64,000 bases of DNA from NCBI GenBank assembly GCA_001769535.1, contig MEOH01000018.1, positions 62,001 through 126,000 of the forward strand. The letters run 5' to 3'. The notes beneath the pieces are model-generated. The model worked only from the letters and a program-made list of their open reading frames with translations. It was not told the origin of the DNA and searched no databases. This DNA comes from Bacteroidetes bacterium GWF2_38_335. Lineage in GTDB: Bacteria; Bacteroidota; Bacteroidia; Bacteroidales; GWF2-38-335. Positions 1-64,000 of this stretch are shown one piece after another (the first letter of the stretch is position 1; every line of letters starts with the position of its first letter). The position numbers were made by a program, and so were the translations under genes.

Positions 1-985
1 TTATTTCCTGAAAATTAATTAAGCCACCAACTATTTCTTTTGTTGATGGTAAATAGTAATACTTTGGAGAATAGTTATTACAAATAAGGTTTGATAAATC
101 AGCTTTAACCTTATCATATTCCTTTTTTTTATCAGGAATTTCTTGTTGAGATTTAAGCTTTTTTATACTACTAATTAATGTCAAAATTAAACCATTTGAA
201 TTAGGTATTATTTTTACTATTAAGACAACTTTTGTTTTACCAGCATGAGCGAGATCACATGATGGAGTTAAAACTACAAAATGTTCTTCTGAGCCATTCT
301 TTAATAATATATCACCTGTACTTAATTTATCAAGAACTGGGGGAATTGAATAAAATTCAGCTTGGTGGAATTGTTCATACTCACCTGTTGACTCGTCAAA
401 CCCCAAATACTGTAATATATATTCAGAAACATGTCTTAGTAACATTTTCTCATTTTTGTCTTTTGTGACATCAAACCAATTTCCTAAAGAAGTTGAAATG
501 TGTCTCCAAAATATTTTATCAAGCACATTTTCGATATGGCCTCTTTTACCTAATATTTCAACAATTCCGGTATTATTAATGTTTTTAATTTCATTTAAAA
601 TATCAACAAAGTTCTTATTTCCTTTGTTATATGTGTTAAAAAAAACTCCTCTCCTATCCTCAAATTTGGGATCTAGAAGAGTAGTATTTTTTGAGTAAAC
701 AAAAATTGGGATTCTGTATTTATCAAGAATTAAACCCACTAACTCATTTCCTTTTCCTTCATCAGCAGTTCTTTCTTGATTAAGCTTTAAATCAACAATA
801 GCAGAATGAAAAGAAATCTCAGAGTTTAATAATTTTCCTGCATCCTCAACAGTTCTCGCACGATGATCCGTCACTCTTACCTTATTTGAATTATTGGTTT
901 TGTTGAAAGATTCAATACTAGTTAAATGAATATCTTTATAATCAGAATCACTATCTTCCAATATCAAAATGTTAATTTGTTCCAT
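1..985 (-). CDS. Receiver-domain (response-regulator-like) protein, 3' end outside window
   Basis: The frame starts with ATG at 985 and runs off the left edge with about 328 codons visible. Residues 1-125 read as a receiver domain: the first strand ends in an acidic pair (ILILEDSD, E10/D11), the phospho-acceptor candidate is D65 in AIVDLKL, the switch residue would be S98 in IPIFVYS and the conserved Lys would be K121. The rest (about 140-328) is not a DNA-binding output I recognise; it contains GDILL and FVVLTPSCDLA near residues 224-246. The start overlaps the end of the upstream histidine-kinase-like gene by 14 bp, so the two are probably translationally coupled and form a kinase/regulator pair. 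Receiver identity rests on motif order and the neighbour; the output function is unknown. Confidence 0.72.
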   Translation of the reverse strand, partial: MEQINILILEDSDSDYKDIHLTSIESFNKTNNSNKVRVTDHRARTVEDAGKLLNSEISFHSAIVDLKLNQERTADEGKGNELVGLILDKYRIPIFVYSKNTTLLDPKFEDRRGVFFNTYNKGNKNFVDILNEIKNINNTGIVEILGKRGHIENVLDKIFWRHISTSLGNWFDVTKDKNEKMLLRHVSEYILQYLGFDESTGEYEQFHQAEFYSIPPVLDKLSTGDILLKNGSEEHFVVLTPSCDLAHAGKTKVVLIVKIIPNSNGLILTLISSIKKLKSQQEIPDKKKEYDKVKADLSNLICNNYSPKYYYLPSTKEIVGGLINFQEI

Positions 986-3689
986 TGTTTATTTTTTTTG
1001 ATTCAATAATAAAATGTACTCCTACTTCTGCTTCTTCTGCTTTCAAAAGGCAATTATTGCGGTCCATTGCTTCCCCTGCTATAGCAAGGCCAAGACCAGT
1101 TCCATCCGTCTTTGTCGTAAATCCAGGTTCAAAAATTAATTTGTCCTCAATAAATTTGACATCTATTCCTAAACCATTATCGTAATAATCTAAAATGAAA
1201 CATCCGTCAACCATTTTAACATCAATTTTGATTGTTTTATTGGTCTGTTTAGATTCCTTTAACCAATAGATACTATTTTCAACCAAATTTGTGATTGTAA
1301 TATAAAAATCACTTTGCCAGCCAATAAATTTTATGTCTAAGTGACAATTAACTTCAAATCGAATGCCATATCGAATTAATTCACTTTCAAATACCAACCT
1401 AACTGTTTCAATAGCCTCGAAAATGCAAAATTCTTTTTTATTATCACGTCTTTTTGCAGCAAGAGGATCAATTTTTTCAAATAAATCAACCAGAATTTCT
1501 GACTGGAATTGAATGTCTTCAATCTTTTTTATTATAGACTCAAATAGTACTTGCTCAAATTTACTTTTAAGAGATTGGCTTTCAGCTTTAAGAAGAGGTA
1601 TATGATTTGTATAATACATAAATGGTTTACGCCCTTCGTGTAAAATGATATTTATTATTTTGCCCAATGTTACCTGACCCTGATATTCTGCTATTTTTTT
1701 CTTTAATTCCTCTGCAATTGCATTATTTTGAAGTTCTTTTTGTTCAATTAAATTTGCAACTTTATTCTTTACATCTTCAGCAAGGCTAACTTTATTAAAT
1801 TCTTCATTAATTTCAGATTTTAAATCTGATAAATTGAATAATTTCTCAACTAATTGATCTGTTTTATCATGAGATCTTCCTTTCCCGGTCTTCGATCGAA
1901 ATGCAAACCTTTTTTCTTCAAGTCGATTTAAACAAATAGTTGCAATCTTTAATAATCCATAAAAAGCAGCATTTTCTTTTAGCCCATCTCTAGCACTTTT
2001 CTCATCTAATTTTGATAGTTCTTCTGATTGTATTCCAATATATCCAATAACTTGATTACTCCCAATCCTGAAAGACGGATTTTGAACCCTAATTTTATCA
2101 AGTAATAGCCAATCGTATCCTGGATCACCATAGGGTCTTATTCTAAAACCATTTCTATAAATACCAATTCCACAAAGTTGATTTAGTAAATTTCTAACTT
2201 CATTCCTGCCTAATTTTTTATTTGTTTCAGGATCAGAAAGCCCCCTGTCTATTAATCCTTGTATTGCCTCTGGTTCACGATCAAATACCTTAAAATCTAT
2301 AAATACTTCACCACAAAAAGATTCGTTTTCTTTTAAAATAATTTGAAATTCATAATATTCAGGAATAATTCCCCTTACTGAATTATTTTCAAATTTTAAT
2401 CTCGCAATACCAGTATTGGTAATATTTCCAGATATCCTATAATCAAACAAATCTGGTAATGGAAATGGCTTAATATCAATTGTAGTATTTTCATAACCAA
2501 TAACCGGGAAATTTTTAAAAACAAGATTAATATCAAATTTGTCAGTTATAAAAAATTCACCAAAAGGAACTTTTAGTTTTTTTAATTCAAGTATTAAACT
2601 TTCAATTTCTGCCTTTGACCAAGACTTGAGTAACTCTTTATCCCCCGTTATTTCCAATATTGTTTTTGATGACTCACTTGTAGAGAAGGTTTCAATTAAT
2701 ACTGGTACATCATCTAAATAGTCATTGTTTTCAAATTCATTCCAATCAATATACAATGTTGTATTTTCTTTATCTTTTGAACAGGTTTCAAGCAATAATT
2801 CATTTCCTAATATTGATGAAGCATATCTTCCAATTCCCTTTCTTCCCTGCATTGTTCTTCCTTTGGGACTATATTTTCTTTTAAGTTTGTCATCAGTCGA
2901 TGGAACCATCCATTTATTAACTACTGTTTCATAATCCATTCCATGACCGTTATCACCAATGATAATTCTTAATTTATCTGGTTGTTTTTCGTTGTTGGAC
3001 TGGCTTGTGCTATTATTAATAGTCGTAAACAGAATATCTACCCTGTCTGCATCTGCATCATATGAGTTTTTTACTAGTTCGACAATTGCGGCATAATTAT
3101 CTTTGATTAAATCCCTTCCAATAGTCAATAAATGCCTGCCTGCAGGGCGAATTTTAAAAGTACCATCTTTTAATTTATTACTTTTATTTATGCTCAAAGT
3201 AAATGGACCGGGTACACTTTCAATAATTGGTGAACTGATATCATTAAACAAATCTGACGGTGGTTTAATTAATTGATTGGTATTTTCTTTTGTCAAAAAA
3301 CATTTATTAAGGAATAATACAGCATCAGCTTCATCTAGTAAAAATGCATTATAATTTTCATTATCGATTTTTGATAATATAAACAAATAATTTATTAGTA
3401 ATTGTTTATTTAGTTGTGTAATTCTATACTCATTTCTAGTACCTTTACCATAATAAATAAATCTACTTCTTGATATTGTTTTATCAGGCCAGTTAATAGT
3501 TACAAATCTTTCAAGATTTTCACCTTTTTTACCTGGTTTATCGAAAAGTATTTGTACAGAATTTTTTGGAATATAAATGCCTCCCTGATGCCCACCTGTT
3601 TCACCGGAATCATTGGCCGAAATAAATTTACAGAATGTTACTTTACTTTTATTTACGGAGTCTATAGCTAATTTTACGGAGTCACTCAT
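972..3689 (-). CDS. EcoRII-N-like DNA-binding domain fused to two GHKL ATPase modules (MORC/Hsp90-like plus histidine-kinase-like)
   Basis: I place the start at ATG 3689, one base after the dcm stop (905 aa); an ATG 39 bp upstream would overlap dcm. Residues about 20-130 carry ANDSGETGGHQGGIYIPK, typical of the N-terminal B3-like effector-binding domain of EcoRII endonuclease. A first GHKL ATPase follows: N-box ELVKNSYDADA (about 204-214), DNGHGM (246-251), GRKGIGRYA (282-290), resembling Hsp90/MutL/MORC ATPases. A coiled, charged linker leads to a histidine-kinase-like end: candidate H-box LHEGRKP (H about 684), N-box NLVENS (about 801-806), DNGLGID (about 837) and GTGLGLAIAGEAM (about 863). 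It sits between a DNA methyltransferase and a receiver protein. I infer that it senses a DNA state and signals; whether it is a kinase or a DNA-remodelling ATPase cannot be decided here. Confidence 0.85.
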   Translation of the reverse strand: MSDSVKLAIDSVNKSKVTFCKFISANDSGETGGHQGGIYIPKNSVQILFDKPGKKGENLERFVTINWPDKTISRSRFIYYGKGTRNEYRITQLNKQLLINYLFILSKIDNENYNAFLLDEADAVLFLNKCFLTKENTNQLIKPPSDLFNDISSPIIESVPGPFTLSINKSNKLKDGTFKIRPAGRHLLTIGRDLIKDNYAAIVELVKNSYDADADRVDILFTTINNSTSQSNNEKQPDKLRIIIGDNGHGMDYETVVNKWMVPSTDDKLKRKYSPKGRTMQGRKGIGRYASSILGNELLLETCSKDKENTTLYIDWNEFENNDYLDDVPVLIETFSTSESSKTILEITGDKELLKSWSKAEIESLILELKKLKVPFGEFFITDKFDINLVFKNFPVIGYENTTIDIKPFPLPDLFDYRISGNITNTGIARLKFENNSVRGIIPEYYEFQIILKENESFCGEVFIDFKVFDREPEAIQGLIDRGLSDPETNKKLGRNEVRNLLNQLCGIGIYRNGFRIRPYGDPGYDWLLLDKIRVQNPSFRIGSNQVIGYIGIQSEELSKLDEKSARDGLKENAAFYGLLKIATICLNRLEEKRFAFRSKTGKGRSHDKTDQLVEKLFNLSDLKSEINEEFNKVSLAEDVKNKVANLIEQKELQNNAIAEELKKKIAEYQGQVTLGKIINIILHEGRKPFMYYTNHIPLLKAESQSLKSKFEQVLFESIIKKIEDIQFQSEILVDLFEKIDPLAAKRRDNKKEFCIFEAIETVRLVFESELIRYGIRFEVNCHLDIKFIGWQSDFYITITNLVENSIYWLKESKQTNKTIKIDVKMVDGCFILDYYDNGLGIDVKFIEDKLIFEPGFTTKTDGTGLGLAIAGEAMDRNNCLLKAEEAEVGVHFIIESKKINNGTN

Positions 3690-3690
3690 A

Positions 3691-4854
3691 TTAAATAATT
3701 TTAGAGATTTCTTTAGCCACCGATTCAATTAGAGGTACTATTACAGAGTTTCCAAATTGACGATACGCTTGATTATCTGATACAGGAATAAGAAAGTTGT
3801 CGGGATAACCCATTAATCTGGCACATTCACGAGGAGTAAGCCTTCTGGGATTTTGTCCATTTTGAGGTATTAATACTTCGGCACCATCTTTATAATATCT
3901 TGCACTTAAAGTTCGTGATATACTATTTATATCAGTCATTCCGAATCCAAAACCATTCCCTTTTGCTTTATGTTTTTCTGCATAGATCTGTAAGTAATTC
4001 CATAAACGATTAGAAAGAGTATATTTTGATTCCGGGGAGGTTTCTAATATATTCTTAATCTGATGACTTGCCTCTGGCAATTCAGGAAAATGAAAATTTT
4101 CTTTACCGTTAAATGCATTTTTATCAAAGCCAACTATAATGATACGTTCACGATGTTGTGGAACGAAATGTTTTCCATCTAAAATTCGAAAATGAATTGA
4201 ATAATTTAATTCATCAAGCGTATTATATATGATTTCAAATGTATGGCCTCTGTCATGAGAAATAAGGTTTTTAACATTTTCAAGCATAAAAGCTCTTGGT
4301 CTTTTTTCTTTTATTATTCTGGCAATGTCAAAAAATAATGTTCCCTGTGTTTCATCCAGAAACCCGTGATTGCGACCAAGACTGTTCTTTTTTGAAACCC
4401 CGGCAATTGAAAATGGCTGACAGGGAAATCCTGCTAAAAGAACATCATGATCAGGAATACTTTTTTCATCAATTTTTGTAATGTCTCCAAAAGGAACTTC
4501 GCCAAAATTCGCTTCATAGGTAACTTTTGCAAACTTGTTATATTCTGAAGAAAAAACGCATTTTCCGCCGGCTTTTTGATAGGCCAGCCTGATTCCGCCA
4601 ATTCCGGCAAAAAGGTCAATAAATTTAAATTTGGAATTTTTTGGTGTCGGAAAAGGAATATCCCATTTAAAGTTCAATTTTTTCTGTCTGCCAATTTCAT
4701 ATTTTGCAAGGTATTTAATTGCGGGGTCTTCAAAAAATTTTGTAACCCCGTTATCTAAATTATGCAGATAATGAGTCACGAAAGCCTGTTCGTTTTCATT
4801 GTCTGTTAACGGTTCAATATTTATCTTTTCCTTAAATTCAGAGTATTTCAACAT
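3691..4854 (-). CDS. dcm: DNA (cytosine-5-)-methyltransferase
   Basis: A full-length C5 methyltransferase of 387 aa. The motifs are in canonical order: motif I DLFAGIGG (80-87), motif [10 protein letters not shown] with catalytic C145, motif VI ENV (192-194), motif VIII QHRER (233-237), a target-recognition stretch, motif [16 protein letters not shown] and motif X FGNSV near the C terminus. It transfers methyl from SAM to C5 of cytosine in a short DNA site. The start lies 2 bp after the vsr stop and the stop 1 bp before the ATPase gene, so this is one operon. A Vsr neighbour and an EcoRII-N domain next door make a CCWGG-like target likely but not proven. Confidence 0.93.
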
Positions 4855-4856
4855 AA

Positions 4857-5270
4857 TTATCTGGCCCTGATTGATTGTTCAATTTTCAATACACAAATGT
4901 TAAGATTTTTTTTAATTTCATCGCCCCAAAACCTTATTACTTGCCAACCGTTTTTCAACAAAGTTTCATTTACAATCCCATCCCGAATAATATTATTTTC
5001 AATCTTTTTATGCCAAAATTCTGTATTTGTTTTTATTCTGTATTTTTGAACCTCCCAGTCTTTTCCATGAAAATATTCACTGTCGCAAAAAATTGCAATC
5101 TTTTGTTTTTTAAAAGTAAAATCAGGGTTTCCAAAAACTGTTTTATTATTTTTCCTGTATCTTAAACCTTTCGCCCATAAAGCTTTTCCAAGCAATTCTT
5201 CAATTTTTGTGCCCTTGCTTTTTATGGCTTTCATATTTTTTTGCCTCTGTTCCCTTGTCAATACATCCAT
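4857..5270 (-). CDS. vsr: Very-short-patch-repair (Vsr) endonuclease family protein
   Basis: 137 aa, the usual Vsr length. It opens with the family signature [20 protein letters not shown]-type N terminus and has the core Asp in GNPDFTF, the strand [12 protein letters not shown], and the downstream [15 protein letters not shown] and GWQVIRFW blocks. Vsr enzymes nick 5' of the T in T:G mismatches left by deamination of 5-methylcytosine. The Cys/His-rich zinc loop of E. coli Vsr is replaced by [11 protein letters not shown] here, so this is a divergent subfamily and could act as the nuclease of the system rather than, or as well as, in repair. It is the first gene of the four-gene operon. Confidence 0.88.
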
Positions 5271-5374
5271 AATGTAAAGGTACTTATTTCTGTTTTGACC
5301 TGTAATAATTTTGGATTATATATCTTCTTTTTTGCAAGTGTAATATGATATATTAATGGATGTTGGTTATTTCA

Positions 5375-6244
5375 TCAACCAACTACTTTCTCACACATTT
5401 CCTTTGTAAGTCCCCTCAAAACCCCAACCCTGCCTCCCAGCCACTCCAACTCCTCCTTCTTAATACTATAATCCAGCTTATACCGCGAGTCAATATAAGC
5501 CCTCTTAAGCAAATCAAACAATCTTTTCTCCTCAGCGGTTGTCCTTGGAAAAACAGCTTTAAACCGGCTGTCAAGTTTGCAAACCATTTTATCAAGCTTG
5601 TCCAAATCATGAACCTTGGGCTTATAGTCAGTATAAACCAATAAAACAGTCATGTAATAACGCTCGGTGGCTTGATGGAGCATAAAGGCTGCCTGATTCA
5701 AAAACTTACTATCATTTATACCTCTTTGGAAATTAGTTTGAAAATCAAGATAAAACATTTCAGCATTCTCAAACCACTTCTCAAAATACATTTTCGCCTT
5801 GTCTTTACGTTGTTTTTCGTTTAGCGGTTTGGGTTGTGAAAGTTTATGTTTGCCGCTGTCGCACAGCAAAACACCCTCTTTTAGTATGTCGGTAAAAAAG
5901 TAATTGCCCTGTTCAATTTCGCTGTTCAGGTATTCAATACCATGAAAAATAATGCTGAGTGGGGTACTGTCATTCACAACAGTTTTAAGTTTCTGTTTCC
6001 ACCGTTTCTCGGCCTCTTTGGCAACGGCCTGGCTCTCGCTGTCCATCACCACCAATATATCATAATCGCTTTGGTACTCGTAGGTAATGCCATCCTCAAC
6101 ATACTTATCATTCACCTGCTCCCCCCTGGCATACGACCCGAATAAAATAACCATCTGCGCAGGCAGCTTCTCCCGTATCACCGAAATAATCCCGTTGATC
6201 TCAGTCTGGTTTTTTACCGGCAGGTATTCTATTGTGGTTTTCAC
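5375..6244 (-). CDS. Nucleotidyltransferase-HEPN fusion protein (MNT-HEPN toxin-antitoxin-like)
   Basis: 289 aa. The N-terminal half is a minimal nucleotidyltransferase: FGSYARGE at residues 35-42 followed by the acidic pair in SDYDILV (D60/D62). The C-terminal half (about 150-289) looks like a HEPN domain: NQAAFMLHQATERYYMTVL, then SRYKLDY. In canonical HEPN RNases the R is followed 4-6 residues later by His; here Tyr is seen, so RNase activity is uncertain. Separate MNT and HEPN proteins form toxin-antitoxin pairs, with the MNT AMPylating the HEPN toxin; here they are fused. It lies in the defence-like cluster, about 100 bp downstream of the vsr start and on the same strand as its neighbours. 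A short inverted repeat (GTTGGTT/AACCAAC) overlaps its 3' end. Confidence 0.8.
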   Translation of the reverse strand: MKTTIEYLPVKNQTEINGIISVIREKLPAQMVILFGSYARGEQVNDKYVEDGITYEYQSDYDILVVMDSESQAVAKEAEKRWKQKLKTVVNDSTPLSIIFHGIEYLNSEIEQGNYFFTDILKEGVLLCDSGKHKLSQPKPLNEKQRKDKAKMYFEKWFENAEMFYLDFQTNFQRGINDSKFLNQAAFMLHQATERYYMTVLLVYTDYKPKVHDLDKLDKMVCKLDSRFKAVFPRTTAEEKRLFDLLKRAYIDSRYKLDYSIKKEELEWLGGRVGVLRGLTKEMCEKVVG

Positions 6245-6562
6245 GCTGTTTTCTTTTGACGGACTAAATTAGTGTTTTTTATTGAAATTTTATGGGGTGT
6301 TGATAAAATGGGGGTAAGGAAAATTATTTGATTAATTACAGATCTCGTGTGGTACTTCCCTGTCAAACAGGTAGGCAGTTTTAACGAGTTTCAAATTTTG
6401 AATTTACAAATTGCCTTCTATTACCTCTAATTGCGTCTTTATTTGCGGAGTTCGCTTTTTATTGTATATAAATTTCAATTTTCACAAATTCATATTTCAT
6501 AGAATTGTGCTGCAATTGCCACCGCGTCAGCAATCTAACTAATACATTGTTATGTATTGTGT
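6245..6562. other. Gene-free spacer
   Basis: About 320 AT-rich bases between the 5' end of the MNT-HEPN gene and the 3' end of the SIR2-TPR gene. I see no plausible reading frame, strong hairpin or repeat that recurs in the window. It must contain the promoter of the MNT-HEPN gene. Confidence 0.6.
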
Positions 6563-8605
6563 TTAGTTATTAAAACTATCCCTTTTATATTTTTCCATTA
6601 AAGCGATAAAATCAGAATTATCTAAAAAAGTCTTCCAATCATCATCAGAAGCAACAAAAGTTGTATCAATCTCTTTTTTCTTTAAGCAATTCTCAAGAAT
6701 TTCTATTGCTTTAGATTTATTGTTTTTTTTTGCATATATACAAGCTAAATTATATGAACCACTGCCTAATTCAATGGCTTTAGTTGTTTTCTCAATACTC
6801 TGTTCAAAAAGCTCTTCATCATTTTTCAATTTTGCTAATTCAGAAATTGAAATTCCCCAGTTATTAAAAGCAGAATCAGATTTTGGATTTAATTCAGTTG
6901 CTCTTTTGTATTTCTCAAAACTCTGTTCATAAAGCCCTTCATCATTTTTCAATTTTGCTAATTCAGAAATTGAATTTCCCCAGCTATAAAAAGCAGAATC
7001 ATCTTTTGGATTTAATTCAGTTGCTCTTTTGTATTTCTCAAAACTCTGTTCATAAAGCCCTTCGTCATTTTTCAATTTTGCTAATTCATAAATTGAAATT
7101 CCCCAGTTATAAAAAGCAGAATCAGATTTTGGGTTAAATTCAGTTGCTCTTTTGTATTTTTCAAAACTCTGTCCATAAAGCCCTTCATCATTTTTCAATT
7201 TTGCTAATTCAGAAATTGAATTTCCCCAGTTATAAAAAGCAGAATCAGATTTTGGATTTAATTCAATTGCTCTTTTGAATTTCTCAAAACTCTGTTTGTA
7301 AAGCTCTTCATCATTTTTCAATTTTGCTAATTCATAAATTGAAATTCCCCAGTTATTAAAAGTAGAATCAGATTTTGAATTTAATTCAGATGCTCTTTTG
7401 TATTTCTCAGTACTCTGTTCAAAAAGCCCTTCATCATTTTTCAATTTCGCTAATTCATAAATTGAATTTCCCCATGAATTAAACAATTCAGCCATAAGCA
7501 TATTTATTTCTAACTTTTTTAAATTATTTGCCAGCTCTACAAGTGTTTCAATTTCCTCAGCTTTGAAGTCACCTTTTATTATTTTATCAATAATCCGCTT
7601 TTTTAAAATGGTAATGTCAAATTCTTGTTTTACATTTTCATTTGGGTTAATTGTGCCAACTTCGAATCGCTGAATTGCCACATCTACATCTCTTTTAACT
7701 ATTACCAACCTTTCTTTTACCCCTTTGAAATGCTCTTTGTCGTCAATATCAACAATATTTTCAAGGGTCTGCTTTAATGAAGTAAATGGTTTTTCAATAA
7801 TTATTGGTTGTGGTTGTTTTAATTCTGCATTTAATTTAAGCATAAAGGAGTCAGCATCATAGCCTTTTATTAAAAAGGCATTCATGTTAGCTTTTTCTAA
7901 TAATTCTTTACAAACAGTATCGTTTGGGCTATGGTCATAATAAGTAACCCAATATAGCCCGTTTGCAAAAGCTCCTAATTTCGTTATATGTTTAAAAATA
8001 GGGTCTTCACCACTATAACCAATAAAAATCCAGGGTCTTTGATTTTTGATACTATTTAAAATTGGAGGTACAACCTCATCAACTTTTGCCATTTCTTCAT
8101 CGGTATTTAATAACCAAAGTCCATGATGTTGTCCATGAAGGTAAACAACCGACCCTTCTTTAAAACTTGAGGTTGTTAAATCCTTTAAATTTGATAAATC
8201 ATATGTAGGGGGGAAATTGTTAAATAATGCCAAAGCACGCAACATCAGATTATCGAAATTAACAGTAATAACATAGTCAACATAACCTTCAATTAATAAT
8301 TGAGCAAGGTAAATGTGGGTCACGTTAATCTTAGCCTTATCAATATATTTATTTAACAACTCCTTTCTTTCAAAAGGAGTAAGACATGCCATTAAATTCT
8401 TGTATGTTTTTGATTTACTATCTAATAATTTAATATCAGGATTTTCTTTATATTTTTCAAGTATATCGTTTATTATCTCATCGGCCAGAGGAACACCACC
8501 AGTTCTAGAAGCACCTGCACCTAAGAAAACAATTGGTTGTGGTAATCCTTTTTCTTTAGCTTGTTTAATCAGATATGCTAATTTTTCAATACTTGAATTG
8601 TTCAT
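6563..8605 (-). CDS. SIR2-like NAD-binding protein with TPR-type repeats (candidate defence gene)
   Basis: 680 aa. Residues 24-230 carry a SIR2-like domain: FLGAGASRTGG (28-37), TVNFDN (114-119), LHG (156-158; candidate catalytic His) and IFIGYSGEDPIF (194-205). Many SIR2-domain proteins in bacterial immunity deplete NAD when an attached sensor is triggered. A linker of about 140 aa leads to six 41-residue TPR-like units (374-619), each built around WG-SI-ELAKLKNDE, and a last degenerate TPR. The units are nearly identical at DNA level, so they arose recently or are homogenised. The gene stands alone on the minus strand beside the MNT-HEPN and restriction-like genes. The role in abortive infection is inferred from domain design; no trigger is visible. 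Confidence 0.85.
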   Translation of the reverse strand: MNNSSIEKLAYLIKQAKEKGLPQPIVFLGAGASRTGGVPLADEIINDILEKYKENPDIKLLDSKSKTYKNLMACLTPFERKELLNKYIDKAKINVTHIYLAQLLIEGYVDYVITVNFDNLMLRALALFNNFPPTYDLSNLKDLTTSSFKEGSVVYLHGQHHGLWLLNTDEEMAKVDEVVPPILNSIKNQRPWIFIGYSGEDPIFKHITKLGAFANGLYWVTYYDHSPNDTVCKELLEKANMNAFLIKGYDADSFMLKLNAELKQPQPIIIEKPFTSLKQTLENIVDIDDKEHFKGVKERLVIVKRDVDVAIQRFEVGTINPNENVKQEFDITILKKRIIDKIIKGDFKAEEIETLVELANNLKKLEINMLMAELFNSWGNSIYELAKLKNDEGLFEQSTEKYKRASELNSKSDSTFNNWGISIYELAKLKNDEELYKQSFEKFKRAIELNPKSDSAFYNWGNSISELAKLKNDEGLYGQSFEKYKRATEFNPKSDSAFYNWGISIYELAKLKNDEGLYEQSFEKYKRATELNPKDDSAFYSWGNSISELAKLKNDEGLYEQSFEKYKRATELNPKSDSAFNNWGISISELAKLKNDEELFEQSIEKTTKAIELGSGSYNLACIYAKKNNKSKAIEILENCLKKKEIDTTFVASDDDWKTFLDNSDFIALMEKYKRDSFNN
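6749..7486 (-). repeat. Six in-frame 123-bp tandem repeats inside the SIR2-TPR gene
   Basis: Six units of exactly 123 bp (41 codons) encode the TPR-like array. The position after WG alternates perfectly N, I, N, I, N, I along the protein, which suggests that the array grew by duplication of two-unit (246-bp) blocks. Length changes in steps of 123 or 246 bp would keep the frame. Confidence 0.95.
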
Positions 8606-9111
8606 TTTGATAGAAATTTATTTATTGGTAAGTTTTAAGCTTGATACGTAACTTGATTCCATCATTAGTATATTTTGTTTATACATATCAATATGGGTAG
8701 ATAAGGATACTTTTCATCAGGTTTATTTTGACTTTATCATACAATGGTACAAAAAAACTACAAAAAAGTCAAATAAGTAAATATCAAGTTTGAGGCTCAT
8801 TGTCATATTCATGATTGTTATTTCATAAAAACTCTTTTCAAGAATAAGATGGACAACGGAGCAAAAAGTGTACAGATGAAAGAAAAATAATTTTGCTTTC
8901 ATCTGTATGGCATTCCACATCCCTTTCCAATCAAGGAAAGCAAAATATAGGTTATACAGCACATCACCTAAAACACTGTGTTTATTAAACATATATTTTA
9001 TATGTCTAACTTCTCACTCAGTTTCAATATCTCACTGCAATACTGTATTACAGTTCCGCCGTCTTACCTTCCCACTCAACTCTCACGCTGCCTTACCACC
9101 ACACCCCACAC
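8606..9111. other. Gene-free spacer with one hairpin
   Basis: About 500 bases upstream of the SIR2-TPR gene and downstream of the XRE gene. The only structure I find is a perfect 11-bp inverted repeat, ACAGATGAAAG / CTTTCATCTGT, at 8872-8882 and 8896-8906 with a 13-base loop and no T-tract. An 89-codon minus-strand frame here has no recognisable features and is not called. The SIR2-TPR promoter should lie near 8610-8700. Confidence 0.55.
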
Positions 9112-9465
9112 TCACACTGCCTTATGGTTCCCGTTCGCCCTCCTGATCGCCTCCTCAACCTCCCCCATCTTCTCTAGCGGAACATCCTTAAGCTGATTAA
9201 ACAAATCCACCAGCGACTCCCTCTTTTGCAGCGCATACAACGCATGTCCCTCCGGTTCGCTGCCCGGAATATAGTCTATAAGATCATGCGGAGTGCAATT
9301 CAGGTGCTTGCACATTAAATACAAATCCTTCAGCGAAATGTATTTTTTGGTTCCGCTCGCTAAAGTCCGGGCACTGTTATGTCCGTACCCGATCCTTCTG
9401 AAAAACGAATAACTGCTCTTAATGCCCCGGGCACTAAAAACCCTTTCAAAATTATACCTAAGCAT
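9112..9465 (-). CDS. Small XRE/Cro-type helix-turn-helix protein
   Basis: I choose ATG 9465 (MLRYNFERVF...), giving 117 aa, because alignable sequence begins there; an upstream ATG would add 16 residues from the preceding gene's end. Residues 1-65 look like a Bacteroidota XRE-type HTH: NFERVFSARGI, SYSFFRRIGYGHNSARTL, then LKDLYLMCKHLNCTPHDLIDY. The C-terminal half is charged and helical (LVDLFNQLKDVPLEKMGEVEEA). It probably binds DNA as a repressor. The start lies 4 bp after the stop of the heptad-repeat frame upstream, so the two would be one transcript. Confidence 0.8.
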   Translation of the reverse strand: MLRYNFERVFSARGIKSSYSFFRRIGYGHNSARTLASGTKKYISLKDLYLMCKHLNCTPHDLIDYIPGSEPEGHALYALQKRESLVDLFNQLKDVPLEKMGEVEEAIRRANGNHKAV

Positions 9466-9469
9466 ATAT

Positions 9470-9943
9470 TTAAAATTTAAAATAAAAATCATCAAAATAA
9501 CCCCCCTTCCCACAACGGCACAAACCCTTTGCCCAGTGTACCATTTGCTTTGCCATGTGTACCAAAAGCTTTTTACTATGTATTGTGTACTTTGTGCTTC
9601 CTGCTAAGAACTTTGCACAGTGAACTGAGTACTTTGTACATAGTACAACGCCCTTTGCACCGAAGTTTTTGTCTTTTGCATTGTAAACCTTGTTCATTGC
9701 ACGGTAGTTTATGATCATTGCATTGTAAACTATGTACATTGCATTGAAGTCTGTGTACATTGCATGGTAGATTTTATTCATTGCATTGTAAACTATGGCC
9801 ATTGCATCGTAATCTCTGTATTTTGCATGGTAAACATTGTACATTGCATTGAAGATTTTGTGTATTGCAAAGTAAACTTTGTGTATTGCAATGCAGACAT
9901 TGTATTTTGCATTGTAGTATTTGTAATTTTCACTGTAATTCAT
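9470..9943 (-). CDS. Heptad-repeat reading frame encoded by 21-nt tandem repeats, function unknown
   Basis: 157 codons, almost entirely seven-residue units with the pattern aromatic-N/H-A-M/K-x-x-V/I (for example YNAMNKI, YHAMYTD, YNAKDKN). About 19 units are seen, becoming Lys/Cys-rich and less regular toward the C terminus. I recognise no family. The frame stays open through the whole array because the DNA unit is 21 nt, and it ends 4 bp before the XRE gene start, which suggests it is translated or serves as a coupled leader. Equally, it may be a non-coding minisatellite whose period happens to be divisible by three. No signal peptide or membrane segment is evident. Confidence 0.4.
   Translation of the reverse strand: MNYSENYKYYNAKYNVCIAIHKVYFAIHKIFNAMYNVYHAKYRDYDAMAIVYNAMNKIYHAMYTDFNAMYIVYNAMIINYRAMNKVYNAKDKNFGAKGVVLCTKYSVHCAKFLAGSTKYTIHSKKLLVHMAKQMVHWAKGLCRCGKGGYFDDFYFKF
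9528..9926. repeat. Array of 19 degenerate 21-nt tandem repeats
   Basis: On the plus strand the unit begins TTTGCA or ATTGCA and recurs every 21 nt from 9528 to 9926 without a phase slip, for example units at 9675, 9717, 9738, 9780 and 9906 (TTTGCATTGTA..., ATTGCATTGTA...). Units at 9675-9926 are the most alike; those at 9528-9674 are diverged. Confidence 0.9.
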
Positions 9944-10199
9944 GTCAATTTCCGCACAAATAAAATCAATTTAGCATTTATTTATGATTAATACAATAAT
10001 AATCTATATAGTAAAAATATGTTCCATAAAAATTCAATATTTATTATTCGTCATTACACCAATAATAATAACAGATTCATAAATAGCACATATAATGGAT
10101 CGATTAAAATTGATAAAAAATTATTTGATAAAACATAATAATATAATAATATTGCCGCTTATTATATACATAATAATTAATCATTAAAATTTTAATATC

Positions 10200-10925
10200 A
10201 TGACCGACAAACAAGAAAACAAATTTTCCATGTTTCTGATGGTTCAGAGAGTATTGGATTCCAACAGCCCGCTATGGTCTGCAATTACTGCCTTTTCAAC
10301 CGCATGTTCCGATTTCAGGAATAACAATAAAAAGATTAAGGAAATAAACACCAATCAGGAATTTATCTACACCGGTATCGCTAAGAAAAAAGCCGAAATG
10401 CGCGAAAAACTCATAACCGCAACCCACAAGGTTGCCGGAGCAGCTCTTTCTTATGCAACCTCAACCGACGACACCCGGCTTGCCGCAGCAGTAGATTTTA
10501 CCTACAGCAAGCTCAACCGCACCCGCGACACCATTCTCGTTGACATCTGCAGCCAGATTTACAATCAGGCAAATGCTGTAATAGCTGCCCTTGCGGCATT
10601 CGGAATAACCCCGGCCGATATGACAAGCCTCGAAAACTCCATTACGGTTTTCCAGGAATCCATAGTCAACCCGCGCGAGGCCATTAATGCCAAAGCGCAA
10701 TACACCTCCGATCTAAGGAAGTACATAGCCCTTGGCGACAGCATCCTTAAAAAGCGTATTGACCCGCTCATGCGCCAGTTCAAATCAACCAATCCCGTAT
10801 TCTATGAAAACTACACCTCGGCCCGGGCAGTCATTGACATCGGAGTAAGGCACCAAAAGGAAACCACACCCGTCCCCCCGGCACCCCCCATCGACCCCGA
10901 ACCCCTCCCCGACGAAGAACGATAA
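10200..10925 (+). CDS. Conserved Bacteroidota hypothetical protein, helical, Pro-rich tail
   Basis: 241 aa with no signal peptide or membrane segment. It resembles a widespread uncharacterised Bacteroidota family of about 200 aa with an all-helical, Ala-rich body: motifs visible are ALSYATSTDDTRLAAAVDFT (residues about 83-102), CSQIYNQANAVIAALAAFGI and KKRIDPLMRQFKSTNPVFYE. The last 20 residues are Pro/Glu-rich (PVPPAPPIDPEPLPDEE), like a flexible tail. It stands alone on the plus strand behind an AT-rich 256-bp spacer shared with the divergent heptad-repeat frame, and a rho-independent terminator follows, so it is monocistronic. No function can be assigned. Confidence 0.75.
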   Translation: MTDKQENKFSMFLMVQRVLDSNSPLWSAITAFSTACSDFRNNNKKIKEINTNQEFIYTGIAKKKAEMREKLITATHKVAGAALSYATSTDDTRLAAAVDFTYSKLNRTRDTILVDICSQIYNQANAVIAALAAFGITPADMTSLENSITVFQESIVNPREAINAKAQYTSDLRKYIALGDSILKKRIDPLMRQFKSTNPVFYENYTSARAVIDIGVRHQKETTPVPPAPPIDPEPLPDEER

Positions 10926-10957
10926 AAGCATCTCTTAATAAAAACAACCATATACCA

Positions 10958-10990
10958 AAGCGGATCGCCCAAAAAGCCTTCCGCTTTTTT
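10958..10990 (+). terminator. Rho-independent terminator
   Basis: Perfect 7-bp stem AAGCGGA / TCCGCTT (10958-10964 and 10980-10986) followed by a run of T, 32 bp after the stop of the preceding gene. Confidence 0.8.
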
Positions 10991-11022
10991 AGTACAATTT
11001 TCACCTGCTTAAATTGGGAAAA

Positions 11023-11280
11023 GAAAAATAAATTGGTTCATTGAACATTTAACCTAACAAAAACATATCGGGAAAACTTGCCCTGTGCGTCGGCTTGTCC
11101 ACGTGTGGCGCGAAAGGCGGGTAATCCTTGCCCAAGTGGGGTAATGGCCTTTGTGGGAAGGATTAGCCCGACTTTTTCACACGTGGTGACTTTTTTTGTT
11201 TCTTTTTTGTGTGGCAGACAAAAAAGAAAAGCCCGTCCGGCTTGAGGACAAAATATAAATCAAACCAACAAACCCAATCA
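11023..11280. repeat. Long direct repeat, copy A (about 258 bp)
   Basis: This stretch recurs 669 bp downstream (11692-11950) nearly unchanged, from GAAAAATAAATTGG to the AACCCAATCA block. It contains the inverted pair CACGTGTGGCGCGAAAG near 11100 and TTTTTCACACGTGG near 11175, so it can fold on itself. A shorter diverged copy of its 3' part lies at about 11447-11512. No reading frame of note. Possibly a non-autonomous element. Confidence 0.9.
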
Positions 11281-11527
11281 TTAACACCGAAAGCTAAAAA
11301 GAGAAAATTTAAAATAGTGCCTTAACACATCGAACCCTAGGAACTCAAGCGCGCTGGCCCGAACGAATCGGCGCGCCATGCGAGGGCCTTAAGCGGGGAA
11401 GCCTTATTCGTTCTTGATTTTTTGTTTTACTTTTTGATCAAGCAAAAAGTAAAAGCCAGTCCGGCTAGAGGACAAAATATAAACCAAACCAATAAACCCA
11501 ATCACAAAACAAATAATATTATAGTAC

Positions 11528-11590
11528 GGTACTCTGTACCTTTTTTATACTGTATAATTATTTACTACAAAGAGAACGGTGCGCTGCACC
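11528..11590. repeat. Hairpin repeat units, pair 1 (50-bp period)
   Basis: Two short palindromes 50 bp apart: GGTACTCTGTACC at 11528-11540 and GGTGCGCTGCACC at 11578-11590. Both form 5-bp stems with 3-base loops. The first differs from the others at paired positions of the stem (GGTAC/GTACC instead of GGTGC/GCACC), a compensatory change. Confidence 0.8.
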
Positions 11591-11691
11591 TTAAAGCCCC
11601 CTACACAAAAACGAAAAAATTTAATTAGTGCCAAAACACATCGAGCCCTATAAATATAAGCACGGTGGCTCATAATGAAAAATTACCTTCT

Positions 11692-11950
11692 GAAAAATAA
11701 ATTGGTTCATTGAACATTTAACCTAACAAAAACATATCGGGAAAACTTGCCCTGTGCGTCGGCTTGTCCACGTGTGGCGCGAAAGGCGGGTAATCCTTGC
11801 CCAAGTGGGGTAATGGCCTTTGTGGGAAGGATTAGCCCGACTTTTTCACACGTGGTGACTTTTTTTGTTTCTTTTTTGTGTGGCAGACAAAAAAGAAAAG
11901 CCAGTCCGGCTTGAGGACAAAATATAAATCAAAACAATAAAACCCAATCA
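11692..11950. repeat. Long direct repeat, copy B (about 259 bp)
   Basis: Second copy of the element at 11023-11280, in the same orientation, followed like the third partial copy by a stretch leading into the GGTGC hairpin units. The region 10991-12179 between the hypothetical gene and dut holds these repeats and no gene. Confidence 0.9.
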
Positions 11951-11974
11951 CCAACCAAATAGATATTATAGTAC

Positions 11975-12088
11975 GGTGCTCTGCACCTGTTTTATTTGAT
12001 TATTCTTAAATGCTAATGAGGTTTTGGTGCGCTGCACCTTTTTTTCTGTCTAATCTTAATTGCTACAGAGGTTTCGGTGCGCTGCACC
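11975..12088. repeat. Hairpin repeat units, triplet 2 (about 50-bp period)
   Basis: Three palindromes, GGTGCTCTGCACC at 11975-11987, GGTGCGCTGCACC at 12026-12038 and the same at 12076-12088, spaced 50-51 bp. Each follows an AT-rich spacer ending in AGAGGTTT- or TGAGGTTT-like sequence. They are the same unit as at 11528-11590. Confidence 0.85.
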
Positions 12089-12179
12089 CTAAATCACCTG
12101 ACAAAAAGGAAAAGCTTTAATTAGTTTCTGAACAATTCGAATTCGGCAAAGCCAATCCCAAAAATCCTTAACCAGCAAA

Positions 12180-12614
12180 TCAGCTCTTGCCCGTGTGTCC
12201 AAACCCCCCCGCACCCCGTTCAGTCTCCTCAAGCGTATCAACCTGTTCCCATGAAACAGTTTCATGTTTGGCAATAACCATCTGGCATACGCGCTCGCCA
12301 TCGTTTACAACAAAATCCTCATCCGAAAGATTAACAAGAATAATACCTACCTCGCCGCGGTAATCGGCATCAATGGTGCCCGGAGTGTTCAGCACCGAAA
12401 TGCCTTTTTTCAGGGCTAGTCCGCTGCGCGGACGAATTTGTGCCTCATATCCTTTTGGCAATTCGATGAATAAACCGGTCGGAATAAGTGCGCGTTGCAG
12501 CGGTTTCAAAACCACCGGGGCGTCAATATTTGCCCTTAAATCCATACCTGCTGAAAATGCTGTGCTGTACTCTGGCAGCGCATGCTTTGACTTGCTAACA
12601 ATTCTTACTTTCAT
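12180..12614 (-). CDS. dut: Deoxyuridine 5'-triphosphate nucleotidohydrolase (dUTPase)
   Basis: 144 aa from ATG 12614 (MKVRIVSKS), the usual length for trimeric dUTPases; the open frame upstream of this ATG has no family similarity. It hydrolyses dUTP to dUMP and pyrophosphate, keeping uracil out of DNA and feeding dTMP synthesis. Family motifs seen in order: [19 protein letters not shown] (substrate binding), [12 protein letters not shown] (catalytic Asp region), ERVCQMV and the C-terminal P-loop-like [10 protein letters not shown]. It lies downstream of the cysteine-cluster gene on the same strand, separated by a dispersed palindromic repeat. Confidence 0.96.
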
Positions 12615-12781
12615 TGAAAAAATATTAATGCTGCAAGATACAGATATTTTGTTGTTTAATAAAATGGAGTTTTTACCAGAACAACGTGTTTTCTGAGAAA
12701 TGGGCGGAATGATCAACCCCGCCGCAAAGCAACGGGGCATCAATAAAACATGTTTTTTAATTCGCCCCGCTTACTAGAGGG

Positions 12782-12881
12782 CGGAGTATTAATCTCATAC
12801 CCCGACAAATTTATTTGTCGAGGGTTGTTCAACTAAAATTTTTGATTCGTTTTCAACTTTCAAAAATTTAGTTTCACGAAT
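12782..12881. repeat. Dispersed palindromic element, copy 1
   Basis: About 100 bp, also found at 22929-22994 (3' two thirds) and 28281-28382 in the same orientation. It contains two inverted repeats: CCGACAAAT / ATTTGTCG, and ACTAAAATTTTTGA / TCAAAAATTTAGT around a 15-base loop. Here it lies between dut and the stop codon of the upstream gene, ending at that stop. Confidence 0.9.
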
Positions 12882-13936
12882 TAAATCAGAATGCGGTTTT
12901 GGTAAAAGCCTTCAAGCAGATCACGATCGGGTTCGACCTGCAGGTTTTTTCTAATGGCTTTCAGAACTTCAGGGGTTTTCCGTTTCCCGTCAAAATAATG
13001 CAGCAGGTCAAACACCACCTGCTGTATTTCAAATGTTCCAGCCGGCACTGAGGCCAGCCAGGTATTTTCGTTCTTTTTTCTGAACGATGCAGCCGGATTA
13101 ATTTTCATGATATCGGGAAGTTGAGGCTTCATCATTTTTTTCCAGGCAATCTCTATCTTTTTCAGTTGATACGGATGGTCAATGCCCATGAGCGACTCGA
13201 ATTTTTTCCGGTCAAGTTTTTTCACCAATTCATAAGCTCCAATATAAAACTGCTCTTCTTTTCCTTCCCACTTTCCCCATATTTCCTTATAGTTGTCGGG
13301 TTTTTTTTCATCGAGTTCATCGGCAGACCAGGACCATGGGTCGGGCGGTGTGGCGGGTAAATTTTCGGGTATCCCGTCAAGGAAAAATATGCTGTACCGG
13401 GCAAGCACCTGCTCCGATACCTGAAGATATTTTTTTACTGCGTTCCAAAAGTTTTCGCCGTCGGCTCCGCGCATGTGTCTGCAGAAAAATCCTGAACAAA
13501 CAGCCCCACGGCCTTCCCAAACCGCACACATTCCTTTTTCCGATTGATAAAAAGGGCATTTAAGAGATGCGTTTTTTCCAAAGGATTTTTTGCGGCTGAG
13601 TTCATAGAGATGCAAATATTTTTTCCCGGGCATGATTCCTTTCGGAGTAATTCCCGATCCGGCGGCGATCATCTGCCGAATGATTTTTTTTCCTTCTGGA
13701 AATTTTTTAGCAGATAAAATCAATCCGGCCATATAATTGGGAATATAAGGAAAATAGGTGCAGCACTTCGTTTCCTCTGAAAAATAATCTTGTCCGGACA
13801 CCCCGTTTTTCCCCGGCAGCATAACACAATCGTTGCAGTCGGCAAGCATTTCAGTATCAATATTTTTAGAAAAAAATGACGGAAAAATATCCCTGTATAT
13901 TTCAGGAATATAATTGGTTATGGTTTTTTTACTCAT
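12881..13936 (-). CDS. Conserved hypothetical protein with cysteine cluster (possible metal or Fe-S protein)
   Basis: 351 aa, no signal peptide or membrane segments. Cysteines are grouped: DCNDCVM (about 34-40), KCCTYFPYIPNY (about 57-68), and then CPFY, MCAVW, VCSGFFCRH (about 126-153). Such C-x2-C, CC and C-x4-C groupings resemble the uncharacterised YkgJ/CxxCxxCC-type metal-binding proteins, but I cannot assign it firmly to one. The C-terminal 150 residues are ordinary helical sequence ending in a region like a small winged fold (FDLLHYFDGKRKTPEVLKAI). Separate from its neighbours. The reaction, if any, is unknown. Confidence 0.7.
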   Translation of the reverse strand: MSKKTITNYIPEIYRDIFPSFFSKNIDTEMLADCNDCVMLPGKNGVSGQDYFSEETKCCTYFPYIPNYMAGLILSAKKFPEGKKIIRQMIAAGSGITPKGIMPGKKYLHLYELSRKKSFGKNASLKCPFYQSEKGMCAVWEGRGAVCSGFFCRHMRGADGENFWNAVKKYLQVSEQVLARYSIFFLDGIPENLPATPPDPWSWSADELDEKKPDNYKEIWGKWEGKEEQFYIGAYELVKKLDRKKFESLMGIDHPYQLKKIEIAWKKMMKPQLPDIMKINPAASFRKKNENTWLASVPAGTFEIQQVVFDLLHYFDGKRKTPEVLKAIRKNLQVEPDRDLLEGFYQNRILI

Positions 13937-14042
13937 TATACACGCTTATTAATATTATCTGCACCATACTTTTTTATCCGTTCTTTGTATTAACAATCTG
14001 TATTGCTTTTATTAACTATACCTGTGTTTGCTCCATTTTATA

Positions 14043-14339
14043 TTAAAACCGCTTTTTCCGGGGGTTTTGTCTGTTATCAAAAAATGTTAAAATAATAATT
14101 CTATCCTTTTCGGTTCTGTAAAAAACATTAACCTGTCTGACAATAGTAAATCCCCTGATTCCCTTTTCCTTATTTTCAACCGTACCCATTTCAGGATATT
14201 CAGATAAAAGTTCAAGGAAACTAAATACTTTTTTAACAAACACTTTTGTGACTTTTTCTCCAAATTCCAAAATCAGGTAATCAAGAATTTTATCAAACTT
14301 TTTATCTGCTCTTTTTGACCATTTAATTTCTAAAGCCAT
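14043..14339 (-). CDS. ParE/RelE-type toxin
   Basis: 98 aa, typical for the ParE/RelE superfamily. Features: basic N terminus with EIKWSKRADKKFDKILDYL, the mid-helix FVKKVFSFLELLSEYPEMG, and the C-terminal strands RGFTIVRQVNVFYRTEKDRIIILTFFD with NRQNP at the end. ParE toxins poison DNA gyrase and RelE toxins cut ribosome-bound mRNA; the sequence (pattern ending FDNRQNP) fits the ParE side better, but the target is not proven. It overlaps the antitoxin gene by 10 bp, as is usual for coupled pairs. Confidence 0.88.
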   Translation of the reverse strand: MALEIKWSKRADKKFDKILDYLILEFGEKVTKVFVKKVFSFLELLSEYPEMGTVENKEKGIRGFTIVRQVNVFYRTEKDRIIILTFFDNRQNPRKKRF

Positions 14340-14572
14340 TTTTTATGTTTTTTTACCATCTCCTCTGATGATATAAGGTTTTCAGGGACTTGGCTTTCTT
14401 CAAAGGCAATTAACAAATCCTTTTGTTCCTGTTTGGTCAATTTACTCCATAACTGACCTTCTTTTGTTGAGGTCCTTCTTTTTATCAAATCATAAAAAAT
14501 CAACAATAGATTTTCATTGTCAATGCTGTCAATCAACGCATGGAAATCTCTTTTTAGCTCTATTGCTTTCAT
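14330..14572 (-). CDS. Antitoxin of the ParE/RelE pair
   Basis: 80 aa, first gene of the pair. Sequence is helical and acidic in the middle (MKAIELKRDFHALIDSIDNENLL-type N terminus, then LTKQEQKDLLIAFEESQVPE) and ends in EEMVKKHKKWL, a tail seen in many small Bacteroidota antitoxins that pair with ParE-like toxins. I see no clear HTH or ribbon-helix-helix. It should neutralise the toxin by wrapping it and probably autoregulates the operon. Confidence 0.82.
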   Translation of the reverse strand: MKAIELKRDFHALIDSIDNENLLLIFYDLIKRRTSTKEGQLWSKLTKQEQKDLLIAFEESQVPENLISSEEMVKKHKKWL

Positions 14573-14707
14573 GAAAAATATCTTTTCTGTATTTACAAAG
14601 TTACTTTATTTTTGAAAACTCAACTATTTTATCTTTATGTAAATAAACAATTAGCCAAATTATTCCTGCTCGATAAAGAAAAATACTTTGGTTAAAAAAT
14701 TTATCCC

Positions 14708-14739
14708 AAAAAAACGCCACCCTTTAATTCCGGATGACG
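14708..14739 (-). terminator. Rho-independent terminator of the small peptide gene
   Basis: On the minus strand CGTCATCC pairs with GGGTGGCG (8 bp, two G-U pairs) around a 9-base loop and is followed directly by seven T. It begins 23 bases after the stop of the 32-codon gene. Confidence 0.75.
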
Positions 14740-14762
14740 TATTTTTTCAGTTCAGAAAAACA

Positions 14763-14861
14763 TTACCATTTCCACTTTTTTGTGGAGATGTTGTTCATGT
14801 TTTCTCCCTTTACTGATTTAAGTTCGCTTTTAGTCAGTTTTTTTACTTTTTTATTTTTCAT
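14763..14861 (-). CDS. 32-residue peptide with double-glycine-like leader
   Basis: ATG 14861 to TAA 14763. The N-terminal half (KKVKKLTKSELKSVKGE) matches the pattern of Bacteroidota bacteriocin/pheromone-type leaders, in which a basic start and L-x2-x-EL-K-x-V precede GG or GA/GS; here the end is GE. The remaining 12 residues, NMNNISTKKWKW, are short and Trp/Lys-rich. A rho-independent terminator follows at a fitting distance and no other gene shares the transcript. It may be a secreted signalling or antimicrobial peptide matured by a peptidase-containing transporter; no such transporter is in the window. I base this on pattern only, and a non-peptide small RNA remains possible. Confidence 0.6.
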   Translation of the reverse strand: MKNKKVKKLTKSELKSVKGENMNNISTKKWKW

Positions 14862-14971
14862 ATGCACGTTTTTTTTAGTTTTTGATAAAAAGTTTTACCT
14901 ACTTTTATAAATGAAAATCTCATGAATTTTCAGACTTAAAATTAATAATTTTTGGCAAACTGATCATAAGA

Positions 14972-17803
14972 ATGAAAAAACTTTTTCTACTTGACGCTTA
15001 CGCACTGATTTACCGCGCATATTACGCTTTCATTAAAAACCCCAGAATCAATTCAAAAGGACTGAATACTTCCGCCATTTTCGGATTTACCAATACCCTC
15101 ATCGAAGTTTTGCAAAAGGAAAAGCCTTCCCATATTGCCATTGTTTTTGATCCGCCCGGACCATCTTTCAGGGTTGGAATGTTCAGTGCTTATAAGGCAA
15201 ACAGACCGCCTTCGCCCGAGGAAATTAAACTTTCGGTACCCTGGATTAAAAAAATGGCTGACGCTTTTTGCATCAAAGTAGTCGAAATTCCCACTTTCGA
15301 AGCCGATGACACCATCGGGACTCTTGCCAAAAAAGCCGAAAAAGAAGGTTTTGAGGTTTTTATGATGACTCCCGACAAGGATTTTGCTCAATTGTTATCT
15401 GACAAGATATTCATGTTCAAGCCAAAAAGAATGGGAAACGAAACCGAGATTATCGGCATAAAAGAACTTCCCGGATTTTTCGGTGTTGAAAAACCTTCGC
15501 AGGTAATCGACGTGCTTACCCTTTGGGGCGATGCTTCCGACAACATCCCCGGTGCCCCGGGCATTGGCGAGAAAACCGCCCGCAAACTGATTGCCGAATT
15601 TGGCGACCTCGACAATCTTTTTGCCAACCTGCACAAACTTCAGGGCCGACAAAAGGAAAGTATTGAAAAATCCATTGACCTGCTTAAACTTTCACGCCAA
15701 CTGGCTACAATCAATCTGAATGTTCCTGTTGATTTTAACGAAGAAGATTACCGGCTTGTCCCTGCCAACAGGGAAAAACTCAAAGCCGTTCTCGAAGAGC
15801 TGGAGTTCAGGAATATGCTTGGCCGCATGATTCCGCTTGGTAACGAGACTGCTTCCGTCCAAAACAAAGAAGAAGAAAAACCGGTTCCTGCCGCTAAAAC
15901 AAGACCTGCCATGCCTTCTGGTCCAATGCAGGGCAGTTTGTTTTTCGATGATGATTTTAAAGGGTTTACTCCTCCTGCTCCGTCAAACATGAGCAGTATT
16001 GAAAATGTGAAACACGAATACCACCTTGCCGATACCGAAGAAAAAAGAAAAAGCCTGATTGATTTACTGTTGAAACAAAAAGAGATCAGTTTTGATACCG
16101 AAACCACCAACATCGATCCCAACATGGCCGATCTGGTTGGAATGTCTTTTGCCTATCGCAGCCACGAGGCGTGGTATGTTCCGGTGCCTGCTCAAAAAAC
16201 TGCTGCCCAAATGCTGGTGGAGGAGTTCAAACCGCTCCTTGAAAATGAAAATATCTGTAAGATTGGCCAGAATATCAAATACGATATGATTGTCATGAAA
16301 TGGTACGGAGTGGAAATCAGGGGTAAAATTTTCGACACCATGCTGGCACATTACCTGCTCAATCCTGAGTTGATTCACAACATGAATTATCTGGCCGAAA
16401 ACTACCTCAACTACCGGTGTGTGACCATCGAAAGTCTGATCGGGAAAAAAGGCGCCGACCAGATTAACATGCGCAGTGTTCCCGTGGAAAAAGTTAAAGA
16501 TTATGCCGCCGAAGATGCGGATATCACTTTTCAGTTAAAGGAATATTTCGAGCCGGAGCTTGAAAAGGCCGGACTGTTAAAGCTTTTCAATGAAATTGAA
16601 ACTCCGCTGGTCCCCGTGCTGGCTGAAATTGAAAAAACCGGAGTATGGATCAACTCAGATGATCTGGACAGATATGCTGTGGTTTTACGCGAAGAAATCA
16701 TTAAAACCGAAGCACATATTTTTTCGCTGGCCGGAACGGAATTTAACATCTCATCACCCAAACAACTGGGCGAAATTCTTTTTGACAGATTGAAAATTGA
16801 GAGCGACGGAAAAAAATCCTCTAAAAGCGGCCAATATTCAACTTCAGAAGATGTATTGGAAAAACTAATGACCAAACACCCTATTATTGTGCTGATTCTG
16901 GATTACCGCTCGTTGCGAAAGCTGCTCTCAACTTATATTGAAGCGCTGCCCAGGCTTATTAATCCGCGTACCGGCAAAATCCACGCATCATTTAATCAGG
17001 CGGTGACAACAACCGGAAGACTCAGTTCGAACAATCCCAATCTGCAAAACATCCCCATCAGGGAAGAGCGGGGCAGGGAAATCAGAAAAGCTTTTGTTCC
17101 GTCTAAAGGAAATGTTTTTCTTTCGGCCGACTATTCACAGGTGGAACTGAGGATCATGGCGCATCTCAGCGGTGATCCATCGTTGATAGAGGCATTCAGC
17201 AACAATGAGGATATTCATACAGCCACCGCTGCAAAAATCAACAAAATTTCTCCCGATAAGGTCACCAAAGAAATGCGTTCAAGGGCCAAATCGGCCAATT
17301 TTGGAATTATTTATGGGATTTCGGCATTCGGACTGGCCCAAAACCTGAATCTGTCGCGCTCGGAGGCAAAAAATCTCATCGACAGCTATTTTGAAAGCTA
17401 TCCCAAAGTTAAGGAATATATGGATCAGAGCATTGCCAAGGCACGCGACAACGGATTTGTGGAAACAATTTTTAACCGGCGCAGAAACCTGCAGGTAATC
17501 AACTCCAAAAACCCCACGGTAAGAGGAAACGACGAGCGCAACGCCATCAATGCACCCATTCAGGGATCGGCTGCCGACATCATAAAAATCGCCATGATCA
17601 GGATTTTTGAAAGGTTCAACAAAGAAAACCTCAAAGCCAAAATGATTCTTCAGGTACATGATGAACTGGATTTTGATGTGCCCGAAAATGAATTAAAACA
17701 GGTTGAACAAATCGTTAAAGAAGAGATGGAAAATGCTGTTAAACTTGCCGTTCCGCTTACTGTTGAAACAGGATTCGGTAAAAACTGGCTGGAGGCGCAT
17801 TAA
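14972..17803 (+). CDS. polA: DNA polymerase I
   Basis: 943 aa, full length. Residues 1-290 form the 5'-3' exonuclease (LLDAYALIYRAYYAF, FEADDTIGTLA, TPDKDFAQLL, WGDASDNIPGAPGIGEKTA). Residues about 340-540 form a 3'-5' proofreading domain that looks active: FDTETT, IGQNIKYDM and YAAEDAD supply the DxE, NxxxD and YxxxD motifs. Residues about 560-943 form the family A polymerase: motif A DYSQVELRI, motif B RSRAKSANFGIIYG and motif C QVHDELDF. It fills gaps in repair and removes RNA primers. Transcribed alone, divergent from the small peptide gene. Confidence 0.98.
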   Translation: MKKLFLLDAYALIYRAYYAFIKNPRINSKGLNTSAIFGFTNTLIEVLQKEKPSHIAIVFDPPGPSFRVGMFSAYKANRPPSPEEIKLSVPWIKKMADAFCIKVVEIPTFEADDTIGTLAKKAEKEGFEVFMMTPDKDFAQLLSDKIFMFKPKRMGNETEIIGIKELPGFFGVEKPSQVIDVLTLWGDASDNIPGAPGIGEKTARKLIAEFGDLDNLFANLHKLQGRQKESIEKSIDLLKLSRQLATINLNVPVDFNEEDYRLVPANREKLKAVLEELEFRNMLGRMIPLGNETASVQNKEEEKPVPAAKTRPAMPSGPMQGSLFFDDDFKGFTPPAPSNMSSIENVKHEYHLADTEEKRKSLIDLLLKQKEISFDTETTNIDPNMADLVGMSFAYRSHEAWYVPVPAQKTAAQMLVEEFKPLLENENICKIGQNIKYDMIVMKWYGVEIRGKIFDTMLAHYLLNPELIHNMNYLAENYLNYRCVTIESLIGKKGADQINMRSVPVEKVKDYAAEDADITFQLKEYFEPELEKAGLLKLFNEIETPLVPVLAEIEKTGVWINSDDLDRYAVVLREEIIKTEAHIFSLAGTEFNISSPKQLGEILFDRLKIESDGKKSSKSGQYSTSEDVLEKLMTKHPIIVLILDYRSLRKLLSTYIEALPRLINPRTGKIHASFNQAVTTTGRLSSNNPNLQNIPIREERGREIRKAFVPSKGNVFLSADYSQVELRIMAHLSGDPSLIEAFSNNEDIHTATAAKINKISPDKVTKEMRSRAKSANFGIIYGISAFGLAQNLNLSRSEAKNLIDSYFESYPKVKEYMDQSIAKARDNGFVETIFNRRRNLQVINSKNPTVRGNDERNAINAPIQGSAADIIKIAMIRIFERFNKENLKAKMILQVHDELDFDVPENELKQVEQIVKEEMENAVKLAVPLTVETGFGKNWLEAH

Positions 17804-17988
17804 GCGAGGGGACAGGGACTCTCCTTGAAATAGTTGTTTTCCCGACAGCTAAAGGGATGTTTAGTTGTTCGCCCTATAATTATCAGGATTGGTTATTGAA
17901 ATCTGGCATACCCTTATGCCAAAATAGTATTTTCTATTATTATATATTTGCTTCCGGCAGTGATTATTAAAAGGAAAATTGTTGATCT

Positions 17989-19227
17989 TTACAAAACAAT
18001 TACCTTTTTTACAACTGCCCCCCCTGTGGTTTTAATTTTAACCATATACAGACCCTCTTCAATATCATTTAGGTCAATAATAATATTTTCCATTGGTGTT
18101 TGAAAGCTTCGATAATAATTTGATCTTCCAAAACCATCAAAAAGCTCAACAGACAAGATGTTTTTACCCTTCAGTTCAATTCTTTCTGACGCAGGATTCG
18201 GCAAAACATTAATACTAACATCAGTTAATTCAGGTTTATTTAAAGGAAAAAAGATTTTAAAAATTCCATTTGCAGTTCCTCCCCATAAATTTCCCATATA
18301 ATCAAATTCAATCTGGTTGACATTGTTATTCGGTAGTTCACTGTTTAAAGTATCATAAACAACCCATTCTATACCATCAAATTTAACAAGACCTTTATCT
18401 GTTGCAAACCATCGCGTGTTGTTTGAGGATATTTTGACACAGCTTACATTATTTGAAGGTAATCCAGAATTTGAGGTAGTTAGTAATTCCCAGGATGTGT
18501 CTTCTTTTTTAATAACACCAATGCTTGTAGCGACCCAAACAACATTAGTTTGATCTACCTCAATATCTCTGATGTAACCTCCCGGAATCAAACTACCAAT
18601 ATCATAAAACTCCCATGAGCTTCCTGTGTGCATAGCGACCCCTTTAGTTATCGTATAAATATCCAATGTTTCATAAATTCCCATCCAAAGATTACCGCTT
18701 TGATCAAATGACAAAACCCTTACATTGCTTCCATTTGCTAATAAATCACAATTGTAATGGCTGAATTCTGTACCATTATAATGAAAGTATCCTCCTGAAA
18801 AATTGCCAATATATATTTGATTATCTACGGTAACAATATCATTTATCTGAGATGGTGCTGGTGATGAAAAAGACACAAAACCGGTATCATTTATCATTGC
18901 CAAACCAATGGTTTTGAAAACTAAATACCCACTTGCAATCCACGCATTGTTAGAGCTATCTACTGCAATATGCCAAACGTCATTGTATGGAGTTCCTCCA
19001 TTTTCCTGATTAAAAATTTCCCACGACTCTTCCTGATCATACCTGCAAACGCCAAGTGTACTTGATGAAAACCATATATGATTGTCCCTCCCTGCTGCAA
19101 TATCTGAAATTGTATTTGAAAAAATTCCGCTGTTTTCAGTCGTATAAACAGTCCAGTTTATTTGTGAAAAAGCATTTATTGGCAAAATTGCGGAAATGCA
19201 AAAAAACAAGAGGTAAAATGTTTTCAT
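17989..19227 (-). CDS. Secreted two-component-regulator-type beta-propeller protein with T9SS sorting domain
   Basis: 412 aa. Residues 1-21 are a signal peptide (MKTFYLLFFCISAILPINAF). The body repeats the propeller blade motif W-x-A-t/s-x-G-l/v (NHIWFSSSTLGV, NAWIASG, VVWVATSIGV, TRWFATDKGLV, NLWGGTANGIF), the kind found in hybrid two-component sensors but without kinase or membrane parts. The last 80 residues, from SINVLPNPASERIELKG to the basic end KKVIVL, are a type A T9SS C-terminal sorting domain, so the protein is exported by the Por system and anchored or released at the cell surface. Its ligand is unknown. Confidence 0.88.
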   Translation of the reverse strand: MKTFYLLFFCISAILPINAFSQINWTVYTTENSGIFSNTISDIAAGRDNHIWFSSSTLGVCRYDQEESWEIFNQENGGTPYNDVWHIAVDSSNNAWIASGYLVFKTIGLAMINDTGFVSFSSPAPSQINDIVTVDNQIYIGNFSGGYFHYNGTEFSHYNCDLLANGSNVRVLSFDQSGNLWMGIYETLDIYTITKGVAMHTGSSWEFYDIGSLIPGGYIRDIEVDQTNVVWVATSIGVIKKEDTSWELLTTSNSGLPSNNVSCVKISSNNTRWFATDKGLVKFDGIEWVVYDTLNSELPNNNVNQIEFDYMGNLWGGTANGIFKIFFPLNKPELTDVSINVLPNPASERIELKGKNILSVELFDGFGRSNYYRSFQTPMENIIIDLNDIEEGLYMVKIKTTGGAVVKKVIVL

Positions 19228-19370
19228 AGCTTTAGTTATTGAAGTAATTAAAATTCAACAGTTAGACGTATAATATTAAGGATGGGTTGCCTTCAAATCA
19301 TATTATGAGAAAAGCATTTTGTAAAGAGTGTCTGTCTTTGGTTTTTTAATCATTCCTAGTATGTGATATC

Positions 19371-19408
19371 AAAAAAAAACCTATCAGCATATAAGAAACA
19401 CTGATAGG
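19371..19408 (-). terminator. Rho-independent terminator
   Basis: Perfect 8-bp inverted repeat CCTATCAG / CTGATAGG with a 12-base loop; on the minus strand it is followed by nine T. It would end transcripts that leave dus, 315 bp downstream of the dus stop. Confidence 0.75.
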
Positions 19409-19484
19409 TTGAGGTTATGGTGGAACTGGCGTGTGCTAAGAACGTATTCGATTAATATAATTCAAATAGTGTGCCAAAAAATAA

Positions 19485-19612
19485 TTTTGACCGCAGAGAA
19501 ACGCAAGGGTATACGCAGAGGACCGCAGAGTGTATTCACGACGAACCCTGCCTCTGCGGCCCTCTGCGATTATTTCAACTTCAAGACTCTGCGGCTCTCT
19601 GCGGTTAAAAAA
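19485..19612. repeat. CCGCAGAG inverted-repeat element
   Basis: The left half carries CCGCAGAG at 19491 and 19521 and a variant near 19512, and the right half carries CTCTGCGG twice near 19552-19570 and twice near 19588-19604. The ends TTTTGACCGCAGAGA and TCTCTGCGGTTAAAA are near-complementary, so about 125 bases can fold as one long stem. It looks like a miniature repeat element. Confidence 0.8.
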
Positions 19613-19724
19613 TCGTTTTCGTTTGCAAAATAATTCCGAAAATAATTTACGTGAAAAGTCAAAAAGTAATAAATGCAAAACACGTGATATAGATCTGCGG
19701 ATTTTAGAATCTATCGGATAAGGG

Positions 19725-20711
19725 TCAAAGATTGGCACCAAAATTTGTTTGTATCTCATCCAGAATCTGCAATACCTCCTCCGGCGAGTTAGCCTGTAAC
19801 AATCTGATCCGTGTCTGTTTGAAGTTGGCAAGTCCCTTAAAATAATTGGCAAAATGTCTGCGCATGAGTATCACTCCTACCCTGTCGCCCTTGCTGTTGA
19901 GTGAAATTTTCAGATGTTTTTTGGCTATATCAACTTTTTCATACAGTGATAATGGAGAAAGCAATTCTCCTGTATCAAGAAATGTTTTTATCTCCTTAAA
20001 AAGCCAGGGGTTTCCAATGCTTGCACGCCCCACCATTATAGCATCAACACCATAATCATCAAACATCTGCCGGGCTTTTTGGGGTGAATCAATGTCTCCG
20101 TTTCCGATGATGGGTATTTTAATGCGCGGATTGTTTTTCACCTTGCCAATGAGTGTCCAGTCGGCCGATCCCAGATACATCTGAGCGCGTGTACGCCCGT
20201 GTATGGTAAGCGCCTGTATGCCGCAATCCTGCAGCCGCTCGGCAATTTCTTCAATGTTTTTGCTGTCTTCGTCCCAGCCCAGGCGGGTTTTTGCGGTTAC
20301 GGGAAGTTTTACCGCATCTACAATTCTTTTGGTCATCTCAACCATTTTGGGCACGTCGCGCATCATGCCCGAGCCGGCGCCACGGTTGGCAATTTTTTTC
20401 ACCGGACAACCATAATTAATGTCTATCAAATCGGGATTTGCCTTTTCGGCAATAAGTGCGGCCTCAACCATGGGTTCAATCAGGTGGCCGTAGAGTTGTA
20501 TGCCAACCGGACGTTCTTCCTCCAGTATTTCCAGTTTGGCGAGTCCCTTTTTTCCTCCCCTGATCAGTCCGTCGGCCGAAATAAATTCGGTGTACATCAT
20601 GTCCACACCAAAATGCTTGCACATGTGTCTGAAAACAGGATCAGTAACGTCTTCCATGGGAGCAAGGAATACGGGAAATTTTCCAAATTCGAGTTTGCCT
20701 ATGCTGAGCAT
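19725..20711 (-). CDS. dusB: tRNA-dihydrouridine synthase (DusB-like)
   Basis: 328 aa from ATG 20711 (MLSIGKLEFG); a start 30 bp upstream would run into the fusA terminator hairpin. It reduces specific uridines in the D-loop of tRNA with FMN and NADPH. Motifs: LAPMEDVTD (FMN site), NPDLIDINYGCPVKKI with catalytic Cys, TAKTRLGW, ALTIHGRTRAQMY, IIGNGDI and MVGRASIGNPWLF. It lies downstream of fusA on the same strand, but a GC-rich hairpin separates them. Confidence 0.95.
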   Translation of the reverse strand: MLSIGKLEFGKFPVFLAPMEDVTDPVFRHMCKHFGVDMMYTEFISADGLIRGGKKGLAKLEILEEERPVGIQLYGHLIEPMVEAALIAEKANPDLIDINYGCPVKKIANRGAGSGMMRDVPKMVEMTKRIVDAVKLPVTAKTRLGWDEDSKNIEEIAERLQDCGIQALTIHGRTRAQMYLGSADWTLIGKVKNNPRIKIPIIGNGDIDSPQKARQMFDDYGVDAIMVGRASIGNPWLFKEIKTFLDTGELLSPLSLYEKVDIAKKHLKISLNSKGDRVGVILMRRHFANYFKGLANFKQTRIRLLQANSPEEVLQILDEIQTNFGANL

Positions 20712-20739
20712 AATATTATCAATGTGCCTATACATAAAC

Positions 20740-20763
20740 AACCCCGGACAAAAGCCCGGGGTT
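20740..20763 (-). terminator. Hairpin between fusA and dus
   Basis: Perfect 8-bp inverted repeat AACCCCGG / CCGGGGTT with an 8-base loop, 6 bp after the fusA stop, followed on the minus strand by TTGTTT. Similar GC palindromes lie at about 26664-26690 (between the OFA transporter and xdhC genes) and 33928-33950, so this may be a dispersed palindrome acting as terminator or mRNA stabiliser. Confidence 0.55.
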
Positions 20764-20768
20764 ATATG

Positions 20769-22838
20769 CTACCGTTTTTGTTTTTCTTTAAGTTCAACCA
20801 GAACCACTTCCTGCATGGCGTCGTTGAGCGGAACATATTTGCTGAACTCCATGGAATAATTGGCTCTGCCGCTGGAGATGTTGCGCAGCTGGGTGGCATA
20901 TCCGAACATTTCGATGAGCGGAACAAAACCGTTGAGTTTCTGCGAACCTTTTCTGTAGCGGCGCATAGACTCGATGGTTCCGCGCTTGCGGTTGAGGTTT
21001 CCAACCACATCACCGATGTAATCATCAGGCGTGTTGATTTCAATTTTCATTACAGGCTCCAGCAATTTTGGTCCGGCTTTTCTGAATCCTTCCTTGAAAC
21101 ACATGGAGGCACAGGTCTGGAAAGCAAAATCTGAAGAATCCACTGCGTGATAGCTTCCGTCAAGCAATACAACTTTAACATCGACAACGGGAAATCCAGC
21201 CAAAACACCCTCTTCAATGGTTTTGCGGATGCCTTTATCCACGGATGGGATGTATTCCTGAGGAATTCTACCACCTTTCACCATGTCAACAAATTCATAT
21301 CCTTTTCCGGGATTAGGTTCAATACGCATGATCACATGAGCATACTGGCCTTTTCCTCCGGTTTGTTTTGAATGTTTGTGTTCGCATTGAACTTCTTTGG
21401 TGATGGCTTCGCGGTATGCAACGGCCGGAGCGCCCACTTCAACATCAACTTTAAATTCAGTGGTGATGCGATCCATAATAATCTCAAGGTGTAACTCACC
21501 CATTCCGGCTATGATTGTTTCACTGGTTTCTTCGTTATATCTGGCATTGAATGAAGGGTCTTCGTTTGAAAGTTTGGCAAGCGCTTCACCCAGTTTGCTC
21601 TGATCTTTCTGAACTTTTGGAGCAATTCTTAATTCGATAACAGTCGGAGCCACATGAATGGTTTCAAGCAGCAGACGGTTTTTGTCATCACAAAGAGTAT
21701 CGCCTGTTTTGGTATATTTCATACCGATCAGCGCAACAATATCGCCTGGCCCGGCTGAAGCAACCTCTTCTCTTTCCTTTGCCTTGATTCTTAAAATCCT
21801 GCCAATTCTTTCATGCTTGAATTTTGCGGGATTGTACAATTGCATTCCGGATGACAGCGATCCTGAATAAATTCTGATAAATGTCTGCTGGCCCACGTAG
21901 GGATCATTGATAATTTTAAAAGCCAAGGCAGAAAAAGGTTCATTTGGAGACGGATTTCTTTTCTGTGTTTTTTCATGATCGTCAACATCAACGCCAAAAG
22001 TAGCGCCAACATCAATTGGTGAAGGAAGATAATCAATTATGGCATCGAGTAATAAACGCACCCCTTTGTTTTTATAAGCGGCACCACAAAAAACCGGAGT
22101 AATGAGCAGTTTATTTGTGGCATTGCGGATGGCTTTTTTCAGCATCTCGTTTGAAATTTCCTCTTCTTCGAGGAAGCGCTCCATGATGTCCACATCAAAA
22201 TCAGCCAGTTTTTCGATAAGCTGGTTTCTCATTTCAAAAACCTGAGGTTCGTATTCGTCGGGAACCATGGTTTCCTCGCGTTCAAACTCATGAAATATAT
22301 AAGTGCGGTTTTCGATGATGTCGATGATTCCGGTAAAAGTATCTTCCGATCCGATGGGAATCTGTAAGGGAAATGCGTTGGCGTCGAGGTAGTTGTTCAT
22401 CATGTTCACCACTTCGTTAAAATCGGCACCGGTGCGGTCCATTTTATTGATGAAAGCGATGCGGGGAACTTTATAGCGATCGGCCTGATTCCAAACGGTT
22501 TCGGTTTGTGGTTCAACGCCGCCCACGGCGCAGAATACGGCAACCATTCCGTCAATTACCCTTAATGATCTTTCAACTTCGATGGTGAAATCCACGTGAC
22601 CCGGAGTGTCAATGAGGTTGATCTGATGATCTTTCCACGCACAGGAGATTGCTGCAGAAGCAATTGTGATTCCGCGTTCCTGTTCCTGTTTCATAAAGTC
22701 CATGGTGGCCTGGCCATCGTGAACTTCGCCTGTTTTACGGGTAACCCCGGTAAAAAATAAAACTCTTTCGCTTACTGTTGTTTTTCCAGCGTCAATATGA
22801 GCCGCTATTCCAATGTTTCTTAAATGCTGTAATCCCAT
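20769..22838 (-). CDS. fusA: Translation elongation factor G (stand-alone copy)
   Basis: 689 aa. The GTPase motifs are complete: G1 [10 protein letters not shown]2 [10 protein letters not shown]3 DTPGHVDF, G4 NKMD and G5 in [10 protein letters not shown]. Domains II-V follow, with the domain IV/V blocks [16 protein letters not shown] and [19 protein letters not shown] drives ribosomal translocation and recycling. It is not in an rps/str operon; no ribosomal protein genes are near. Bacteroidota often carry a second EF-G outside that operon, so this may be the paralogue; I cannot decide without the rest of the genome. Confidence 0.93.
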
Positions 22839-23294
22839 TTTTGTTCGTTTATCAAATTAATTCGCAAATGCATGTTTTCAATGGTTTGCGAGCAGTTTCT
22901 TGTTCCTGTTTACCCCAACAAAATACTCTGTCGAGGGTTGTTCAACTAAAATTTTTGATGCGTTTTCAACTTTCAAAAATTTAGTCTCACGAATAAAATC
23001 CCGCAAAGGTCGCATTTTTAATGAGATAAAAAAGGGTTTTGGTCAAAAAATCCATCCTGCTCATTTGAGAGGAAGAGCACTCCCCTCCTCTGGAGGGGAC
23101 GGGGGAGGGTTACCTCCTGCAAAACCTTTTCCGGAGGAGTCCTGTAAGAGCCCCCCTCCCGGATAAGCCCTGCAAGTATCACCCCGGCCTTTAAGCCTGA
23201 CTGTATTTTTTTACCGGAAAGCAGTGTTTTTCTATTAAAAATATTTTATATAAATTGCGCCAATATATCAGATCAGTTGTCAAAAAAAATCAAG
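22839..23294. other. Divergent promoter region with repeats
   Basis: About 455 bases between the divergent fusA and PQQ-propeller genes. It contains copy 2 of the dispersed palindromic element (22929-22994) and, at 23075-23165, a GC-rich stretch with the palindromic-looking CTCCCCTCCTCTGGAGGGG motif and its partial repeats. No gene is seen. Confidence 0.65.
22929..22994. repeat. Dispersed palindromic element, copy 2 (partial)
   Basis: Matches the 3' two thirds of the elements at 12782-12881 and 28281-28382, including the ACTAAAATTTTTGA / TCAAAAATTTAGT inverted repeat; the first hairpin's left arm is missing. Confidence 0.88.
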
Positions 23295-24878
23295 ATGAAA
23301 AGGCATAAACATCACATTTTCAAATTATATCTTCCCGTATTACTTCTTTTTCTTACCATAAACGCCTACACTCAGAACAAAACTGTAAATGTTGATTTCA
23401 ATAAAACATTATCAGGCAAAAACTTAATCACGCAAAAAGAGCTTTCAGGAATTGATTATCAATTTCCAAAAAAAGTTTATCATTTACAGGTTGATACTTC
23501 TTTGGGCATCGCAAGTATTATGCTTCGGAATAAAGACTCAATAACAAAAAGACACAAGACAAAAGGACTCTTTATTGTTTATGATTTAAAGAACAAAAAA
23601 ACACTTTGGTCTTCAAAAACAAACTTTAACCGAAACAAAATTATTCAGTCCGGCAAACACCTGATTTATTCCTTTGTCGACAAAAGCTACTTAATTGATA
23701 TTGAAACCGGTAAAGAAATCTGGAAAAAACCCATGAGGGTTCTTGCCATTTCGGATGAAAGGGGAACCGGCGTTGGCTATAAATACTTATATCCCGGACT
23801 GACAAACACGCTGCGGGGCTTCAGTCTTTCGAACGGCGAACCAATTTGGGAAAAAACATTGGTTAAGGAGCCGGGTGTAGAATCTGTCTCATTTATTGGA
23901 GACACCACGCTGTATATTATGGCATCCGGATTGCATTACATGAACTCAGAAACAGGCATTGGCTGGGACTATAAAGCAAAAACAGCCATGGTACATACCG
24001 AAATGAATGCCGGGGCAATTTTAGCGGGCGCCGCATTTGGATTAATCGGCGGGGCCATTTTTATTCCATATACCTCTGAATTTGTAACAGGATTGCATTC
24101 AAATATTCTTGAAGACAGCTGCAGCATTTATTTTGCATCTGTAGATAAAATTTCCCGGATAAGTAAGAAAAACGGGGAAATAATGTGGTCGAAATCTTTG
24201 CCCGCTGACCAAACGCGCAAATCAGAAATTTTCATTATAAAAGACCTTTTATACATTGTCAATTTTGGTTTCGGTTGGTTTTCAGAAAATTTGCTGGATT
24301 GCGGAAGACCATATTTTACTGCACTGGACAAAGAAACCGGCGAAGAGTTTTTTTATAATCAGAAGATGATAAGTAGATTACCCGCTTTGGATTATGTTTT
24401 GAGAGGAAATAATATCGCCATTCTTTTCCATAACATGCTGAAACTGTACTCCCTTGAAAACGGCGAGTTGATTAACGAAAACAAAATTATTCCGATTGAT
24501 TCCCTTTCATTAATAAAAATTTGTGATTCAACAAATTACGTAAAAGAAAATGAGCGTTTTGTAAACCTGACCGAACGCCACAAAGAAAACTTATGCATAG
24601 AAAAAGTAAACAATGATATAATAGTGCTCGACCAAAACATGAACATACAGGAAACCTATGTTGGCGAAAATATTTTTCATTTACACATAATTTTTGGCGG
24701 GTATAAATTTATTGTGAATGGAAATAAAACAATTATTCTCGACGCCGATAATGTTCCGGTTGCTGAAATTCCCGCCACAAAGAAGGCCGTCCTGATAAAT
24801 AAAACTTTATTTGATTTTGATGGAGCTGTTTTAAAAGAAATTGATCTTTCAGAAGTATTAACAAATCCCCTGCCTTAA
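23295..24878 (+). CDS. Exported PQQ-type beta-propeller protein
   Basis: 527 aa from ATG 23295 (MKRHKHHIFK); an in-frame TTG lies 18 bp upstream. Residues 1-28 are a signal peptide with hydrophobic core LYLPVLLLFLTINA. The body repeats the PQQ-like blade pattern of a Trp after a GxxxW turn: KKTLWSSKT, ETGKEIWKKPM, SNGEPIWEKTL, KNGEIMWSKSL. A Gly/Ala-rich stretch (AGAILAGAAFGLIGGAIF, near 244-262) could be a membrane-inserted or buried helix. No quinoprotein catalytic residues are evident, so it is likely a structural or binding propeller such as those in envelope assembly. Function unknown. Confidence 0.75.
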   Translation: MKRHKHHIFKLYLPVLLLFLTINAYTQNKTVNVDFNKTLSGKNLITQKELSGIDYQFPKKVYHLQVDTSLGIASIMLRNKDSITKRHKTKGLFIVYDLKNKKTLWSSKTNFNRNKIIQSGKHLIYSFVDKSYLIDIETGKEIWKKPMRVLAISDERGTGVGYKYLYPGLTNTLRGFSLSNGEPIWEKTLVKEPGVESVSFIGDTTLYIMASGLHYMNSETGIGWDYKAKTAMVHTEMNAGAILAGAAFGLIGGAIFIPYTSEFVTGLHSNILEDSCSIYFASVDKISRISKKNGEIMWSKSLPADQTRKSEIFIIKDLLYIVNFGFGWFSENLLDCGRPYFTALDKETGEEFFYNQKMISRLPALDYVLRGNNIAILFHNMLKLYSLENGELINENKIIPIDSLSLIKICDSTNYVKENERFVNLTERHKENLCIEKVNNDIIVLDQNMNIQETYVGENIFHLHIIFGGYKFIVNGNKTIILDADNVPVAEIPATKKAVLINKTLFDFDGAVLKEIDLSEVLTNPLP

Positions 24879-24902
24879 TTCCGGAATAATAACCCTGATG
24901 TA

Positions 24903-25067
24903 TTGAATCAGTGTCATCAAAAATATCAGTTATCTTCAGTGTTTAATTCAACTGTTTTCAATTTTATTTTTCTTGAACCCTTACACTGATTTGACTGGTT
25001 TCACTGATTAACACTGTTTGAATCAGTGTCATCAAAAACATCAGTTATCATCAGTGTTTAATTCAAA
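24903..25067. repeat. Two direct copies of a 48-bp repeat
   Basis: TTGAATCAGTGTCATCAAAA... at 24903-24952 recurs at 25018-25067 with two or three changes; the 65 bp between contain CACTGATT motifs in the opposite direction, so the pair can form a cruciform-like structure. It lies downstream of the propeller gene. Confidence 0.85.
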
Positions 25068-25097
25068 CGTTTTTTCCCCTCTGTGACCAGTGTTATT

Positions 25098-25128
25098 TTT
25101 GTGCTTCAATTCAATTATACTACTTTTG
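25098..25128 (+). promoter_or_regulatory. Bacteroidota-type sigma-ABfr promoter
   Basis: TTTG (25098-25101), 19-base spacer, TACTTTTG (25121-25128), fitting TTTG-N19-21-TAnnTTTG. The start codon of the methyltransferase gene is 14 bases downstream, implying a very short leader. Confidence 0.7.
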
Positions 25129-25141
25129 CAAAAAAACATCT

Positions 25142-25861
25142 ATGCTGGAATATTTCCCCAAAACCCGAAACGAATTGCCCGAAGCATATCAGAAAATTTA
25201 TGCTGAACACTATAAGAAAAATCGCGAAGGCCAGACTTCTGCCTCGTCCATGTCTCAAAAACTGGAACGCTGGCTGCACCGTAAAGTTGCTGCAGATCTT
25301 AAGGGAAGAAACAATCTGGCCACACTCGAGATAGGCGCCGGAACCCTCAACCAGCTTAAATACGAAAACACCCGTCCATACGACATCATCGAACCGTTTT
25401 CTAAACTTTTTGCAGGGTCTGAGTTTCTTAACCGTATTAATGCAATTTACACAGATATTTCAGAAATCCCATCAGATAAAAAATATGACCGCATCACTTC
25501 CATCGCCACATTTGAGCACATCACAAACCTTCCCGAGGTGGTAGCCAAAACCTGCCTGCTGCTCAATGAAGGCGGGACCCTCAGAGTGTCTATTCCCAAC
25601 GAAGGAACCATTCTCTGGAAAATGGGGTGGAAATTTACCACCGGAATTGAATTTAAGCATAAATATGGTCTCGATTACGGGGTGCTTATGAGGTACGAGC
25701 ATGTAAATACCGCAAGGGAAATTGAAGAGGTTTTGAAATTTTTCTACTCAAAGGCAAAATGCTCATGCTTTGGAATCAGCCGCGGTTTGGCTCTTTACAG
25801 ATATTATGAGTGTTCGGCACCTAAAGTTTCTGTGGCAACTGACTGGCTGAAAAAAGTTTAA
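25142..25861 (+). CDS. Class I SAM-dependent methyltransferase
   Basis: 239 aa. Motif I is LEIGAGTLNQL (about 61-71), the acidic strand-2 residue is in DIIEP, and the later blocks are ITSIATFEHI and LLNEGGTLRVSIPNEG, typical of Methyltransf_11/23 small-molecule or sugar methyltransferases. No membrane segments. The C-terminal part carries CSCFG and a DYGVLMRYEHVN segment as in methyltransferases near surface-glycan genes, but this gene stands alone behind its own promoter. Substrate unknown. Confidence 0.85.
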   Translation: MLEYFPKTRNELPEAYQKIYAEHYKKNREGQTSASSMSQKLERWLHRKVAADLKGRNNLATLEIGAGTLNQLKYENTRPYDIIEPFSKLFAGSEFLNRINAIYTDISEIPSDKKYDRITSIATFEHITNLPEVVAKTCLLLNEGGTLRVSIPNEGTILWKMGWKFTTGIEFKHKYGLDYGVLMRYEHVNTAREIEEVLKFFYSKAKCSCFGISRGLALYRYYECSAPKVSVATDWLKKV

Positions 25862-25894
25862 TTACAGCGCTTTGATTTATTCTGGTTTTAAAGT

Positions 25895-26650
25895 TCAGCT
25901 ATTTCTAACATCCACCAAACGGGCCAGAATTGATACAGCAATTTCTTCGGGTGTTTCGCAGGCAATGGGAATGCCAATGGGCATGTCAATGGACTGAATC
26001 TGATCTTTGGTAAAACCAAAGTCCTTTTCCAGCAATGTGGCTGTTTTTTCAATTTTGCGTTTCGATCCGATCATCCCAAGATATTTATGCGGCAGGGATA
26101 AACATCCCGCCACTACTTTCAGGTCTGATTCGTGCAGATAAGTACAGACAACGATATAGGAATTTTGGTTAAAATCAATGCTTTTTATTGCTTCATCAAA
26201 AGGTTTTTCCACCATCGACACGTTTTTTTGCTCCCACGATTCGAAAATCCCCTTGCGATCATCGGCCACAGTAATACTAAAACCTGCAATGGCGGCCATC
26301 TTCGCCAGCGCCCCGGAAATATGTCCGGCCCCAAATATAACCAGTTGCGGAGGACAAACAAGAGGCTCAATATACACCGTCATTTTTCCGCCACATTGCA
26401 TTTCCAGATCTTTGGATAGCTGAAAAGTTTTGAGAGAATTTTCCCCTGTTTTCAATGCGTTCAAGGCCTCGGCAATTAGTTCTTTCTCGATATTTCCACC
26501 ACCAATAGTTCCGTCAATTCTGCCATCAGAATAAACCAGCATCTTTGAACCTGACTTGCGCGGAGTTGATCCTCCGGTTTCCACAACCAGACAAAGAACA
26601 GCCGGTTTTCTCTGTTCCATTGCTTCGTTTATTTTCTGAAAAAATTCCAT
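25895..26650 (-). CDS. XdhC-family molybdenum-hydroxylase maturation protein
   Basis: 251 aa with the XdhC N-terminal block (VVETGGSTPRKSGSKMLV, DGTIGGGNIEKE) and the C-terminal Rossmann block (VIFGAGHISGALAKMAAIAGF, then YLGMIGSKRK, MPIGIPIACETPEEIAVSI). XdhC proteins bind and sulfurate the molybdenum cofactor for xanthine-dehydrogenase-type enzymes. The HESDL motif stands where D-x2-x-L follows the usual CTRGH, here CTYLHESDL. It lies 39 bp after the OFA transporter gene on the same strand, so they are probably cotranscribed. No molybdoenzyme gene is in the window. Confidence 0.9.
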   Translation of the reverse strand: MEFFQKINEAMEQRKPAVLCLVVETGGSTPRKSGSKMLVYSDGRIDGTIGGGNIEKELIAEALNALKTGENSLKTFQLSKDLEMQCGGKMTVYIEPLVCPPQLVIFGAGHISGALAKMAAIAGFSITVADDRKGIFESWEQKNVSMVEKPFDEAIKSIDFNQNSYIVVCTYLHESDLKVVAGCLSLPHKYLGMIGSKRKIEKTATLLEKDFGFTKDQIQSIDMPIGIPIACETPEEIAVSILARLVDVRNS

Positions 26651-26689
26651 GTTAGTTTTAAGGATAATACCCCGGCATTAAAGCCAGGG

Positions 26690-27937
26690 TTAGTTCATAC
26701 TTTTTATCTCCAGCAGGATCAGCGTTAAAAACAGGCAAAAAGCAAGGCATGATCCGGCAATGACAAACGACAGTAAATGGTCGCCTGTGCTGGCCAGCAG
26801 CATCTGCGAAAGCCTGCTGAAAACAAATCCGCCCAAACCCCATGCAGTCATCAGAATGCCATAATTAACACCAAAATTTTTCATCCCCCAAAATCCTTTC
26901 ACGAACGAGGGAAACAATGACAAATTGGTTCCATAGTTAAACCCTATAAATGTGGCAAGCAGGACTATTGTTAAAGCCGGAGTGCTTTCGTCGAGTATTG
27001 CGTATGACAAAAACATCAGGAAACTTTGGAACAGAAGGATAATAAACAAAGTAGTTGATTTGGCAATTTTGTCGGATACAATTCCGGCAACCACCCTGCC
27101 CGATGCATTTCCAATGGCCATGATGGCCACAGCAATAAATGCCGATTCGCCCAGACTGGCTTTTGCCATACCCGAAATGTTGCCGATGATCATCAATCCG
27201 GCTCCCGAACCAATAAAAAAGATAACCCAGATAATATAAAACTTTGTTGTCCGAAGCATATCCTTAGCCTTGAAATCTTCTGAATTTCCTTCCGATTTCT
27301 TTTTCTTCCGCACTGATGTTTCAACAGGAACATATCCTGCGGGCGGATTTTTGAGAATAAATGCCAACCCGGTTACAATTACCAGAAATGAAATCCCTAA
27401 AATCATCATCGTCTGGGTAATTCCATATGATTTAATAAAAGTTGATGTAAGTGGCGCGATATAAACCGGGGCCAGACCAAATCCTGAAACTACGATGCCG
27501 GCAATCAGACCGGTTTTTGAAGAGGGAAACCATTTTAGGGCAGCCGGAGTGGTTGCCGAATAACCAAATCCGATACCCATACCGCCCAATAAGCCAAATC
27601 CCAACAACCAACCCCAGTAGCTTGTGGACAATGAGGCAATGATAAATCCCGTTCCCACCAATACTCCGCCAATTTTTGCGGTAAACGCCGGACCTTTTGT
27701 GTCCTGGATTCGTCCTGCAAAAACCATTGAAAATGCAAAAGCCAGAATACAAACAGCATAGGGATCGTTTAGCGAAGCCTCGTCCCAGCTGAAAGACCCG
27801 CTTCCTCCTGTTACAATTGACTGGTGAATAGCTTCTTTAAGCACACTCCATGCATACAGAATACCAAGCGCAAGGTTAATGGCTAATCCGGCAGAGGTGA
27901 CAGTCCATGCTTTGTTTTTTTGTTTAGGCTCATTCAT
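26690..27937 (-). CDS. OFA-family MFS transporter (oxalate/formate antiporter-like)
   Basis: 415 aa with about 12 membrane segments. The N terminus WTVTSAGLAINLALGILYAWSV and the following CILAFAFSMVFAGRIQDTKGP, GFGLLGGMGIGFGYSATTP and GLIAGIVVSGFGLAPVYIAPL blocks are hallmarks of the OFA family of the major facilitator superfamily. Members move oxalate, formate, lactate or other monocarboxylates; the substrate here is not visible. Probably first gene of a two-gene operon with xdhC. Confidence 0.9.
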   Translation of the reverse strand: MNEPKQKNKAWTVTSAGLAINLALGILYAWSVLKEAIHQSIVTGGSGSFSWDEASLNDPYAVCILAFAFSMVFAGRIQDTKGPAFTAKIGGVLVGTGFIIASLSTSYWGWLLGFGLLGGMGIGFGYSATTPAALKWFPSSKTGLIAGIVVSGFGLAPVYIAPLTSTFIKSYGITQTMMILGISFLVIVTGLAFILKNPPAGYVPVETSVRKKKKSEGNSEDFKAKDMLRTTKFYIIWVIFFIGSGAGLMIIGNISGMAKASLGESAFIAVAIMAIGNASGRVVAGIVSDKIAKSTTLFIILLFQSFLMFLSYAILDESTPALTIVLLATFIGFNYGTNLSLFPSFVKGFWGMKNFGVNYGILMTAWGLGGFVFSRLSQMLLASTGDHLLSFVIAGSCLAFCLFLTLILLEIKSMN

Positions 27938-28466
27938 TTTTTCAAATTTTAATTATGGGGCAGATTAATATCCGGAACACACAAACAGAAATCACAAACT
28001 GATTCTTTTCGTTTGCCGGATTGATTTTCCAACAATAACATCACATCGTAAATTTGTATCAGTCCGGCGGGTAGAATGTCAGTTAATTTTGGTTCACAGA
28101 ACCTGTCTAAAAGTAAGTATTTTCAATATGCACCAACCAAAACCTTTCTGTGTTTTTGAGCAGAACAAACAGGATTTTGTTTATGACCATGTTTTCAGAA
28201 GCAAATTGTGATCAATCCACTGTAAAAATCCCATCAGAATTATACTTGCGCTGCATAAGGAACTTCCCCCCTTCATGCCGCGGAGTATTAGACTCATTTA
28301 CCCCGGCAAATTCATTTGTCGAGGGTTGTTCAACAAAAATTTTTGATGCGTTTTCAACTTTCAAAAATTTAGTTTCACGAATAAAGATTTCATGATTCTT
28401 TTTTGCCGTTCCGATTCTTCTCATTATTTTTATGGATTATGAATTTAATCAAAAACAATCAATAAT
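27938..28466. other. Divergent promoter region with a dispersed repeat
   Basis: About 530 bases between the OFA transporter and pgk genes. Contains copy 3 of the dispersed palindromic element (28281-28382). I find no gene in it; the remaining sequence is unremarkable. Confidence 0.65.
28281..28382. repeat. Dispersed palindromic element, copy 3
   Basis: Full-length copy (CGGAGTATTA to TTTCACGAAT), same orientation as copies at 12782 and 22929, 85 bp upstream of the pgk start. Both internal inverted repeats are present, with small changes in the first. Confidence 0.9.
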
Positions 28467-29768
28467 ATGCTTCAAACAAATGATATTCCTGTAATACAGG
28501 ATGCCGATCTGAGAGGAAAAATTGTTCTCGTACGTGTGGACCACAACGTGGTGAAAAAAGGTATTATTCACGACCCGTACCGCATAGATGCCACCATTGG
28601 CACTTTGTATCATATAAATGCAAAAGGAGGAAAAATCATTCTGATGACCCACGTAGGCCGTCCAAAAGATAAAAAATCAGGCAATATTGACATCAGTTTT
28701 GAATCAAGCATTCAACCCATAGTTGATTATCTGCAAAGCAAATTGCACATCACCATAAAAGTACCAGAGTTCTATCAGCATGAAAAAAAGGGTTACATCG
28801 GAATAGAAACTTCGGTAAACCACCTGATCAGGGAACTCAGAGAAGATAAAATTGATGCCGTATATCTTCCCAACACCCGCTGGTTCCAGGGCGAAGAAGG
28901 CAATGCCGAGGAGGCCGACAGGTTTGCACATCAGCTGGCCGGATTGGCAGATATTTACGTTAACGATGCATTCGGATCGTGGCAGGCACACGCCTCAACC
29001 GTGGGTGTTGCCAAATATCTTCCTTCTTATGCCGGTTACCTCATGCAAAAAGAACTTGCCAACCTTGAAAGGATATATAGTCCGCAATCGCCGTTCATCG
29101 CCGTAGTGGCCGGATCAAAATTCGACACCAAAATCGATTCGCTCTACACCCTGCTAAAACAGTCCGATTACCTGATTCTGGGAGGAGTTATTTATAATGC
29201 CTATTTATGCGCCAAATATGGGTTTAAAATAAAAGGGATTTCTGATGAAGATATGGAGCATGCAAAAAAATTCGTAAAATTTGCATCCCAGTATAAAGGC
29301 AAACTGATCGAACTTCCATACATTGTCGAATCAGATACCCTTGAAGGAAAAATCAACGGAAAAAACAGGATTCATAATATTTACAAACTGCCGGCAGGAA
29401 AAGAACTGAATTACGTTCTGGATGTGGCAGCAGAATCATTTAAAGAAGAGGGTGTTCTTGAGGTGTTCCACAACGCAAAAACCATTTTCGTAAATGCCGT
29501 AATGGGATTCACTCCGCATTTTAACGAAGGAACCATCGCCCTTGATGAGCTCATTGACTCGAACCGCGAAGCCATCAAACTTTATGGCGGCGGTGATACC
29601 ATGCAGGAACTGAAACGCTTGCTGCCCGGATTGTACATTGTTGCCCTCGACAGCCCGAAATACTACATTTTCACCGGCGGTGGCGCCGTTTTGAAAGCCA
29701 TTCAGGAAGGCACATTCAAAGGACTTGAGCCCGTTAAAGCGCTGATTAAAAATCGGGGGAAGAAATAG
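28467..29768 (+). CDS. pgk: Divergent phosphoglycerate kinase family protein
   Basis: 433 aa, slightly longer than usual PGK (about 395-420). PGK blocks are recognisable but altered: RVDHNVV for RVDFNVP, THVGRPKDKK for SHLGRP, LPNTRWFQGEEGN for LENLRF-x-GEE-N, YVNDAFGSWQAHAST for FVNDAFGTAHRAHAST, AGSKFDTKI for GGAKVSDKI, GGGDTMQEL and FTGGGAVLKAI. The enzyme makes ATP and 3-phosphoglycerate from 1,3-bisphosphoglycerate. So many changes from the consensus suggest an atypical clade or a second copy with a special role. The catalytic Arg in the RVD and the GGGD nucleotide motif remain. Confidence 0.85.
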   Translation: MLQTNDIPVIQDADLRGKIVLVRVDHNVVKKGIIHDPYRIDATIGTLYHINAKGGKIILMTHVGRPKDKKSGNIDISFESSIQPIVDYLQSKLHITIKVPEFYQHEKKGYIGIETSVNHLIRELREDKIDAVYLPNTRWFQGEEGNAEEADRFAHQLAGLADIYVNDAFGSWQAHASTVGVAKYLPSYAGYLMQKELANLERIYSPQSPFIAVVAGSKFDTKIDSLYTLLKQSDYLILGGVIYNAYLCAKYGFKIKGISDEDMEHAKKFVKFASQYKGKLIELPYIVESDTLEGKINGKNRIHNIYKLPAGKELNYVLDVAAESFKEEGVLEVFHNAKTIFVNAVMGFTPHFNEGTIALDELIDSNREAIKLYGGGDTMQELKRLLPGLYIVALDSPKYYIFTGGGAVLKAIQEGTFKGLEPVKALIKNRGKK

Positions 29769-29820
29769 GTTCCGGGTTTCGGGTTCCGGGTTTCGGGTTT
29801 GGTATAAATAAACAATTAAT

Positions 29821-30353
29821 ATGACTATTCGTAAATTTGAAGATCTTGAAATATGGCAAGACGCCCGACTTTATTGCAAAAGAATATTTGAATTGACCTG
29901 CAATCCTGGTTTTATCAATGATTTTAAATCAGTGAGACTATAATTTCAGGAACGATAGTGAGCTGAAATTATCTAGTCGAACTGATCCCGAGTGAAGCCG
30001 AGGGATCTCTCATGTTTTATTTGCTTTGCTGAGCTCGTAAAATCGGGTCCTCGTCTGCTTGCAGCGGGGTAGTTCGTTTTCGTGATCAAATAAGATCTTC
30101 ATCTGGTTCTATTATGGATAATATTGCAGAAGGATTTGAAAGAGAGGGAAACAAAGAGTTTGTGCAGTTTTTGACTATTGCAAAAGGTTCCCTGGGAGAA
30201 TCCCGATCACAATTATACAGAGCCTTTGACTATAAATATATCTTTCAAGCTGAACTTGATGAGATGCTTATGAATTCTGAATTATTGGGCAAGAAAATAG
30301 GCCGTTTTATCCATTATTTAAAAAACAGCTCTTATAATAATAAATTTAAATAA
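29821..30353 (+). pseudogene. Broken four-helix-bundle (S23-type) protein gene
   Basis: The first part reads MTIRKFEDLEIWQDAR and goes to NDFK at 29928; the second part resumes in phase with FRDQI at 30078 and continues through [22 protein letters not shown] to the stop at 30353. The intact relative at 39940-40326 has these parts joined as NDFRFRDQI. The 149 bp in between bring in stops, so no full product can be made. S23 proteins are small helical bundles related to those encoded in 23S rRNA intervening sequences; their role is unknown. Confidence 0.9.
29929..30077. mobile_element. 149-bp insertion in the S23 gene, MITE-like
   Basis: Defined by comparison with the intact copy at 39940. It contains a perfect 10-bp inverted repeat ATAATTTCAG / CTGAAATTAT (29940-29949 and 29963-29972) and GATCCC / GGGATC (29984-29989 and 30002-30007) around GAGTGAAGCCGA. 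No coding capacity. A target duplication cannot be identified with confidence. Confidence 0.8.
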
Positions 30354-30448
30354 TCAAAAACCAGAAACCAGAAACCACCCAAAAAAAAACAAAAAAATTT
30401 TGTTGCCTGAAAAATATTGAGTATTTTTACTACTCAAAATCCATCGAG

Positions 30449-30949
30449 ATGGAAGGCAAGAAAAAATGGTTTGCTTTGTACACCCGACCCAGGTTCGAAA
30501 AGAAAGCTTTCGATGATCTGGTAAAAAACGGGTTTGAGGCATATCTTCCGCTTTATAAAACATTAAGGGTATGGAGCGACAGAAAAAAAATGGTTGAGGC
30601 TCCCCTCTTTTCTTCCTATTGTTTTGTCAGAATAGATCCAAAATTTTATCTCGAACCGCTGAAAGCCTATGGCGTAGTCAAGTACGTTTGGTTTGACGGC
30701 AAACCTGTTCCTGTCCCCGAAAAAGAAATTGATTCTGTTAAAATCCTCTGCGGCAGTATGCTGCCACTGGAATATGCTTCGCTTGACCTTGAACCGGGTC
30801 AGAAAATCAGAATCAACCATGGTGTTTTAAAAGGACTTGAAGGAGAATACATCGAAAAGGCCGGGAAAAACAAAATTCTGGTACGCGTAAACTCCATCAG
30901 TCACGCCTTGATGGTGACTATTGATCCGGCTTATTTATCCGGACAATAG
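30449..30949 (+). CDS. UpxY/RfaH-like NusG-family transcription antiterminator
   Basis: 166 aa. The N-terminal NGN domain (WFALYTRPRFEKKAFDDLVK, YLPLYKTLRVWSDRKK, PLFSSYCFVRID) binds RNA polymerase, and a C-terminal KOW domain (EPGQKIRINHGVLKGLEGEYI) completes the fold. Such specialised NusG paralogues stand at the start of Bacteroidota capsule and O-antigen operons and let polymerase read through them. Here the polysaccharide genes start 10 kb downstream, after several accessory cassettes, so it may still serve that operon or be left over from an older arrangement. Confidence 0.92.
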   Translation: MEGKKKWFALYTRPRFEKKAFDDLVKNGFEAYLPLYKTLRVWSDRKKMVEAPLFSSYCFVRIDPKFYLEPLKAYGVVKYVWFDGKPVPVPEKEIDSVKILCGSMLPLEYASLDLEPGQKIRINHGVLKGLEGEYIEKAGKNKILVRVNSISHALMVTIDPAYLSGQ

Positions 30950-31026
30950 TATTATATTTGAATGAAAATAGTTTTTTGTGGTCACGGAAAACAGTATGTG
31001 ACTCACGAGACTTTGTATTGCTGATA

Positions 31027-31350
31027 ATGAGGAAAAATCAAACTAAAAAATCCAATCCTGCATTAGATAAATTATCAAACCATTTGTTTTGGGATACAGA
31101 CAGAGCCACTTTTGATCCTGAAAAAAACAAAAAATGGCTGATAAACAGAGTAATGCAATATGGTCTTTTTAATGACTGGCTTGTTATATACAATTATTAT
31201 GGATTGGATGAAATTGTTGAAATTGCTGTTACAATAAAATCTCTGGACAAGAAAGCAGCCAGCTTTTTATCTTGTGTTTCAGATACTCCAAGAAATAAAT
31301 TTCTATGCTTCAATACAAAACAATCAGCAACGAAACACTGGGACTTCTGA
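31027..31350 (+). CDS. DUF6922-type protein, putative antitoxin of AbiEii pair 1
   Basis: 107 aa from ATG 31027, where family-like sequence starts (earlier in-frame starts lack it). The core is LSNHLFWDTDRATFDPEKN, WLINRVMQYGLFNDWLVIYN, YGLDEIVEIAVTIKSLD, then FLSCVSDTPRNKFLCF, as in the DUF6922 proteins that stand before AbiEii-type nucleotidyltransferases in Bacteroidota. It overlaps the next gene by 46 bp. An antitoxin role is inferred from that pairing. Confidence 0.8.
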   Translation: MRKNQTKKSNPALDKLSNHLFWDTDRATFDPEKNKKWLINRVMQYGLFNDWLVIYNYYGLDEIVEIAVTIKSLDKKAASFLSCVSDTPRNKFLCFNTKQSATKHWDF

Positions 31351-31943
31351 TTGCCCTGCAAAAAACACAATCGCTAAATGATGCTCTATTGGCAGGGGGC
31401 ACAGCTTTGGCACTACAGCTTGGGCACAGAAAATCAATTGATCTGGATTTTTTTGGTAAAATTGATGCAGATGAGATTTTTCTCAGGAGTGAATTTAGCA
31501 AAGTAGGTACGCTTATAACATTGAATGTCAATAAAAACATCAAGTCATATCTAATTGGTGGAATTAAAGTAGATATTGTTAATTATCCATACCCATGGAT
31601 TTATCCTCCATTAATTGTTGATTCGCTTAAACTGGCTCAGATTCCTGATATTGCGGCGATGAAACTTGCGGCAATTTGCAACAGAGGATCAAAAAAAGAT
31701 TTTTTCGATCTCGCTGCTTTGCTTGATATTTATTCCCTAAATCAATTGCTTGATTTTTATAAGCAGAAATTTCATGACGGCTCTGATTTTTTAGTTTTAA
31801 GAAGTTTAACATGGTTTGAAGATGCAGAATCTGAAAACAATCCCGAATTGATAAAAAAAATTACCTGGAAGAAGGTAAAAGAAAAAATAAGTGCCGCTTT
31901 AAGATCCTATATTAAAGAATCCGGCTTGAAAAATAATAGCTGA
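31305..31943 (+). CDS. AbiEii/AbiGii-type nucleotidyltransferase toxin, pair 1
   Basis: 212 aa. LLAGGTALALQLGHRKS followed by DLDFF forms the nucleotidyltransferase core (GG-T-A-L and D-x-D), and the later RGSKKDFFDLAALL block is typical of the AbiEii family. AbiEii proteins are the toxins of type IV-like toxin-antitoxin systems and block growth on phage infection. It lies in the accessory stretch behind the UpxY gene and is followed by two CCCGAT / ATCGGG palindromes at 31951-32000. Confidence 0.88.
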   Translation: MLQYKTISNETLGLLIALQKTQSLNDALLAGGTALALQLGHRKSIDLDFFGKIDADEIFLRSEFSKVGTLITLNVNKNIKSYLIGGIKVDIVNYPYPWIYPPLIVDSLKLAQIPDIAAMKLAAICNRGSKKDFFDLAALLDIYSLNQLLDFYKQKFHDGSDFLVLRSLTWFEDAESENNPELIKKITWKKVKEKISAALRSYIKESGLKNNS

Positions 31944-31950
31944 TTTATAC

Positions 31951-32000
31951 TCCCGATAGAAGCCATCGGGATAACATCTGACTCCCGATAGCTATCGGGA
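31951..32000. repeat. CCCGATAGCTATCGGG palindromes
   Basis: Two adjacent palindromes: CCCGAT / ATCGGG with a 7-base loop at 31952-31970, and the perfect TCCCGATAGCTATCGGGA at 31983-32000. The latter recurs at 39484-39501. Confidence 0.85.
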
Positions 32001-32023
32001 TGACCTCTGACCTCTGACATATA

Positions 32024-32557
32024 ATGCTCGACACCTTAGTAACCTCCAAAACCCGCATCAAACTCCTGCTGAAATTCTTTCTGAATGCTCAGTCGTCGGC
32101 CTATTTGCGCAGTCTGGAAGCTGAATTTGGCGAGTCGACCAACGCCATACGCGTGGAGCTTAACAGGTTTGAAAAAGCGGGGTTACTGGAATCTTTCTCC
32201 GAACGGAACAAAAAAATGTTTAAGGCAAACACCAATCATCCGGTTTTTAAGGAAATTCAAAGCATGCTGCTGAAATTTATCGGAATAGACCAGATTCTTG
32301 ATAAAATAATTAACCGCCTTGGCGATATCAACAAAGTTTTTATTACCGGCGATTTTGCAATGGGAAAAGACAGCGGCCAAATAGATCTGGTGATAGTTTC
32401 TGAAAAAACAGATACCGAATACCTCAATCATCTTATCGGAAAAACCGAGCCGCTGATTAAAAGAAAAATCCTTTATCAGATACTAGATCAGGTTCAGTTT
32501 GTAAACAAATTCCCCGCAAAAAACCAGAAAAACCTTCTGCTTATTTTTTCAAAGTAA
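32024..32557 (+). CDS. Winged-helix regulator with degenerate nucleotidyltransferase-like domain
   Basis: 177 aa. Residues 1-75 form an ArsR-like winged helix (TSKTRIKLLLKFFLNAQSSA, LEAEFGESTNAIRVELNRFEKAGLL). Residues 95-177 read like an inactive MNT-type nucleotidyltransferase: VFITGDFAMGKDSGQIDLVIVSE, where the usual GSxA-x-G becomes GDFAMG and D-x-D is replaced. Proteins of this shape commonly stand near Bacteroidota polysaccharide loci and are probably regulators. The role is inferred. Confidence 0.75.
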   Translation: MLDTLVTSKTRIKLLLKFFLNAQSSAYLRSLEAEFGESTNAIRVELNRFEKAGLLESFSERNKKMFKANTNHPVFKEIQSMLLKFIGIDQILDKIINRLGDINKVFITGDFAMGKDSGQIDLVIVSEKTDTEYLNHLIGKTEPLIKRKILYQILDQVQFVNKFPAKNQKNLLLIFSK

Positions 32558-32587
32558 CTTAATAAATCTTAAAAACAGCTAATAACT

Positions 32588-33883
32588 ATGACAGGAAACA
32601 TGCAAATGGACAGCCTGGTCTTCGGACTCATAAGCGCTGCCTCACTACCCCTTGGTGCAGCTGTTGCCATGTTTTGGACTCCCAAACGAAAGATGGCCGC
32701 AGCCATGATGGCTTTTGGTGGCGGAGCACTGCTCGCCGCACTCACCATTGATCTGGTAGCCGAATCGGTAACCAAAGGTGAGTTTTATTACGTGGCGGCG
32801 GGATGTATCATCGGCGGTATTCTTTATGAAGTCCTCAACAGCATCCTCAACTCACAGGGTGGCTTCCTCAGAAAAAGATCAACCACCATCACCCATTTTA
32901 AAAAGAAAAAAAACAAAGAGTTCAAAATTCTTTTTCAGAAAATTGGTCAGGTCCGCTTCATACGCCATATACCCAAAAATGAACTGCATAAAATTGTGCC
33001 TTTTATCCATAAAATAGATTTTGAAAAGGGAGAAAAAATATTCTCCAAAGGAGAACCTGGTGATGAAATGTTTGTGGTTGAATCTGGAAAGATTGACATC
33101 GTCAGTCCCGACGGAAAGATTGTCCGCTCACTCAATAAAAACAGTGCCTACGGCGAAATTAAGGTTCTTAAGTCTGAAGACCACACCGACGATGCCATTG
33201 CAACAGAAAAATCTGTTGTATGGATGCTCCATAAACACGATCTGGAAAATGTGGCACAACACTCCCCCGCTATTGCCGAAGCCATGGAACATTATCTTAA
33301 TATCCATATAGATGCTCCCGAACACCTTGATGAAGAAGAACACCAGCAAGAATCATGGGTCGAAGGTGCTTTGGACAACACCCATGCGCATGGCGACGCA
33401 AAACATGAGGAGAAAAAACACGGAAATGCAGCCATGGCCATCTGGTTGGGAATATTGCTCGACGGCATCCCCGAATCGTTTGTGATCGGTGCAAGCTTTC
33501 TGGTTACCCAGCAGCATGCCGGGACTGAAGCAGCCGCAGGATTAAGCTTGTCGCTTTTGGCAGGATTGTTCCTCTCCAACTTCCCCGAAGCTTTAAGCAG
33601 CTCCGTAGGGATGCGCGAGAACAAATACAGCAAATTTAAAATCATGTTGATGTGGTCCTCATTGATGATCATAACCGGCCTGGGCGCCCTGGCTGGAAAT
33701 ATTATTCTTGACGGCGCCAGCGCAGAGGTCTTCCCGCTAATCCAGGGAATGGCAGCCGGAGCAATGCTCACCATGATCGCCGAAACCATGCTCCCGGAGG
33801 CATACGAAAAAGGCGGCTCGGTAGTCGGACTGTCAACACTCGCAGGATTTTTAATGGCTATATTCTTTAAGGAAATTGGGTAG
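32588..33883 (+). CDS. ZIP-type metal transporter with inserted cNMP-binding-like domain
   Basis: 431 aa. Residues 8-90 hold three membrane segments (AFGGGALLAALTIDLVAES). Residues about 120-238 form a cyclic-nucleotide-binding-domain fold: FSKGEPGDEMFVVESG and YGEIKVL, but the phosphate-binding-cassette Arg is not seen (LKSEDHTDDAIATE). A His-rich loop (THAHGDAKHEEKKHG, about 265-279) follows, then ZIP helices with the metal motif LLDGIPESFVIGAS (290-303) and FPEALSSS. ZIP proteins import Zn, Fe or Mn. The insertion in the long third-to-fourth helix loop is unusual and could gate transport. It starts 30 bp after the regulator gene and may be cotranscribed. Confidence 0.82.
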   Translation: MTGNMQMDSLVFGLISAASLPLGAAVAMFWTPKRKMAAAMMAFGGGALLAALTIDLVAESVTKGEFYYVAAGCIIGGILYEVLNSILNSQGGFLRKRSTTITHFKKKKNKEFKILFQKIGQVRFIRHIPKNELHKIVPFIHKIDFEKGEKIFSKGEPGDEMFVVESGKIDIVSPDGKIVRSLNKNSAYGEIKVLKSEDHTDDAIATEKSVVWMLHKHDLENVAQHSPAIAEAMEHYLNIHIDAPEHLDEEEHQQESWVEGALDNTHAHGDAKHEEKKHGNAAMAIWLGILLDGIPESFVIGASFLVTQQHAGTEAAAGLSLSLLAGLFLSNFPEALSSSVGMRENKYSKFKIMLMWSSLMIITGLGALAGNIILDGASAEVFPLIQGMAAGAMLTMIAETMLPEAYEKGGSVVGLSTLAGFLMAIFFKEIG

Positions 33884-34568
33884 GAAACGGTGACGGGGTG
33901 GCGGCCTGAAAGGCCAGGTTAATTCAGCCCGGGGCAACGCCCCGGGAAATCGAAAAGAAACAGACAACCGCCGGCGAAAAAACTTTAAGAAGGGTAAAGC
34001 GCTTTCCGGCGGAAATGAATGATGCAAATAATATTAAGGATGAAATTGGTCGGCATGGTAAGGCGGTAGAGTTGCAGAACCGCAGAGCGTAGATGACGTA
34101 GAGACGCATAATTATGCGTCTCTAAATCATGCGTCTCTAAAATCAAACGAGAAAAGTCTTGTAAAACACCCCTTACTCCGCCAACCAGCAGATATGGAGG
34201 ACAAGGAAAACAAAAACATGTATGAGGTATGAGGTATGATGTCATCCCGATTGACTATCAGGTGAACTAAAAGAACGCCGCAGGCAAAGAACAAACAAGA
34301 ACAAAAGGAACAAAAAGCCGGAAGCCCGAAGTCCGAAGTCGGAAGCCAGTCCCCCAATAATAAGCCTATTGGAAACTAAAAGAACGCCGAAGGCAAAGAA
34401 CAAAAGAAACAAAAGGAACAAAACCATGTATGAGGTATGATGTATGATGTCATCCCAATTGACTATCAGGTGAACTAAAAGAACGCCGAAGGCAAAGAAC
34501 AAACAAGAACTAAAAGAACAAAAAGAACAAAAGGAACTATAAAAAACCCTTCGAATTATAAATTAACT
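33884..34568. repeat. Repeat-mosaic spacer upstream of the FucP-type gene
   Basis: About 685 bases without a gene. Contents: a GC palindrome CCCGGGGC / GCCCCGGG at about 33930-33948, then blocks recurring in the 36.8-41 kb spacers: CATGTATGAGGTATGATGTC (34217, 34424), GACTATCAGGTGAACTAAAAG, GAACGCCGAAGGCAAAGAAC, and long runs of AGAACAAAAGGAAC-like sequence. Confidence 0.85.
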
Positions 34569-35828
34569 GTGAATCATCAACCAAAATACAAACCAAACAT
34601 CTTCAAGCACAACGGAATTTCCTATCTGATTCCCTTTGTGCTTATTACCAGTCTGTTCCTGATTTGGGGGGTTTCACATGCCTTGCTTGATGTTCTGAAC
34701 AAGCATTTTCAAAATGTGCTCCATGTATCCAAAATGGAATCGGGGTATATTCAGGCAGCCATGTATGGCGGATATTTTATTGCCGCACTGCCGGCCGGAA
34801 TCCTCATGCAAAAAATCGGCTTCAGAAAAAGCATCATGGTGGGATTGTTTGTGGTTGCTTCCGGAGCATTTCTTTTCTTTCCGGCTACCGAATTACAGGA
34901 GTTCTGGTCGTTTTTGATTCCGCTGTTTGTTATTGCTTGCGGACTGGCCTGCCTTGAAACAGCTGCCAATCCGTACACCACGGTTTTGGGTCCGCCCGAA
35001 TCAGCCGAAAGAAGAATCAATCTGGCCCAGTCATTTAATGCCGTTGGCTGGATTTTTGGCACCATGCTGGGATCAGCAGTCATTCTGTCTTCCACAGGCA
35101 GCGGCAGAAACCAATTTGACGCCATGGCCATCCCCTATATTTTCCTCGGTGGCACGGTCCTCATCGTTGGTTTGTTTTTTCTGTATGTCCCCCTGCCCGA
35201 AAATGAAGAAAACCCAATAATCAGTGCAAAACCTGATGAAAAAAACAATATCCCGTTATTCAAAAGGAAGTTTTTTGTTTATGCAGTGATTGCCCAGTTC
35301 TTTTATGTTGCGGCACAGACCGGCATCAACAGTTTTTTTATTAACTTTTCTGTTGAGGCAGTTCCAAATCTGTCAGATGAAAATGCAGGTTACCTGCTGG
35401 CAATCGGAGGCATGTGCATGTTTTTTCTGGGCAGATTGTCGGGCAGCTTTTTAATGGGCAGGTTTAACCCGGTAAAAATTCTTACTCTCTACGCCATCAT
35501 CAATGTTCTCAATATGATTATTGTGGTTGCAAACCTGGGTTGGATTTCGGTGATTGCCCTTTTCATCACCTATTTCTTCATGTCTGTGATGTTCCCCACA
35601 ATTTTTTCTTTGGGCATCAAAGGTCTGGGACCAAAAACCAAAAAAGCCTCTTCATTTATTGTAATGGCCATTGTGGGCGGAGCCGTTTGTCCGCCATTAA
35701 TGGGCTACATCGCCGACCAGTCCTCCATGAACCTTGGATTTATTGTGCCGCTGGTTTGTTTTGGATTTGTGGTAGCGTTTGGGGTGGTTAGGCTGAAGGG
35801 GGATAGCAGCAAAACAGTATTACAATAA
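34569..35828 (+). CDS. FucP-type sugar MFS transporter
   Basis: 419 aa, GTG start at 34569, about 12 membrane segments. The blocks LITSLFLIWGVSHALLDVLN, SGYIQAAMYGGYFIAALPAG and ACGLACLETAANPYTTVLGP, with the RRINLAQSFNAVGWIFGT segment, are typical of the L-fucose:proton symporter (FucP) group. Members carry fucose, galactose, glucose or N-acetylhexosamines. No sugar-catabolism gene is adjacent, so the substrate is open. It sits alone between repeat-rich spacers. Confidence 0.9.
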   Translation: MNHQPKYKPNIFKHNGISYLIPFVLITSLFLIWGVSHALLDVLNKHFQNVLHVSKMESGYIQAAMYGGYFIAALPAGILMQKIGFRKSIMVGLFVVASGAFLFFPATELQEFWSFLIPLFVIACGLACLETAANPYTTVLGPPESAERRINLAQSFNAVGWIFGTMLGSAVILSSTGSGRNQFDAMAIPYIFLGGTVLIVGLFFLYVPLPENEENPIISAKPDEKNNIPLFKRKFFVYAVIAQFFYVAAQTGINSFFINFSVEAVPNLSDENAGYLLAIGGMCMFFLGRLSGSFLMGRFNPVKILTLYAIINVLNMIIVVANLGWISVIALFITYFFMSVMFPTIFSLGIKGLGPKTKKASSFIVMAIVGGAVCPPLMGYIADQSSMNLGFIVPLVCFGFVVAFGVVRLKGDSSKTVLQ

Positions 35829-35954
35829 TTCTTGCACAAATCAAACTTCCGTCTTCCGACTTCGGACTTCCGTCTTCGGACTATTTTAAAAAAACAATTC
35901 TAAAAACAACAATAATACCAGAATTTTCTGTATCTTTAATACAAACAAACCACA

Positions 35955-36236
35955 ATGAACAGTCCTGAAATAAAAGCATTTATAAGAGAAAATGCCCATT
36001 TATTCTGGTACACTCCCGAAGATAAAAAGGAGGACATCAGTGAGGAATTACTTGTAGAGACAATTTTGAATTATGGTGATATAAATGCATTAAAAAAAAT
36101 GCTTGATCTGCTTGGCACAAAAAAAACGGCAAATATTTTCTTTCAATCAATTAATCAAAGTGAGAGAAGAAAAAACAATTATCAGGAATTGACAATTAAC
36201 TATTTTACCATTTTCTTCAAACGGTATGCATCTTGA
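35955..36236 (+). CDS. DUF6922-like protein, putative antitoxin of AbiEii pair 2
   Basis: 93 aa. It resembles the antitoxin at 31027 in layout: ENAHLFWYTPEDKKEDISEE, LVETILNYGDINALKKMLDLLG, then TANIFFQSI. It overlaps the AbiEii gene by 11 bp. Sequence identity to the first antitoxin is low, so the two pairs are not recent duplicates. Antitoxin role is inferred. Confidence 0.75.
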   Translation: MNSPEIKAFIRENAHLFWYTPEDKKEDISEELLVETILNYGDINALKKMLDLLGTKKTANIFFQSINQSERRKNNYQELTINYFTIFFKRYAS

Positions 36237-36843
36237 TATTTTAAATAGTAATCAAAAGGAATTATTACCCTATTTAAAGAGTTTCAACCGGAATTTTTAT
36301 CTTGTAGGCGGCACAGCCATTGCTTTACATTTAGGTCACAGACGCTCAATTGATTTTGATTTATTTACACCATCACATCTGGTAAAACACCGGATTAAAT
36401 CAAAATTAAATCTGATACCGTTTAAGCAAGTCCCGACTTTTGAGGATATTGATCAGCTTCATTTGAATATTCATAATGTGAAAATGACTTTTTTTAGTTT
36501 TCCTTATGATATCAAGCATCCTGTAAAAATTGGCTCGCATATTACAATGCCCGATTTGCTGACCTTGGCTTCCATGAAAGCTTTTGCCCTTGGTCGCCGG
36601 TCAAAATGGAAAGATTATGTGGATTTGTTTTTTATATTAAAGGCTCATTTTTCGATAAAAGAGATTTGTCGTGAAGCAGAAATAAATTTTCCATCACAGT
36701 TTTCAGAAAAACTATTTCGTCAGCAATTGGCTTTTCACAAGGATATTGACCATTCAGAGCAAATCGAATACATCATCCCCGAAATACCAGCAAAAGAAAT
36801 TAAAGAATTTTTGATTGATAAAGCTACTGATTTGGAGTTTTGA
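36226..36843 (+). CDS. AbiEii-type nucleotidyltransferase toxin, pair 2
   Basis: 205 aa. LVGGTAIALHLGHRRSIDFD carries the nucleotidyltransferase GG-T-A-x and acidic motif, and SMKAFALGRRSKWKDYVDLF the later family block. Same family as the protein at 31305 but only distantly similar outside the motifs. Flanked by repeat-mosaic spacers, as expected of a mobile accessory cassette. Confidence 0.87.
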   Translation: MHLDILNSNQKELLPYLKSFNRNFYLVGGTAIALHLGHRRSIDFDLFTPSHLVKHRIKSKLNLIPFKQVPTFEDIDQLHLNIHNVKMTFFSFPYDIKHPVKIGSHITMPDLLTLASMKAFALGRRSKWKDYVDLFFILKAHFSIKEICREAEINFPSQFSEKLFRQQLAFHKDIDHSEQIEYIIPEIPAKEIKEFLIDKATDLEF

Positions 36844-37107
36844 GGGAGGGGTAGTTAAACGGCAGGGGGATTGTTGCTCTTTATAAACCGAAACATGATG
36901 CATGAGGTATGGGGTATGATGTATGATGTAATCCCTATTGACTGTCGGGTGAACTAAAAGAACTAAACAAACCCTTCAAATGCCGACCAAAGTCGAGCAT
37001 CCTCGAAAATTTCATTTTCGGGACAAAAAGAACTAAAAGAACAAACAAGAACAAAAGGAACCCTTCGAACAAAAAGAACAATCAAGAACAAAAGAAACAA
37101 AAAATTA
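36844..37107. repeat. Repeat-mosaic spacer
   Basis: Holds the CATGAGGTATG block (about 36901), GACTGTCGGGTGAACTAAAAG, one copy of the 50-bp hairpin module starting ATGCCGACCAAAGTCGAGC (36980-37029), and AGAACAAAAGGAAC-type runs up to the next start codon. Confidence 0.85.
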
Positions 37108-38490
37108 GTGCATAGAAATACAATATTAAATACTATAAAAACAGGAGAAACCGGGCAAGTTGAGTTTAAACAAAACTTTAACCGTCAAACAATTGAAACT
37201 CTGGTTGCTTTTGCAAATACTAATGGCGGCCAAATAATTATTGGGCTTAACGATGTAGGCAATATTGTTGGTTTGGATTTGTCGGCAGAAAGTATTCCAA
37301 ATTGGCTAAACGAAATAAAATCAAAAACCGAACCGGCACTATTTCCCGATATAGAGCCAATTATACTAGAAAACAAGACCATTGCTATTATTTCTATACC
37401 TGAATATCCGGTAAAACCCGTCTCCTTTCAGGGCCGTTTTTTTGTTCGAAGAAAAAATTCAAATCACCTGTTGTCAGCAATTGAAATTAATGATGTATAT
37501 TTAAAGTCAATTCAAACATCATGGGACAGTTATCCTTATCCTGATGCAAGATATGATGATTTAAATGAGGACAAAATCAAAAGTTTTATCGAAAAAATTA
37601 ATCAAAGCGGACGATTTAAGCTTGTTGGAACACCTTTTGATTGTTTGCTGAAACTGCGATTAGTAAAAAACGATTCTCCTACTAATGCTGCAATGCTTCT
37701 ATTTTCAAAAGAAGAAAAATTTTACAATATTCACATAGGTCGTTTTAAGACTCAATCACTCATTATAGATGATAAAATGGTGCGAGGCACTTTATTTGAA
37801 GCTGTTGAAAACACCATGACTTTTATTATCAGCCATTTGAAAGTAGCTTTTGAAATTACCGGCAAAACATCTCAACGCACAGAAATATTTGAATATCCCC
37901 TGCCTGCGCTCAGAGAATTGGTATTAAATGCAATTATTCATAGAGATTATACAAGTCCAACAGATATACAAATAAGAATTTTCGACAAGGAGATTACAAT
38001 TTTTAACCCGGGGAAGCTGTTCGGCGGGTTAACCATAGAAGATTTAAAAACCGATAATTATCAGGCTCAAAGTAGAAATAAACTAGTAACAGAAGCTTTT
38101 TACCTTACAAAAGAAATCGAAAAATATGGCAGTGGATATCGTAGAATAAGAGAATATATTGCAGACTATCCAACAATGTATTTCGAATTTGAAGAAAACT
38201 CCGGCGGCTTTTTGGCAAAAATAGGGTATGACAAACAAAGGATTGTTAATGAGCCCATAATTGACAAACAAAATACTGTGGAGAAAACTGTGGAGAAAAC
38301 TGTGGAGAAAACTGTGGAGAAAATCATTTCATTAATAACAAAAAACCCTAAAATAACTCAATCGGAGTTGTCTAAAATAACAGGCCTTTCCCGTAGAGGA
38401 GTAGAATGGAATTTAAAACAACTAAAACAACAAGGGCTTCTTTCCCGTGTAGGTCCCGCCAATGGAGGATACTGGAAACTGATGGAGTAA
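37108..38490 (+). CDS. AlbA_2/Schlafen-type ATP-binding protein with C-terminal winged helix
   Basis: 460 aa, GTG start. Residues 10-110 are the AlbA_2 domain (GETGQVEFKQNF, VAFANTNGGQIIIGLND, FPDIEPII, FFVRRKNSNHLLS). A middle helical domain leads to a GHKL-like HATPase_4 segment (LRELVLNAIIHRDYTSP, ITIFNPGKLFGGLTIEDL, KEIEKYGSGYRRI). A linker then repeats TVEK four times (VEKTVEKTVEKTVEK), and a winged helix (TQSELSKITGLSRRGVEWNL) ends the protein. Members are common, poorly understood, and taken as regulators or defence proteins. The linker is coded by four 12-bp repeats, so its length could vary. Confidence 0.86.
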   Translation: MHRNTILNTIKTGETGQVEFKQNFNRQTIETLVAFANTNGGQIIIGLNDVGNIVGLDLSAESIPNWLNEIKSKTEPALFPDIEPIILENKTIAIISIPEYPVKPVSFQGRFFVRRKNSNHLLSAIEINDVYLKSIQTSWDSYPYPDARYDDLNEDKIKSFIEKINQSGRFKLVGTPFDCLLKLRLVKNDSPTNAAMLLFSKEEKFYNIHIGRFKTQSLIIDDKMVRGTLFEAVENTMTFIISHLKVAFEITGKTSQRTEIFEYPLPALRELVLNAIIHRDYTSPTDIQIRIFDKEITIFNPGKLFGGLTIEDLKTDNYQAQSRNKLVTEAFYLTKEIEKYGSGYRRIREYIADYPTMYFEFEENSGGFLAKIGYDKQRIVNEPIIDKQNTVEKTVEKTVEKTVEKIISLITKNPKITQSELSKITGLSRRGVEWNLKQLKQQGLLSRVGPANGGYWKLME

Positions 38491-38604
38491 TGAGGTAACT
38501 TTGTACAAACAAAAAGAATGCCGACCTAAGTCGAGCATCCTCGAAAATTTCATTTTCGGGACAAAAAGAACTAAAACATAAAAAAAGTTTACAATTTTTC
38601 TAAA

Positions 38605-38937
38605 TTGTATTCCGGGAGTGATAAAATTGAATTTCTAGAACAAGATGTTTTTATTACAAGAGTATCTTTAGGAAATTTGTTTCAAAATGAAAATGTCCCA
38701 AATAATGATACCGATAATGATACCGATAATGATACCGATAATAGAATCGTTATGATTATAGAATTAATAGAAAAAGACAACAAAATTACAACGCGAAAAT
38801 TATCTGAATTATTAAAAACTTCGCAAATAACAATTAAACGAGATTTCGAAAAACTAAAAAAACAAAATAAAATCATACGAATTGGCAATGCAAAATCAGG
38901 ATATTGGCAAATTATTGAAAACAAATCAGAGGTATGA
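38605..38937 (+). pseudogene. 3' remnant of a second AlbA_2-type protein gene
   Basis: 110 codons open from a TTG with no good ribosome binding site. It begins with GSDKIEFLEQDVFITRVSLG, which is the end of the ATP-binding part in AlbA_2 proteins, then a linker NDTDNDTDNDTD (12-bp units) and a winged helix (TTRKLSELLKTSQITIKRDF). The whole AlbA_2 and HATPase region is missing. It stands directly behind a copy of the 50-bp hairpin module. I take it as the tail left after recombination; a truncated DNA-binding protein could still be made. Confidence 0.72.
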
Positions 38938-39939
38938 TGTCATCCCAATTGACTATCGGGTGAACTAAAAGAACAAAAGGAACCCTTCAAATGCCGACCA
39001 AAGTCGAGCATCCTCGAAAATTTCATTTTCGGGACAAAAAAAACAAACAAGAACTAATCTGCCTCCGCGCACCCCCAACCCCTAAAGGGGAGCCCGGCGC
39101 GCAGGAAGAACAAAAGAAACAAAAAGAACAAAAGGAACAAAAGCCGGAAGCCCGAATCCCGAAGCCAGTCCCCCAACAATAAACCTTTGGGGAACTAAAA
39201 GAACGCCGCAGGCAAAGAACAAAAACATGTATGAAGTATGATGTCAAATGTAATCCCCATTGACTGTCGGGTGAACTAAAAGAACTAAAGGAACCCTTCA
39301 AACAAAAAGAACTAAAGGAACAAAGAGAACAAAAAGAACTAAAGGAACAAAGAGAACAAAGAGAACAAAAAGAACAAAAGCCCGAAGCCCGAAGCCAATC
39401 CCCCAACAATAAACCTTTGGGAAACTAAAAGAACGCCGAAGGCAAAGAACAAAAACATGTATGAGGTATGAGGTATGAAGTCATCCCGATAGCTATCGGG
39501 AGTCAAATGTAATCCCCATTGACTGTCGGGTGAACTAAAAGAACAAAAGGAACCCTTCAAACAAAAAGAACTAAAGGAACGCCGCAGGCAAAGAACAAAA
39601 AAAACAAACAAGAACTAATCTCCCTCCGCACGCCCCCAACCCCTAAAGGGGAGCCCGGCGCACAGGAAGAACAAAAGAAACAAAAAGAACAAAAGGAACA
39701 AAGAGAACAAAGAGAACAAAAAGAACAAAAAGAACAAAAGCCCGAAGCCCGAAGCCAATCCCCAACAATAAACCTTTGGGAAACAAATGGAACTAAAGAA
39801 ACCCTTTGAACTAAAAGAACTAACAAGAACAAAAAAAACAAAAAAAACGCCGCAGGCAAAAAACAAAAAAAACTAAAGAAACTAAAAGAACAAATAAGAA
39901 CAAAAAGAACAAAAAAAACCCTCAAACCAAAAACCCCCC
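38938..39939. repeat. One-kilobase repeat mosaic of GAACAAAAG-like sequence and modules
   Basis: Almost no unique sequence. The plus strand is purine/A-rich runs of AGAACAAAAGGAAC. Modules recur: ATGCCGACCAAAGTCGAGC hairpin module (38991-39040), CCCCTAAAGGGGAGCCCGGC (about 39080 and 39644), CCAACAATAAACCTTTGGG (about 39172, 39404, 39762), GAACGCCGCAGGCAAAGAAC (several) and TCCCGATAGCTATCGGGA (39484-39501). Long minus-strand frames rich in Phe, Leu, Ser and Cys are products of this composition and are not genes. Confidence 0.9.
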
Positions 39940-40326
39940 ATGACCATTAACCATTTCGAAGACCTCGAAATCTGGCAAGACGCCCGTTCTCTTTGCAAAT
40001 CAATAAATGAATTGACAAGAATTGCCCCGTTTTGCAACGACTTTCGGTTCCGCGATCAGATAAAATCTTCTTCCGGCTCAATCATGGACAACATTGCCGA
40101 GGGATTCGGAAGGGGCGGAAACAAAGAGTTTACCCAATTCCTCAGCATAGCACAAGGATCATGCAGCGAAACAAAATCACAAATCTACAGGGCTTTTGAT
40201 TACGAGTACATAAACGAAGCCACCCAAAATGACTTATTAGACAAGACTGGCAAATTATCAGGTAAAATCTCAAATTTCATGACATACCTAAAAAACTCCG
40301 ACCTTAAAGGCAGAAAATACAAATAG
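39940..40326 (+). CDS. Four-helix-bundle (S23-type) protein
   Basis: 128 aa, intact relative of the broken gene at 29821. Motifs: [78 protein letters not shown]. All helical, no membrane segments. Homologues form pentameric four-helix bundles and are widespread in Bacteroidota, often near surface-glycan loci or inside 23S rRNA insertions; the function is unknown. Flanked on both sides by repeat mosaics. Confidence 0.9.
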   Translation: MTINHFEDLEIWQDARSLCKSINELTRIAPFCNDFRFRDQIKSSSGSIMDNIAEGFGRGGNKEFTQFLSIAQGSCSETKSQIYRAFDYEYINEATQNDLLDKTGKLSGKISNFMTYLKNSDLKGRKYK

Positions 40327-40956
40327 CAACCAACAAGAAACAAAAAGAACAAACAAGAACAAAAGAAACCCTTCGAACCAGAAGAAACAAAAAGAACCCT
40401 TCGAACCAAAAGAACAAAAGAAACAAAAGCCCGAAGCCAATCCCCCAACAATAAACCTTTGGGAAACTAAAAGAACGCCGCAGGCAAAGAACAAAAAGAA
40501 CAAAAGAAACTAAAAGAACCAATCTCCCTCCGCACGCCCCCACCCCTAAAGGGGAGCCCGGCGCACAGCAAGAACAAAGGGAACTAAAGAAACCCTTCAA
40601 ATGCCGACCAAAGTCGAGCATCCTCGAAAATTTCATTTTCGGGACAAAAAAAACAAAAAGAACCCTTCGAACAAAAAGAACAAACAAGAACAAAAAAAAC
40701 AAAAAGAACTTTTTCCCCCCATGCCCAATTTAAACCTTTTATTCCCCCATTTGTTGTTATCTTTGCCGTTTCTTTTTGCCGGCTCTGTGACTGGCGGGGC
40801 TTTGCCATGTCTAAAGGTTGGTGAGGTTGGTGTGGAAGAGGGGCGGAACTAAAGGAACTAAGAGAACAAAAAGAACTAAAGAAACCCTTCAAACTAAAAG
40901 GAACTAACAAGAACAAAAAGAACTAAAGAAACCCTTCGAACAAAAAAAACAAAATC
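40327..40956. repeat. Repeat-mosaic spacer before the polysaccharide operon
   Basis: About 630 bases of the same mosaic as 38938-39939: AGAACAAAAGAAAC runs, CCAACAATAAACCTTTGGG (about 40446), CCCCTAAAGGGGAGCCCGGC (about 40544) and the 50-bp hairpin module (40601-40650). A less repetitive patch at about 40716-40850 has no credible gene. The operon promoter must lie within or upstream of this. Confidence 0.85.
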
Positions 40957-41964
40957 ATGCTTAACGGAAAATCAGTTCTAATAACCGGCGGTACCGGTTC
41001 TTTTGGAAAAAAATTCACCGAAATAATACTTAAACGCTATCCTGAGGTAAAAAGACTCGTCATATACTCAAGAGATGAGTTAAAACAATTTGATATGGCC
41101 CAGCTTTTTCCCTTTGAGAAATTTCCACAGGTTAGATTTTTTATTGGTGACGTACGCGATTATCCCCGATTTAAAAGAGCTTGCCAGGGAATTGACGTAA
41201 TTATTCATGCCGCTGCGCTTAAACAGGTTCCTGCCGCTGAGTATAACCCTGATGAATTCATTAAGACAAATATCAATGGTGCACAAAATGTGATTGACGC
41301 AGCTCTTGGCTCTGATGTTAAAATTGTTGTTGCCCTTTCAACTGATAAAGCTGCTGCTCCAATTAATTTATACGGAGCTACAAAACTTGTTTCCGATAAA
41401 TTGTTTATTGCCGCAAACAATATTAAAGGGAGAAAAGACATCCGGTTTTCTGCTGTAAGATATGGCAATGTTATGGGTTCAAGAGGCTCTGTTATTCCCT
41501 TTTTTATGGAAAAAGCCAAAACAGGGATAATCCCAATAACCGATAAAGAAATGACCCGGTTTAACATTTCCCTTGAAGAAGGTGTTGAAATGGTTTTGTG
41601 GGCAATTGAAAATGCAATCGGCGGAGAAATTTTTGTGCCTAAAATTCCTTCCTACACCATCGAAACCGTTGCCAAAGCAATTGCTCCAAATGCAAAGCTT
41701 GACTATATTGGCATTAGACCAGGTGAAAAAATCCATGAGGAAATGATTACCGAAAGTGACTCTTACAATACAATTGAATTTGATAAATACTTTGCCATTT
41801 TGCCTTCAAATGCCAACAAACAGAAATATATTGAACATTATAAAGGCCATGAAATTCCCAAAGGATATAAATACAATTCAGGAACCAATTCGGATTGGGA
41901 AACCATTGAAACCATGAGAGAAAAAATTGTTAAATTTGTTGATCCTGATTTTAAAGCTTTTTAG
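40957..41964 (+). CDS. pseB: UDP-N-acetylglucosamine 4,6-dehydratase (inverting)
   Basis: 335 aa. First enzyme of pseudaminic acid synthesis: converts UDP-GlcNAc to the 4-keto-6-deoxy-L-arabino sugar. The NAD-binding motif TGGTGSFGKKF is at residues 10-20, HAAALKQVPAAEYNP marks the PseB/FlaA1 group, and the catalytic region is NLYGATKLVSDKLF. The C terminus RPGEKIHEEMITESDS is also group-typical. First gene of the Pse block. Confidence 0.96.
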   Translation: MLNGKSVLITGGTGSFGKKFTEIILKRYPEVKRLVIYSRDELKQFDMAQLFPFEKFPQVRFFIGDVRDYPRFKRACQGIDVIIHAAALKQVPAAEYNPDEFIKTNINGAQNVIDAALGSDVKIVVALSTDKAAAPINLYGATKLVSDKLFIAANNIKGRKDIRFSAVRYGNVMGSRGSVIPFFMEKAKTGIIPITDKEMTRFNISLEEGVEMVLWAIENAIGGEIFVPKIPSYTIETVAKAIAPNAKLDYIGIRPGEKIHEEMITESDSYNTIEFDKYFAILPSNANKQKYIEHYKGHEIPKGYKYNSGTNSDWETIETMREKIVKFVDPDFKAF

Positions 41965-41975
41965 TTGAATTAAAC

Positions 41976-42105
41976 GATAGGACGATGGAACGATGGAACG
42001 ATGGAATGATTCTTCCCATCGTCCCCTCGTTCAGTCGTCCCCTCGTTCAGTCGTTCACTCATCCCCTCGTTCAATCATCCAATCGTCTCCTCATAACTCA
42101 ACACC
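41976..42105. repeat. GAACGAT/ATCGTTC repeat array 1
   Basis: The left part repeats GATGGAACGATGGAACGATG, the right part repeats CGTCCCCTCGTTCAGT-like 16-base units on the opposite sense, so the spacer between pseB and pseC can fold into a long imperfect stem-loop. Related arrays lie at 43285-43375 and 43760-43945. Confidence 0.88.
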
Positions 42106-42120
42106 ACTAACTAAAACCCC

Positions 42121-43275
42121 ATGAATCCCATACCCTACGGCCGGCAAAACATTACGCAGGAAGACATTGAGGCAGTTGTTGATGTCTTAAAATCTGATTA
42201 TCTGACTCAAGGTCCCAAAATCGCCGAGTTCGAAAAAGCCTTTGCCGAATATATCGGTTGCAAATATGCTGTTGCAGTATCTAATGGAACTGCTGCACTC
42301 CATTTATGTACTTTGGCACTGGGTGTGGGAAATGGTCATAAGGTAATTACCACTCCCATCACTTTTGCCGCATCAGCAAATTGTATAAGATACGCCGGGG
42401 GCGAGGTGGTTTTTGCAGACATCGATCCAAAGACCTATCTTCTGGATATTTCGAAGGTGGAAGAAGTATTGAAATCATCTCCAAAAGGCACCATCAAGGG
42501 AATTATTCCAGTTGATTTTGCCGGAAGGGCTGTGAATTTGGAAGCATTCCGAAAATTGGCCGACCAATACGGTTGCTGGATTATTGAAGATGCCTGTCAC
42601 GCTCCCGGTGGATATTTTATTGACTCCAAAGGCCAAAAACAAAATTGCGGAAACGGAAATTATGCCGAACTTGCTATTTTCTCTTTCCATCCTGTAAAGC
42701 ATATTGCTTGTGGCGAGGGCGGAATGATTACCACCAATGATGAAAAACTGTATCAAAAACTCTTGTTGTTGAGAACACACGGAATTACCAAAGACCCTAA
42801 GTTACTTCAAGAAAACCATGGTGGCTGGTACTACGAAATGCAAGAACTTGGTTTTAACTATCGGCTCACCGATTTTCAGGCAGCTTTAGGAATCAGCCAG
42901 TTAAAAAGAGCTGATGATGGATTAAAACGAAGAAGAGAAATTGCAATGGTTTACGAAAAGGCTTTCACTGAAATCCCCGACATCAAAGGACAATCAGGAT
43001 TTGTGGAAGGACACGGATATCATTTGTATATCATTGAAACAGAAAAACGAAAAGGCTTATATGATTTTCTGAGAGAATACAATATTTTTTCCCAGGTTCA
43101 TTATATCCCTGTTCATCTAATGCCTTATTATAAGCAATATGGCTGGAAAAAAGGAGATATGCCAATTGCAGAAAAATATTATGAAAGATGTTTGAGTTTG
43201 CCGATGTATCCAACTTTGAAAGAGGATGAACAAGAGTTTACAATAAAATGCGTGATTGATTTTTGTAAAAAATGA
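42121..43275 (+). CDS. pseC: UDP-4-amino-4,6-dideoxy-N-acetyl-L-altrosamine transaminase
   Basis: 384 aa, DegT/DnrJ/EryC1 family, PLP-dependent. It aminates C4 of the PseB product with glutamate as donor. The sugar aminotransferase blocks are YGRQNITQEDIEAV, LTQGPKIAEFEKAFA, VSNGTAALHL, IIEDACHAPGG, FHPVKHIACGEGGM (Lys forming the PLP aldimine) and NYRLTDFQAALG. Length is normal. Second step of the Pse pathway. Confidence 0.95.
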   Translation: MNPIPYGRQNITQEDIEAVVDVLKSDYLTQGPKIAEFEKAFAEYIGCKYAVAVSNGTAALHLCTLALGVGNGHKVITTPITFAASANCIRYAGGEVVFADIDPKTYLLDISKVEEVLKSSPKGTIKGIIPVDFAGRAVNLEAFRKLADQYGCWIIEDACHAPGGYFIDSKGQKQNCGNGNYAELAIFSFHPVKHIACGEGGMITTNDEKLYQKLLLLRTHGITKDPKLLQENHGGWYYEMQELGFNYRLTDFQAALGISQLKRADDGLKRRREIAMVYEKAFTEIPDIKGQSGFVEGHGYHLYIIETEKRKGLYDFLREYNIFSQVHYIPVHLMPYYKQYGWKKGDMPIAEKYYERCLSLPMYPTLKEDEQEFTIKCVIDFCKK

Positions 43276-43284
43276 CCTGGTAAA

Positions 43285-43375
43285 ATGATGGAACGATTGA
43301 ACGAGGGGACGATTGAACGAAGGAACGACTCGTCCCCTCGTTCAATCATCCCCTCGTCCTATCGTCCTATCGTAA
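43285..43375. repeat. GAACGAT/ATCGTTC repeat array 2
   Basis: Same kind of array as 41976-42105: GATGGAACGATTGAACGAGG on the left, CGTCCCCTCGTTCAATCATC on the right. An open frame across it can be joined to the S23 gene but is repeat-derived, so I start that gene at 43387. Confidence 0.88.
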
Positions 43376-43386
43376 TTACTCCGCTA

Positions 43387-43761
43387 ATGAAAAAAATTAG
43401 ATCACATAGAGATTTAAAAGTGTTTCAATTATCGTTTGAAGCCGGCATGCAAATCTTTGAAATGACGAGTAGTTTTCCAAAGGAAGAAAAATACTCTCTG
43501 ATTGATCAGATAAGAAGATCCTCAAGATCTGTTTCAGGAAATATTGCTGAAGCATGGAGAAAAAGAAAATACCCAAAATCCTTTATCTCAAAATTGACTG
43601 ATTCAGAAGGTGAAGCCGCTGAAACCCAAGTATGGTTAGAGTATTCATTAAGTTGCAAGTATATAACCAAAGAAAGATATGATGAATTGTTCGATAAATA
43701 TGAACATATAATGGCGATGCTGATTAATATGTACACAAAACCAGATCAATGGAAGGTGTGA
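43387..43761 (+). CDS. Four-helix-bundle (S23-type) protein inside the Pse block
   Basis: 124 aa from ATG 43387 (MKKIRSHRDLKVFQ). Motifs of the longer S23 subgroup: LKVFQLSFEAGMQIFEMTSS, YSLIDQIRRSSRSVSGNIAE, SKLTDSEGEAAETQVWLEYS. Different subgroup from the copies at 29821 and 39940. It separates pseC from pseF and is bounded on both sides by the GAACGAT arrays, so it looks like an insert carried with them. Function unknown. Confidence 0.9.
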   Translation: MKKIRSHRDLKVFQLSFEAGMQIFEMTSSFPKEEKYSLIDQIRRSSRSVSGNIAEAWRKRKYPKSFISKLTDSEGEAAETQVWLEYSLSCKYITKERYDELFDKYEHIMAMLINMYTKPDQWKV

Positions 43762-43945
43762 AAACGATGGAACGAAAACACGAAGGAACGATAGAACGAA
43801 AACACGAAGGAACGACTCATCCTATCGTTCAATCGTCCTATCGTTCATTCATCCTATCGTTCATTCGTCCTATCGTTCATTCGTCCCATCGTTCAATCGT
43901 CCCCTCGTTCAATCGTCCCCTCGTTCAATCATCCCCTCGTCCCCT
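43760..43945. repeat. GAACGAT/ATCGTTC repeat array 3
   Basis: Longest of the three arrays: AACGATGGAACGAAAACACGA units on the left, then seven or more TCCTATCGTTCATTCG / CGTCCCCTCGTTCAAT units on the right. It ends just before the pseF start. Confidence 0.9.
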
Positions 43946-43962
43946 AACTCTATCAATAAACA

Positions 43963-44676
43963 ATGAATAACAATATCCAAAAACCCAACAACCTCTGCAT
44001 AATCCCCGCCCGCGGCGGCTCAAAACGTATTCCCCGAAAAAACATACGTGATTTTCTTGGAAAGCCTATTATTGCTTATTCTATCGAGGCTGCACTTAAA
44101 TCAGATTTGTTTCAAGAGGTTATGGTTTCTACTGATGATTTGGAAATTGCTGAAGTTGCGAAAAAATATGGGGCTAAGGTGCCGTTTATGAGATCTGAGG
44201 AAAATGCTAATGACTTTGCAGGAACAATGGATGTTATAAGGGAGGTTTTAGACGATTACAAAAAATTGCAAAACAAAACTTTTCAATATGGTTGTTGCAT
44301 TTACCCAACTGCTCCTTTAATTCAACAATCACATATTCTAAATGGTTATAAGAAAATGGTTGAGGAAAAACTCTTTTCGGTTCTTCCGGTAGTTGCTTTT
44401 GGTTATCCTGTTTGGAGAGGATTAGAGTTTACAAATTCTAATACTGTTCAAATGGTTTGGCCCGAAAATCAAAATAAACGTTCTCAGGATTTGAAACCTG
44501 TTTACCACGATTCCGGACAATGGTATTGGTTCGATATTGCCAATATTAAATCAGCATTGTTTACTGTAAACACCGGAGCCATTATTCTAGCTGAAGAGGA
44601 AGTGCAGGACATTGACAATGACTCTGACTGGAAAATGGCTGAACTTAAATACAAATTTTTGCATAATTTAGTTTGA
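43963..44676 (+). CDS. pseF: Pseudaminic acid cytidylyltransferase
   Basis: 237 aa. Activates pseudaminic acid with CTP to CMP-Pse. The CMP-sugar synthetase signature is IIPARGGSKRIPRKNIRDF at residues 13-31; YPTAPLIQ, DSGQWYWFD and NTGAIIL-like blocks match the PseF group rather than sialic acid NeuA. The stop overlaps the start of the next gene (TTGA). Confidence 0.95.
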   Translation: MNNNIQKPNNLCIIPARGGSKRIPRKNIRDFLGKPIIAYSIEAALKSDLFQEVMVSTDDLEIAEVAKKYGAKVPFMRSEENANDFAGTMDVIREVLDDYKKLQNKTFQYGCCIYPTAPLIQQSHILNGYKKMVEEKLFSVLPVVAFGYPVWRGLEFTNSNTVQMVWPENQNKRSQDLKPVYHDSGQWYWFDIANIKSALFTVNTGAIILAEEEVQDIDNDSDWKMAELKYKFLHNLV

Positions 44677-46082
44677 AACCACTTGTATATATAAGAGCTG
44701 ATGGTAGCCATACAATTGGTCTCGGACATCTTACCCGCTGTTTTGCATTTGCACAAATGCTGAAAGAAAACTTTGATGTTTCCTTTTTTTGCATGGAAAT
44801 TCCACCTGCCACAGAGCAAGAGTTCTCTAATTTAGGTTTTTTGGTAAGCAAAATACAAAACGAAAATGAGTTTTTAACCGTTCTAAAAAAAGGAATTATT
44901 GTAGTGTTAGACGGCTACACCTTCACTACCGATTATCAAAAGACAATAAAAGCAAAAGAGGCAAAACTGGTTTGCATTGATGATATTTACGACAAAGAAT
45001 TTTTTGCAGATTTAATAATAAACCATTCACCCGGCGTTTACGAAAGCCACTACAAAGCACAACCATACACTAAATTTGCTCTGGGTTTTGAATATGCATT
45101 ATTACGACCATTATTTTTAGAACAGGCAAAAAAACAACGAGAAATTACAAAAATTGAAACTGTATTGGTTTGTTTTGGAGGATCTGATTATTATGATTTA
45201 ACCTCTAAAACTGTTTTGGAATTATTGTCCAATCCAAAATTTACTAAAATTATTCTTGTTATTGGTTCTGAATATAAAAATACTGAAGGCCTCAAAATTC
45301 TTAAAAGGAAAAATCCTATAATTGATTTAAGAATCAATTTGGATGAAACCCAAATGCTGGCCACAATGCTCGAAGCTGATCTTGCCATTGTTCCTTCAAG
45401 TGGGATTTTGTTCGAAGTGCTGGCATGTGGCTGTAAAGTAATATCTGGTTATTATGTTGAAAATCAACAAGGAATTTATAATGAATTGAAAAAGCAAAAT
45501 GCTTTTGAGGATGCAAAAAATTTTTCTACTGAATCAATTTTTATGGCAATAAAAAAAGTTGATGCTCAAAAAAATTTGAAGCTGATAGATGGAAATTCAA
45601 AAAAGAGAATCAACTCCCTTTTTCTAAACCTATCTATAGATATAAGAAGTGCGAAATCTTCAGATATGAAACAACTATTTGAATGGGCAAACGACACTTC
45701 TGTAAGGAATAATGCGTTTAATTCTGAAAAAATTGAATGGTTGAACCATGTTGCGTGGTTCAATTCAAAAATAAATAGTAATGATACCTATATCTTTATT
45801 GCTGAGTTAAACAATAATCAAGTTGGGCAAATTAGATTTGATCGAAATAAAGAAAATTGGTTAATTGATTACTCTGTTGACAGTAAATATATGGGAAGAG
45901 GTATTGGAAATGAAATGCTTGCGTTGGCAATTGAAAAATTGTATTTTCTTCAAAATGATAAAGTTTCAGTAATTGGACAAGTAAAAAAGGGAAATATTTC
46001 TTCAATACGAGTTTTTGAAAAATTAGGCTTTTCTAAGATTAGTGAAGGAGATGTTCTTGTATTTCAAAAAATCCTAGGTTAA
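44673..46082 (+). CDS. pseG: Fusion of PseG hydrolase and GNAT acetyltransferase (PseH-like)
   Basis: 469 aa, TTG start at 44673 overlapping the pseF stop. Residues 1-325 are PseG, a GT-B-fold UDP-sugar hydrolase (IRADGSHTIGLGHLTRC, VCFGGSDYYDLT, VPSSGILFEVLACG) that releases UDP from UDP-2,4-diacetamido-trideoxy-altrose. Residues about 326-469 are a GNAT domain (IRSAKSSDMKQLFEWANDTS, DYSVDSKYMGRGIGNEMLAL, KGNISSIRVFEKLGF) matching the role of PseH, which acetylates the C4 amine. The fusion joins steps 3 and 4 of the pathway; fused versions exist elsewhere in Bacteroidota and Gram-positives. Confidence 0.92.
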   Translation: MKPLVYIRADGSHTIGLGHLTRCFAFAQMLKENFDVSFFCMEIPPATEQEFSNLGFLVSKIQNENEFLTVLKKGIIVVLDGYTFTTDYQKTIKAKEAKLVCIDDIYDKEFFADLIINHSPGVYESHYKAQPYTKFALGFEYALLRPLFLEQAKKQREITKIETVLVCFGGSDYYDLTSKTVLELLSNPKFTKIILVIGSEYKNTEGLKILKRKNPIIDLRINLDETQMLATMLEADLAIVPSSGILFEVLACGCKVISGYYVENQQGIYNELKKQNAFEDAKNFSTESIFMAIKKVDAQKNLKLIDGNSKKRINSLFLNLSIDIRSAKSSDMKQLFEWANDTSVRNNAFNSEKIEWLNHVAWFNSKINSNDTYIFIAELNNNQVGQIRFDRNKENWLIDYSVDSKYMGRGIGNEMLALAIEKLYFLQNDKVSVIGQVKKGNISSIRVFEKLGFSKISEGDVLVFQKILG

Positions 46083-46179
46083 TTCTCAATTGAATTCAAA
46101 AAACCATCATTAATTTTCCAAAAAGAATACAAACATTAAGTCAGCACTTAAAGCCGGATATGTTTATATTGAAGACAAG

Positions 46180-46260
46180 ATGTTGAAAAATGAAATATAT
46201 CATACTTATTACATGACCAGAGAAACCAGAAAAAAAGCAAAAGACAATGGAAATATTTGA
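46180..46260 (+). CDS. 26-codon small frame overlapping pseI start, probable remnant
   Basis: MLKNEIYHTYYMTRETRKKA... from ATG 46180 to TGA 46260; the same frame is open upstream to 46114 (includes KAGYVYIEDK). It overlaps the pseI start by 14 bp. The sequence looks like a protein tail rather than random DNA, but I know no family. It may be the end of a gene removed when the operon was rearranged. Confidence 0.25.
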   Translation: MLKNEIYHTYYMTRETRKKAKDNGNI

Positions 46261-47287
46261 TGACTATTTAAATAAAAACAAAGCTTTTATTGTTGCAGAA
46301 TTGTCTGCCAACCATAAAGGCAAATTGAGCATTGCATTAGATTCAATTGAAGCAGCTAAGGAAGCCGGTGCAGATGCCATAAAAATTCAAACCTATACTC
46401 CTGATTCTATGACAATAAACATAAAAAAAGGAGAGTTTCTTGTCAAGTTTGGAAATAATTGGGACGGGTTGTCTTTGTATGATTTATATAAGGAAGCCTA
46501 TACACCATATGAGTGGCATCAAAGACTTTTTGAAAAGGCAAAGGAATCTGATATTACAATTTTTTCTACCCCATTCGATATCCATGCTGTTGACTTTTTA
46601 GATAATCTTAATAATCCCATTTATAAAATTTCATCTTTTGAAATTACTGATATTCCCCTTATCAAATACGCTGCTTCAAAAGGAAAACCCATAATTATTT
46701 CAACTGGAATTGCAACAAAAAATGATATTACAAACGCTGTAAATACATGTAGAAGTGTTGGAAACAACAAGATTATTTTATTAAAAACCACCTCACAATA
46801 TCCCGCTCAAATTGATGATGCGAATTTGAATTTTATCCCGTATTATTCTAAAAAATTTAAAGTTGTTTCAGGGTTGTCAGACCATACTCTTGGCCTTACA
46901 GTTCCAATGGTAGCAAGAAGTTTAGGGGCTTTGGTTATTGAAAAGCACTTTATATTAAATAAAAAGATAAAAACTCCGGATTCAGCTTTTTCTATAGATA
47001 TTAAAGAATTCCGACAAATGGTAAATGCCGTTAGGGATGTTGAAAAATCAATGGGAACAACTGATTTTACTCTAAGCGATAAAACACGTGTTTCTAGAAA
47101 ATACCGAAGATCACTATATGTTGTTGAGGATGTTAAAAAAGGGGAAGTATTTACCGATAAAAATGTTAAATCCATCAGACCTGGATTGGGAATGCATCCC
47201 AAACACTACGAAAATGTTTTGGGAAAAACAGCTATAAAAGTTGTAAAAAAGGGTACTCCACTTAGAAAAAATTTAATGAATGAATAA
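46247..47287 (+). CDS. pseI: Pseudaminic acid synthase
   Basis: 346 aa. Condenses 2,4-diacetamido-2,4,6-trideoxy-L-altrose with phosphoenolpyruvate to give pseudaminic acid. NeuB-type TIM barrel: ELSANHKGKLSIALDSIEAA, GADAIKIQTYTPD, ISSFEITDIPLIKYAA, GLSDHTLG; C-terminal antifreeze-like SAF domain with RRSLYVVEDVKKGEVFTDKN and SIRPGLGMHPKHYENVLGK. The ELSANHKG start and the TPDSMT block favour PseI over NeuB or LegI. Confidence 0.95.
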   Translation: MEIFDDYLNKNKAFIVAELSANHKGKLSIALDSIEAAKEAGADAIKIQTYTPDSMTINIKKGEFLVKFGNNWDGLSLYDLYKEAYTPYEWHQRLFEKAKESDITIFSTPFDIHAVDFLDNLNNPIYKISSFEITDIPLIKYAASKGKPIIISTGIATKNDITNAVNTCRSVGNNKIILLKTTSQYPAQIDDANLNFIPYYSKKFKVVSGLSDHTLGLTVPMVARSLGALVIEKHFILNKKIKTPDSAFSIDIKEFRQMVNAVRDVEKSMGTTDFTLSDKTRVSRKYRRSLYVVEDVKKGEVFTDKNVKSIRPGLGMHPKHYENVLGKTAIKVVKKGTPLRKNLMNE

Positions 47288-47966
47288 AAAAAAGAAAATA
47301 ATTCTGGTTTCAGAAAAACAATGGCATTTGTCTTTGTATGATAATTTAAAAAAATCTCTCTCCCAATTTGATATTTTATTAATTAATAAAAAAGATGATT
47401 TTTGTTTTGAAAAATTAATAAAAATTAATCCTTATAAAATTTTCCTTCCACATTGGTCTTATATAATTTCTGAAGAAATATATTCCAAATTTGAATGTGT
47501 TGTTTTTCATATGACGGATTTACCATTCGGAAGGGGTGGAAGTCCTTTGCAAAATCTTATAGCCAATGGATTTCAAACAACTATGTTGTCTGCTTTAATG
47601 GTCCAAAAAGGGATTGATTCCGGACCAATATATTTAAAAAAGAAACTTAAACTTAATGGCTCAGCAAAGCAAATATTCAATAGGTCAGCTAAAATTGTTG
47701 AAAAAATGATCGTTGAAATTATTGAAAAAGATATTATTCCCAAACCTCAATTAGGAGAAGCTGTTATTTTTAAACGAAGAACACCTGAAGAAAGCAATAT
47801 TTGCCAATTGGATGATTTGGACAAAATTTACGATTATATTCGAATGCTTGATTGTGAGGGTTATCCCAATGCATTTATTGAAACAGAAAAAATGCGCTAC
47901 GAATTTTATGATGCTAAACTAAGAAATAACAAGATTGATGCAAAAGTCAGAATTTTTAGAAAATAA
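47280..47966 (+). CDS. Formyltransferase-family protein
   Basis: 228 aa, overlapping pseI by 8 bp. It matches the folate-dependent formyltransferase fold: the loop VVFHMTDLPFGRGGSPLQNL corresponds to the FH-x-S/T-LPxxRG region with catalytic His and Asn-like positions, followed by ALMVQKGIDSGPIYLKKKLK. The C-terminal half (LDCEGYPNAFIETE) resembles sugar and Met-tRNA formyltransferases. Its place beside pseI suggests that it N-formylates pseudaminic acid or its precursor, as in known Pse5Ac7Fo-type sugars; this is inference. Confidence 0.85.
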   Translation: MNKKKKIILVSEKQWHLSLYDNLKKSLSQFDILLINKKDDFCFEKLIKINPYKIFLPHWSYIISEEIYSKFECVVFHMTDLPFGRGGSPLQNLIANGFQTTMLSALMVQKGIDSGPIYLKKKLKLNGSAKQIFNRSAKIVEKMIVEIIEKDIIPKPQLGEAVIFKRRTPEESNICQLDDLDKIYDYIRMLDCEGYPNAFIETEKMRYEFYDAKLRNNKIDAKVRIFRK

Positions 47967-48642
47967 AAGAATATTAGTGGTTGCCGCCCACCCTGATGAT
48001 GAAGTCCTTGGTCAGGGCGCAACAATGCATAAATTTATTCATGAAAAAAACTGTTTGGTAAGAGCCATTATCCTTGGCGAAGGAATTACTTCCCGCAGCG
48101 AATCCCGTGATACCGAAAAATGGAAAAACGAATTGCAACTGCATAAAAAAAATGTGGCTGCTGCCAAAAAGCAAATCGGCTATGAAAAGGTCATTTTGCA
48201 TGACTTGCCTGATAACCGTTTTGATTCCATCCCACTGCTTGACATCATCAAAGTGGTGGAAAAGGAAATCAAGGACTTTCAACCTGAGGTTGTTTTTACT
48301 CATTTCAGGGAAGACCTGAACATCGACCATCAATTGACCTACAAAGCAGTGCTTACTGCTTGCCGGCCCGGGACAAGTCCAGTGAAAAGTATTGTTTGTT
48401 TTGAAACCCCATCAGCAACCGAATGGAATGCGGGGGCCTCTTTTTTGCCCAATCTTTACTTGGAAATATCTGAAAAAAACCTCAGGGCAAAACAAAAAGC
48501 CATGGATTGTTATGAACTGGAAAAACGGGATTATCCCCACCCCCGCTCATCAAAAGCCCTTAGAACCCTTGCAGAAAAACGAGGCATTGAGGCCGGACTT
48601 ATGCTGGCTGAGGGGTTTGTAATTGTTAGGGTTATAAGTTAA
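47938..48642 (+). CDS. PIG-L-family deacetylase
   Basis: 234 aa from ATG 47938, overlapping the formyltransferase gene by 29 bp. The LmbE/PIG-L zinc motif AAHPDDEVLGQGATM is at residues about 16-30 and the distal His pair in FTHFREDLNIDHQLTYKAV. These enzymes remove acetyl groups from N-acetyl sugars. Together with the formyltransferase it could replace an N-acetyl on Pse by N-formyl: deacetylate, then formylate. Confidence 0.93.
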   Translation: MQKSEFLENKRILVVAAHPDDEVLGQGATMHKFIHEKNCLVRAIILGEGITSRSESRDTEKWKNELQLHKKNVAAAKKQIGYEKVILHDLPDNRFDSIPLLDIIKVVEKEIKDFQPEVVFTHFREDLNIDHQLTYKAVLTACRPGTSPVKSIVCFETPSATEWNAGASFLPNLYLEISEKNLRAKQKAMDCYELEKRDYPHPRSSKALRTLAEKRGIEAGLMLAEGFVIVRVIS

Positions 48643-48657
48643 TTTTCAAGTAAAGGA

Positions 48658-49908
48658 ATGTATAAAGTCGGAGAGTTTGGGAAAACTCTTATTAAGTTTG
48701 CAACTTCACAAGCTTTCTCGAATTTACTTAGGGTTATTTCAGGCTTTTTGGTAATAAGTTTGATTGATCCGGAACTATACGGTAATTATTCGGGTGTTGG
48801 GGTTTTCCTTGGTTACATTTTGTTGGGACATGGTGGTATTATTAATGGTTTGAGCCGGGAACTGCCGTATGAACTGGGAAAGGGCAATGATGAATATGCA
48901 AGGCAAATGGCCTCATCAGTATTTGTATTGTCAATTTGGATCAGTGTTTTTTCATCTTTAGTTTTTTTACTGTTTTCACTATATTATTTTATTGTTGGCG
49001 AATATCTTTTTGCTTTAATTTTTCTTTCCTATGTAATAATAGCAGGGCTTTACCTTTTAAACAGCCAGTATTTACCGGTTTTATACCGGACAAACAATGA
49101 TTTTAACTCCCTATCAAAACAAAATATTTTTGTAGGCATAGGCAATTTGGCATCTGTTGCTTTGGTTTATTATTTCAGTATTTATGGATTAATGGCAAGA
49201 GGGGTTTTTCTCGCAGTTTACCAGTTTTTTCTTTTATATAAAAACAAACCTTATAAAATAACATTTGAATTTCAATGGGAGCATTATAAAAAATTACTAA
49301 AAACAGGAATCCCGATTTTTATTGTTGGGCAGATTAATCCTCTTTGGGCAACCATTCTCAACAGTATAATATTTTCTGTTGGTGGAGCTGTAAATTTTGG
49401 ACTTTATGCTTTGAGTACAATTGTTAACAGCACTGTTGGTGTAATTCCCACTTCATTTAGCGGGGTTATTTATCCCCGCATGAACATTATGTATGGACAA
49501 GGAAAATCAATTTCCTATATTCTTAAATCACACCTAAAACCCATGTTTTTCCAGTTTGGGGTAATGATGATAATTGCCTTAATTGGAGTTTTTCTATTGC
49601 CTGTTGCAGTACCTCTTTTAATTCCAAAATATATTGATGGAATCGAAGCCGCCCAATGGATGTTGTTTAGCCCGGTTATGCTTTCGTTTGGGGTTTTAAA
49701 TAACATTTACAATGTTGTTAAAAAACAACAATTGTACTTTCTTTCAATATTAATTGGCGTATTTATAGGTTCTGCATATATTTTATTACAATTATATTTT
49801 AACGGCTTTAACCTTGTTTTCTTTCCTCAGGGTATGATAATAGGAAAATTTTTACAACAGGGCTTAAGCCTATTTTTTATTTACAAATTTTTGATTGATG
49901 ACCAGTGA
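48658..49908 (+). CDS. wzx: Wzx-type oligosaccharide flippase
   Basis: 416 aa with about 12 hydrophobic segments, polysaccharide-biosynthesis (MATE-like/MOP) family. N-terminal block FATSQAFSNLLRVISGFLVI and LYGNYSGVGVFLGYIL, later GLSRELPYELGKGNDEYARQ and LLKTGIPIFIVGQINP. It moves the lipid-linked repeat unit across the inner membrane, so the locus uses the Wzx/Wzy route. Markedly AT-rich DNA starts here. Confidence 0.9.
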   Translation: MYKVGEFGKTLIKFATSQAFSNLLRVISGFLVISLIDPELYGNYSGVGVFLGYILLGHGGIINGLSRELPYELGKGNDEYARQMASSVFVLSIWISVFSSLVFLLFSLYYFIVGEYLFALIFLSYVIIAGLYLLNSQYLPVLYRTNNDFNSLSKQNIFVGIGNLASVALVYYFSIYGLMARGVFLAVYQFFLLYKNKPYKITFEFQWEHYKKLLKTGIPIFIVGQINPLWATILNSIIFSVGGAVNFGLYALSTIVNSTVGVIPTSFSGVIYPRMNIMYGQGKSISYILKSHLKPMFFQFGVMMIIALIGVFLLPVAVPLLIPKYIDGIEAAQWMLFSPVMLSFGVLNNIYNVVKKQQLYFLSILIGVFIGSAYILLQLYFNGFNLVFFPQGMIIGKFLQQGLSLFFIYKFLIDDQ

Positions 49909-49972
49909 CCTGAACAGGGCAAAACAGTTTTGGAAAATTGAAAAGGAAATGAATGAAATAAAAAAAACATGA
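49898..49972 (+). CDS. 24-codon small frame linking wzx and the next gene
   Basis: MTSDLNRAKQFWKIEKEMNE... starts 11 bp before the wzx end and stops in an ATGA overlap with the next start. The phasing is what one expects of a translated coupling peptide, and the sequence is Lys/Glu-helical. It could equally be the leftover N terminus of a lost gene. No family recognised. Confidence 0.3.
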   Translation: MTSDLNRAKQFWKIEKEMNEIKKT

Positions 49973-51309
49973 TTAATAATAAAAAAACAGAAAAGCAACT
50001 CCATGAAATTGAATTATCATTGAATCAATTTTATTATAAAGGTATTAAGATTGGTTCGATATTATCTTTCTATTTTGATCGAATATATTGTCATGATTTC
50101 GACAATCGTTTACTTAGACAGATTAGTAGCTTAGGTTATTATTTTATTAAATCTATTGGCAAGTCAAAGTATTTAATAAATTATGAGAAAAACATAATTT
50201 ATTTCAATAGAGGAACATCCAGACATTATTTAGAGATGGTAAAGGCAGTAACTAATAATGAGGAAATAAGAAAAAAAACATTAATTATTGGCCCACCAGG
50301 AGCGTCTGATATAGAAATGAGAAAGGTATTCTATTTTTCCAATTTAAAAGATTTCTTTCAAATCACCTTTTTTATAATCGCAAAAAAAAGAAAAATTTCC
50401 AAAATATTAAAACCTTTACAATTTAAAAACAAACTGGTTTTATATATTATTTTATTAAGTCAACTACTAAAAGCAAATTCTATTCAAAAATTTATTAAAA
50501 AACAGTCGCCCATTAATCTAATTGGAAGTGATGCTGATCGGTGTAATAATGCTTCACTCTTTTTTGCTGTCGCTAAGAATAATAAAATAAGTACTTTTAC
50601 TTTGCAACACGGGGTCATTAATGCCCGTCATGGATATTTTCCTTTAATAGCCGATGAAGCATGGGTATGGGGGCAGATGGCACATAAGCAGTTTGTTGAA
50701 ATGGGAGAAATTGAAGAAAAAATAAAAATAACAGGGACTCCTATTGTTCAAAATTTACTTATTTCACAAGAATTGAAACACGCAACTAAAATTAAATATA
50801 ATTACAAATTAGGAAAAACAATTGTTTTAGCATTAAGTGAACCAAATTTTGTTAATGATCAAAAGATGATCCGGTTTTTTTGTGAAATAAAGGAAAAATA
50901 TGGATCATCAAATGATAATTTTTTAGTCAAAATCCATCCCGCAAGAAAATTTTCAAATTACGCATGGATTCAAAATGAATTTGACATACAGCTTATTTCG
51001 CCTGACATTCCTTATGAAGAATTTATGAATTTAGTAGATATTTTGCTTGCTCATACAAGTGGATTAGCAACAGAAGCACTATATTACCAAAAAAAAGTTG
51101 GTATAATAAATATTTTGCCCGACTCAGCTGGTAATGGACTGGAATTAAATAAATATTTAAATGTTCCATTAATTCATAATATTACAGAGTTTGAACTTTT
51201 ATTAAAGGATGATAATCAAATAGATTCTGGTTTTGTTTTTTATAAAATTGGAGAATCAGCAAAAATAAAAATAAGTAATTGTATTGAAGAAAAAATAACA
51301 AGCAAATGA
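49969..51309 (+). CDS. Glycosyltransferase, GT-B fold (LQHG type)
   Basis: 446 aa. The second half has the motif TLQHGVINARHGYFPLIADE, then VWGQMAHKQF, IKITGTPIVQ, VKIHPARKF and LLAHTSGLATEALYY. This run (QHG, spaced TG-P, HP and H-SG-x-x-E) matches surface-carbohydrate transferases and CDP-glycerol/sialyl-type GT-B enzymes that use nucleotide-activated donors such as CMP-sugars. The operon makes CMP-Pse, so it is the best candidate for the pseudaminyltransferase, but this is inference. The N-terminal 170 residues are family-specific and AT-rich. Confidence 0.75.
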   Translation: MINNKKTEKQLHEIELSLNQFYYKGIKIGSILSFYFDRIYCHDFDNRLLRQISSLGYYFIKSIGKSKYLINYEKNIIYFNRGTSRHYLEMVKAVTNNEEIRKKTLIIGPPGASDIEMRKVFYFSNLKDFFQITFFIIAKKRKISKILKPLQFKNKLVLYIILLSQLLKANSIQKFIKKQSPINLIGSDADRCNNASLFFAVAKNNKISTFTLQHGVINARHGYFPLIADEAWVWGQMAHKQFVEMGEIEEKIKITGTPIVQNLLISQELKHATKIKYNYKLGKTIVLALSEPNFVNDQKMIRFFCEIKEKYGSSNDNFLVKIHPARKFSNYAWIQNEFDIQLISPDIPYEEFMNLVDILLAHTSGLATEALYYQKKVGIINILPDSAGNGLELNKYLNVPLIHNITEFELLLKDDNQIDSGFVFYKIGESAKIKISNCIEEKITSK

Positions 51310-51896
51310 AATACAATATTAAAAAAATATACGGTTATTTAAACAGATTGCTTTGGCGATTTATTTATAAATCTAGGTTTAAAAGCCTTGGGAAAAACTC
51401 TTACTTTTATAAACCAATCTTATTCACGCCTTTTTGTATAGATTGTGGAAACAATGTAAAAATATTTAAATCGTCTAGAATACAGGGTGTTAAAAAATAC
51501 AATGACAATTTTTTTTCACCAATTATAATATTTGAGAACAATGTGACCATACAACAAAACCTTCACTTAACTTGTGCTAACTCTATAGTAATAGGAGAAA
51601 ATACTGCAATTGCTTCAAATGTTACAATAACAGATATTCACCATCCTTATGAAAATATAAATATCCCTATTGAAAGGCAGGATATTGAAGTTAAAGAGGT
51701 AATTATTGGGAAAAACTGTAAAATTTATAACAATGTTGTAATATTGCCGGGTGTTCATATTGGAAATCATGTAACAATTGGAGCAAATTCTGTTGTAAAC
51801 AAAGATTTACCTGATTTTTGTGTGGCAGCGGGTGCACCATCAAAAATAATTAGACAGTATAACTTTGATACCGCAACATGGGAAAAAACAAACTGA
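51306..51896 (+). CDS. Left-handed beta-helix O-acetyltransferase
   Basis: 196 aa with ATGA overlap to the previous gene. Hexapeptide repeats (VTIQQNLHLTC, IVIGENTAIASNVTITD, VIIGKNCKIYNNVVILPG, VHIGNHVTIGANSVV) and the catalytic His in DIHHPY place it in the WbbJ/maltose-acetyltransferase group. It probably O- or N-acetylates a sugar of the repeat unit using acetyl-CoA. Confidence 0.9.
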   Translation: MKYNIKKIYGYLNRLLWRFIYKSRFKSLGKNSYFYKPILFTPFCIDCGNNVKIFKSSRIQGVKKYNDNFFSPIIIFENNVTIQQNLHLTCANSIVIGENTAIASNVTITDIHHPYENINIPIERQDIEVKEVIIGKNCKIYNNVVILPGVHIGNHVTIGANSVVNKDLPDFCVAAGAPSKIIRQYNFDTATWEKTN

Positions 51897-51918
51897 AGAA
51901 TCGTTTATAATTAGAAAA

Positions 51919-53055
51919 ATGAGCAATATTTTAATTACCGGAGGAGCAGGGTTTATAGGTTCAAATCTTGCCCTTAAAATTGTTTCTTTAGGACATCAAG
52001 TTACCATATTGGATAATTTGTCCCCTCAAATTCATGGGCCAAATCCTGAAGCGACCTCTCCATTATATAAGTCAATTTTTGGAAAAGTTCATTTTATTAA
52101 GGGAAATGTTGAATTAAAAAAGGATTGGTTAAAGGCCATTTCCGGTAAAGATGCAATAATTCATTTAGCTGCAGAAACAGGCACCGGGCAGTCTATGTAT
52201 AATATAAAACATTATTGTAATACAAATATAGGGGGAACAGCTACATTACTTGATGTTTTAACAAACACCAAACATTCAATTGAAAAATTAATTGTTGCTT
52301 CTTCGCGGGCAATATATGGCGAAGGTTTATATTTATGTAACCAACATGGAAAAGTAAATCCGCACTCAAGATTGGATGATGATATGCAAAAAGGTGATTT
52401 TAATTGTAAATGCCCAATATGCAATAGCAATGTAAAATTGTTGCCAACACCCGAAGACAGTACAGTTCAATCATCGTCAATATATGGAATCACAAAGTAT
52501 AATCAAGAGCAAATGTCTTTATTGATTGGAGAATCTCTAAGAATTCCAACAATTGCCCTTCGCTTTCAAAATGTTTATGGCCCCGGTCAATCATTGCACA
52601 ATCCTTACACAGGAATACTTTCAATCTTTAGCAATTTAATCAAAAACAATAAAAATATAACCGTTTTTGAGGATGGTTTGGAAAGCAGGGATTTTGTTTA
52701 TATTGATGATGTTGTTCAATCAATTATTCTTTCTCTTGACAATTCAATAATGCGATACGAACCCATTAATATCGGCACCGGTGTTTCGGTTAGTGTTTTA
52801 AAAGTTGCACAAAAGCTGATCCAAATATATGGTTCAACAGTTAACGCCAATATTTCAGGCAATTATAGGGTTGGAGATATCCGACATAACTTTGCCGATT
52901 TATCAAAAGCAAAAGAAATACTAAACTTCAAACCAAAATATACTTTTGAAAAAGGTATTTCACTTTTTGGAGATTGGGTAAATCAACAGGTGATTAATGA
53001 CAACAATTTCCAGGATTCGTTAATCGAAATGAAAAACAGAAAACTATTTAAATAA
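51919..53055 (+). CDS. NAD-dependent nucleotide-sugar epimerase/dehydratase with Cys-rich insert
   Basis: 378 aa from ATG 51919 (MSNILITGGAGFIGS); an earlier start would extend into the previous gene. Extended SDR: GGAGFIGS, HLAAETGTGQSMY, catalytic YGITK motif in SSIYGITKYNQEQ and RFQNVYGPGQ. A four-cysteine insert, CKCPICN (near 170-176), is seen in the dTDP-L-rhamnose 4-epimerase (WbiB-like) branch, so it may make dTDP-6-deoxy-L-talose. Rhamnose genes are not in the window. The stop overlaps the next start by 1 bp. Confidence 0.8.
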   Translation: MSNILITGGAGFIGSNLALKIVSLGHQVTILDNLSPQIHGPNPEATSPLYKSIFGKVHFIKGNVELKKDWLKAISGKDAIIHLAAETGTGQSMYNIKHYCNTNIGGTATLLDVLTNTKHSIEKLIVASSRAIYGEGLYLCNQHGKVNPHSRLDDDMQKGDFNCKCPICNSNVKLLPTPEDSTVQSSSIYGITKYNQEQMSLLIGESLRIPTIALRFQNVYGPGQSLHNPYTGILSIFSNLIKNNKNITVFEDGLESRDFVYIDDVVQSIILSLDNSIMRYEPINIGTGVSVSVLKVAQKLIQIYGSTVNANISGNYRVGDIRHNFADLSKAKEILNFKPKYTFEKGISLFGDWVNQQVINDNNFQDSLIEMKNRKLFK

Positions 53056-53999
53056 TGAAAGTTCTTGAACACAAGTCCGTTTTGTTTTTTTGTTATCCTT
53101 ATAGGAAATATAACAAGCAAATAATTACTGCGTTAAAAGATATGGGGGCTGATGTAACATATTTTTCTGATTCTCCAAAATCCAGGTTTTTTAAAATTTT
53201 ACCGAAGAGTATTAAAGTTAGAATAATTAATTACTATTATAAATACATACTTTATAAAATAAGGGGCAAAAAGTTTGATTTTGTGTTTGTTATAAAAGGA
53301 ACTTTTTTATCAGTACCTTTTCTGAAAAAAATAAAAACACTAAATCAAGATTCCTTGTTTTTATTGTATTTGTGGGATACTTTTAAAAACTACAATTATA
53401 AAGATAAACTGGATTGCTTTGATAAAACTTTTTCTTTTGACAGTATAGATTGTGAGAATTTTGACAAACTTGAATATTTGCCGTTGTTTTACATTAAAGA
53501 ATATCAGGAAAGAAAGAAGAAAGAGAAAAATATTGATCTTTTCTTTATTGGTTCCGGCGTAAATTACCGCAAGCAAATATTAGAACGATTAATATTTAAT
53601 TTAAAAAAAGAGGATCTTAAATGCAAATTTTATTTTCCATCCCTCAATTTATTTATTAAAACCATTTTTAAAAAAGACAAATATTTTATATATCCTGCAA
53701 AGGAATTAAAACACAGTAAGTTTATTGATGAATTATTGTCATCAAGAGCCGTTGTTGATATTCAGGCTATTAACCAGGCGGGATTAACAATGAGGACAAT
53801 TGAGGTTCTTGGCTCAGGTCAAAAATTAATCACAACAAATGAAAACATCATAAAGGAGCCATTTTATAACGTAAACAATATTTGTTTAATAAACAGAGAA
53901 AAACCTGTTTTTCCCTTAGAATTTTTAGATAGCGAATACATATATGTTGATATGAGTGCTTACACGCTGGAGTCCTTTTTAAAAAGAATTTTCTTATAA
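53055..53999 (+). CDS. CgeB-like glycosyltransferase
   Basis: 314 aa, very AT-rich. GT-B architecture lacking the first canonical motif; recognisable are KFDFVFVIKG, YLWDTFKNYNYKDKLDCFDK, LFFIGSGVNYRKQILERL and the C-terminal block AVVDIQAINQAGLTMRTIEV, LGSGQKLITTNENI, as in CgeB/DUF3880-related transferases of lipopolysaccharide clusters. Transfers a sugar of the repeat unit; donor and linkage unknown. Confidence 0.78.
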   Translation: MKVLEHKSVLFFCYPYRKYNKQIITALKDMGADVTYFSDSPKSRFFKILPKSIKVRIINYYYKYILYKIRGKKFDFVFVIKGTFLSVPFLKKIKTLNQDSLFLLYLWDTFKNYNYKDKLDCFDKTFSFDSIDCENFDKLEYLPLFYIKEYQERKKKEKNIDLFFIGSGVNYRKQILERLIFNLKKEDLKCKFYFPSLNLFIKTIFKKDKYFIYPAKELKHSKFIDELLSSRAVVDIQAINQAGLTMRTIEVLGSGQKLITTNENIIKEPFYNVNNICLINREKPVFPLEFLDSEYIYVDMSAYTLESFLKRIFL

Positions 54000-54011
54000 A
54001 ATATTAGAAAA

Positions 54012-55247
54012 GTGAGAAAAAAATCGCTGTCAAAAAATTTTGTGTTTTTTCTGCCTATTTTTATAATAATAGTCGCCATTACAAACGATTACTTTGGCGA
54101 ATCCTTTTTAAACATGGGGGCAATCAGGGCAATTATTCTTCTTCCTTTTTGTTTGTTTTTCTTAACTAAAAATTTCAATAAGACTAATTTTAATATTATT
54201 ATTTTAATTTTTCTCTGCTATATGGGGATTCTTTCAGCATTTACCTCAAACCCAGATTACACATTATATGTGTTTGCAAAAATGTTTATTGCAAGCATGA
54301 TGTTGCCAATAGGTTTTTATTATATTAAAACATTAGATGATTTAAAAAAGCTAACAAGAAATTATTTTATTTCAATAATAATTATAATTATCATGTTTGG
54401 TTTTTCAAATTATTATAGCGTCGGAAAGGAATCATACAAGGACAGCACGGTATTATTTGGTGAATCAGGCGTTAACATAACAAAAAGTTTAGCGCTATTA
54501 TTAATGACTATTCCATTATTTTTATATAATAATAAATCTAAACGATTGCTATATTTTGTTTTATTTGTTACTATAACGTCACTTATTGTTGTTACATTAG
54601 GTTTGAAAAGAACAGCTATTATTTCTTTGGCAGTAGGATACTTAATTTATTTCATTTTTAAAGAAAATAAGTCAAAATCAACCCAATATGCAATATTAAT
54701 ATTTATTATTTTAATTGTTTCTTCTCCTTTATATTATGATTATTTAGAAACCCGCATTTTTGCTCGAGAAAAAAACCTTAATTATGAATCAACAGATGAT
54801 ATGTTGGAAGAATGGCGATATAAAGAAACAGAAATTGGATTAAAAGTAATTTCTGATGGTAATATAATAACTAAATTATTTGGAGAAGAATTGTTCAATT
54901 CATTCAATTATTTGGACATTCCATATATGTTTCATAACGATTATATTACCGTCTTAGCTGGATCTGGATTTGTTGGGCTATTTTTTTTGTTATGGATTTA
55001 TCTCTCTATAATTGTTTACTTTAAAAAAACATATAAAGTTATCAAGAATAATTATAGTATTTCAAAAGAATTAAGAGCAGTAGTATTTTCAATTATTACA
55101 TTTTTAATAATAATCTCTATTGGTGGTTCTATCCATGGAATTGAAATAAGGGCATTAGCTTTTCTTTACATTGGGGGTGTTTTAGGGTTTTCAAAACAAT
55201 TAATGTTGGAGGTTTTAAATGAAAATTCAATTTATAGGCGATATTAG
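54012..55247 (+). CDS. wzy: O-antigen/capsule polymerase (Wzy-type)
   Basis: 411 aa, GTG start at 54012. About 10-12 membrane segments and a large periplasmic loop of about 60 residues (near 250-310: REKNLNYESTDDMLEEWRY, then HNDYITVLAGSGFVG). The pattern LGLKRTAIISLAVGYL and MFHNDYITVLAGSG is typical of Wzy/O-antigen ligase membrane proteins. As the locus has a Wzx and no second candidate, polymerase is the likely role. The C terminus overlaps capA by 29 bp. Confidence 0.85.
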   Translation: MRKKSLSKNFVFFLPIFIIIVAITNDYFGESFLNMGAIRAIILLPFCLFFLTKNFNKTNFNIIILIFLCYMGILSAFTSNPDYTLYVFAKMFIASMMLPIGFYYIKTLDDLKKLTRNYFISIIIIIIMFGFSNYYSVGKESYKDSTVLFGESGVNITKSLALLLMTIPLFLYNNKSKRLLYFVLFVTITSLIVVTLGLKRTAIISLAVGYLIYFIFKENKSKSTQYAILIFIILIVSSPLYYDYLETRIFAREKNLNYESTDDMLEEWRYKETEIGLKVISDGNIITKLFGEELFNSFNYLDIPYMFHNDYITVLAGSGFVGLFFLLWIYLSIIVYFKKTYKVIKNNYSISKELRAVVFSIITFLIIISIGGSIHGIEIRALAFLYIGGVLGFSKQLMLEVLNENSIYRRY

Positions 55248-56280
55248 TCTGAATAATAGGTTTATAGAGCTATGTGAGAGAAATACAAACCCTTTCAAAT
55301 TTGTTGTAGATTTTTTTAACAACTCTGATTTAGTTGTTGGAAATTTAGAGTGTATTTTAAAAGGCTCCAAGGGAGAAAATTTGCTTCGGTCACCAAGATT
55401 AAACACCAATTTAGAAACTTTAAATTATTTAGCCTCCCTACATTTAGGTTTGGTTACATTAGCCCACAACCATATTTTCGATAATTTACAGGATGGTTTT
55501 AATAATACACTCCGTTTTTTAAATGAAAAACATATAATATTTATTGGTGCCGGAGTAACAAAGGAGGATTCAAAAAATATATATATTTATGAAAAATCAG
55601 GTGTCAAAATTGGGTTTTTAAACTATGTTACAGAAGATACAAATCCAAACATTCCTGAAAATTCCGGGGTGTTTGTTAACCTGTTTCAATTGCAGGAAGT
55701 ACTAAATGATATTAAAAAAAACAAGCCAATTGTTGACCATCTGGTATTGTTATTACATTGGGGGGGGAAATGCGAAGGGGGTTATTATCCTGATTGGGAA
55801 CAACCACAAATTGCACGAATATTAATTGATGCCGGAGCAGATTTGATAATTGGTACCCATTCGCACACATTACAACCATATGAAGTTTATAAAGGAAAGC
55901 ATATTTTTTATTCTCTGGGGAATTTTTGTTTCGCAGATGTGGTATCAGATGGAAAAGTTAAAGAAATAGAATGGGGAAGATGCACTGAATCCATAATTCT
56001 TGAAATAGATTTTAATAACGTTAATTATACCGTTGATTTTGTTCCAATTGATTGCAAAGGGTTAACCGTTGTACCAAAACCAGCTGTAATAAAAAAATGG
56101 GGAAAAAGAAACAGGAAATTCCCTTCAATCAGGGATAATTTCATCAAATGGAAAAGATATTATTTTTTTCACAAAAAAATAAACCCCATATTTTTTTTCT
56201 TTTTTGGCAACAACCACAATTTTTTTAAACAACTTTTCAAATTAAATCTGAAAAAAATATTTCGCTTTATTAAAAAATGA
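55219..56280 (+). CDS. CapA-family metallophosphatase-like protein
   Basis: 353 aa. FIGDISLNN, SDLVVGNLECIL, LGLVTLAHNHIFD, LLLHWGGKCEGGYYPDWEQ, LIIGTHSHTLQPYE and FYSLGNFCF are the CapA/PgsA motifs in order (metal ligands D, N, H). CapA proteins take part in polyglutamate capsule assembly and export in bacilli, and stray members occur in glycan loci. No signal peptide is seen. Together with the ATP-grasp protein that follows, it might attach or process an amino-acid substituent. Confidence 0.85.
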   Translation: MKIQFIGDISLNNRFIELCERNTNPFKFVVDFFNNSDLVVGNLECILKGSKGENLLRSPRLNTNLETLNYLASLHLGLVTLAHNHIFDNLQDGFNNTLRFLNEKHIIFIGAGVTKEDSKNIYIYEKSGVKIGFLNYVTEDTNPNIPENSGVFVNLFQLQEVLNDIKKNKPIVDHLVLLLHWGGKCEGGYYPDWEQPQIARILIDAGADLIIGTHSHTLQPYEVYKGKHIFYSLGNFCFADVVSDGKVKEIEWGRCTESIILEIDFNNVNYTVDFVPIDCKGLTVVPKPAVIKKWGKRNRKFPSIRDNFIKWKRYYFFHKKINPIFFFFFGNNHNFFKQLFKLNLKKIFRFIKK

Positions 56281-56287
56281 ATTATAG

Positions 56288-57310
56288 ATGCAGGAAATAA
56301 TTATAATTACCGACTATAAAGGTTATTTTGGTTCAAAACACAACGCGTCTCCCTACCGCAGTGGGATGGATATTGATTTGCTTAAAATGCTTTTCGAAAA
56401 AAATAACTTTATTGTAACCATAGAAAACTTTGCTAAAATTTCTTTTTCCAAAAATTACGAAAACACAATAGTAATTTACACCGGTAGCGAAGACCATAAT
56501 CTTCTTTACAAGTCATATATTGAGGATGTAATTCTTGGCCTGCAAAATTTAGGTGCAATGGTAATTCCCGGCTTCGATTTTTTGAAGGCCAACAACAACA
56601 AGGTTTATATGGAAATCTTAAGAAACCGGATAGATCCGGCAAATAGATTTAATACGAAATTCTTTGGCACTTTACAGGAATTAAAAGACAATATTAACAC
56701 TATTAATCCACCTGTTATTTTAAAAAAATCTGCCGGAGCAATGAGCAAGGGAGTTTTCCTGGCTAAGACCAAAGAAGAAGTAATAAAAAATGCAAAAAAA
56801 ATTAGCCAAACCAAAAATTTACTTTTTGATATAAAAGATAAAATCAGAAGAAACAGACATAAAGGTTATATACCTGAGTCAACAAATAGAAACAAATTCA
56901 TTGTTCAGAACTTTATTCCTGATTTAAATAACGATTGGAAAGTTCTGGTTTTTTTCGATAAGTGCTTCATATTAAAAAGAACTATCAAACCGGGCGATTT
57001 TCGTGCTAGCGGTAGTGGATATCAATATAAATTTGATGTAAAAGCTGAATTTCCCCAAGGGATTTTTGATTTTTGCATAGATTATAAAAACAAACTCAAC
57101 GTTCCAAATATTTCTCTTGATGTTGCATTCGATGGCAAGGAGTTTTTTATAATAGAATTTCAGGCACTCTACTTTGGCACAACCACTCAGGAAAAATCTA
57201 AATACTTCTTTCAGAAAGAAAAAAACACTTGGATACCAAAAACAAATAACTTCTCTATTGAAGAGATATTTGTTTATGGTATTAAAGAATATTATTCAAA
57301 AAAAGCATGA
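56288..57310 (+). CDS. ATP-grasp (RimK-like) ligase
   Basis: 340 aa, starting 7 bp after capA. Middle and C-terminal segments match the ATP-grasp fold: PPVILKKSAGAMSKGVFLAK (nucleotide Lys and small-residue loop), FIVQNFIPDLNNDWKVLVFF, LKRTIKPGDFRASGSGYQYK (RimK-like) and FFIIEFQALYFGT with the metal-binding EFQ. It would join a carboxylate to an amine with ATP. The N-terminal part is unfamiliar. In this operon the natural idea is amidation of a uronic acid or attachment of an amino acid to an amino sugar. Confidence 0.78.
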   Translation: MQEIIIITDYKGYFGSKHNASPYRSGMDIDLLKMLFEKNNFIVTIENFAKISFSKNYENTIVIYTGSEDHNLLYKSYIEDVILGLQNLGAMVIPGFDFLKANNNKVYMEILRNRIDPANRFNTKFFGTLQELKDNINTINPPVILKKSAGAMSKGVFLAKTKEEVIKNAKKISQTKNLLFDIKDKIRRNRHKGYIPESTNRNKFIVQNFIPDLNNDWKVLVFFDKCFILKRTIKPGDFRASGSGYQYKFDVKAEFPQGIFDFCIDYKNKLNVPNISLDVAFDGKEFFIIEFQALYFGTTTQEKSKYFFQKEKNTWIPKTNNFSIEEIFVYGIKEYYSKKA

Positions 57311-58260
57311 AGATACTCTTTGTAGCAGGAAAAACTGTGGTTGGAATTGCACCCTTTGTTGAAAGTCAAAAACAATCATTATTGCTACATGGATGTGAAG
57401 TTGATGTTTTTCTTATAACAAACAAAACAAAGAACCCTTTGGGTCAATTATTAAAATTAAGAAAAAAAATCATTTCAAAACAATACGATATTGTTCACTC
57501 CCATCATGTACATTATTCTTATTGGGTCTTACTGACTTTCACCAAAACAAAAAAAGTCTTATCATTTCTTGGAAGTGATCTCAATGGTAAGCCTAACAAA
57601 AATGGTAAAACAACCATAAAAGGGCGATTTAATAAGCTTATTTCAAGACTTATTCTTCCATTCGTTCAGGGAGTTATCGTAAAATCAGAGCGTATGAAGC
57701 ATAAAATACCTCTGCCTTTTCATAAAAAAACCATTGTCTTGCCTAATGGAGTAGATTTTGACTCCTTTTTTCCAATGGATCTGACTGCTTGCAGAAAAAA
57801 ACTCAATTTACCTCACGAAAAAAAAATAATTTTATTTACAGGTAATCCAACCGATATAAACAAAAATTTTCATCTTCTTAAAACCACTGTCAACAAATTG
57901 AACAACCCTGAAATCCAAATTTGCACTCCCTTCCCAAGCCCACCGGAATTGATGCCGTTTTATATTAATTCAGCAGATGTTGTTGTTTTGACATCATTCT
58001 ATGAGGGTTCACCAAATATTATTAAAGAAGCCCTTGCTTGCAACACAAAAATTATTTCTACTGATGTTGGGGATGTAAAGGAAAATATCTCTAACACTAA
58101 CTATTCTTTCATAATTCAGGATAAAAATAATTTTGAGGAGACTCTTATTCAAACTCTTAATTTACCTCTAAAAACAAATGGCAGAGAGAATATAAAGCAC
58201 TTAGATTCAAAAAAAATTGGAAAAACACTAATTGATTTCTACAAGAAAGTTTTGAATTAA
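57307..58260 (+). CDS. Family 4 glycosyltransferase
   Basis: 317 aa with a 4-bp ATGA overlap. GT4 features: GKTVVGIAPFVESQKQSL, VHSHHVHYSYWVLL, FLGSDLNGKP, VLPNGVDFDSFFP, LFTGNPTDINKNFHLL, and the E-x7-E region in FYEGSPNIIKEALACN. Retaining glycosyltransferase for the repeat unit, cytoplasmic face. Donor unknown. Confidence 0.9.
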   Translation: MKILFVAGKTVVGIAPFVESQKQSLLLHGCEVDVFLITNKTKNPLGQLLKLRKKIISKQYDIVHSHHVHYSYWVLLTFTKTKKVLSFLGSDLNGKPNKNGKTTIKGRFNKLISRLILPFVQGVIVKSERMKHKIPLPFHKKTIVLPNGVDFDSFFPMDLTACRKKLNLPHEKKIILFTGNPTDINKNFHLLKTTVNKLNNPEIQICTPFPSPPELMPFYINSADVVVLTSFYEGSPNIIKEALACNTKIISTDVGDVKENISNTNYSFIIQDKNNFEETLIQTLNLPLKTNGRENIKHLDSKKIGKTLIDFYKKVLN

Positions 58261-58277
58261 CCTTAAAGAATAAGAAA

Positions 58278-59120
58278 ATGGAGAAAAGCACAGCCAACAA
58301 AAACTTCTACAATAGCATTAATGATGCTTGGCTTTTTATTATGGGAGGTAACTTTCACTGGGGATATTTTCTATCAGAAAGCGATTCACTCGATATGGCA
58401 ACCAATAACCTTATTAATGCAATGTCTAATCTGGTTAAGCCTACAGTTAAAGATAAAATCATTGATATTGGATGTGGTATTGGCCATCCTGCTTTTCATT
58501 TACACGCTCTTTTTGGATCAGAAGTTTTTGGTGTTTCTATTAGTGAGAATGGTATTAATGAAGCAAACATATTAGCCGAAGAAAAAGGCTTTCAGGATAA
58601 AACTTCCTTTTTTGTTATGGATGCAATGAATTTAAATTTCCCTGATAATGCTTTCGACATTGCATGGATAATGGAATCATCACACTTAATGCCAAGCAAA
58701 ACAATTCTTGTTAATGAAGCTGTCAGAGTTTTAAAACCTCAAGGCAGAATAGTTCTTTGCGATTTAATGTTACAAAGACCACTTAAAGCAAGAGAAATCC
58801 TAAAATATCAGGAAGATCTCAAAAAAATGGAAAAAAGCTTTGGCCAGGCAAAACTTGATACTTTGCAAGTATACCAAAATATTTTTGCCGAAAATAACAT
58901 TCAGGTTAACGAGAGTTTTTATATCAGCGAATCTGTAATTAAAACCCTTGATTGTTGGAAAAATAATATTGAAAATAACTGGGATAAACTGTCGCCGTAT
59001 TTTTCAATTAATCAGAAAACTGATTTCTTGGAAACTTGCGATTTTCTTAAATATCTCTATGAATCTGAAATTTGGGGTTATGGTATAATTAGTGGAACTA
59101 AAATTTTATATTATGAATGA
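58278..59120 (+). CDS. SAM-dependent methyltransferase with acyl-module neighbours
   Basis: 280 aa. Motif I IIDIGCGIGHPAFHLH (about 61-76), GVSISENGINEANILA, then MDAMNLNFPDNAFDIAWIME and ALVNEAVRVLKPQGRIVLCD-type block. The FHWGYF near the N terminus and the ESSHLMP segment resemble sterol/tocopherol-type and polyketide-tailoring methyltransferases more than sugar N-methylases. It overlaps the carrier protein gene by 8 bp, so the methyl acceptor may be a carrier-bound acyl group. Confidence 0.83.
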   Translation: MEKSTANKNFYNSINDAWLFIMGGNFHWGYFLSESDSLDMATNNLINAMSNLVKPTVKDKIIDIGCGIGHPAFHLHALFGSEVFGVSISENGINEANILAEEKGFQDKTSFFVMDAMNLNFPDNAFDIAWIMESSHLMPSKTILVNEAVRVLKPQGRIVLCDLMLQRPLKAREILKYQEDLKKMEKSFGQAKLDTLQVYQNIFAENNIQVNESFYISESVIKTLDCWKNNIENNWDKLSPYFSINQKTDFLETCDFLKYLYESEIWGYGIISGTKILYYE

Positions 59121-59337
59121 AGAAAAATTAATTGAAATTGTTATTGAAATTTTGAAAAATGCAAAAAAGCAAATCCCCGCCAATATTTCAATGAATATGG
59201 ATTTGCGTAATGATCTTGGATTAGATTCCTTTAATCTTGCCGAAATGACTGTAAGAATTGAAGATATTACAGGAATTGATGTGTTTGAGGCCGGTGTAAT
59301 CTCAACCCTACAGGATGCAATCAACAGACTTAAATAG
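59113..59337 (+). CDS. Acyl carrier protein
   Basis: 74 aa from ATG 59113 (MNEEKLIEIV); the frame also has an ATG 21 bp upstream inside the methyltransferase gene. The phosphopantetheine-acceptor motif DLGLDSFNL has Ser39, followed by the helix-III pattern IEDITGIDVFEAGVISTLQDAI. A stand-alone carrier protein within a polysaccharide operon implies that an activated acyl group is handled there. Confidence 0.88.
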   Translation: MNEEKLIEIVIEILKNAKKQIPANISMNMDLRNDLGLDSFNLAEMTVRIEDITGIDVFEAGVISTLQDAINRLK

Positions 59338-60562
59338 CAATTTGTTATTTTTTGATGAGGCTATTTCAGAAAAACTAACATTTTCTGAAATTGTCGATTA
59401 TGTTTCGAACCCTCTGTTATTTTCCAGAGTTTACAATGAAAAATCGACAAAAGGCTTTATACTTAATTTTATTGCAGGTTTGATAAACCATCGTCCTGTT
59501 TATCTTGTCGACTTAAATTCTTCAGAAAATGAAATAAAAAGATTAATAGGGGAAATCAAGCCGGAGTTTGTTGAAGAAATCCATGTCAAAAGAAATTTCT
59601 CTTCTTTTAAAGATTTATTGGATGCCATTAGGAGTTCTCAATCCGACTTGATAATGTTCACCTCAGGTACTACCGGTGAGCCAAAAAAAATAATCCATAA
59701 AATCGATTCGTTTTTAAGAAGTGTTAAAACCGGAAGCGAAAATACAAACAAAGTTTGGGGTCTATGTTTTAGCATTACTCATATGGCCGGACTTCAGGTT
59801 TTTTTTCAGGCTTTTTTCAATCAATGTCCATTAATACATCTTTATCAATACAAAAAATCTGAGATTGAAAAATTAATTGGATCATTCTCCATCACAAATC
59901 TTTCGGGAACTCCTACTTTCTATAGAATGTTAATGCCTTTGTCTGGGTCTTTCAATTCTGTTTCTCAAATAACTTTAGGAGGCGAAAAAAGCAGTTCAAC
60001 CCTTGTAGATCAATTAAAGTTATTTTTTCCTAAAGCAAGAATTACAAATATCTATGCTTCAACCGAATCCGGTTCAATCTTAAAATCAAGTGGAGAGTTC
60101 TTCGAGATAAAAAAGGAGTTTTCTTCAAAAATTACAATAATTGATAATGAATTATGTGTTCACAAAGACCTTGTCGGAAAAGGAATATCCATTGACGAAA
60201 ATGGATGGTATCATACCGGTGACATTGTGGAAATAATTGAGCAAAATCCTATTAAATTAAAGTTTCTTCATAGAAAAACCGATGCAATTAATGTTGGAGG
60301 AATTAAGGTTGACCCTACAGAAATAGAGGAGGAATTGCTTAAACACCCGAATATTAAATTGGCCAGGGTTTACGGAAGAAAAAATTCCATTTTGGGGAAT
60401 ATTGTCATGGCAGAAATTGTTTGTATTGAAGATAAACAATTATCTGAATTAGAAATTAAGGATTTTCTATCCGAAACTCTTCAGGAATTCAAAATTCCGC
60501 GTATTATAAAAATTGTCGATAATATTGAAATAACCCAATCCGGCAAAACAAAAAAGATATGA
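59315..60562 (+). CDS. AMP-forming acyl ligase (ANL superfamily)
   Basis: 415 aa, overlapping the ACP gene by 23 bp. Adenylation motifs: FTSGTTGEPKKI (115-126), ITLGGEKSSSTL, NIYASTESGS, YHTGDIVE, LHRKTDAINVGGIKVDPTEIEE, and the C-terminal Lys in TQSGKTKKI at the very end. Shorter than acyl-CoA synthetases because the N-terminal subdomain is reduced. Likely loads a carboxylic acid onto the ACP encoded just upstream. Confidence 0.88.
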   Translation: MQSTDLNSNLLFFDEAISEKLTFSEIVDYVSNPLLFSRVYNEKSTKGFILNFIAGLINHRPVYLVDLNSSENEIKRLIGEIKPEFVEEIHVKRNFSSFKDLLDAIRSSQSDLIMFTSGTTGEPKKIIHKIDSFLRSVKTGSENTNKVWGLCFSITHMAGLQVFFQAFFNQCPLIHLYQYKKSEIEKLIGSFSITNLSGTPTFYRMLMPLSGSFNSVSQITLGGEKSSSTLVDQLKLFFPKARITNIYASTESGSILKSSGEFFEIKKEFSSKITIIDNELCVHKDLVGKGISIDENGWYHTGDIVEIIEQNPIKLKFLHRKTDAINVGGIKVDPTEIEEELLKHPNIKLARVYGRKNSILGNIVMAEIVCIEDKQLSELEIKDFLSETLQEFKIPRIIKIVDNIEITQSGKTKKI

Positions 60563-61284
60563 AAAATATTATAATCACAGGCGCCTCTAGAGGCTTAGGG
60601 TTAGAAACTGCAAATCTTCTTATAAAAAAAGGTTACAAAGTTATAGGAATCAGCAGAACTAAATCAAATGAACTAAATACCCTTTTATTAAATAATAAAG
60701 AACAATTCGAATTCATTGAATTTGATTTGGGAAACCCACGCAAAGTTCAGGATGAGCTATTTAAGAAATATATTAAATATGATACTCCAATTTATGGTTT
60801 TGTAAATAATGCTGCAATTGCCTACGATGATATTGCAACAAACATGAATCTTGATTCCTTGGAAAACATGTTCAATATTAATGTTTTTAGTCCTATGCTA
60901 ATGACAAAAAATATTATTAGAAATATGTTGCTAAACAAAATAAAAGGCAGTCTTATTCATATTTCATCCATTTCTTGCCATACCGGATACAAAGGACTGT
61001 CAATGTATGCCTCTTCAAAATCATCAATAGAAGCCTTTTCAAAAAATATTGCAAGAGAATGGGGTCCATTGGGAATAAGGTCAAACAGCATTGTGGCCGG
61101 TTTTATGGAGACAGACATGAGTTCTTCCTTAGATGAAAGTCAAAAAAACAGAATTTATGGTCGAACAAGCCTCAAATTGCCAACATCTACACTGTCTGTT
61201 GCAAATACAATAGAGTTTCTGCTTTCTCAGGAATCTGGCTCAATTACCGGACAAAATATTTTTGTTGATTCAGGTACAATATGA
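60559..61284 (+). CDS. Short-chain dehydrogenase/reductase (FabG-like)
   Basis: 241 aa with ATGA overlap. TGASRGLGLETA (Rossmann loop), NNAAIAYDD, SSISCHTGYKGLSMYASSKSS (catalytic Ser, Tyr, Lys) and the RSNSIVAGFMETDM block fit FabG-like ketoreductases. In this context it probably reduces a beta-keto or oxo group of the carrier-bound acyl chain, giving a hydroxyacyl group. Confidence 0.9.
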   Translation: MKNIIITGASRGLGLETANLLIKKGYKVIGISRTKSNELNTLLLNNKEQFEFIEFDLGNPRKVQDELFKKYIKYDTPIYGFVNNAAIAYDDIATNMNLDSLENMFNINVFSPMLMTKNIIRNMLLNKIKGSLIHISSISCHTGYKGLSMYASSKSSIEAFSKNIAREWGPLGIRSNSIVAGFMETDMSSSLDESQKNRIYGRTSLKLPTSTLSVANTIEFLLSQESGSITGQNIFVDSGTI

Positions 61285-62267
61285 AAAAAATCATTCAATT
61301 ACTTTCTACTCCTCTTCCCGGCATTATCAGGAAGCCTATTTACAGATTAATGGGTGCAAAAATAGGGAACCGTGTTAAGCTTTCATCCTTCGCTGTAGTT
61401 GTTTCAAAAGAAATAGATATTCGTGATGGTGTGAAGATAAGTGGATTCACTTTCATTTATGGAATTCGGTCTTTAAAAATGGGCACTTATTCTCACATTT
61501 CAAGATTATGCTATATTACTGGCTATCAGGATCTAAAAATTGGAGCGCGTTCCGGTGTTGGATTTGGTTGTCATATCGAAATGCATCTTGAGGGTGTAGA
61601 AATTGGAAATTATTCGGGGTTTTCGCCAAAATGCGTGGTAAATACTCACGGAATATATTTACCCTATACGCATGGTTATAATCCAATAATTGCAAAAGTA
61701 AAACTTGGAGATTTTTCTCTGGTACAGGCCAGGTGCTATATAGGACCCGGAGTTATTGTTCCTGATGAAACAATAATTGTTGCCGGCTCTAATGTCTTGC
61801 AAAGAATAGATAAACCGGGGGTTATAGTTGACTCCGGTTTCAAAAGAGAAAGATTTCCTTTAGGCATTATGAAAAGAAAGGTAGATAAAGAAAGTCACTA
61901 TAGCGACATAAAAAAGCTAACTTTATCATTGCTAAACTATTTTTCGAAAAACAATTTGATTTCACAATACGAAGAATTTGGTAATAGTTTTTACTTTTTC
62001 TGCAAAAAAAAGAAAGTGAAAATTGTTTTTGACGAAAGAATTCAGAATGAACACAGTGAGTATGTATGGATTTTCAATTCCTTTTATTCAAAGGAAATAC
62101 AAAGAAACGAAACTGAATTTAACTTCATAAAGCTAACTTTCGATGGGCATACAGGCATAATGGAAAAGAAAGCACTAAAATATTTCCAGACATACTTCGG
62201 ATTAAGATTTATACCTAAATCCGGTTTTGATGAAAAAGAATTGATTTATCCTAAACTAGAATCTTAA
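61281..62267 (+). CDS. Hexapeptide-repeat acyltransferase with long C-terminal extension
   Basis: 328 aa with ATGA overlap. Residues 1-200 form a left-handed beta helix (IGNRVKLSSFAVVVSKEIDI, KMGTYSHISRL, KIGARSGVGFGCHIEMHLEG, VEIGNYSGFSPKC, PGVIVPDETIIVAGSNV). His in NTHGIYLPYTHGYN is a candidate catalytic residue. Residues 215-328 add a helical/beta segment not seen in small acetyltransferases. As the last enzyme of the ACP block it is the best candidate for moving the acyl group onto the sugar. Confidence 0.82.
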   Translation: MKKIIQLLSTPLPGIIRKPIYRLMGAKIGNRVKLSSFAVVVSKEIDIRDGVKISGFTFIYGIRSLKMGTYSHISRLCYITGYQDLKIGARSGVGFGCHIEMHLEGVEIGNYSGFSPKCVVNTHGIYLPYTHGYNPIIAKVKLGDFSLVQARCYIGPGVIVPDETIIVAGSNVLQRIDKPGVIVDSGFKRERFPLGIMKRKVDKESHYSDIKKLTLSLLNYFSKNNLISQYEEFGNSFYFFCKKKKVKIVFDERIQNEHSEYVWIFNSFYSKEIQRNETEFNFIKLTFDGHTGIMEKKALKYFQTYFGLRFIPKSGFDEKELIYPKLES

Positions 62268-62271
62268 GAAA

Positions 62272-63129
62272 ATGAGTCTCACAATCTGCCTTAGTCACGA
62301 TGTAGATCGGACAAGAAAAACTTTCCAGTATTTTTCTCATTCTGTTAAAGCTGTATTAAAGTTGGATTTTAGAAGTTTCTTTTATCAATTCGGATCAGTT
62401 TTTTATGAAAACCCCTACTGGCAATTCGAAAAAATAATAGAAATTGAAAATTCCTACAACTTGAAATCAACATTCTTTTTTCTAAACGAAACCTATCCAT
62501 TCAAACCTTTTGCAATAAAAACATGGCCGATATCTGTTGGATATTACAATATAAAATCAAAAAAAATCTCTGGTATTATCCAAAAACTTGACCAACAAGG
62601 ATGGGAAATAGGACTGCATGGCTCATATAATTCTTATAAAGATTTTGAACTTCTACAAAAGGAAAAATCAGACCTTGAGGAAATTATTTCCCACAGAATC
62701 CTGGGAATTCGGCAACATTTTTTAAACATGAATTCGGAGACCTGGGCTTTGCAAAAAAAAGCAGGATTTCTCTATGATTCATCTCTTGGATTCAGGGATA
62801 AAGCAGGATATAAAAATGAAAAAACTGACATTTTTGAACCTGAAAGCCTCCCGGGTTTTTTTGTTGTTCCTATGTCATTAATGGATATGACGGTAATGAA
62901 TAAAAAAGATCCTTGGGGTGAAACTGAAAAATTACTGGATTTTGCTGAAAAAAACAAAGCTATTGTTGTTGCCAATTGGCATCATAGGGTATTTAATCCC
63001 AAAGAATTTCCAAATTATCCAGATATTTACATTAAACTTATCAAAGAAGGCAAAAAGAGAAATGCCACATTTTTGACTATTGGCGAATATGTTCAAAACC
63101 AAATTATTAACAGAAGTGGAAAAATATAA
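62272..63129 (+). CDS. Polysaccharide deacetylase-family protein (NodB-like)
   Basis: 285 aa, ATG at 62272. CLSHDVDRTRK at residues 6-16 gives the metal Asp pair, TFFFLNETYP, GWEIGLHGSYNSYKDFELL gives the His site (H-G-S-Y), and RQHFLNMNSETWALQKKAGF, DSSLGFRD and ANWHHRVFNPKEF follow. No signal peptide, so cytoplasmic or membrane-associated. NodB-like proteins remove N-acetyl groups from sugars. The end overlaps the next gene by 41 bp. Confidence 0.85.
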   Translation: MSLTICLSHDVDRTRKTFQYFSHSVKAVLKLDFRSFFYQFGSVFYENPYWQFEKIIEIENSYNLKSTFFFLNETYPFKPFAIKTWPISVGYYNIKSKKISGIIQKLDQQGWEIGLHGSYNSYKDFELLQKEKSDLEEIISHRILGIRQHFLNMNSETWALQKKAGFLYDSSLGFRDKAGYKNEKTDIFEPESLPGFFVVPMSLMDMTVMNKKDPWGETEKLLDFAEKNKAIVVANWHHRVFNPKEFPNYPDIYIKLIKEGKKRNATFLTIGEYVQNQIINRSGKI

Positions 63130-63829
63130 TCTATTAAAATGTCCTTGTCTGGCGATATCAAGTTATAGCCAAGCTTATGAATATGTTTCAGAATTAATAA
63201 AGAGTAAAAGGGGTGGTTACACAGCTGCAATAAATGCACTAAAAATCCTTCAATACCGCAAAGACAAACAAACAAAAGAAATAATCGACAATGCAATTCT
63301 TCAAACACCCGATGGTTTCGGAGCATTAATTTCCTTCAAATGGTTACACAAAATAAAGGTCATAAAATTAGACTTGCCAGGTTTAGTCCTCGATATATCC
63401 AATAACACTAGTCTTCGTGTATTCCTTCTTGGCGCTTCAGAAGAAAACAATTTAGCAGCCGTAAATGGTATCGCCAACTTATACCCAAATATTATTGTGG
63501 CAGGCCGGCAAAACGGTTTTTTCAACAACCTCAATATGGTTGTTCATGCCATTCAAAATGCAAAACCCGACCTTGTGCTTATCGCAATGGGTTCTCCAAA
63601 ACAGGAAATACTAAGTGCAGAACTTCTTAAAAATTTTCCTGAAACCCTTTTTATCGGTTGCGGAGGGCGATTAGATATTCTTGCCGGAAAACTCAAACGC
63701 GCTCCAAATTGGTATATTAAAAATAACCTTGAGTGGTTTTATAGATTATGGAAACAACCAAAAAGAATTAAGCAACAAATTTTTTTATTTAAATTCCTTA
63801 TTATTCTTATAGTAAAAAAAATGTTTTAA
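63089..63829 (+). CDS. WecG/TagA/CpsF-family glycosyltransferase
   Basis: 246 aa from ATG 63089 (MFKTKLLTEVEKYNLL); an in-frame TTG 9 bp upstream is less likely. Family blocks: TAAINALKILQYRKDKQTKE (N-acetylmannosaminyl-type N terminus), TPDGFGALISFKWL, FLLGASEENN, LIAMGSPKQEILSAELLKN, IGCGGRLDILAGKLKRAPNWY and LEWFYRLWKQPKR. These transferases add the second sugar (ManNAc or ManNAcA in known members) to the undecaprenyl-linked sugar. No polyprenyl-phosphate initiating transferase is in the window. Last gene of the operon. Confidence 0.92.
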   Translation: MFKTKLLTEVEKYNLLKCPCLAISSYSQAYEYVSELIKSKRGGYTAAINALKILQYRKDKQTKEIIDNAILQTPDGFGALISFKWLHKIKVIKLDLPGLVLDISNNTSLRVFLLGASEENNLAAVNGIANLYPNIIVAGRQNGFFNNLNMVVHAIQNAKPDLVLIAMGSPKQEILSAELLKNFPETLFIGCGGRLDILAGKLKRAPNWYIKNNLEWFYRLWKQPKRIKQQIFLFKFLIILIVKKMF

Positions 63830-63854
63830 ATAAAGTAAATATTCCTTTAAAGTT

Positions 63855-63882
63855 AAAAAAGCCGGTCACCCGGCTTTTTTTT
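63855..63882 (+). terminator. Rho-independent terminator ending the polysaccharide operon
   Basis: AGCCGG / CCGGCT stem with a 4-base loop, flanked by A6 on the left and T8 on the right, so it can act on both strands; it serves the operon and the facing gene at 63881. Confidence 0.88.
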
Positions 63883-64000
63883 ATTCGCATTTAATAAATC
63901 GTATGACCTCCTTGGCATAGGAGCATTCAATATTTACAAAATAAATTCCTGTTTTTAAATCAGCAACATCAAATTCAATTTCGTTATGACCATTGTTTCC
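63881..64000 (-). CDS. 3' end of a secreted protein with T9SS sorting domain
   Basis: The last 39 codons are visible: NEIEFDVADLKTGIYFVNIE, then CSYAKEVIRFIKCE and TAA. This is the end of a type A C-terminal domain for export by the type IX system (pattern L-x-x-G-x-Y-x-V-x-I ... K-x-I). The rest of the gene, with the functional part, lies beyond the window on the right. Confidence 0.8.
   Translation of the reverse strand, partial: GNNGHNEIEFDVADLKTGIYFVNIECSYAKEVIRFIKCE

Follow-up and report, generated by a model that had tools for sequence, protein, structure and literature searches.

A 32-residue reading frame with its own terminator-like hairpin raises two questions at this locus: whether the frame is a gene at all and, if it is, what kind of peptide it encodes. 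The initial annotation had taken it for a compact gene whose product, with its double-glycine-like leader, would fit a secreted peptide, possibly a signal or an antimicrobial. We followed this up in the surrounding 64,000-nucleotide stretch, referred to here as the window, which corresponds to positions 62001-126000 of contig C18 (C18:62001-126000) in a 5.27-Mb assembly of 29 contigs.

The peptide gene and its leader

The frame lies on the minus strand (14763..14861), with an ATG at 14861 and a TAA at 14763-14765, and its translation is MKNKKVKKLTKSELKSVKGENMNNISTKKWKW (32 residues). As a putative RiPP precursor, it divides into a leader part of approximately residues 1-20, MKNKKVKKLTKSELKSVKGE, and a core of approximately NMNNISTKKWKW. 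The gene named polA by eye is divergent from it and starts at 14972. An intrinsic terminator follows the peptide gene on the same strand (14708..14740) and consists of a hairpin at 14714-14740 and a U run; RNA folding gives the hairpin -18.3 kcal/mol with a z of -4.1, and 0/200 shuffles were equally stable. Elsewhere, the window holds a 21-bp tandem repeat (9676-9916, 11.5 copies) within a 157-aa ORF of YNAM/YHAM-like repeats, and a direct repeat of 253 bp (11023-11275 and 11692-11944, 98% identical, 669 bp apart) that has further partial copies.

The initial annotation had proposed a search of relatives, and when 41 genomes were searched with the peptide at E up to 1, matches were found only in its own genome (G000) and in G001, at one place each. 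G001 belongs to the same genus and is the single other genome of that genus searched. The homologue in G001, MKNKNVKKLGIRDLKSVKGQSVKTEVKTKF (E 0.061, L003:1480-1572), is syntenic, being located between polA and the same large neighbor as in the window. Over the first 20 residues the two peptides share 14 identities, with 7 identical, 7 synonymous, and 6 non-synonymous codons, and the best of 3000 first-order Markov sequences modeled on the same 262-bp gap and read in all six frames reached 10 identical residues. Beyond the leader there is no clear similarity, the C-terminal part having diverged. The start and stop of the gene are kept in both genomes, and a terminator-like hairpin also follows the G001 gene (L003:1428-1453; -15.7 kcal/mol, z -4.3). 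The homologue at a syntenic place puts the gene beyond chance, and a conserved leader, a diverged core, and a private terminator together give the profile of a precursor peptide. The small peptide gene first noticed in the window is therefore confirmed by its ORF, its terminator hairpin, and its syntenic homologue in a second genome of the genus.

The nature of the leader needs a more qualified statement. The NF047798 model (leader_Chryseo) matches the window peptide with an E of 0.0015 and 18.7 bits, below its curated cut-off of 23.5, and TIGR01847 gives 14.1 bits, likewise below its curated cut-off (15.7). Across the whole of its own genome, the best place for NF047798 is the window peptide (E 0.03), and two other matches are partial (E 1.8 and 8.0). 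Because the dipeptide at the end of the leader is Gly-Glu in the window peptide and Gly-Gln in G001, we describe the leader as double-glycine-like and not as double glycine; neither pair is the usual cleavage dipeptide. The original leader reading is thus partly supported: the gene is conserved and of leader type, it resembles Bacteroidota GG leaders although the scores fall below the cut-offs of both models, and peptides with a true GG occur beside a relative of the partner gene in a different family (below). The secretion and the signal or antimicrobial role that it proposed stay putative. The proposal to look for C39-peptidase transporters in the genome yielded one C39 place, but on contig C12 and not linked to the peptide on C18, and no protease or exporter is linked to the window peptide gene. 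The C39 ABC transporter sits in a separate RiPP-like cluster (L017:6089-12818) with a 73-aa Cys-rich precursor-like ORF and a radical-SAM-like protein, the latter recognized from its motif by eye. With the single C39 place found being on another contig, a C39-linked bacteriocin cluster was rejected.

The partner protein

Downstream of the peptide gene and on the same strand lies a gene for a 351-aa protein (12881..13936, minus), a candidate maturase with a cysteine-rich N-terminal part and a C-terminal RRE-like domain. Its orthologue in G001 has 348 aa and is 45% identical, and there the peptide gene is only 67 bp upstream on the same strand; peptide and partner genes are thus linked in both genomes of the genus. 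In the window, a toxin-antitoxin-like pair (14043..14572, minus) that is absent between the same genes in G001 stands between them. It comprises a ParE-like 98-aa protein (14043-14339, minus; PF05016, E 1.3e-11) and an 80-aa protein (14330-14572, minus) that is antitoxin-like by position only, and it is probably an insertion and no part of the peptide system. The partner makes it probable that the peptide is to be read not as a plain secreted peptide but as a RiPP precursor with its own maturase.

An AlphaFold2 model of the partner built from seven sequences has a mean pLDDT of 74.3; for residues 271-351 (12884..13126, minus), which the model shows as an RRE-like winged-helix domain, the block means are higher, at 83-93. 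When this segment was compared by VIA-align, TigE gave a Z of 9.1 (rmsd 2.4, 78 aligned residues), followed by ThcOx (8.0), the PbtF RRE (7.8), TbiB1 and MccB (7.7 each), and PqqD (7.0), and the RRE-type alignments overall span Z 7.0 to 9.1 with 74-84 residues aligned and rmsd values of 2.3-3.0; the winged-helix parts of PKMT2 (Z 7.7) and GdmN (6.9) score like RREs. The first Foldseek match of the partner is TbiB1 with leader peptide (probability 1.00, E 0.087). At the level of sequence profiles, hhalign places the family in register with nine PqqD-type proteins (275-332 on 8-68) without reaching significance (probability 0.8%, E 0.068), and the result with one PqqD-type protein was worse. Because the profile link is not significant, the assignment of residues 271-351 as a RiPP recognition element (RRE) rests on predicted structure.

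The N-terminal part contains a CxxCxxCC-like cysteine region (residues 34-152; 13481..13837, minus) with cysteines at 34, 37, 58, 59, 127, 137, 147, and 152, all eight of which are invariant in 9/9 family sequences. PF03692 (CxxCxxCC, a putative zinc- or iron-chelating domain) scores 17.1 bits on the window protein and 21.0 on that of G001 against a cut-off of 23, and it is listed at E up to 1 for 2/7 family members scanned. This family has a cysteine signature that ends in CC and, further on, a C-P..C..W..R...C....C block; the eight invariant cysteines of the partner include a CC pair, but their spacing differs from that in the family name. The FliB model has no match in the seven members scanned. 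NF038110 (FliB) likewise found nothing among 149 relatives of G387, a genome with a partner homologue, a search that is uninformative because the 14 controls were silent too. Modeled alone, the N-terminal part reaches a pLDDT of 71 and a best VIA Z of 4.3; Foldseek returned nothing down to an E of 0.001, the PDB offered no informative match, and no solved structure matched the seven-member profile by sequence at E up to 10.

FliB of Salmonella offers a precedent. As described in PMC8598068, it holds a [4Fe-4S] cluster on a CX4CX3CC motif and has eight conserved cysteines, the cysteine motif is required for SAM-dependent lysine methylation, and the authors liken this motif to PF03692. We infer from the resemblance that the partner probably carries an iron-sulfur cluster; with a different spacing, no FliB match, and no informative fold match, resemblance is what this assignment draws on. 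The system is filed under none of FliB, PF03692, NF047798, and lasso, since for each of them at least one membership test came out negative.

The partner family and lasso-type genes

Partner homologues are rare. Within the order they were found in 2/198 and 2/393 genomes (own and G001), in a phylum draw in 2/395 (own and G387), in the family of G387 in 5/200, and in a class draw in 4/395 (own, G387, G1143, and G1240); the draws overlap and give nine members in total, five of them from one family. A tblastn search of plasmids with two members returned no match, and a scan of genome contigs with two patterns returned one relative only, apparently the G001 contig. All nine members are near RiPP-type genes, three (G000, G001, G1240) near leader peptides and six among lasso genes, as counted without control genes; with five members from one family, these neighborhoods do not amount to nine independent cases.

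The peptide version was found in both genomes of the genus and, in a less similar form, in G1240, which belongs to another family (f243). There, six GG-leader peptides lie within 5.4 kb of the partner homologue on the opposite strand (L052), of which MKKTTKKGPVSGKKLTKSESKAIVGGKNITGRSNKSKLQSSTGIS is an example and the nearest, MKQGTKKVTAKNAKSISGGTKLSKKQAQSVVGGMVDKKKK, starts 323 bp from the homologue. These peptides have a true GG and a leader similar to that of the window peptide, and NF047798, compared with four of them, gave 13.3 to 14.9 bits for three, below the cut-off, and no match for one. A leader pattern composed after they had been seen matches only the peptides of G000, G001, and G1240 among 61 records (572 kb with overlaps, window included) and has no match in the remaining 38 kb of the G1240 contig read. 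A short precursor whose leader is conserved and whose core varies, as is typical of RiPPs, is represented by the two congeneric peptides, and six peptides with similar leaders are found in G1240.

The lasso-linked neighborhoods are of varying completeness. In G387 the homologue is accompanied by a cyclase (NF033535, E 1e-147, 493.5 bits; cut-off 525), a precursor below cut-off (NF033528, E 3e-5), PqqD, a B2 protein over the NF033537 cut-off, and an HprK-like protein at 23.5 bits, far below cut-off. The G705 neighbors are a cyclase 35% identical to that of G387, a precursor below the NF033528 cut-off, PqqD, and a nucleotidyltransferase; those in G675 are a PF00733 cyclase, a B2 protein over cut-off, PqqD, and a short precursor-like ORF matching no model. 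G597 has PqqD, a B2-like protein (PF13471), and a nucleotidyltransferase, with no cyclase within 16 kb, and G610 has PqqD, an ORF placed like B2 (by position only), and a lasso-leader-like ORF below cut-off 5.3 kb off. In G1143, B2 exceeds its cut-off (45 bits against 33) and PqqD does not (65 bits against 80); a cyclase-like ORF there has only 65 bits, and a kinase-like one is below cut-off. A tree of the nine sequences, which has two long branches (G1240 and G1143) and no outgroup, separates the three peptide-linked from the six lasso-linked members by a branch supported at 100/99; among 500 label shuffles, 7 and 19 gave an equally good clustering.

Lasso precursors typically carry a YxxP motif in the leader, a Thr at -2, and an acid at core position 7-9. 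YxxP occurs in neither the window peptide nor its G001 homologue. A ring can be read in the window peptide from Ser12 to Glu20 with Thr10 at -2, and the only candidate in G001 runs from Gly19 to Glu25 and has no Thr at -2; the two readings do not agree. With no B1, B2, or cyclase linked to the peptide and partner pair in window 1-30000, no YxxP leader, and no shared ring acid, a conventional lasso peptide was rejected, a lasso-like reading being retained as a low-ranking rival.

Lasso-type genes do occur elsewhere in both genomes of the genus. Orphan B2 protease genes are found in the own genome (L028:9725-10159, equivalent to C18:135725-136159) and in G001 (L029:11707-12135). Their products exceed the NF033537 cut-off and are 46% identical to each other, and the own copy is ∼59 kb from the peptide on the same contig; in the stretches read around them, neither gene is linked to a B1 or a cyclase gene. 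Such B2 proteins could cut leaders. Asparagine-synthase-like proteins without Cys2 are encoded at L035:6973-8862 (own genome, contig C9) and L034:8825-10726 (G001, contig C72), with no precursor recognized alongside; they are 26% identical to each other, and their scores against three lasso cyclases exceed those against two relatives from the own genome. On contig C12 of the own genome (L054:4970-6994), a lasso-type PqqD protein over the NF033536 cut-off adjoins a sulfotransferase-like gene, recognized by eye, and is accompanied by an HprK-like protein, and G001 has two similar copies of the PqqD/sulfotransferase-like pair (L055:5286-6414 and L056:4947-6074).

Proposed pathway, alternatives, and related systems

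In the reading that we favor, with a probability of roughly 0.6, the 32-residue peptide is a RiPP precursor matured by the downstream 351-residue protein, a dedicated enzyme that is encoded on the same strand and has a predicted RRE and a probable metal cluster. The C-terminal RRE would bind the leader, and the cysteine-rich N-terminal part, probably with an iron-sulfur cluster as in FliB, would act on the Lys-rich core. With a terminator separating the two genes, much precursor and little enzyme may be made, and the modified peptide would then lose its leader and be exported. Judged from its sequence, the window locus has the genetic features of a RiPP pair, the modification itself being putative, and the peptide probably serves as substrate for a cysteine protein with an RRE, of a type that is rare and apparently new to the literature. 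Among the open-access literature matches listed, none describes such a cysteine protein in a RiPP setting, and no open-access paper was found that combines RiPP with YkgJ or lasso peptide with FliB. A paper on OleA (PMC7064751) contains a single mention of PF03692.

The chemistry can be named only tentatively. The peptide-linked cores contain 3 or 4 lysines each (one G1240 core counted by eye), and Lys-x-Lys is present in 8/8 (by eye). Lysine N-methylation as by FliB would be the first candidate, though we think it unlikely to prove the right one. Among the lasso precursor-like peptides near partner homologues, 3/4 have no Lys in the last 17 residues, which makes a single lysine chemistry common to the family doubtful. 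More speculatively, the cysteine-rich RRE proteins may be an undescribed class of RiPP maturases, namely FliB-like iron-sulfur enzymes for RRE-guided peptide methylation that act alone on the lysines of small leader peptides in one branch and tailor lasso peptides in the other; we hold this generalization with low confidence.

Other explanations account for parts of the same evidence. Short Lys-rich ORFs are common in AT-rich DNA and the leader scores lie under the family cut-offs, so that one might think of a chance ORF in AT-rich intergenic DNA or of a decaying remnant; since 14/20 leader residues are conserved where chance gave 10 at most, 7 of the codon changes are synonymous, and start, stop, and terminator hairpin are retained in both genomes, we consider this highly improbable, and the syntenic homologue led us to reject the chance ORF. 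An unmodified secreted peptide, either a class II bacteriocin or a signal, is a more serious competitor, if still an unlikely one. A C39 transporter encoded elsewhere would then remove a generic GG-type leader of the Bacteroidota and export the peptide, and the neighboring cysteine protein would be unrelated to it, in agreement with the resemblance to NF047798 and TIGR01847, with the one C39 place found in the genome, and with a survey that, as far as its account of Bacteroidales is concerned, links GG leaders to C39 transporters (PMC10352776). The C39 gene, however, is not on the contig of the peptide and has precursor-like and radical-SAM-like neighbors (the latter by eye), and GG-leader peptides are also found close to a homologue of the RRE-like protein in a second family. 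Gly-Glu and Gly-Gln are moreover unusual as cleavage dipeptides.

A scattered lasso-like pathway would make the peptide an atypical macrolactam precursor that the RRE of the partner delivers to the orphan B2 and to a cyclase-like protein encoded elsewhere. Both genomes do possess an orphan B2 over the NF033537 cut-off, a cyclase-like protein without Cys2 that is nearer to lasso cyclases by score, and standalone PqqD-type proteins; partner homologues occur in lasso clusters, and a lasso ring would be compatible with the Ser12-Glu20 reading, which puts Thr10 at -2. Yet the YxxP leader motif is missing, G001 has no such ring and offers Gly19 to Glu25 elsewhere with no Thr at -2, and the cyclase-like proteins, 26% identical to one another, are encoded on other contigs than the peptides, which leaves this pathway improbable. 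If the precursor and maturase reading is true, it would add a new enzyme type to RiPP biosynthesis that is common to minimal two-gene systems and lasso clusters, and the poorly understood CxxCxxCC-like proteins would gain a directly testable peptide substrate, a 32-residue substrate in a two-gene system being an easy assay target. Such small systems are likely missed by gene calling and cluster-detection rules.

Set beside known systems, the precursor and maturase pair shares features with several. Its leader, KKLTKSELKSVKG, is like those of Bacteroidota GG-leader peptides (NF047798, TIGR01847), but the window and G001 peptides have Glu or Gln for the second Gly and score below both cut-offs. 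In lasso clusters, which consist of B1, B2, cyclase, HprK-like kinase, and nucleotidyltransferase, six partner homologues are found among such genes, whereas linked B1, B2, and cyclase genes are absent around the window pair (window 1-30000) and the peptide has no shared lasso features. With RRE-bearing RiPP enzymes as treated in the RRE-Finder survey (PMC7470986), the locus has in common a small leader peptide beside a protein with an RRE-like domain. C-terminally fused RREs are known from proteusins in that survey; the fusions it names are with a glycosyltransferase and a glutathione S-transferase, a cysteine-protein fusion not being among those named, whereas at the window locus the RRE-like domain is joined to a CxxCxxCC-like cysteine protein. 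From FliB the partner differs in its spacing (CX2CX20CC versus CX4CX3CC), in its RRE-like domain, and in that the FliB model does not match the seven family members scanned. Both proteins nevertheless have an N-terminal Cys cluster ending in CC and eight conserved cysteines, and the protein substrate of FliB (PMC8598068) would have its counterpart in the proposed peptide substrate of the partner.
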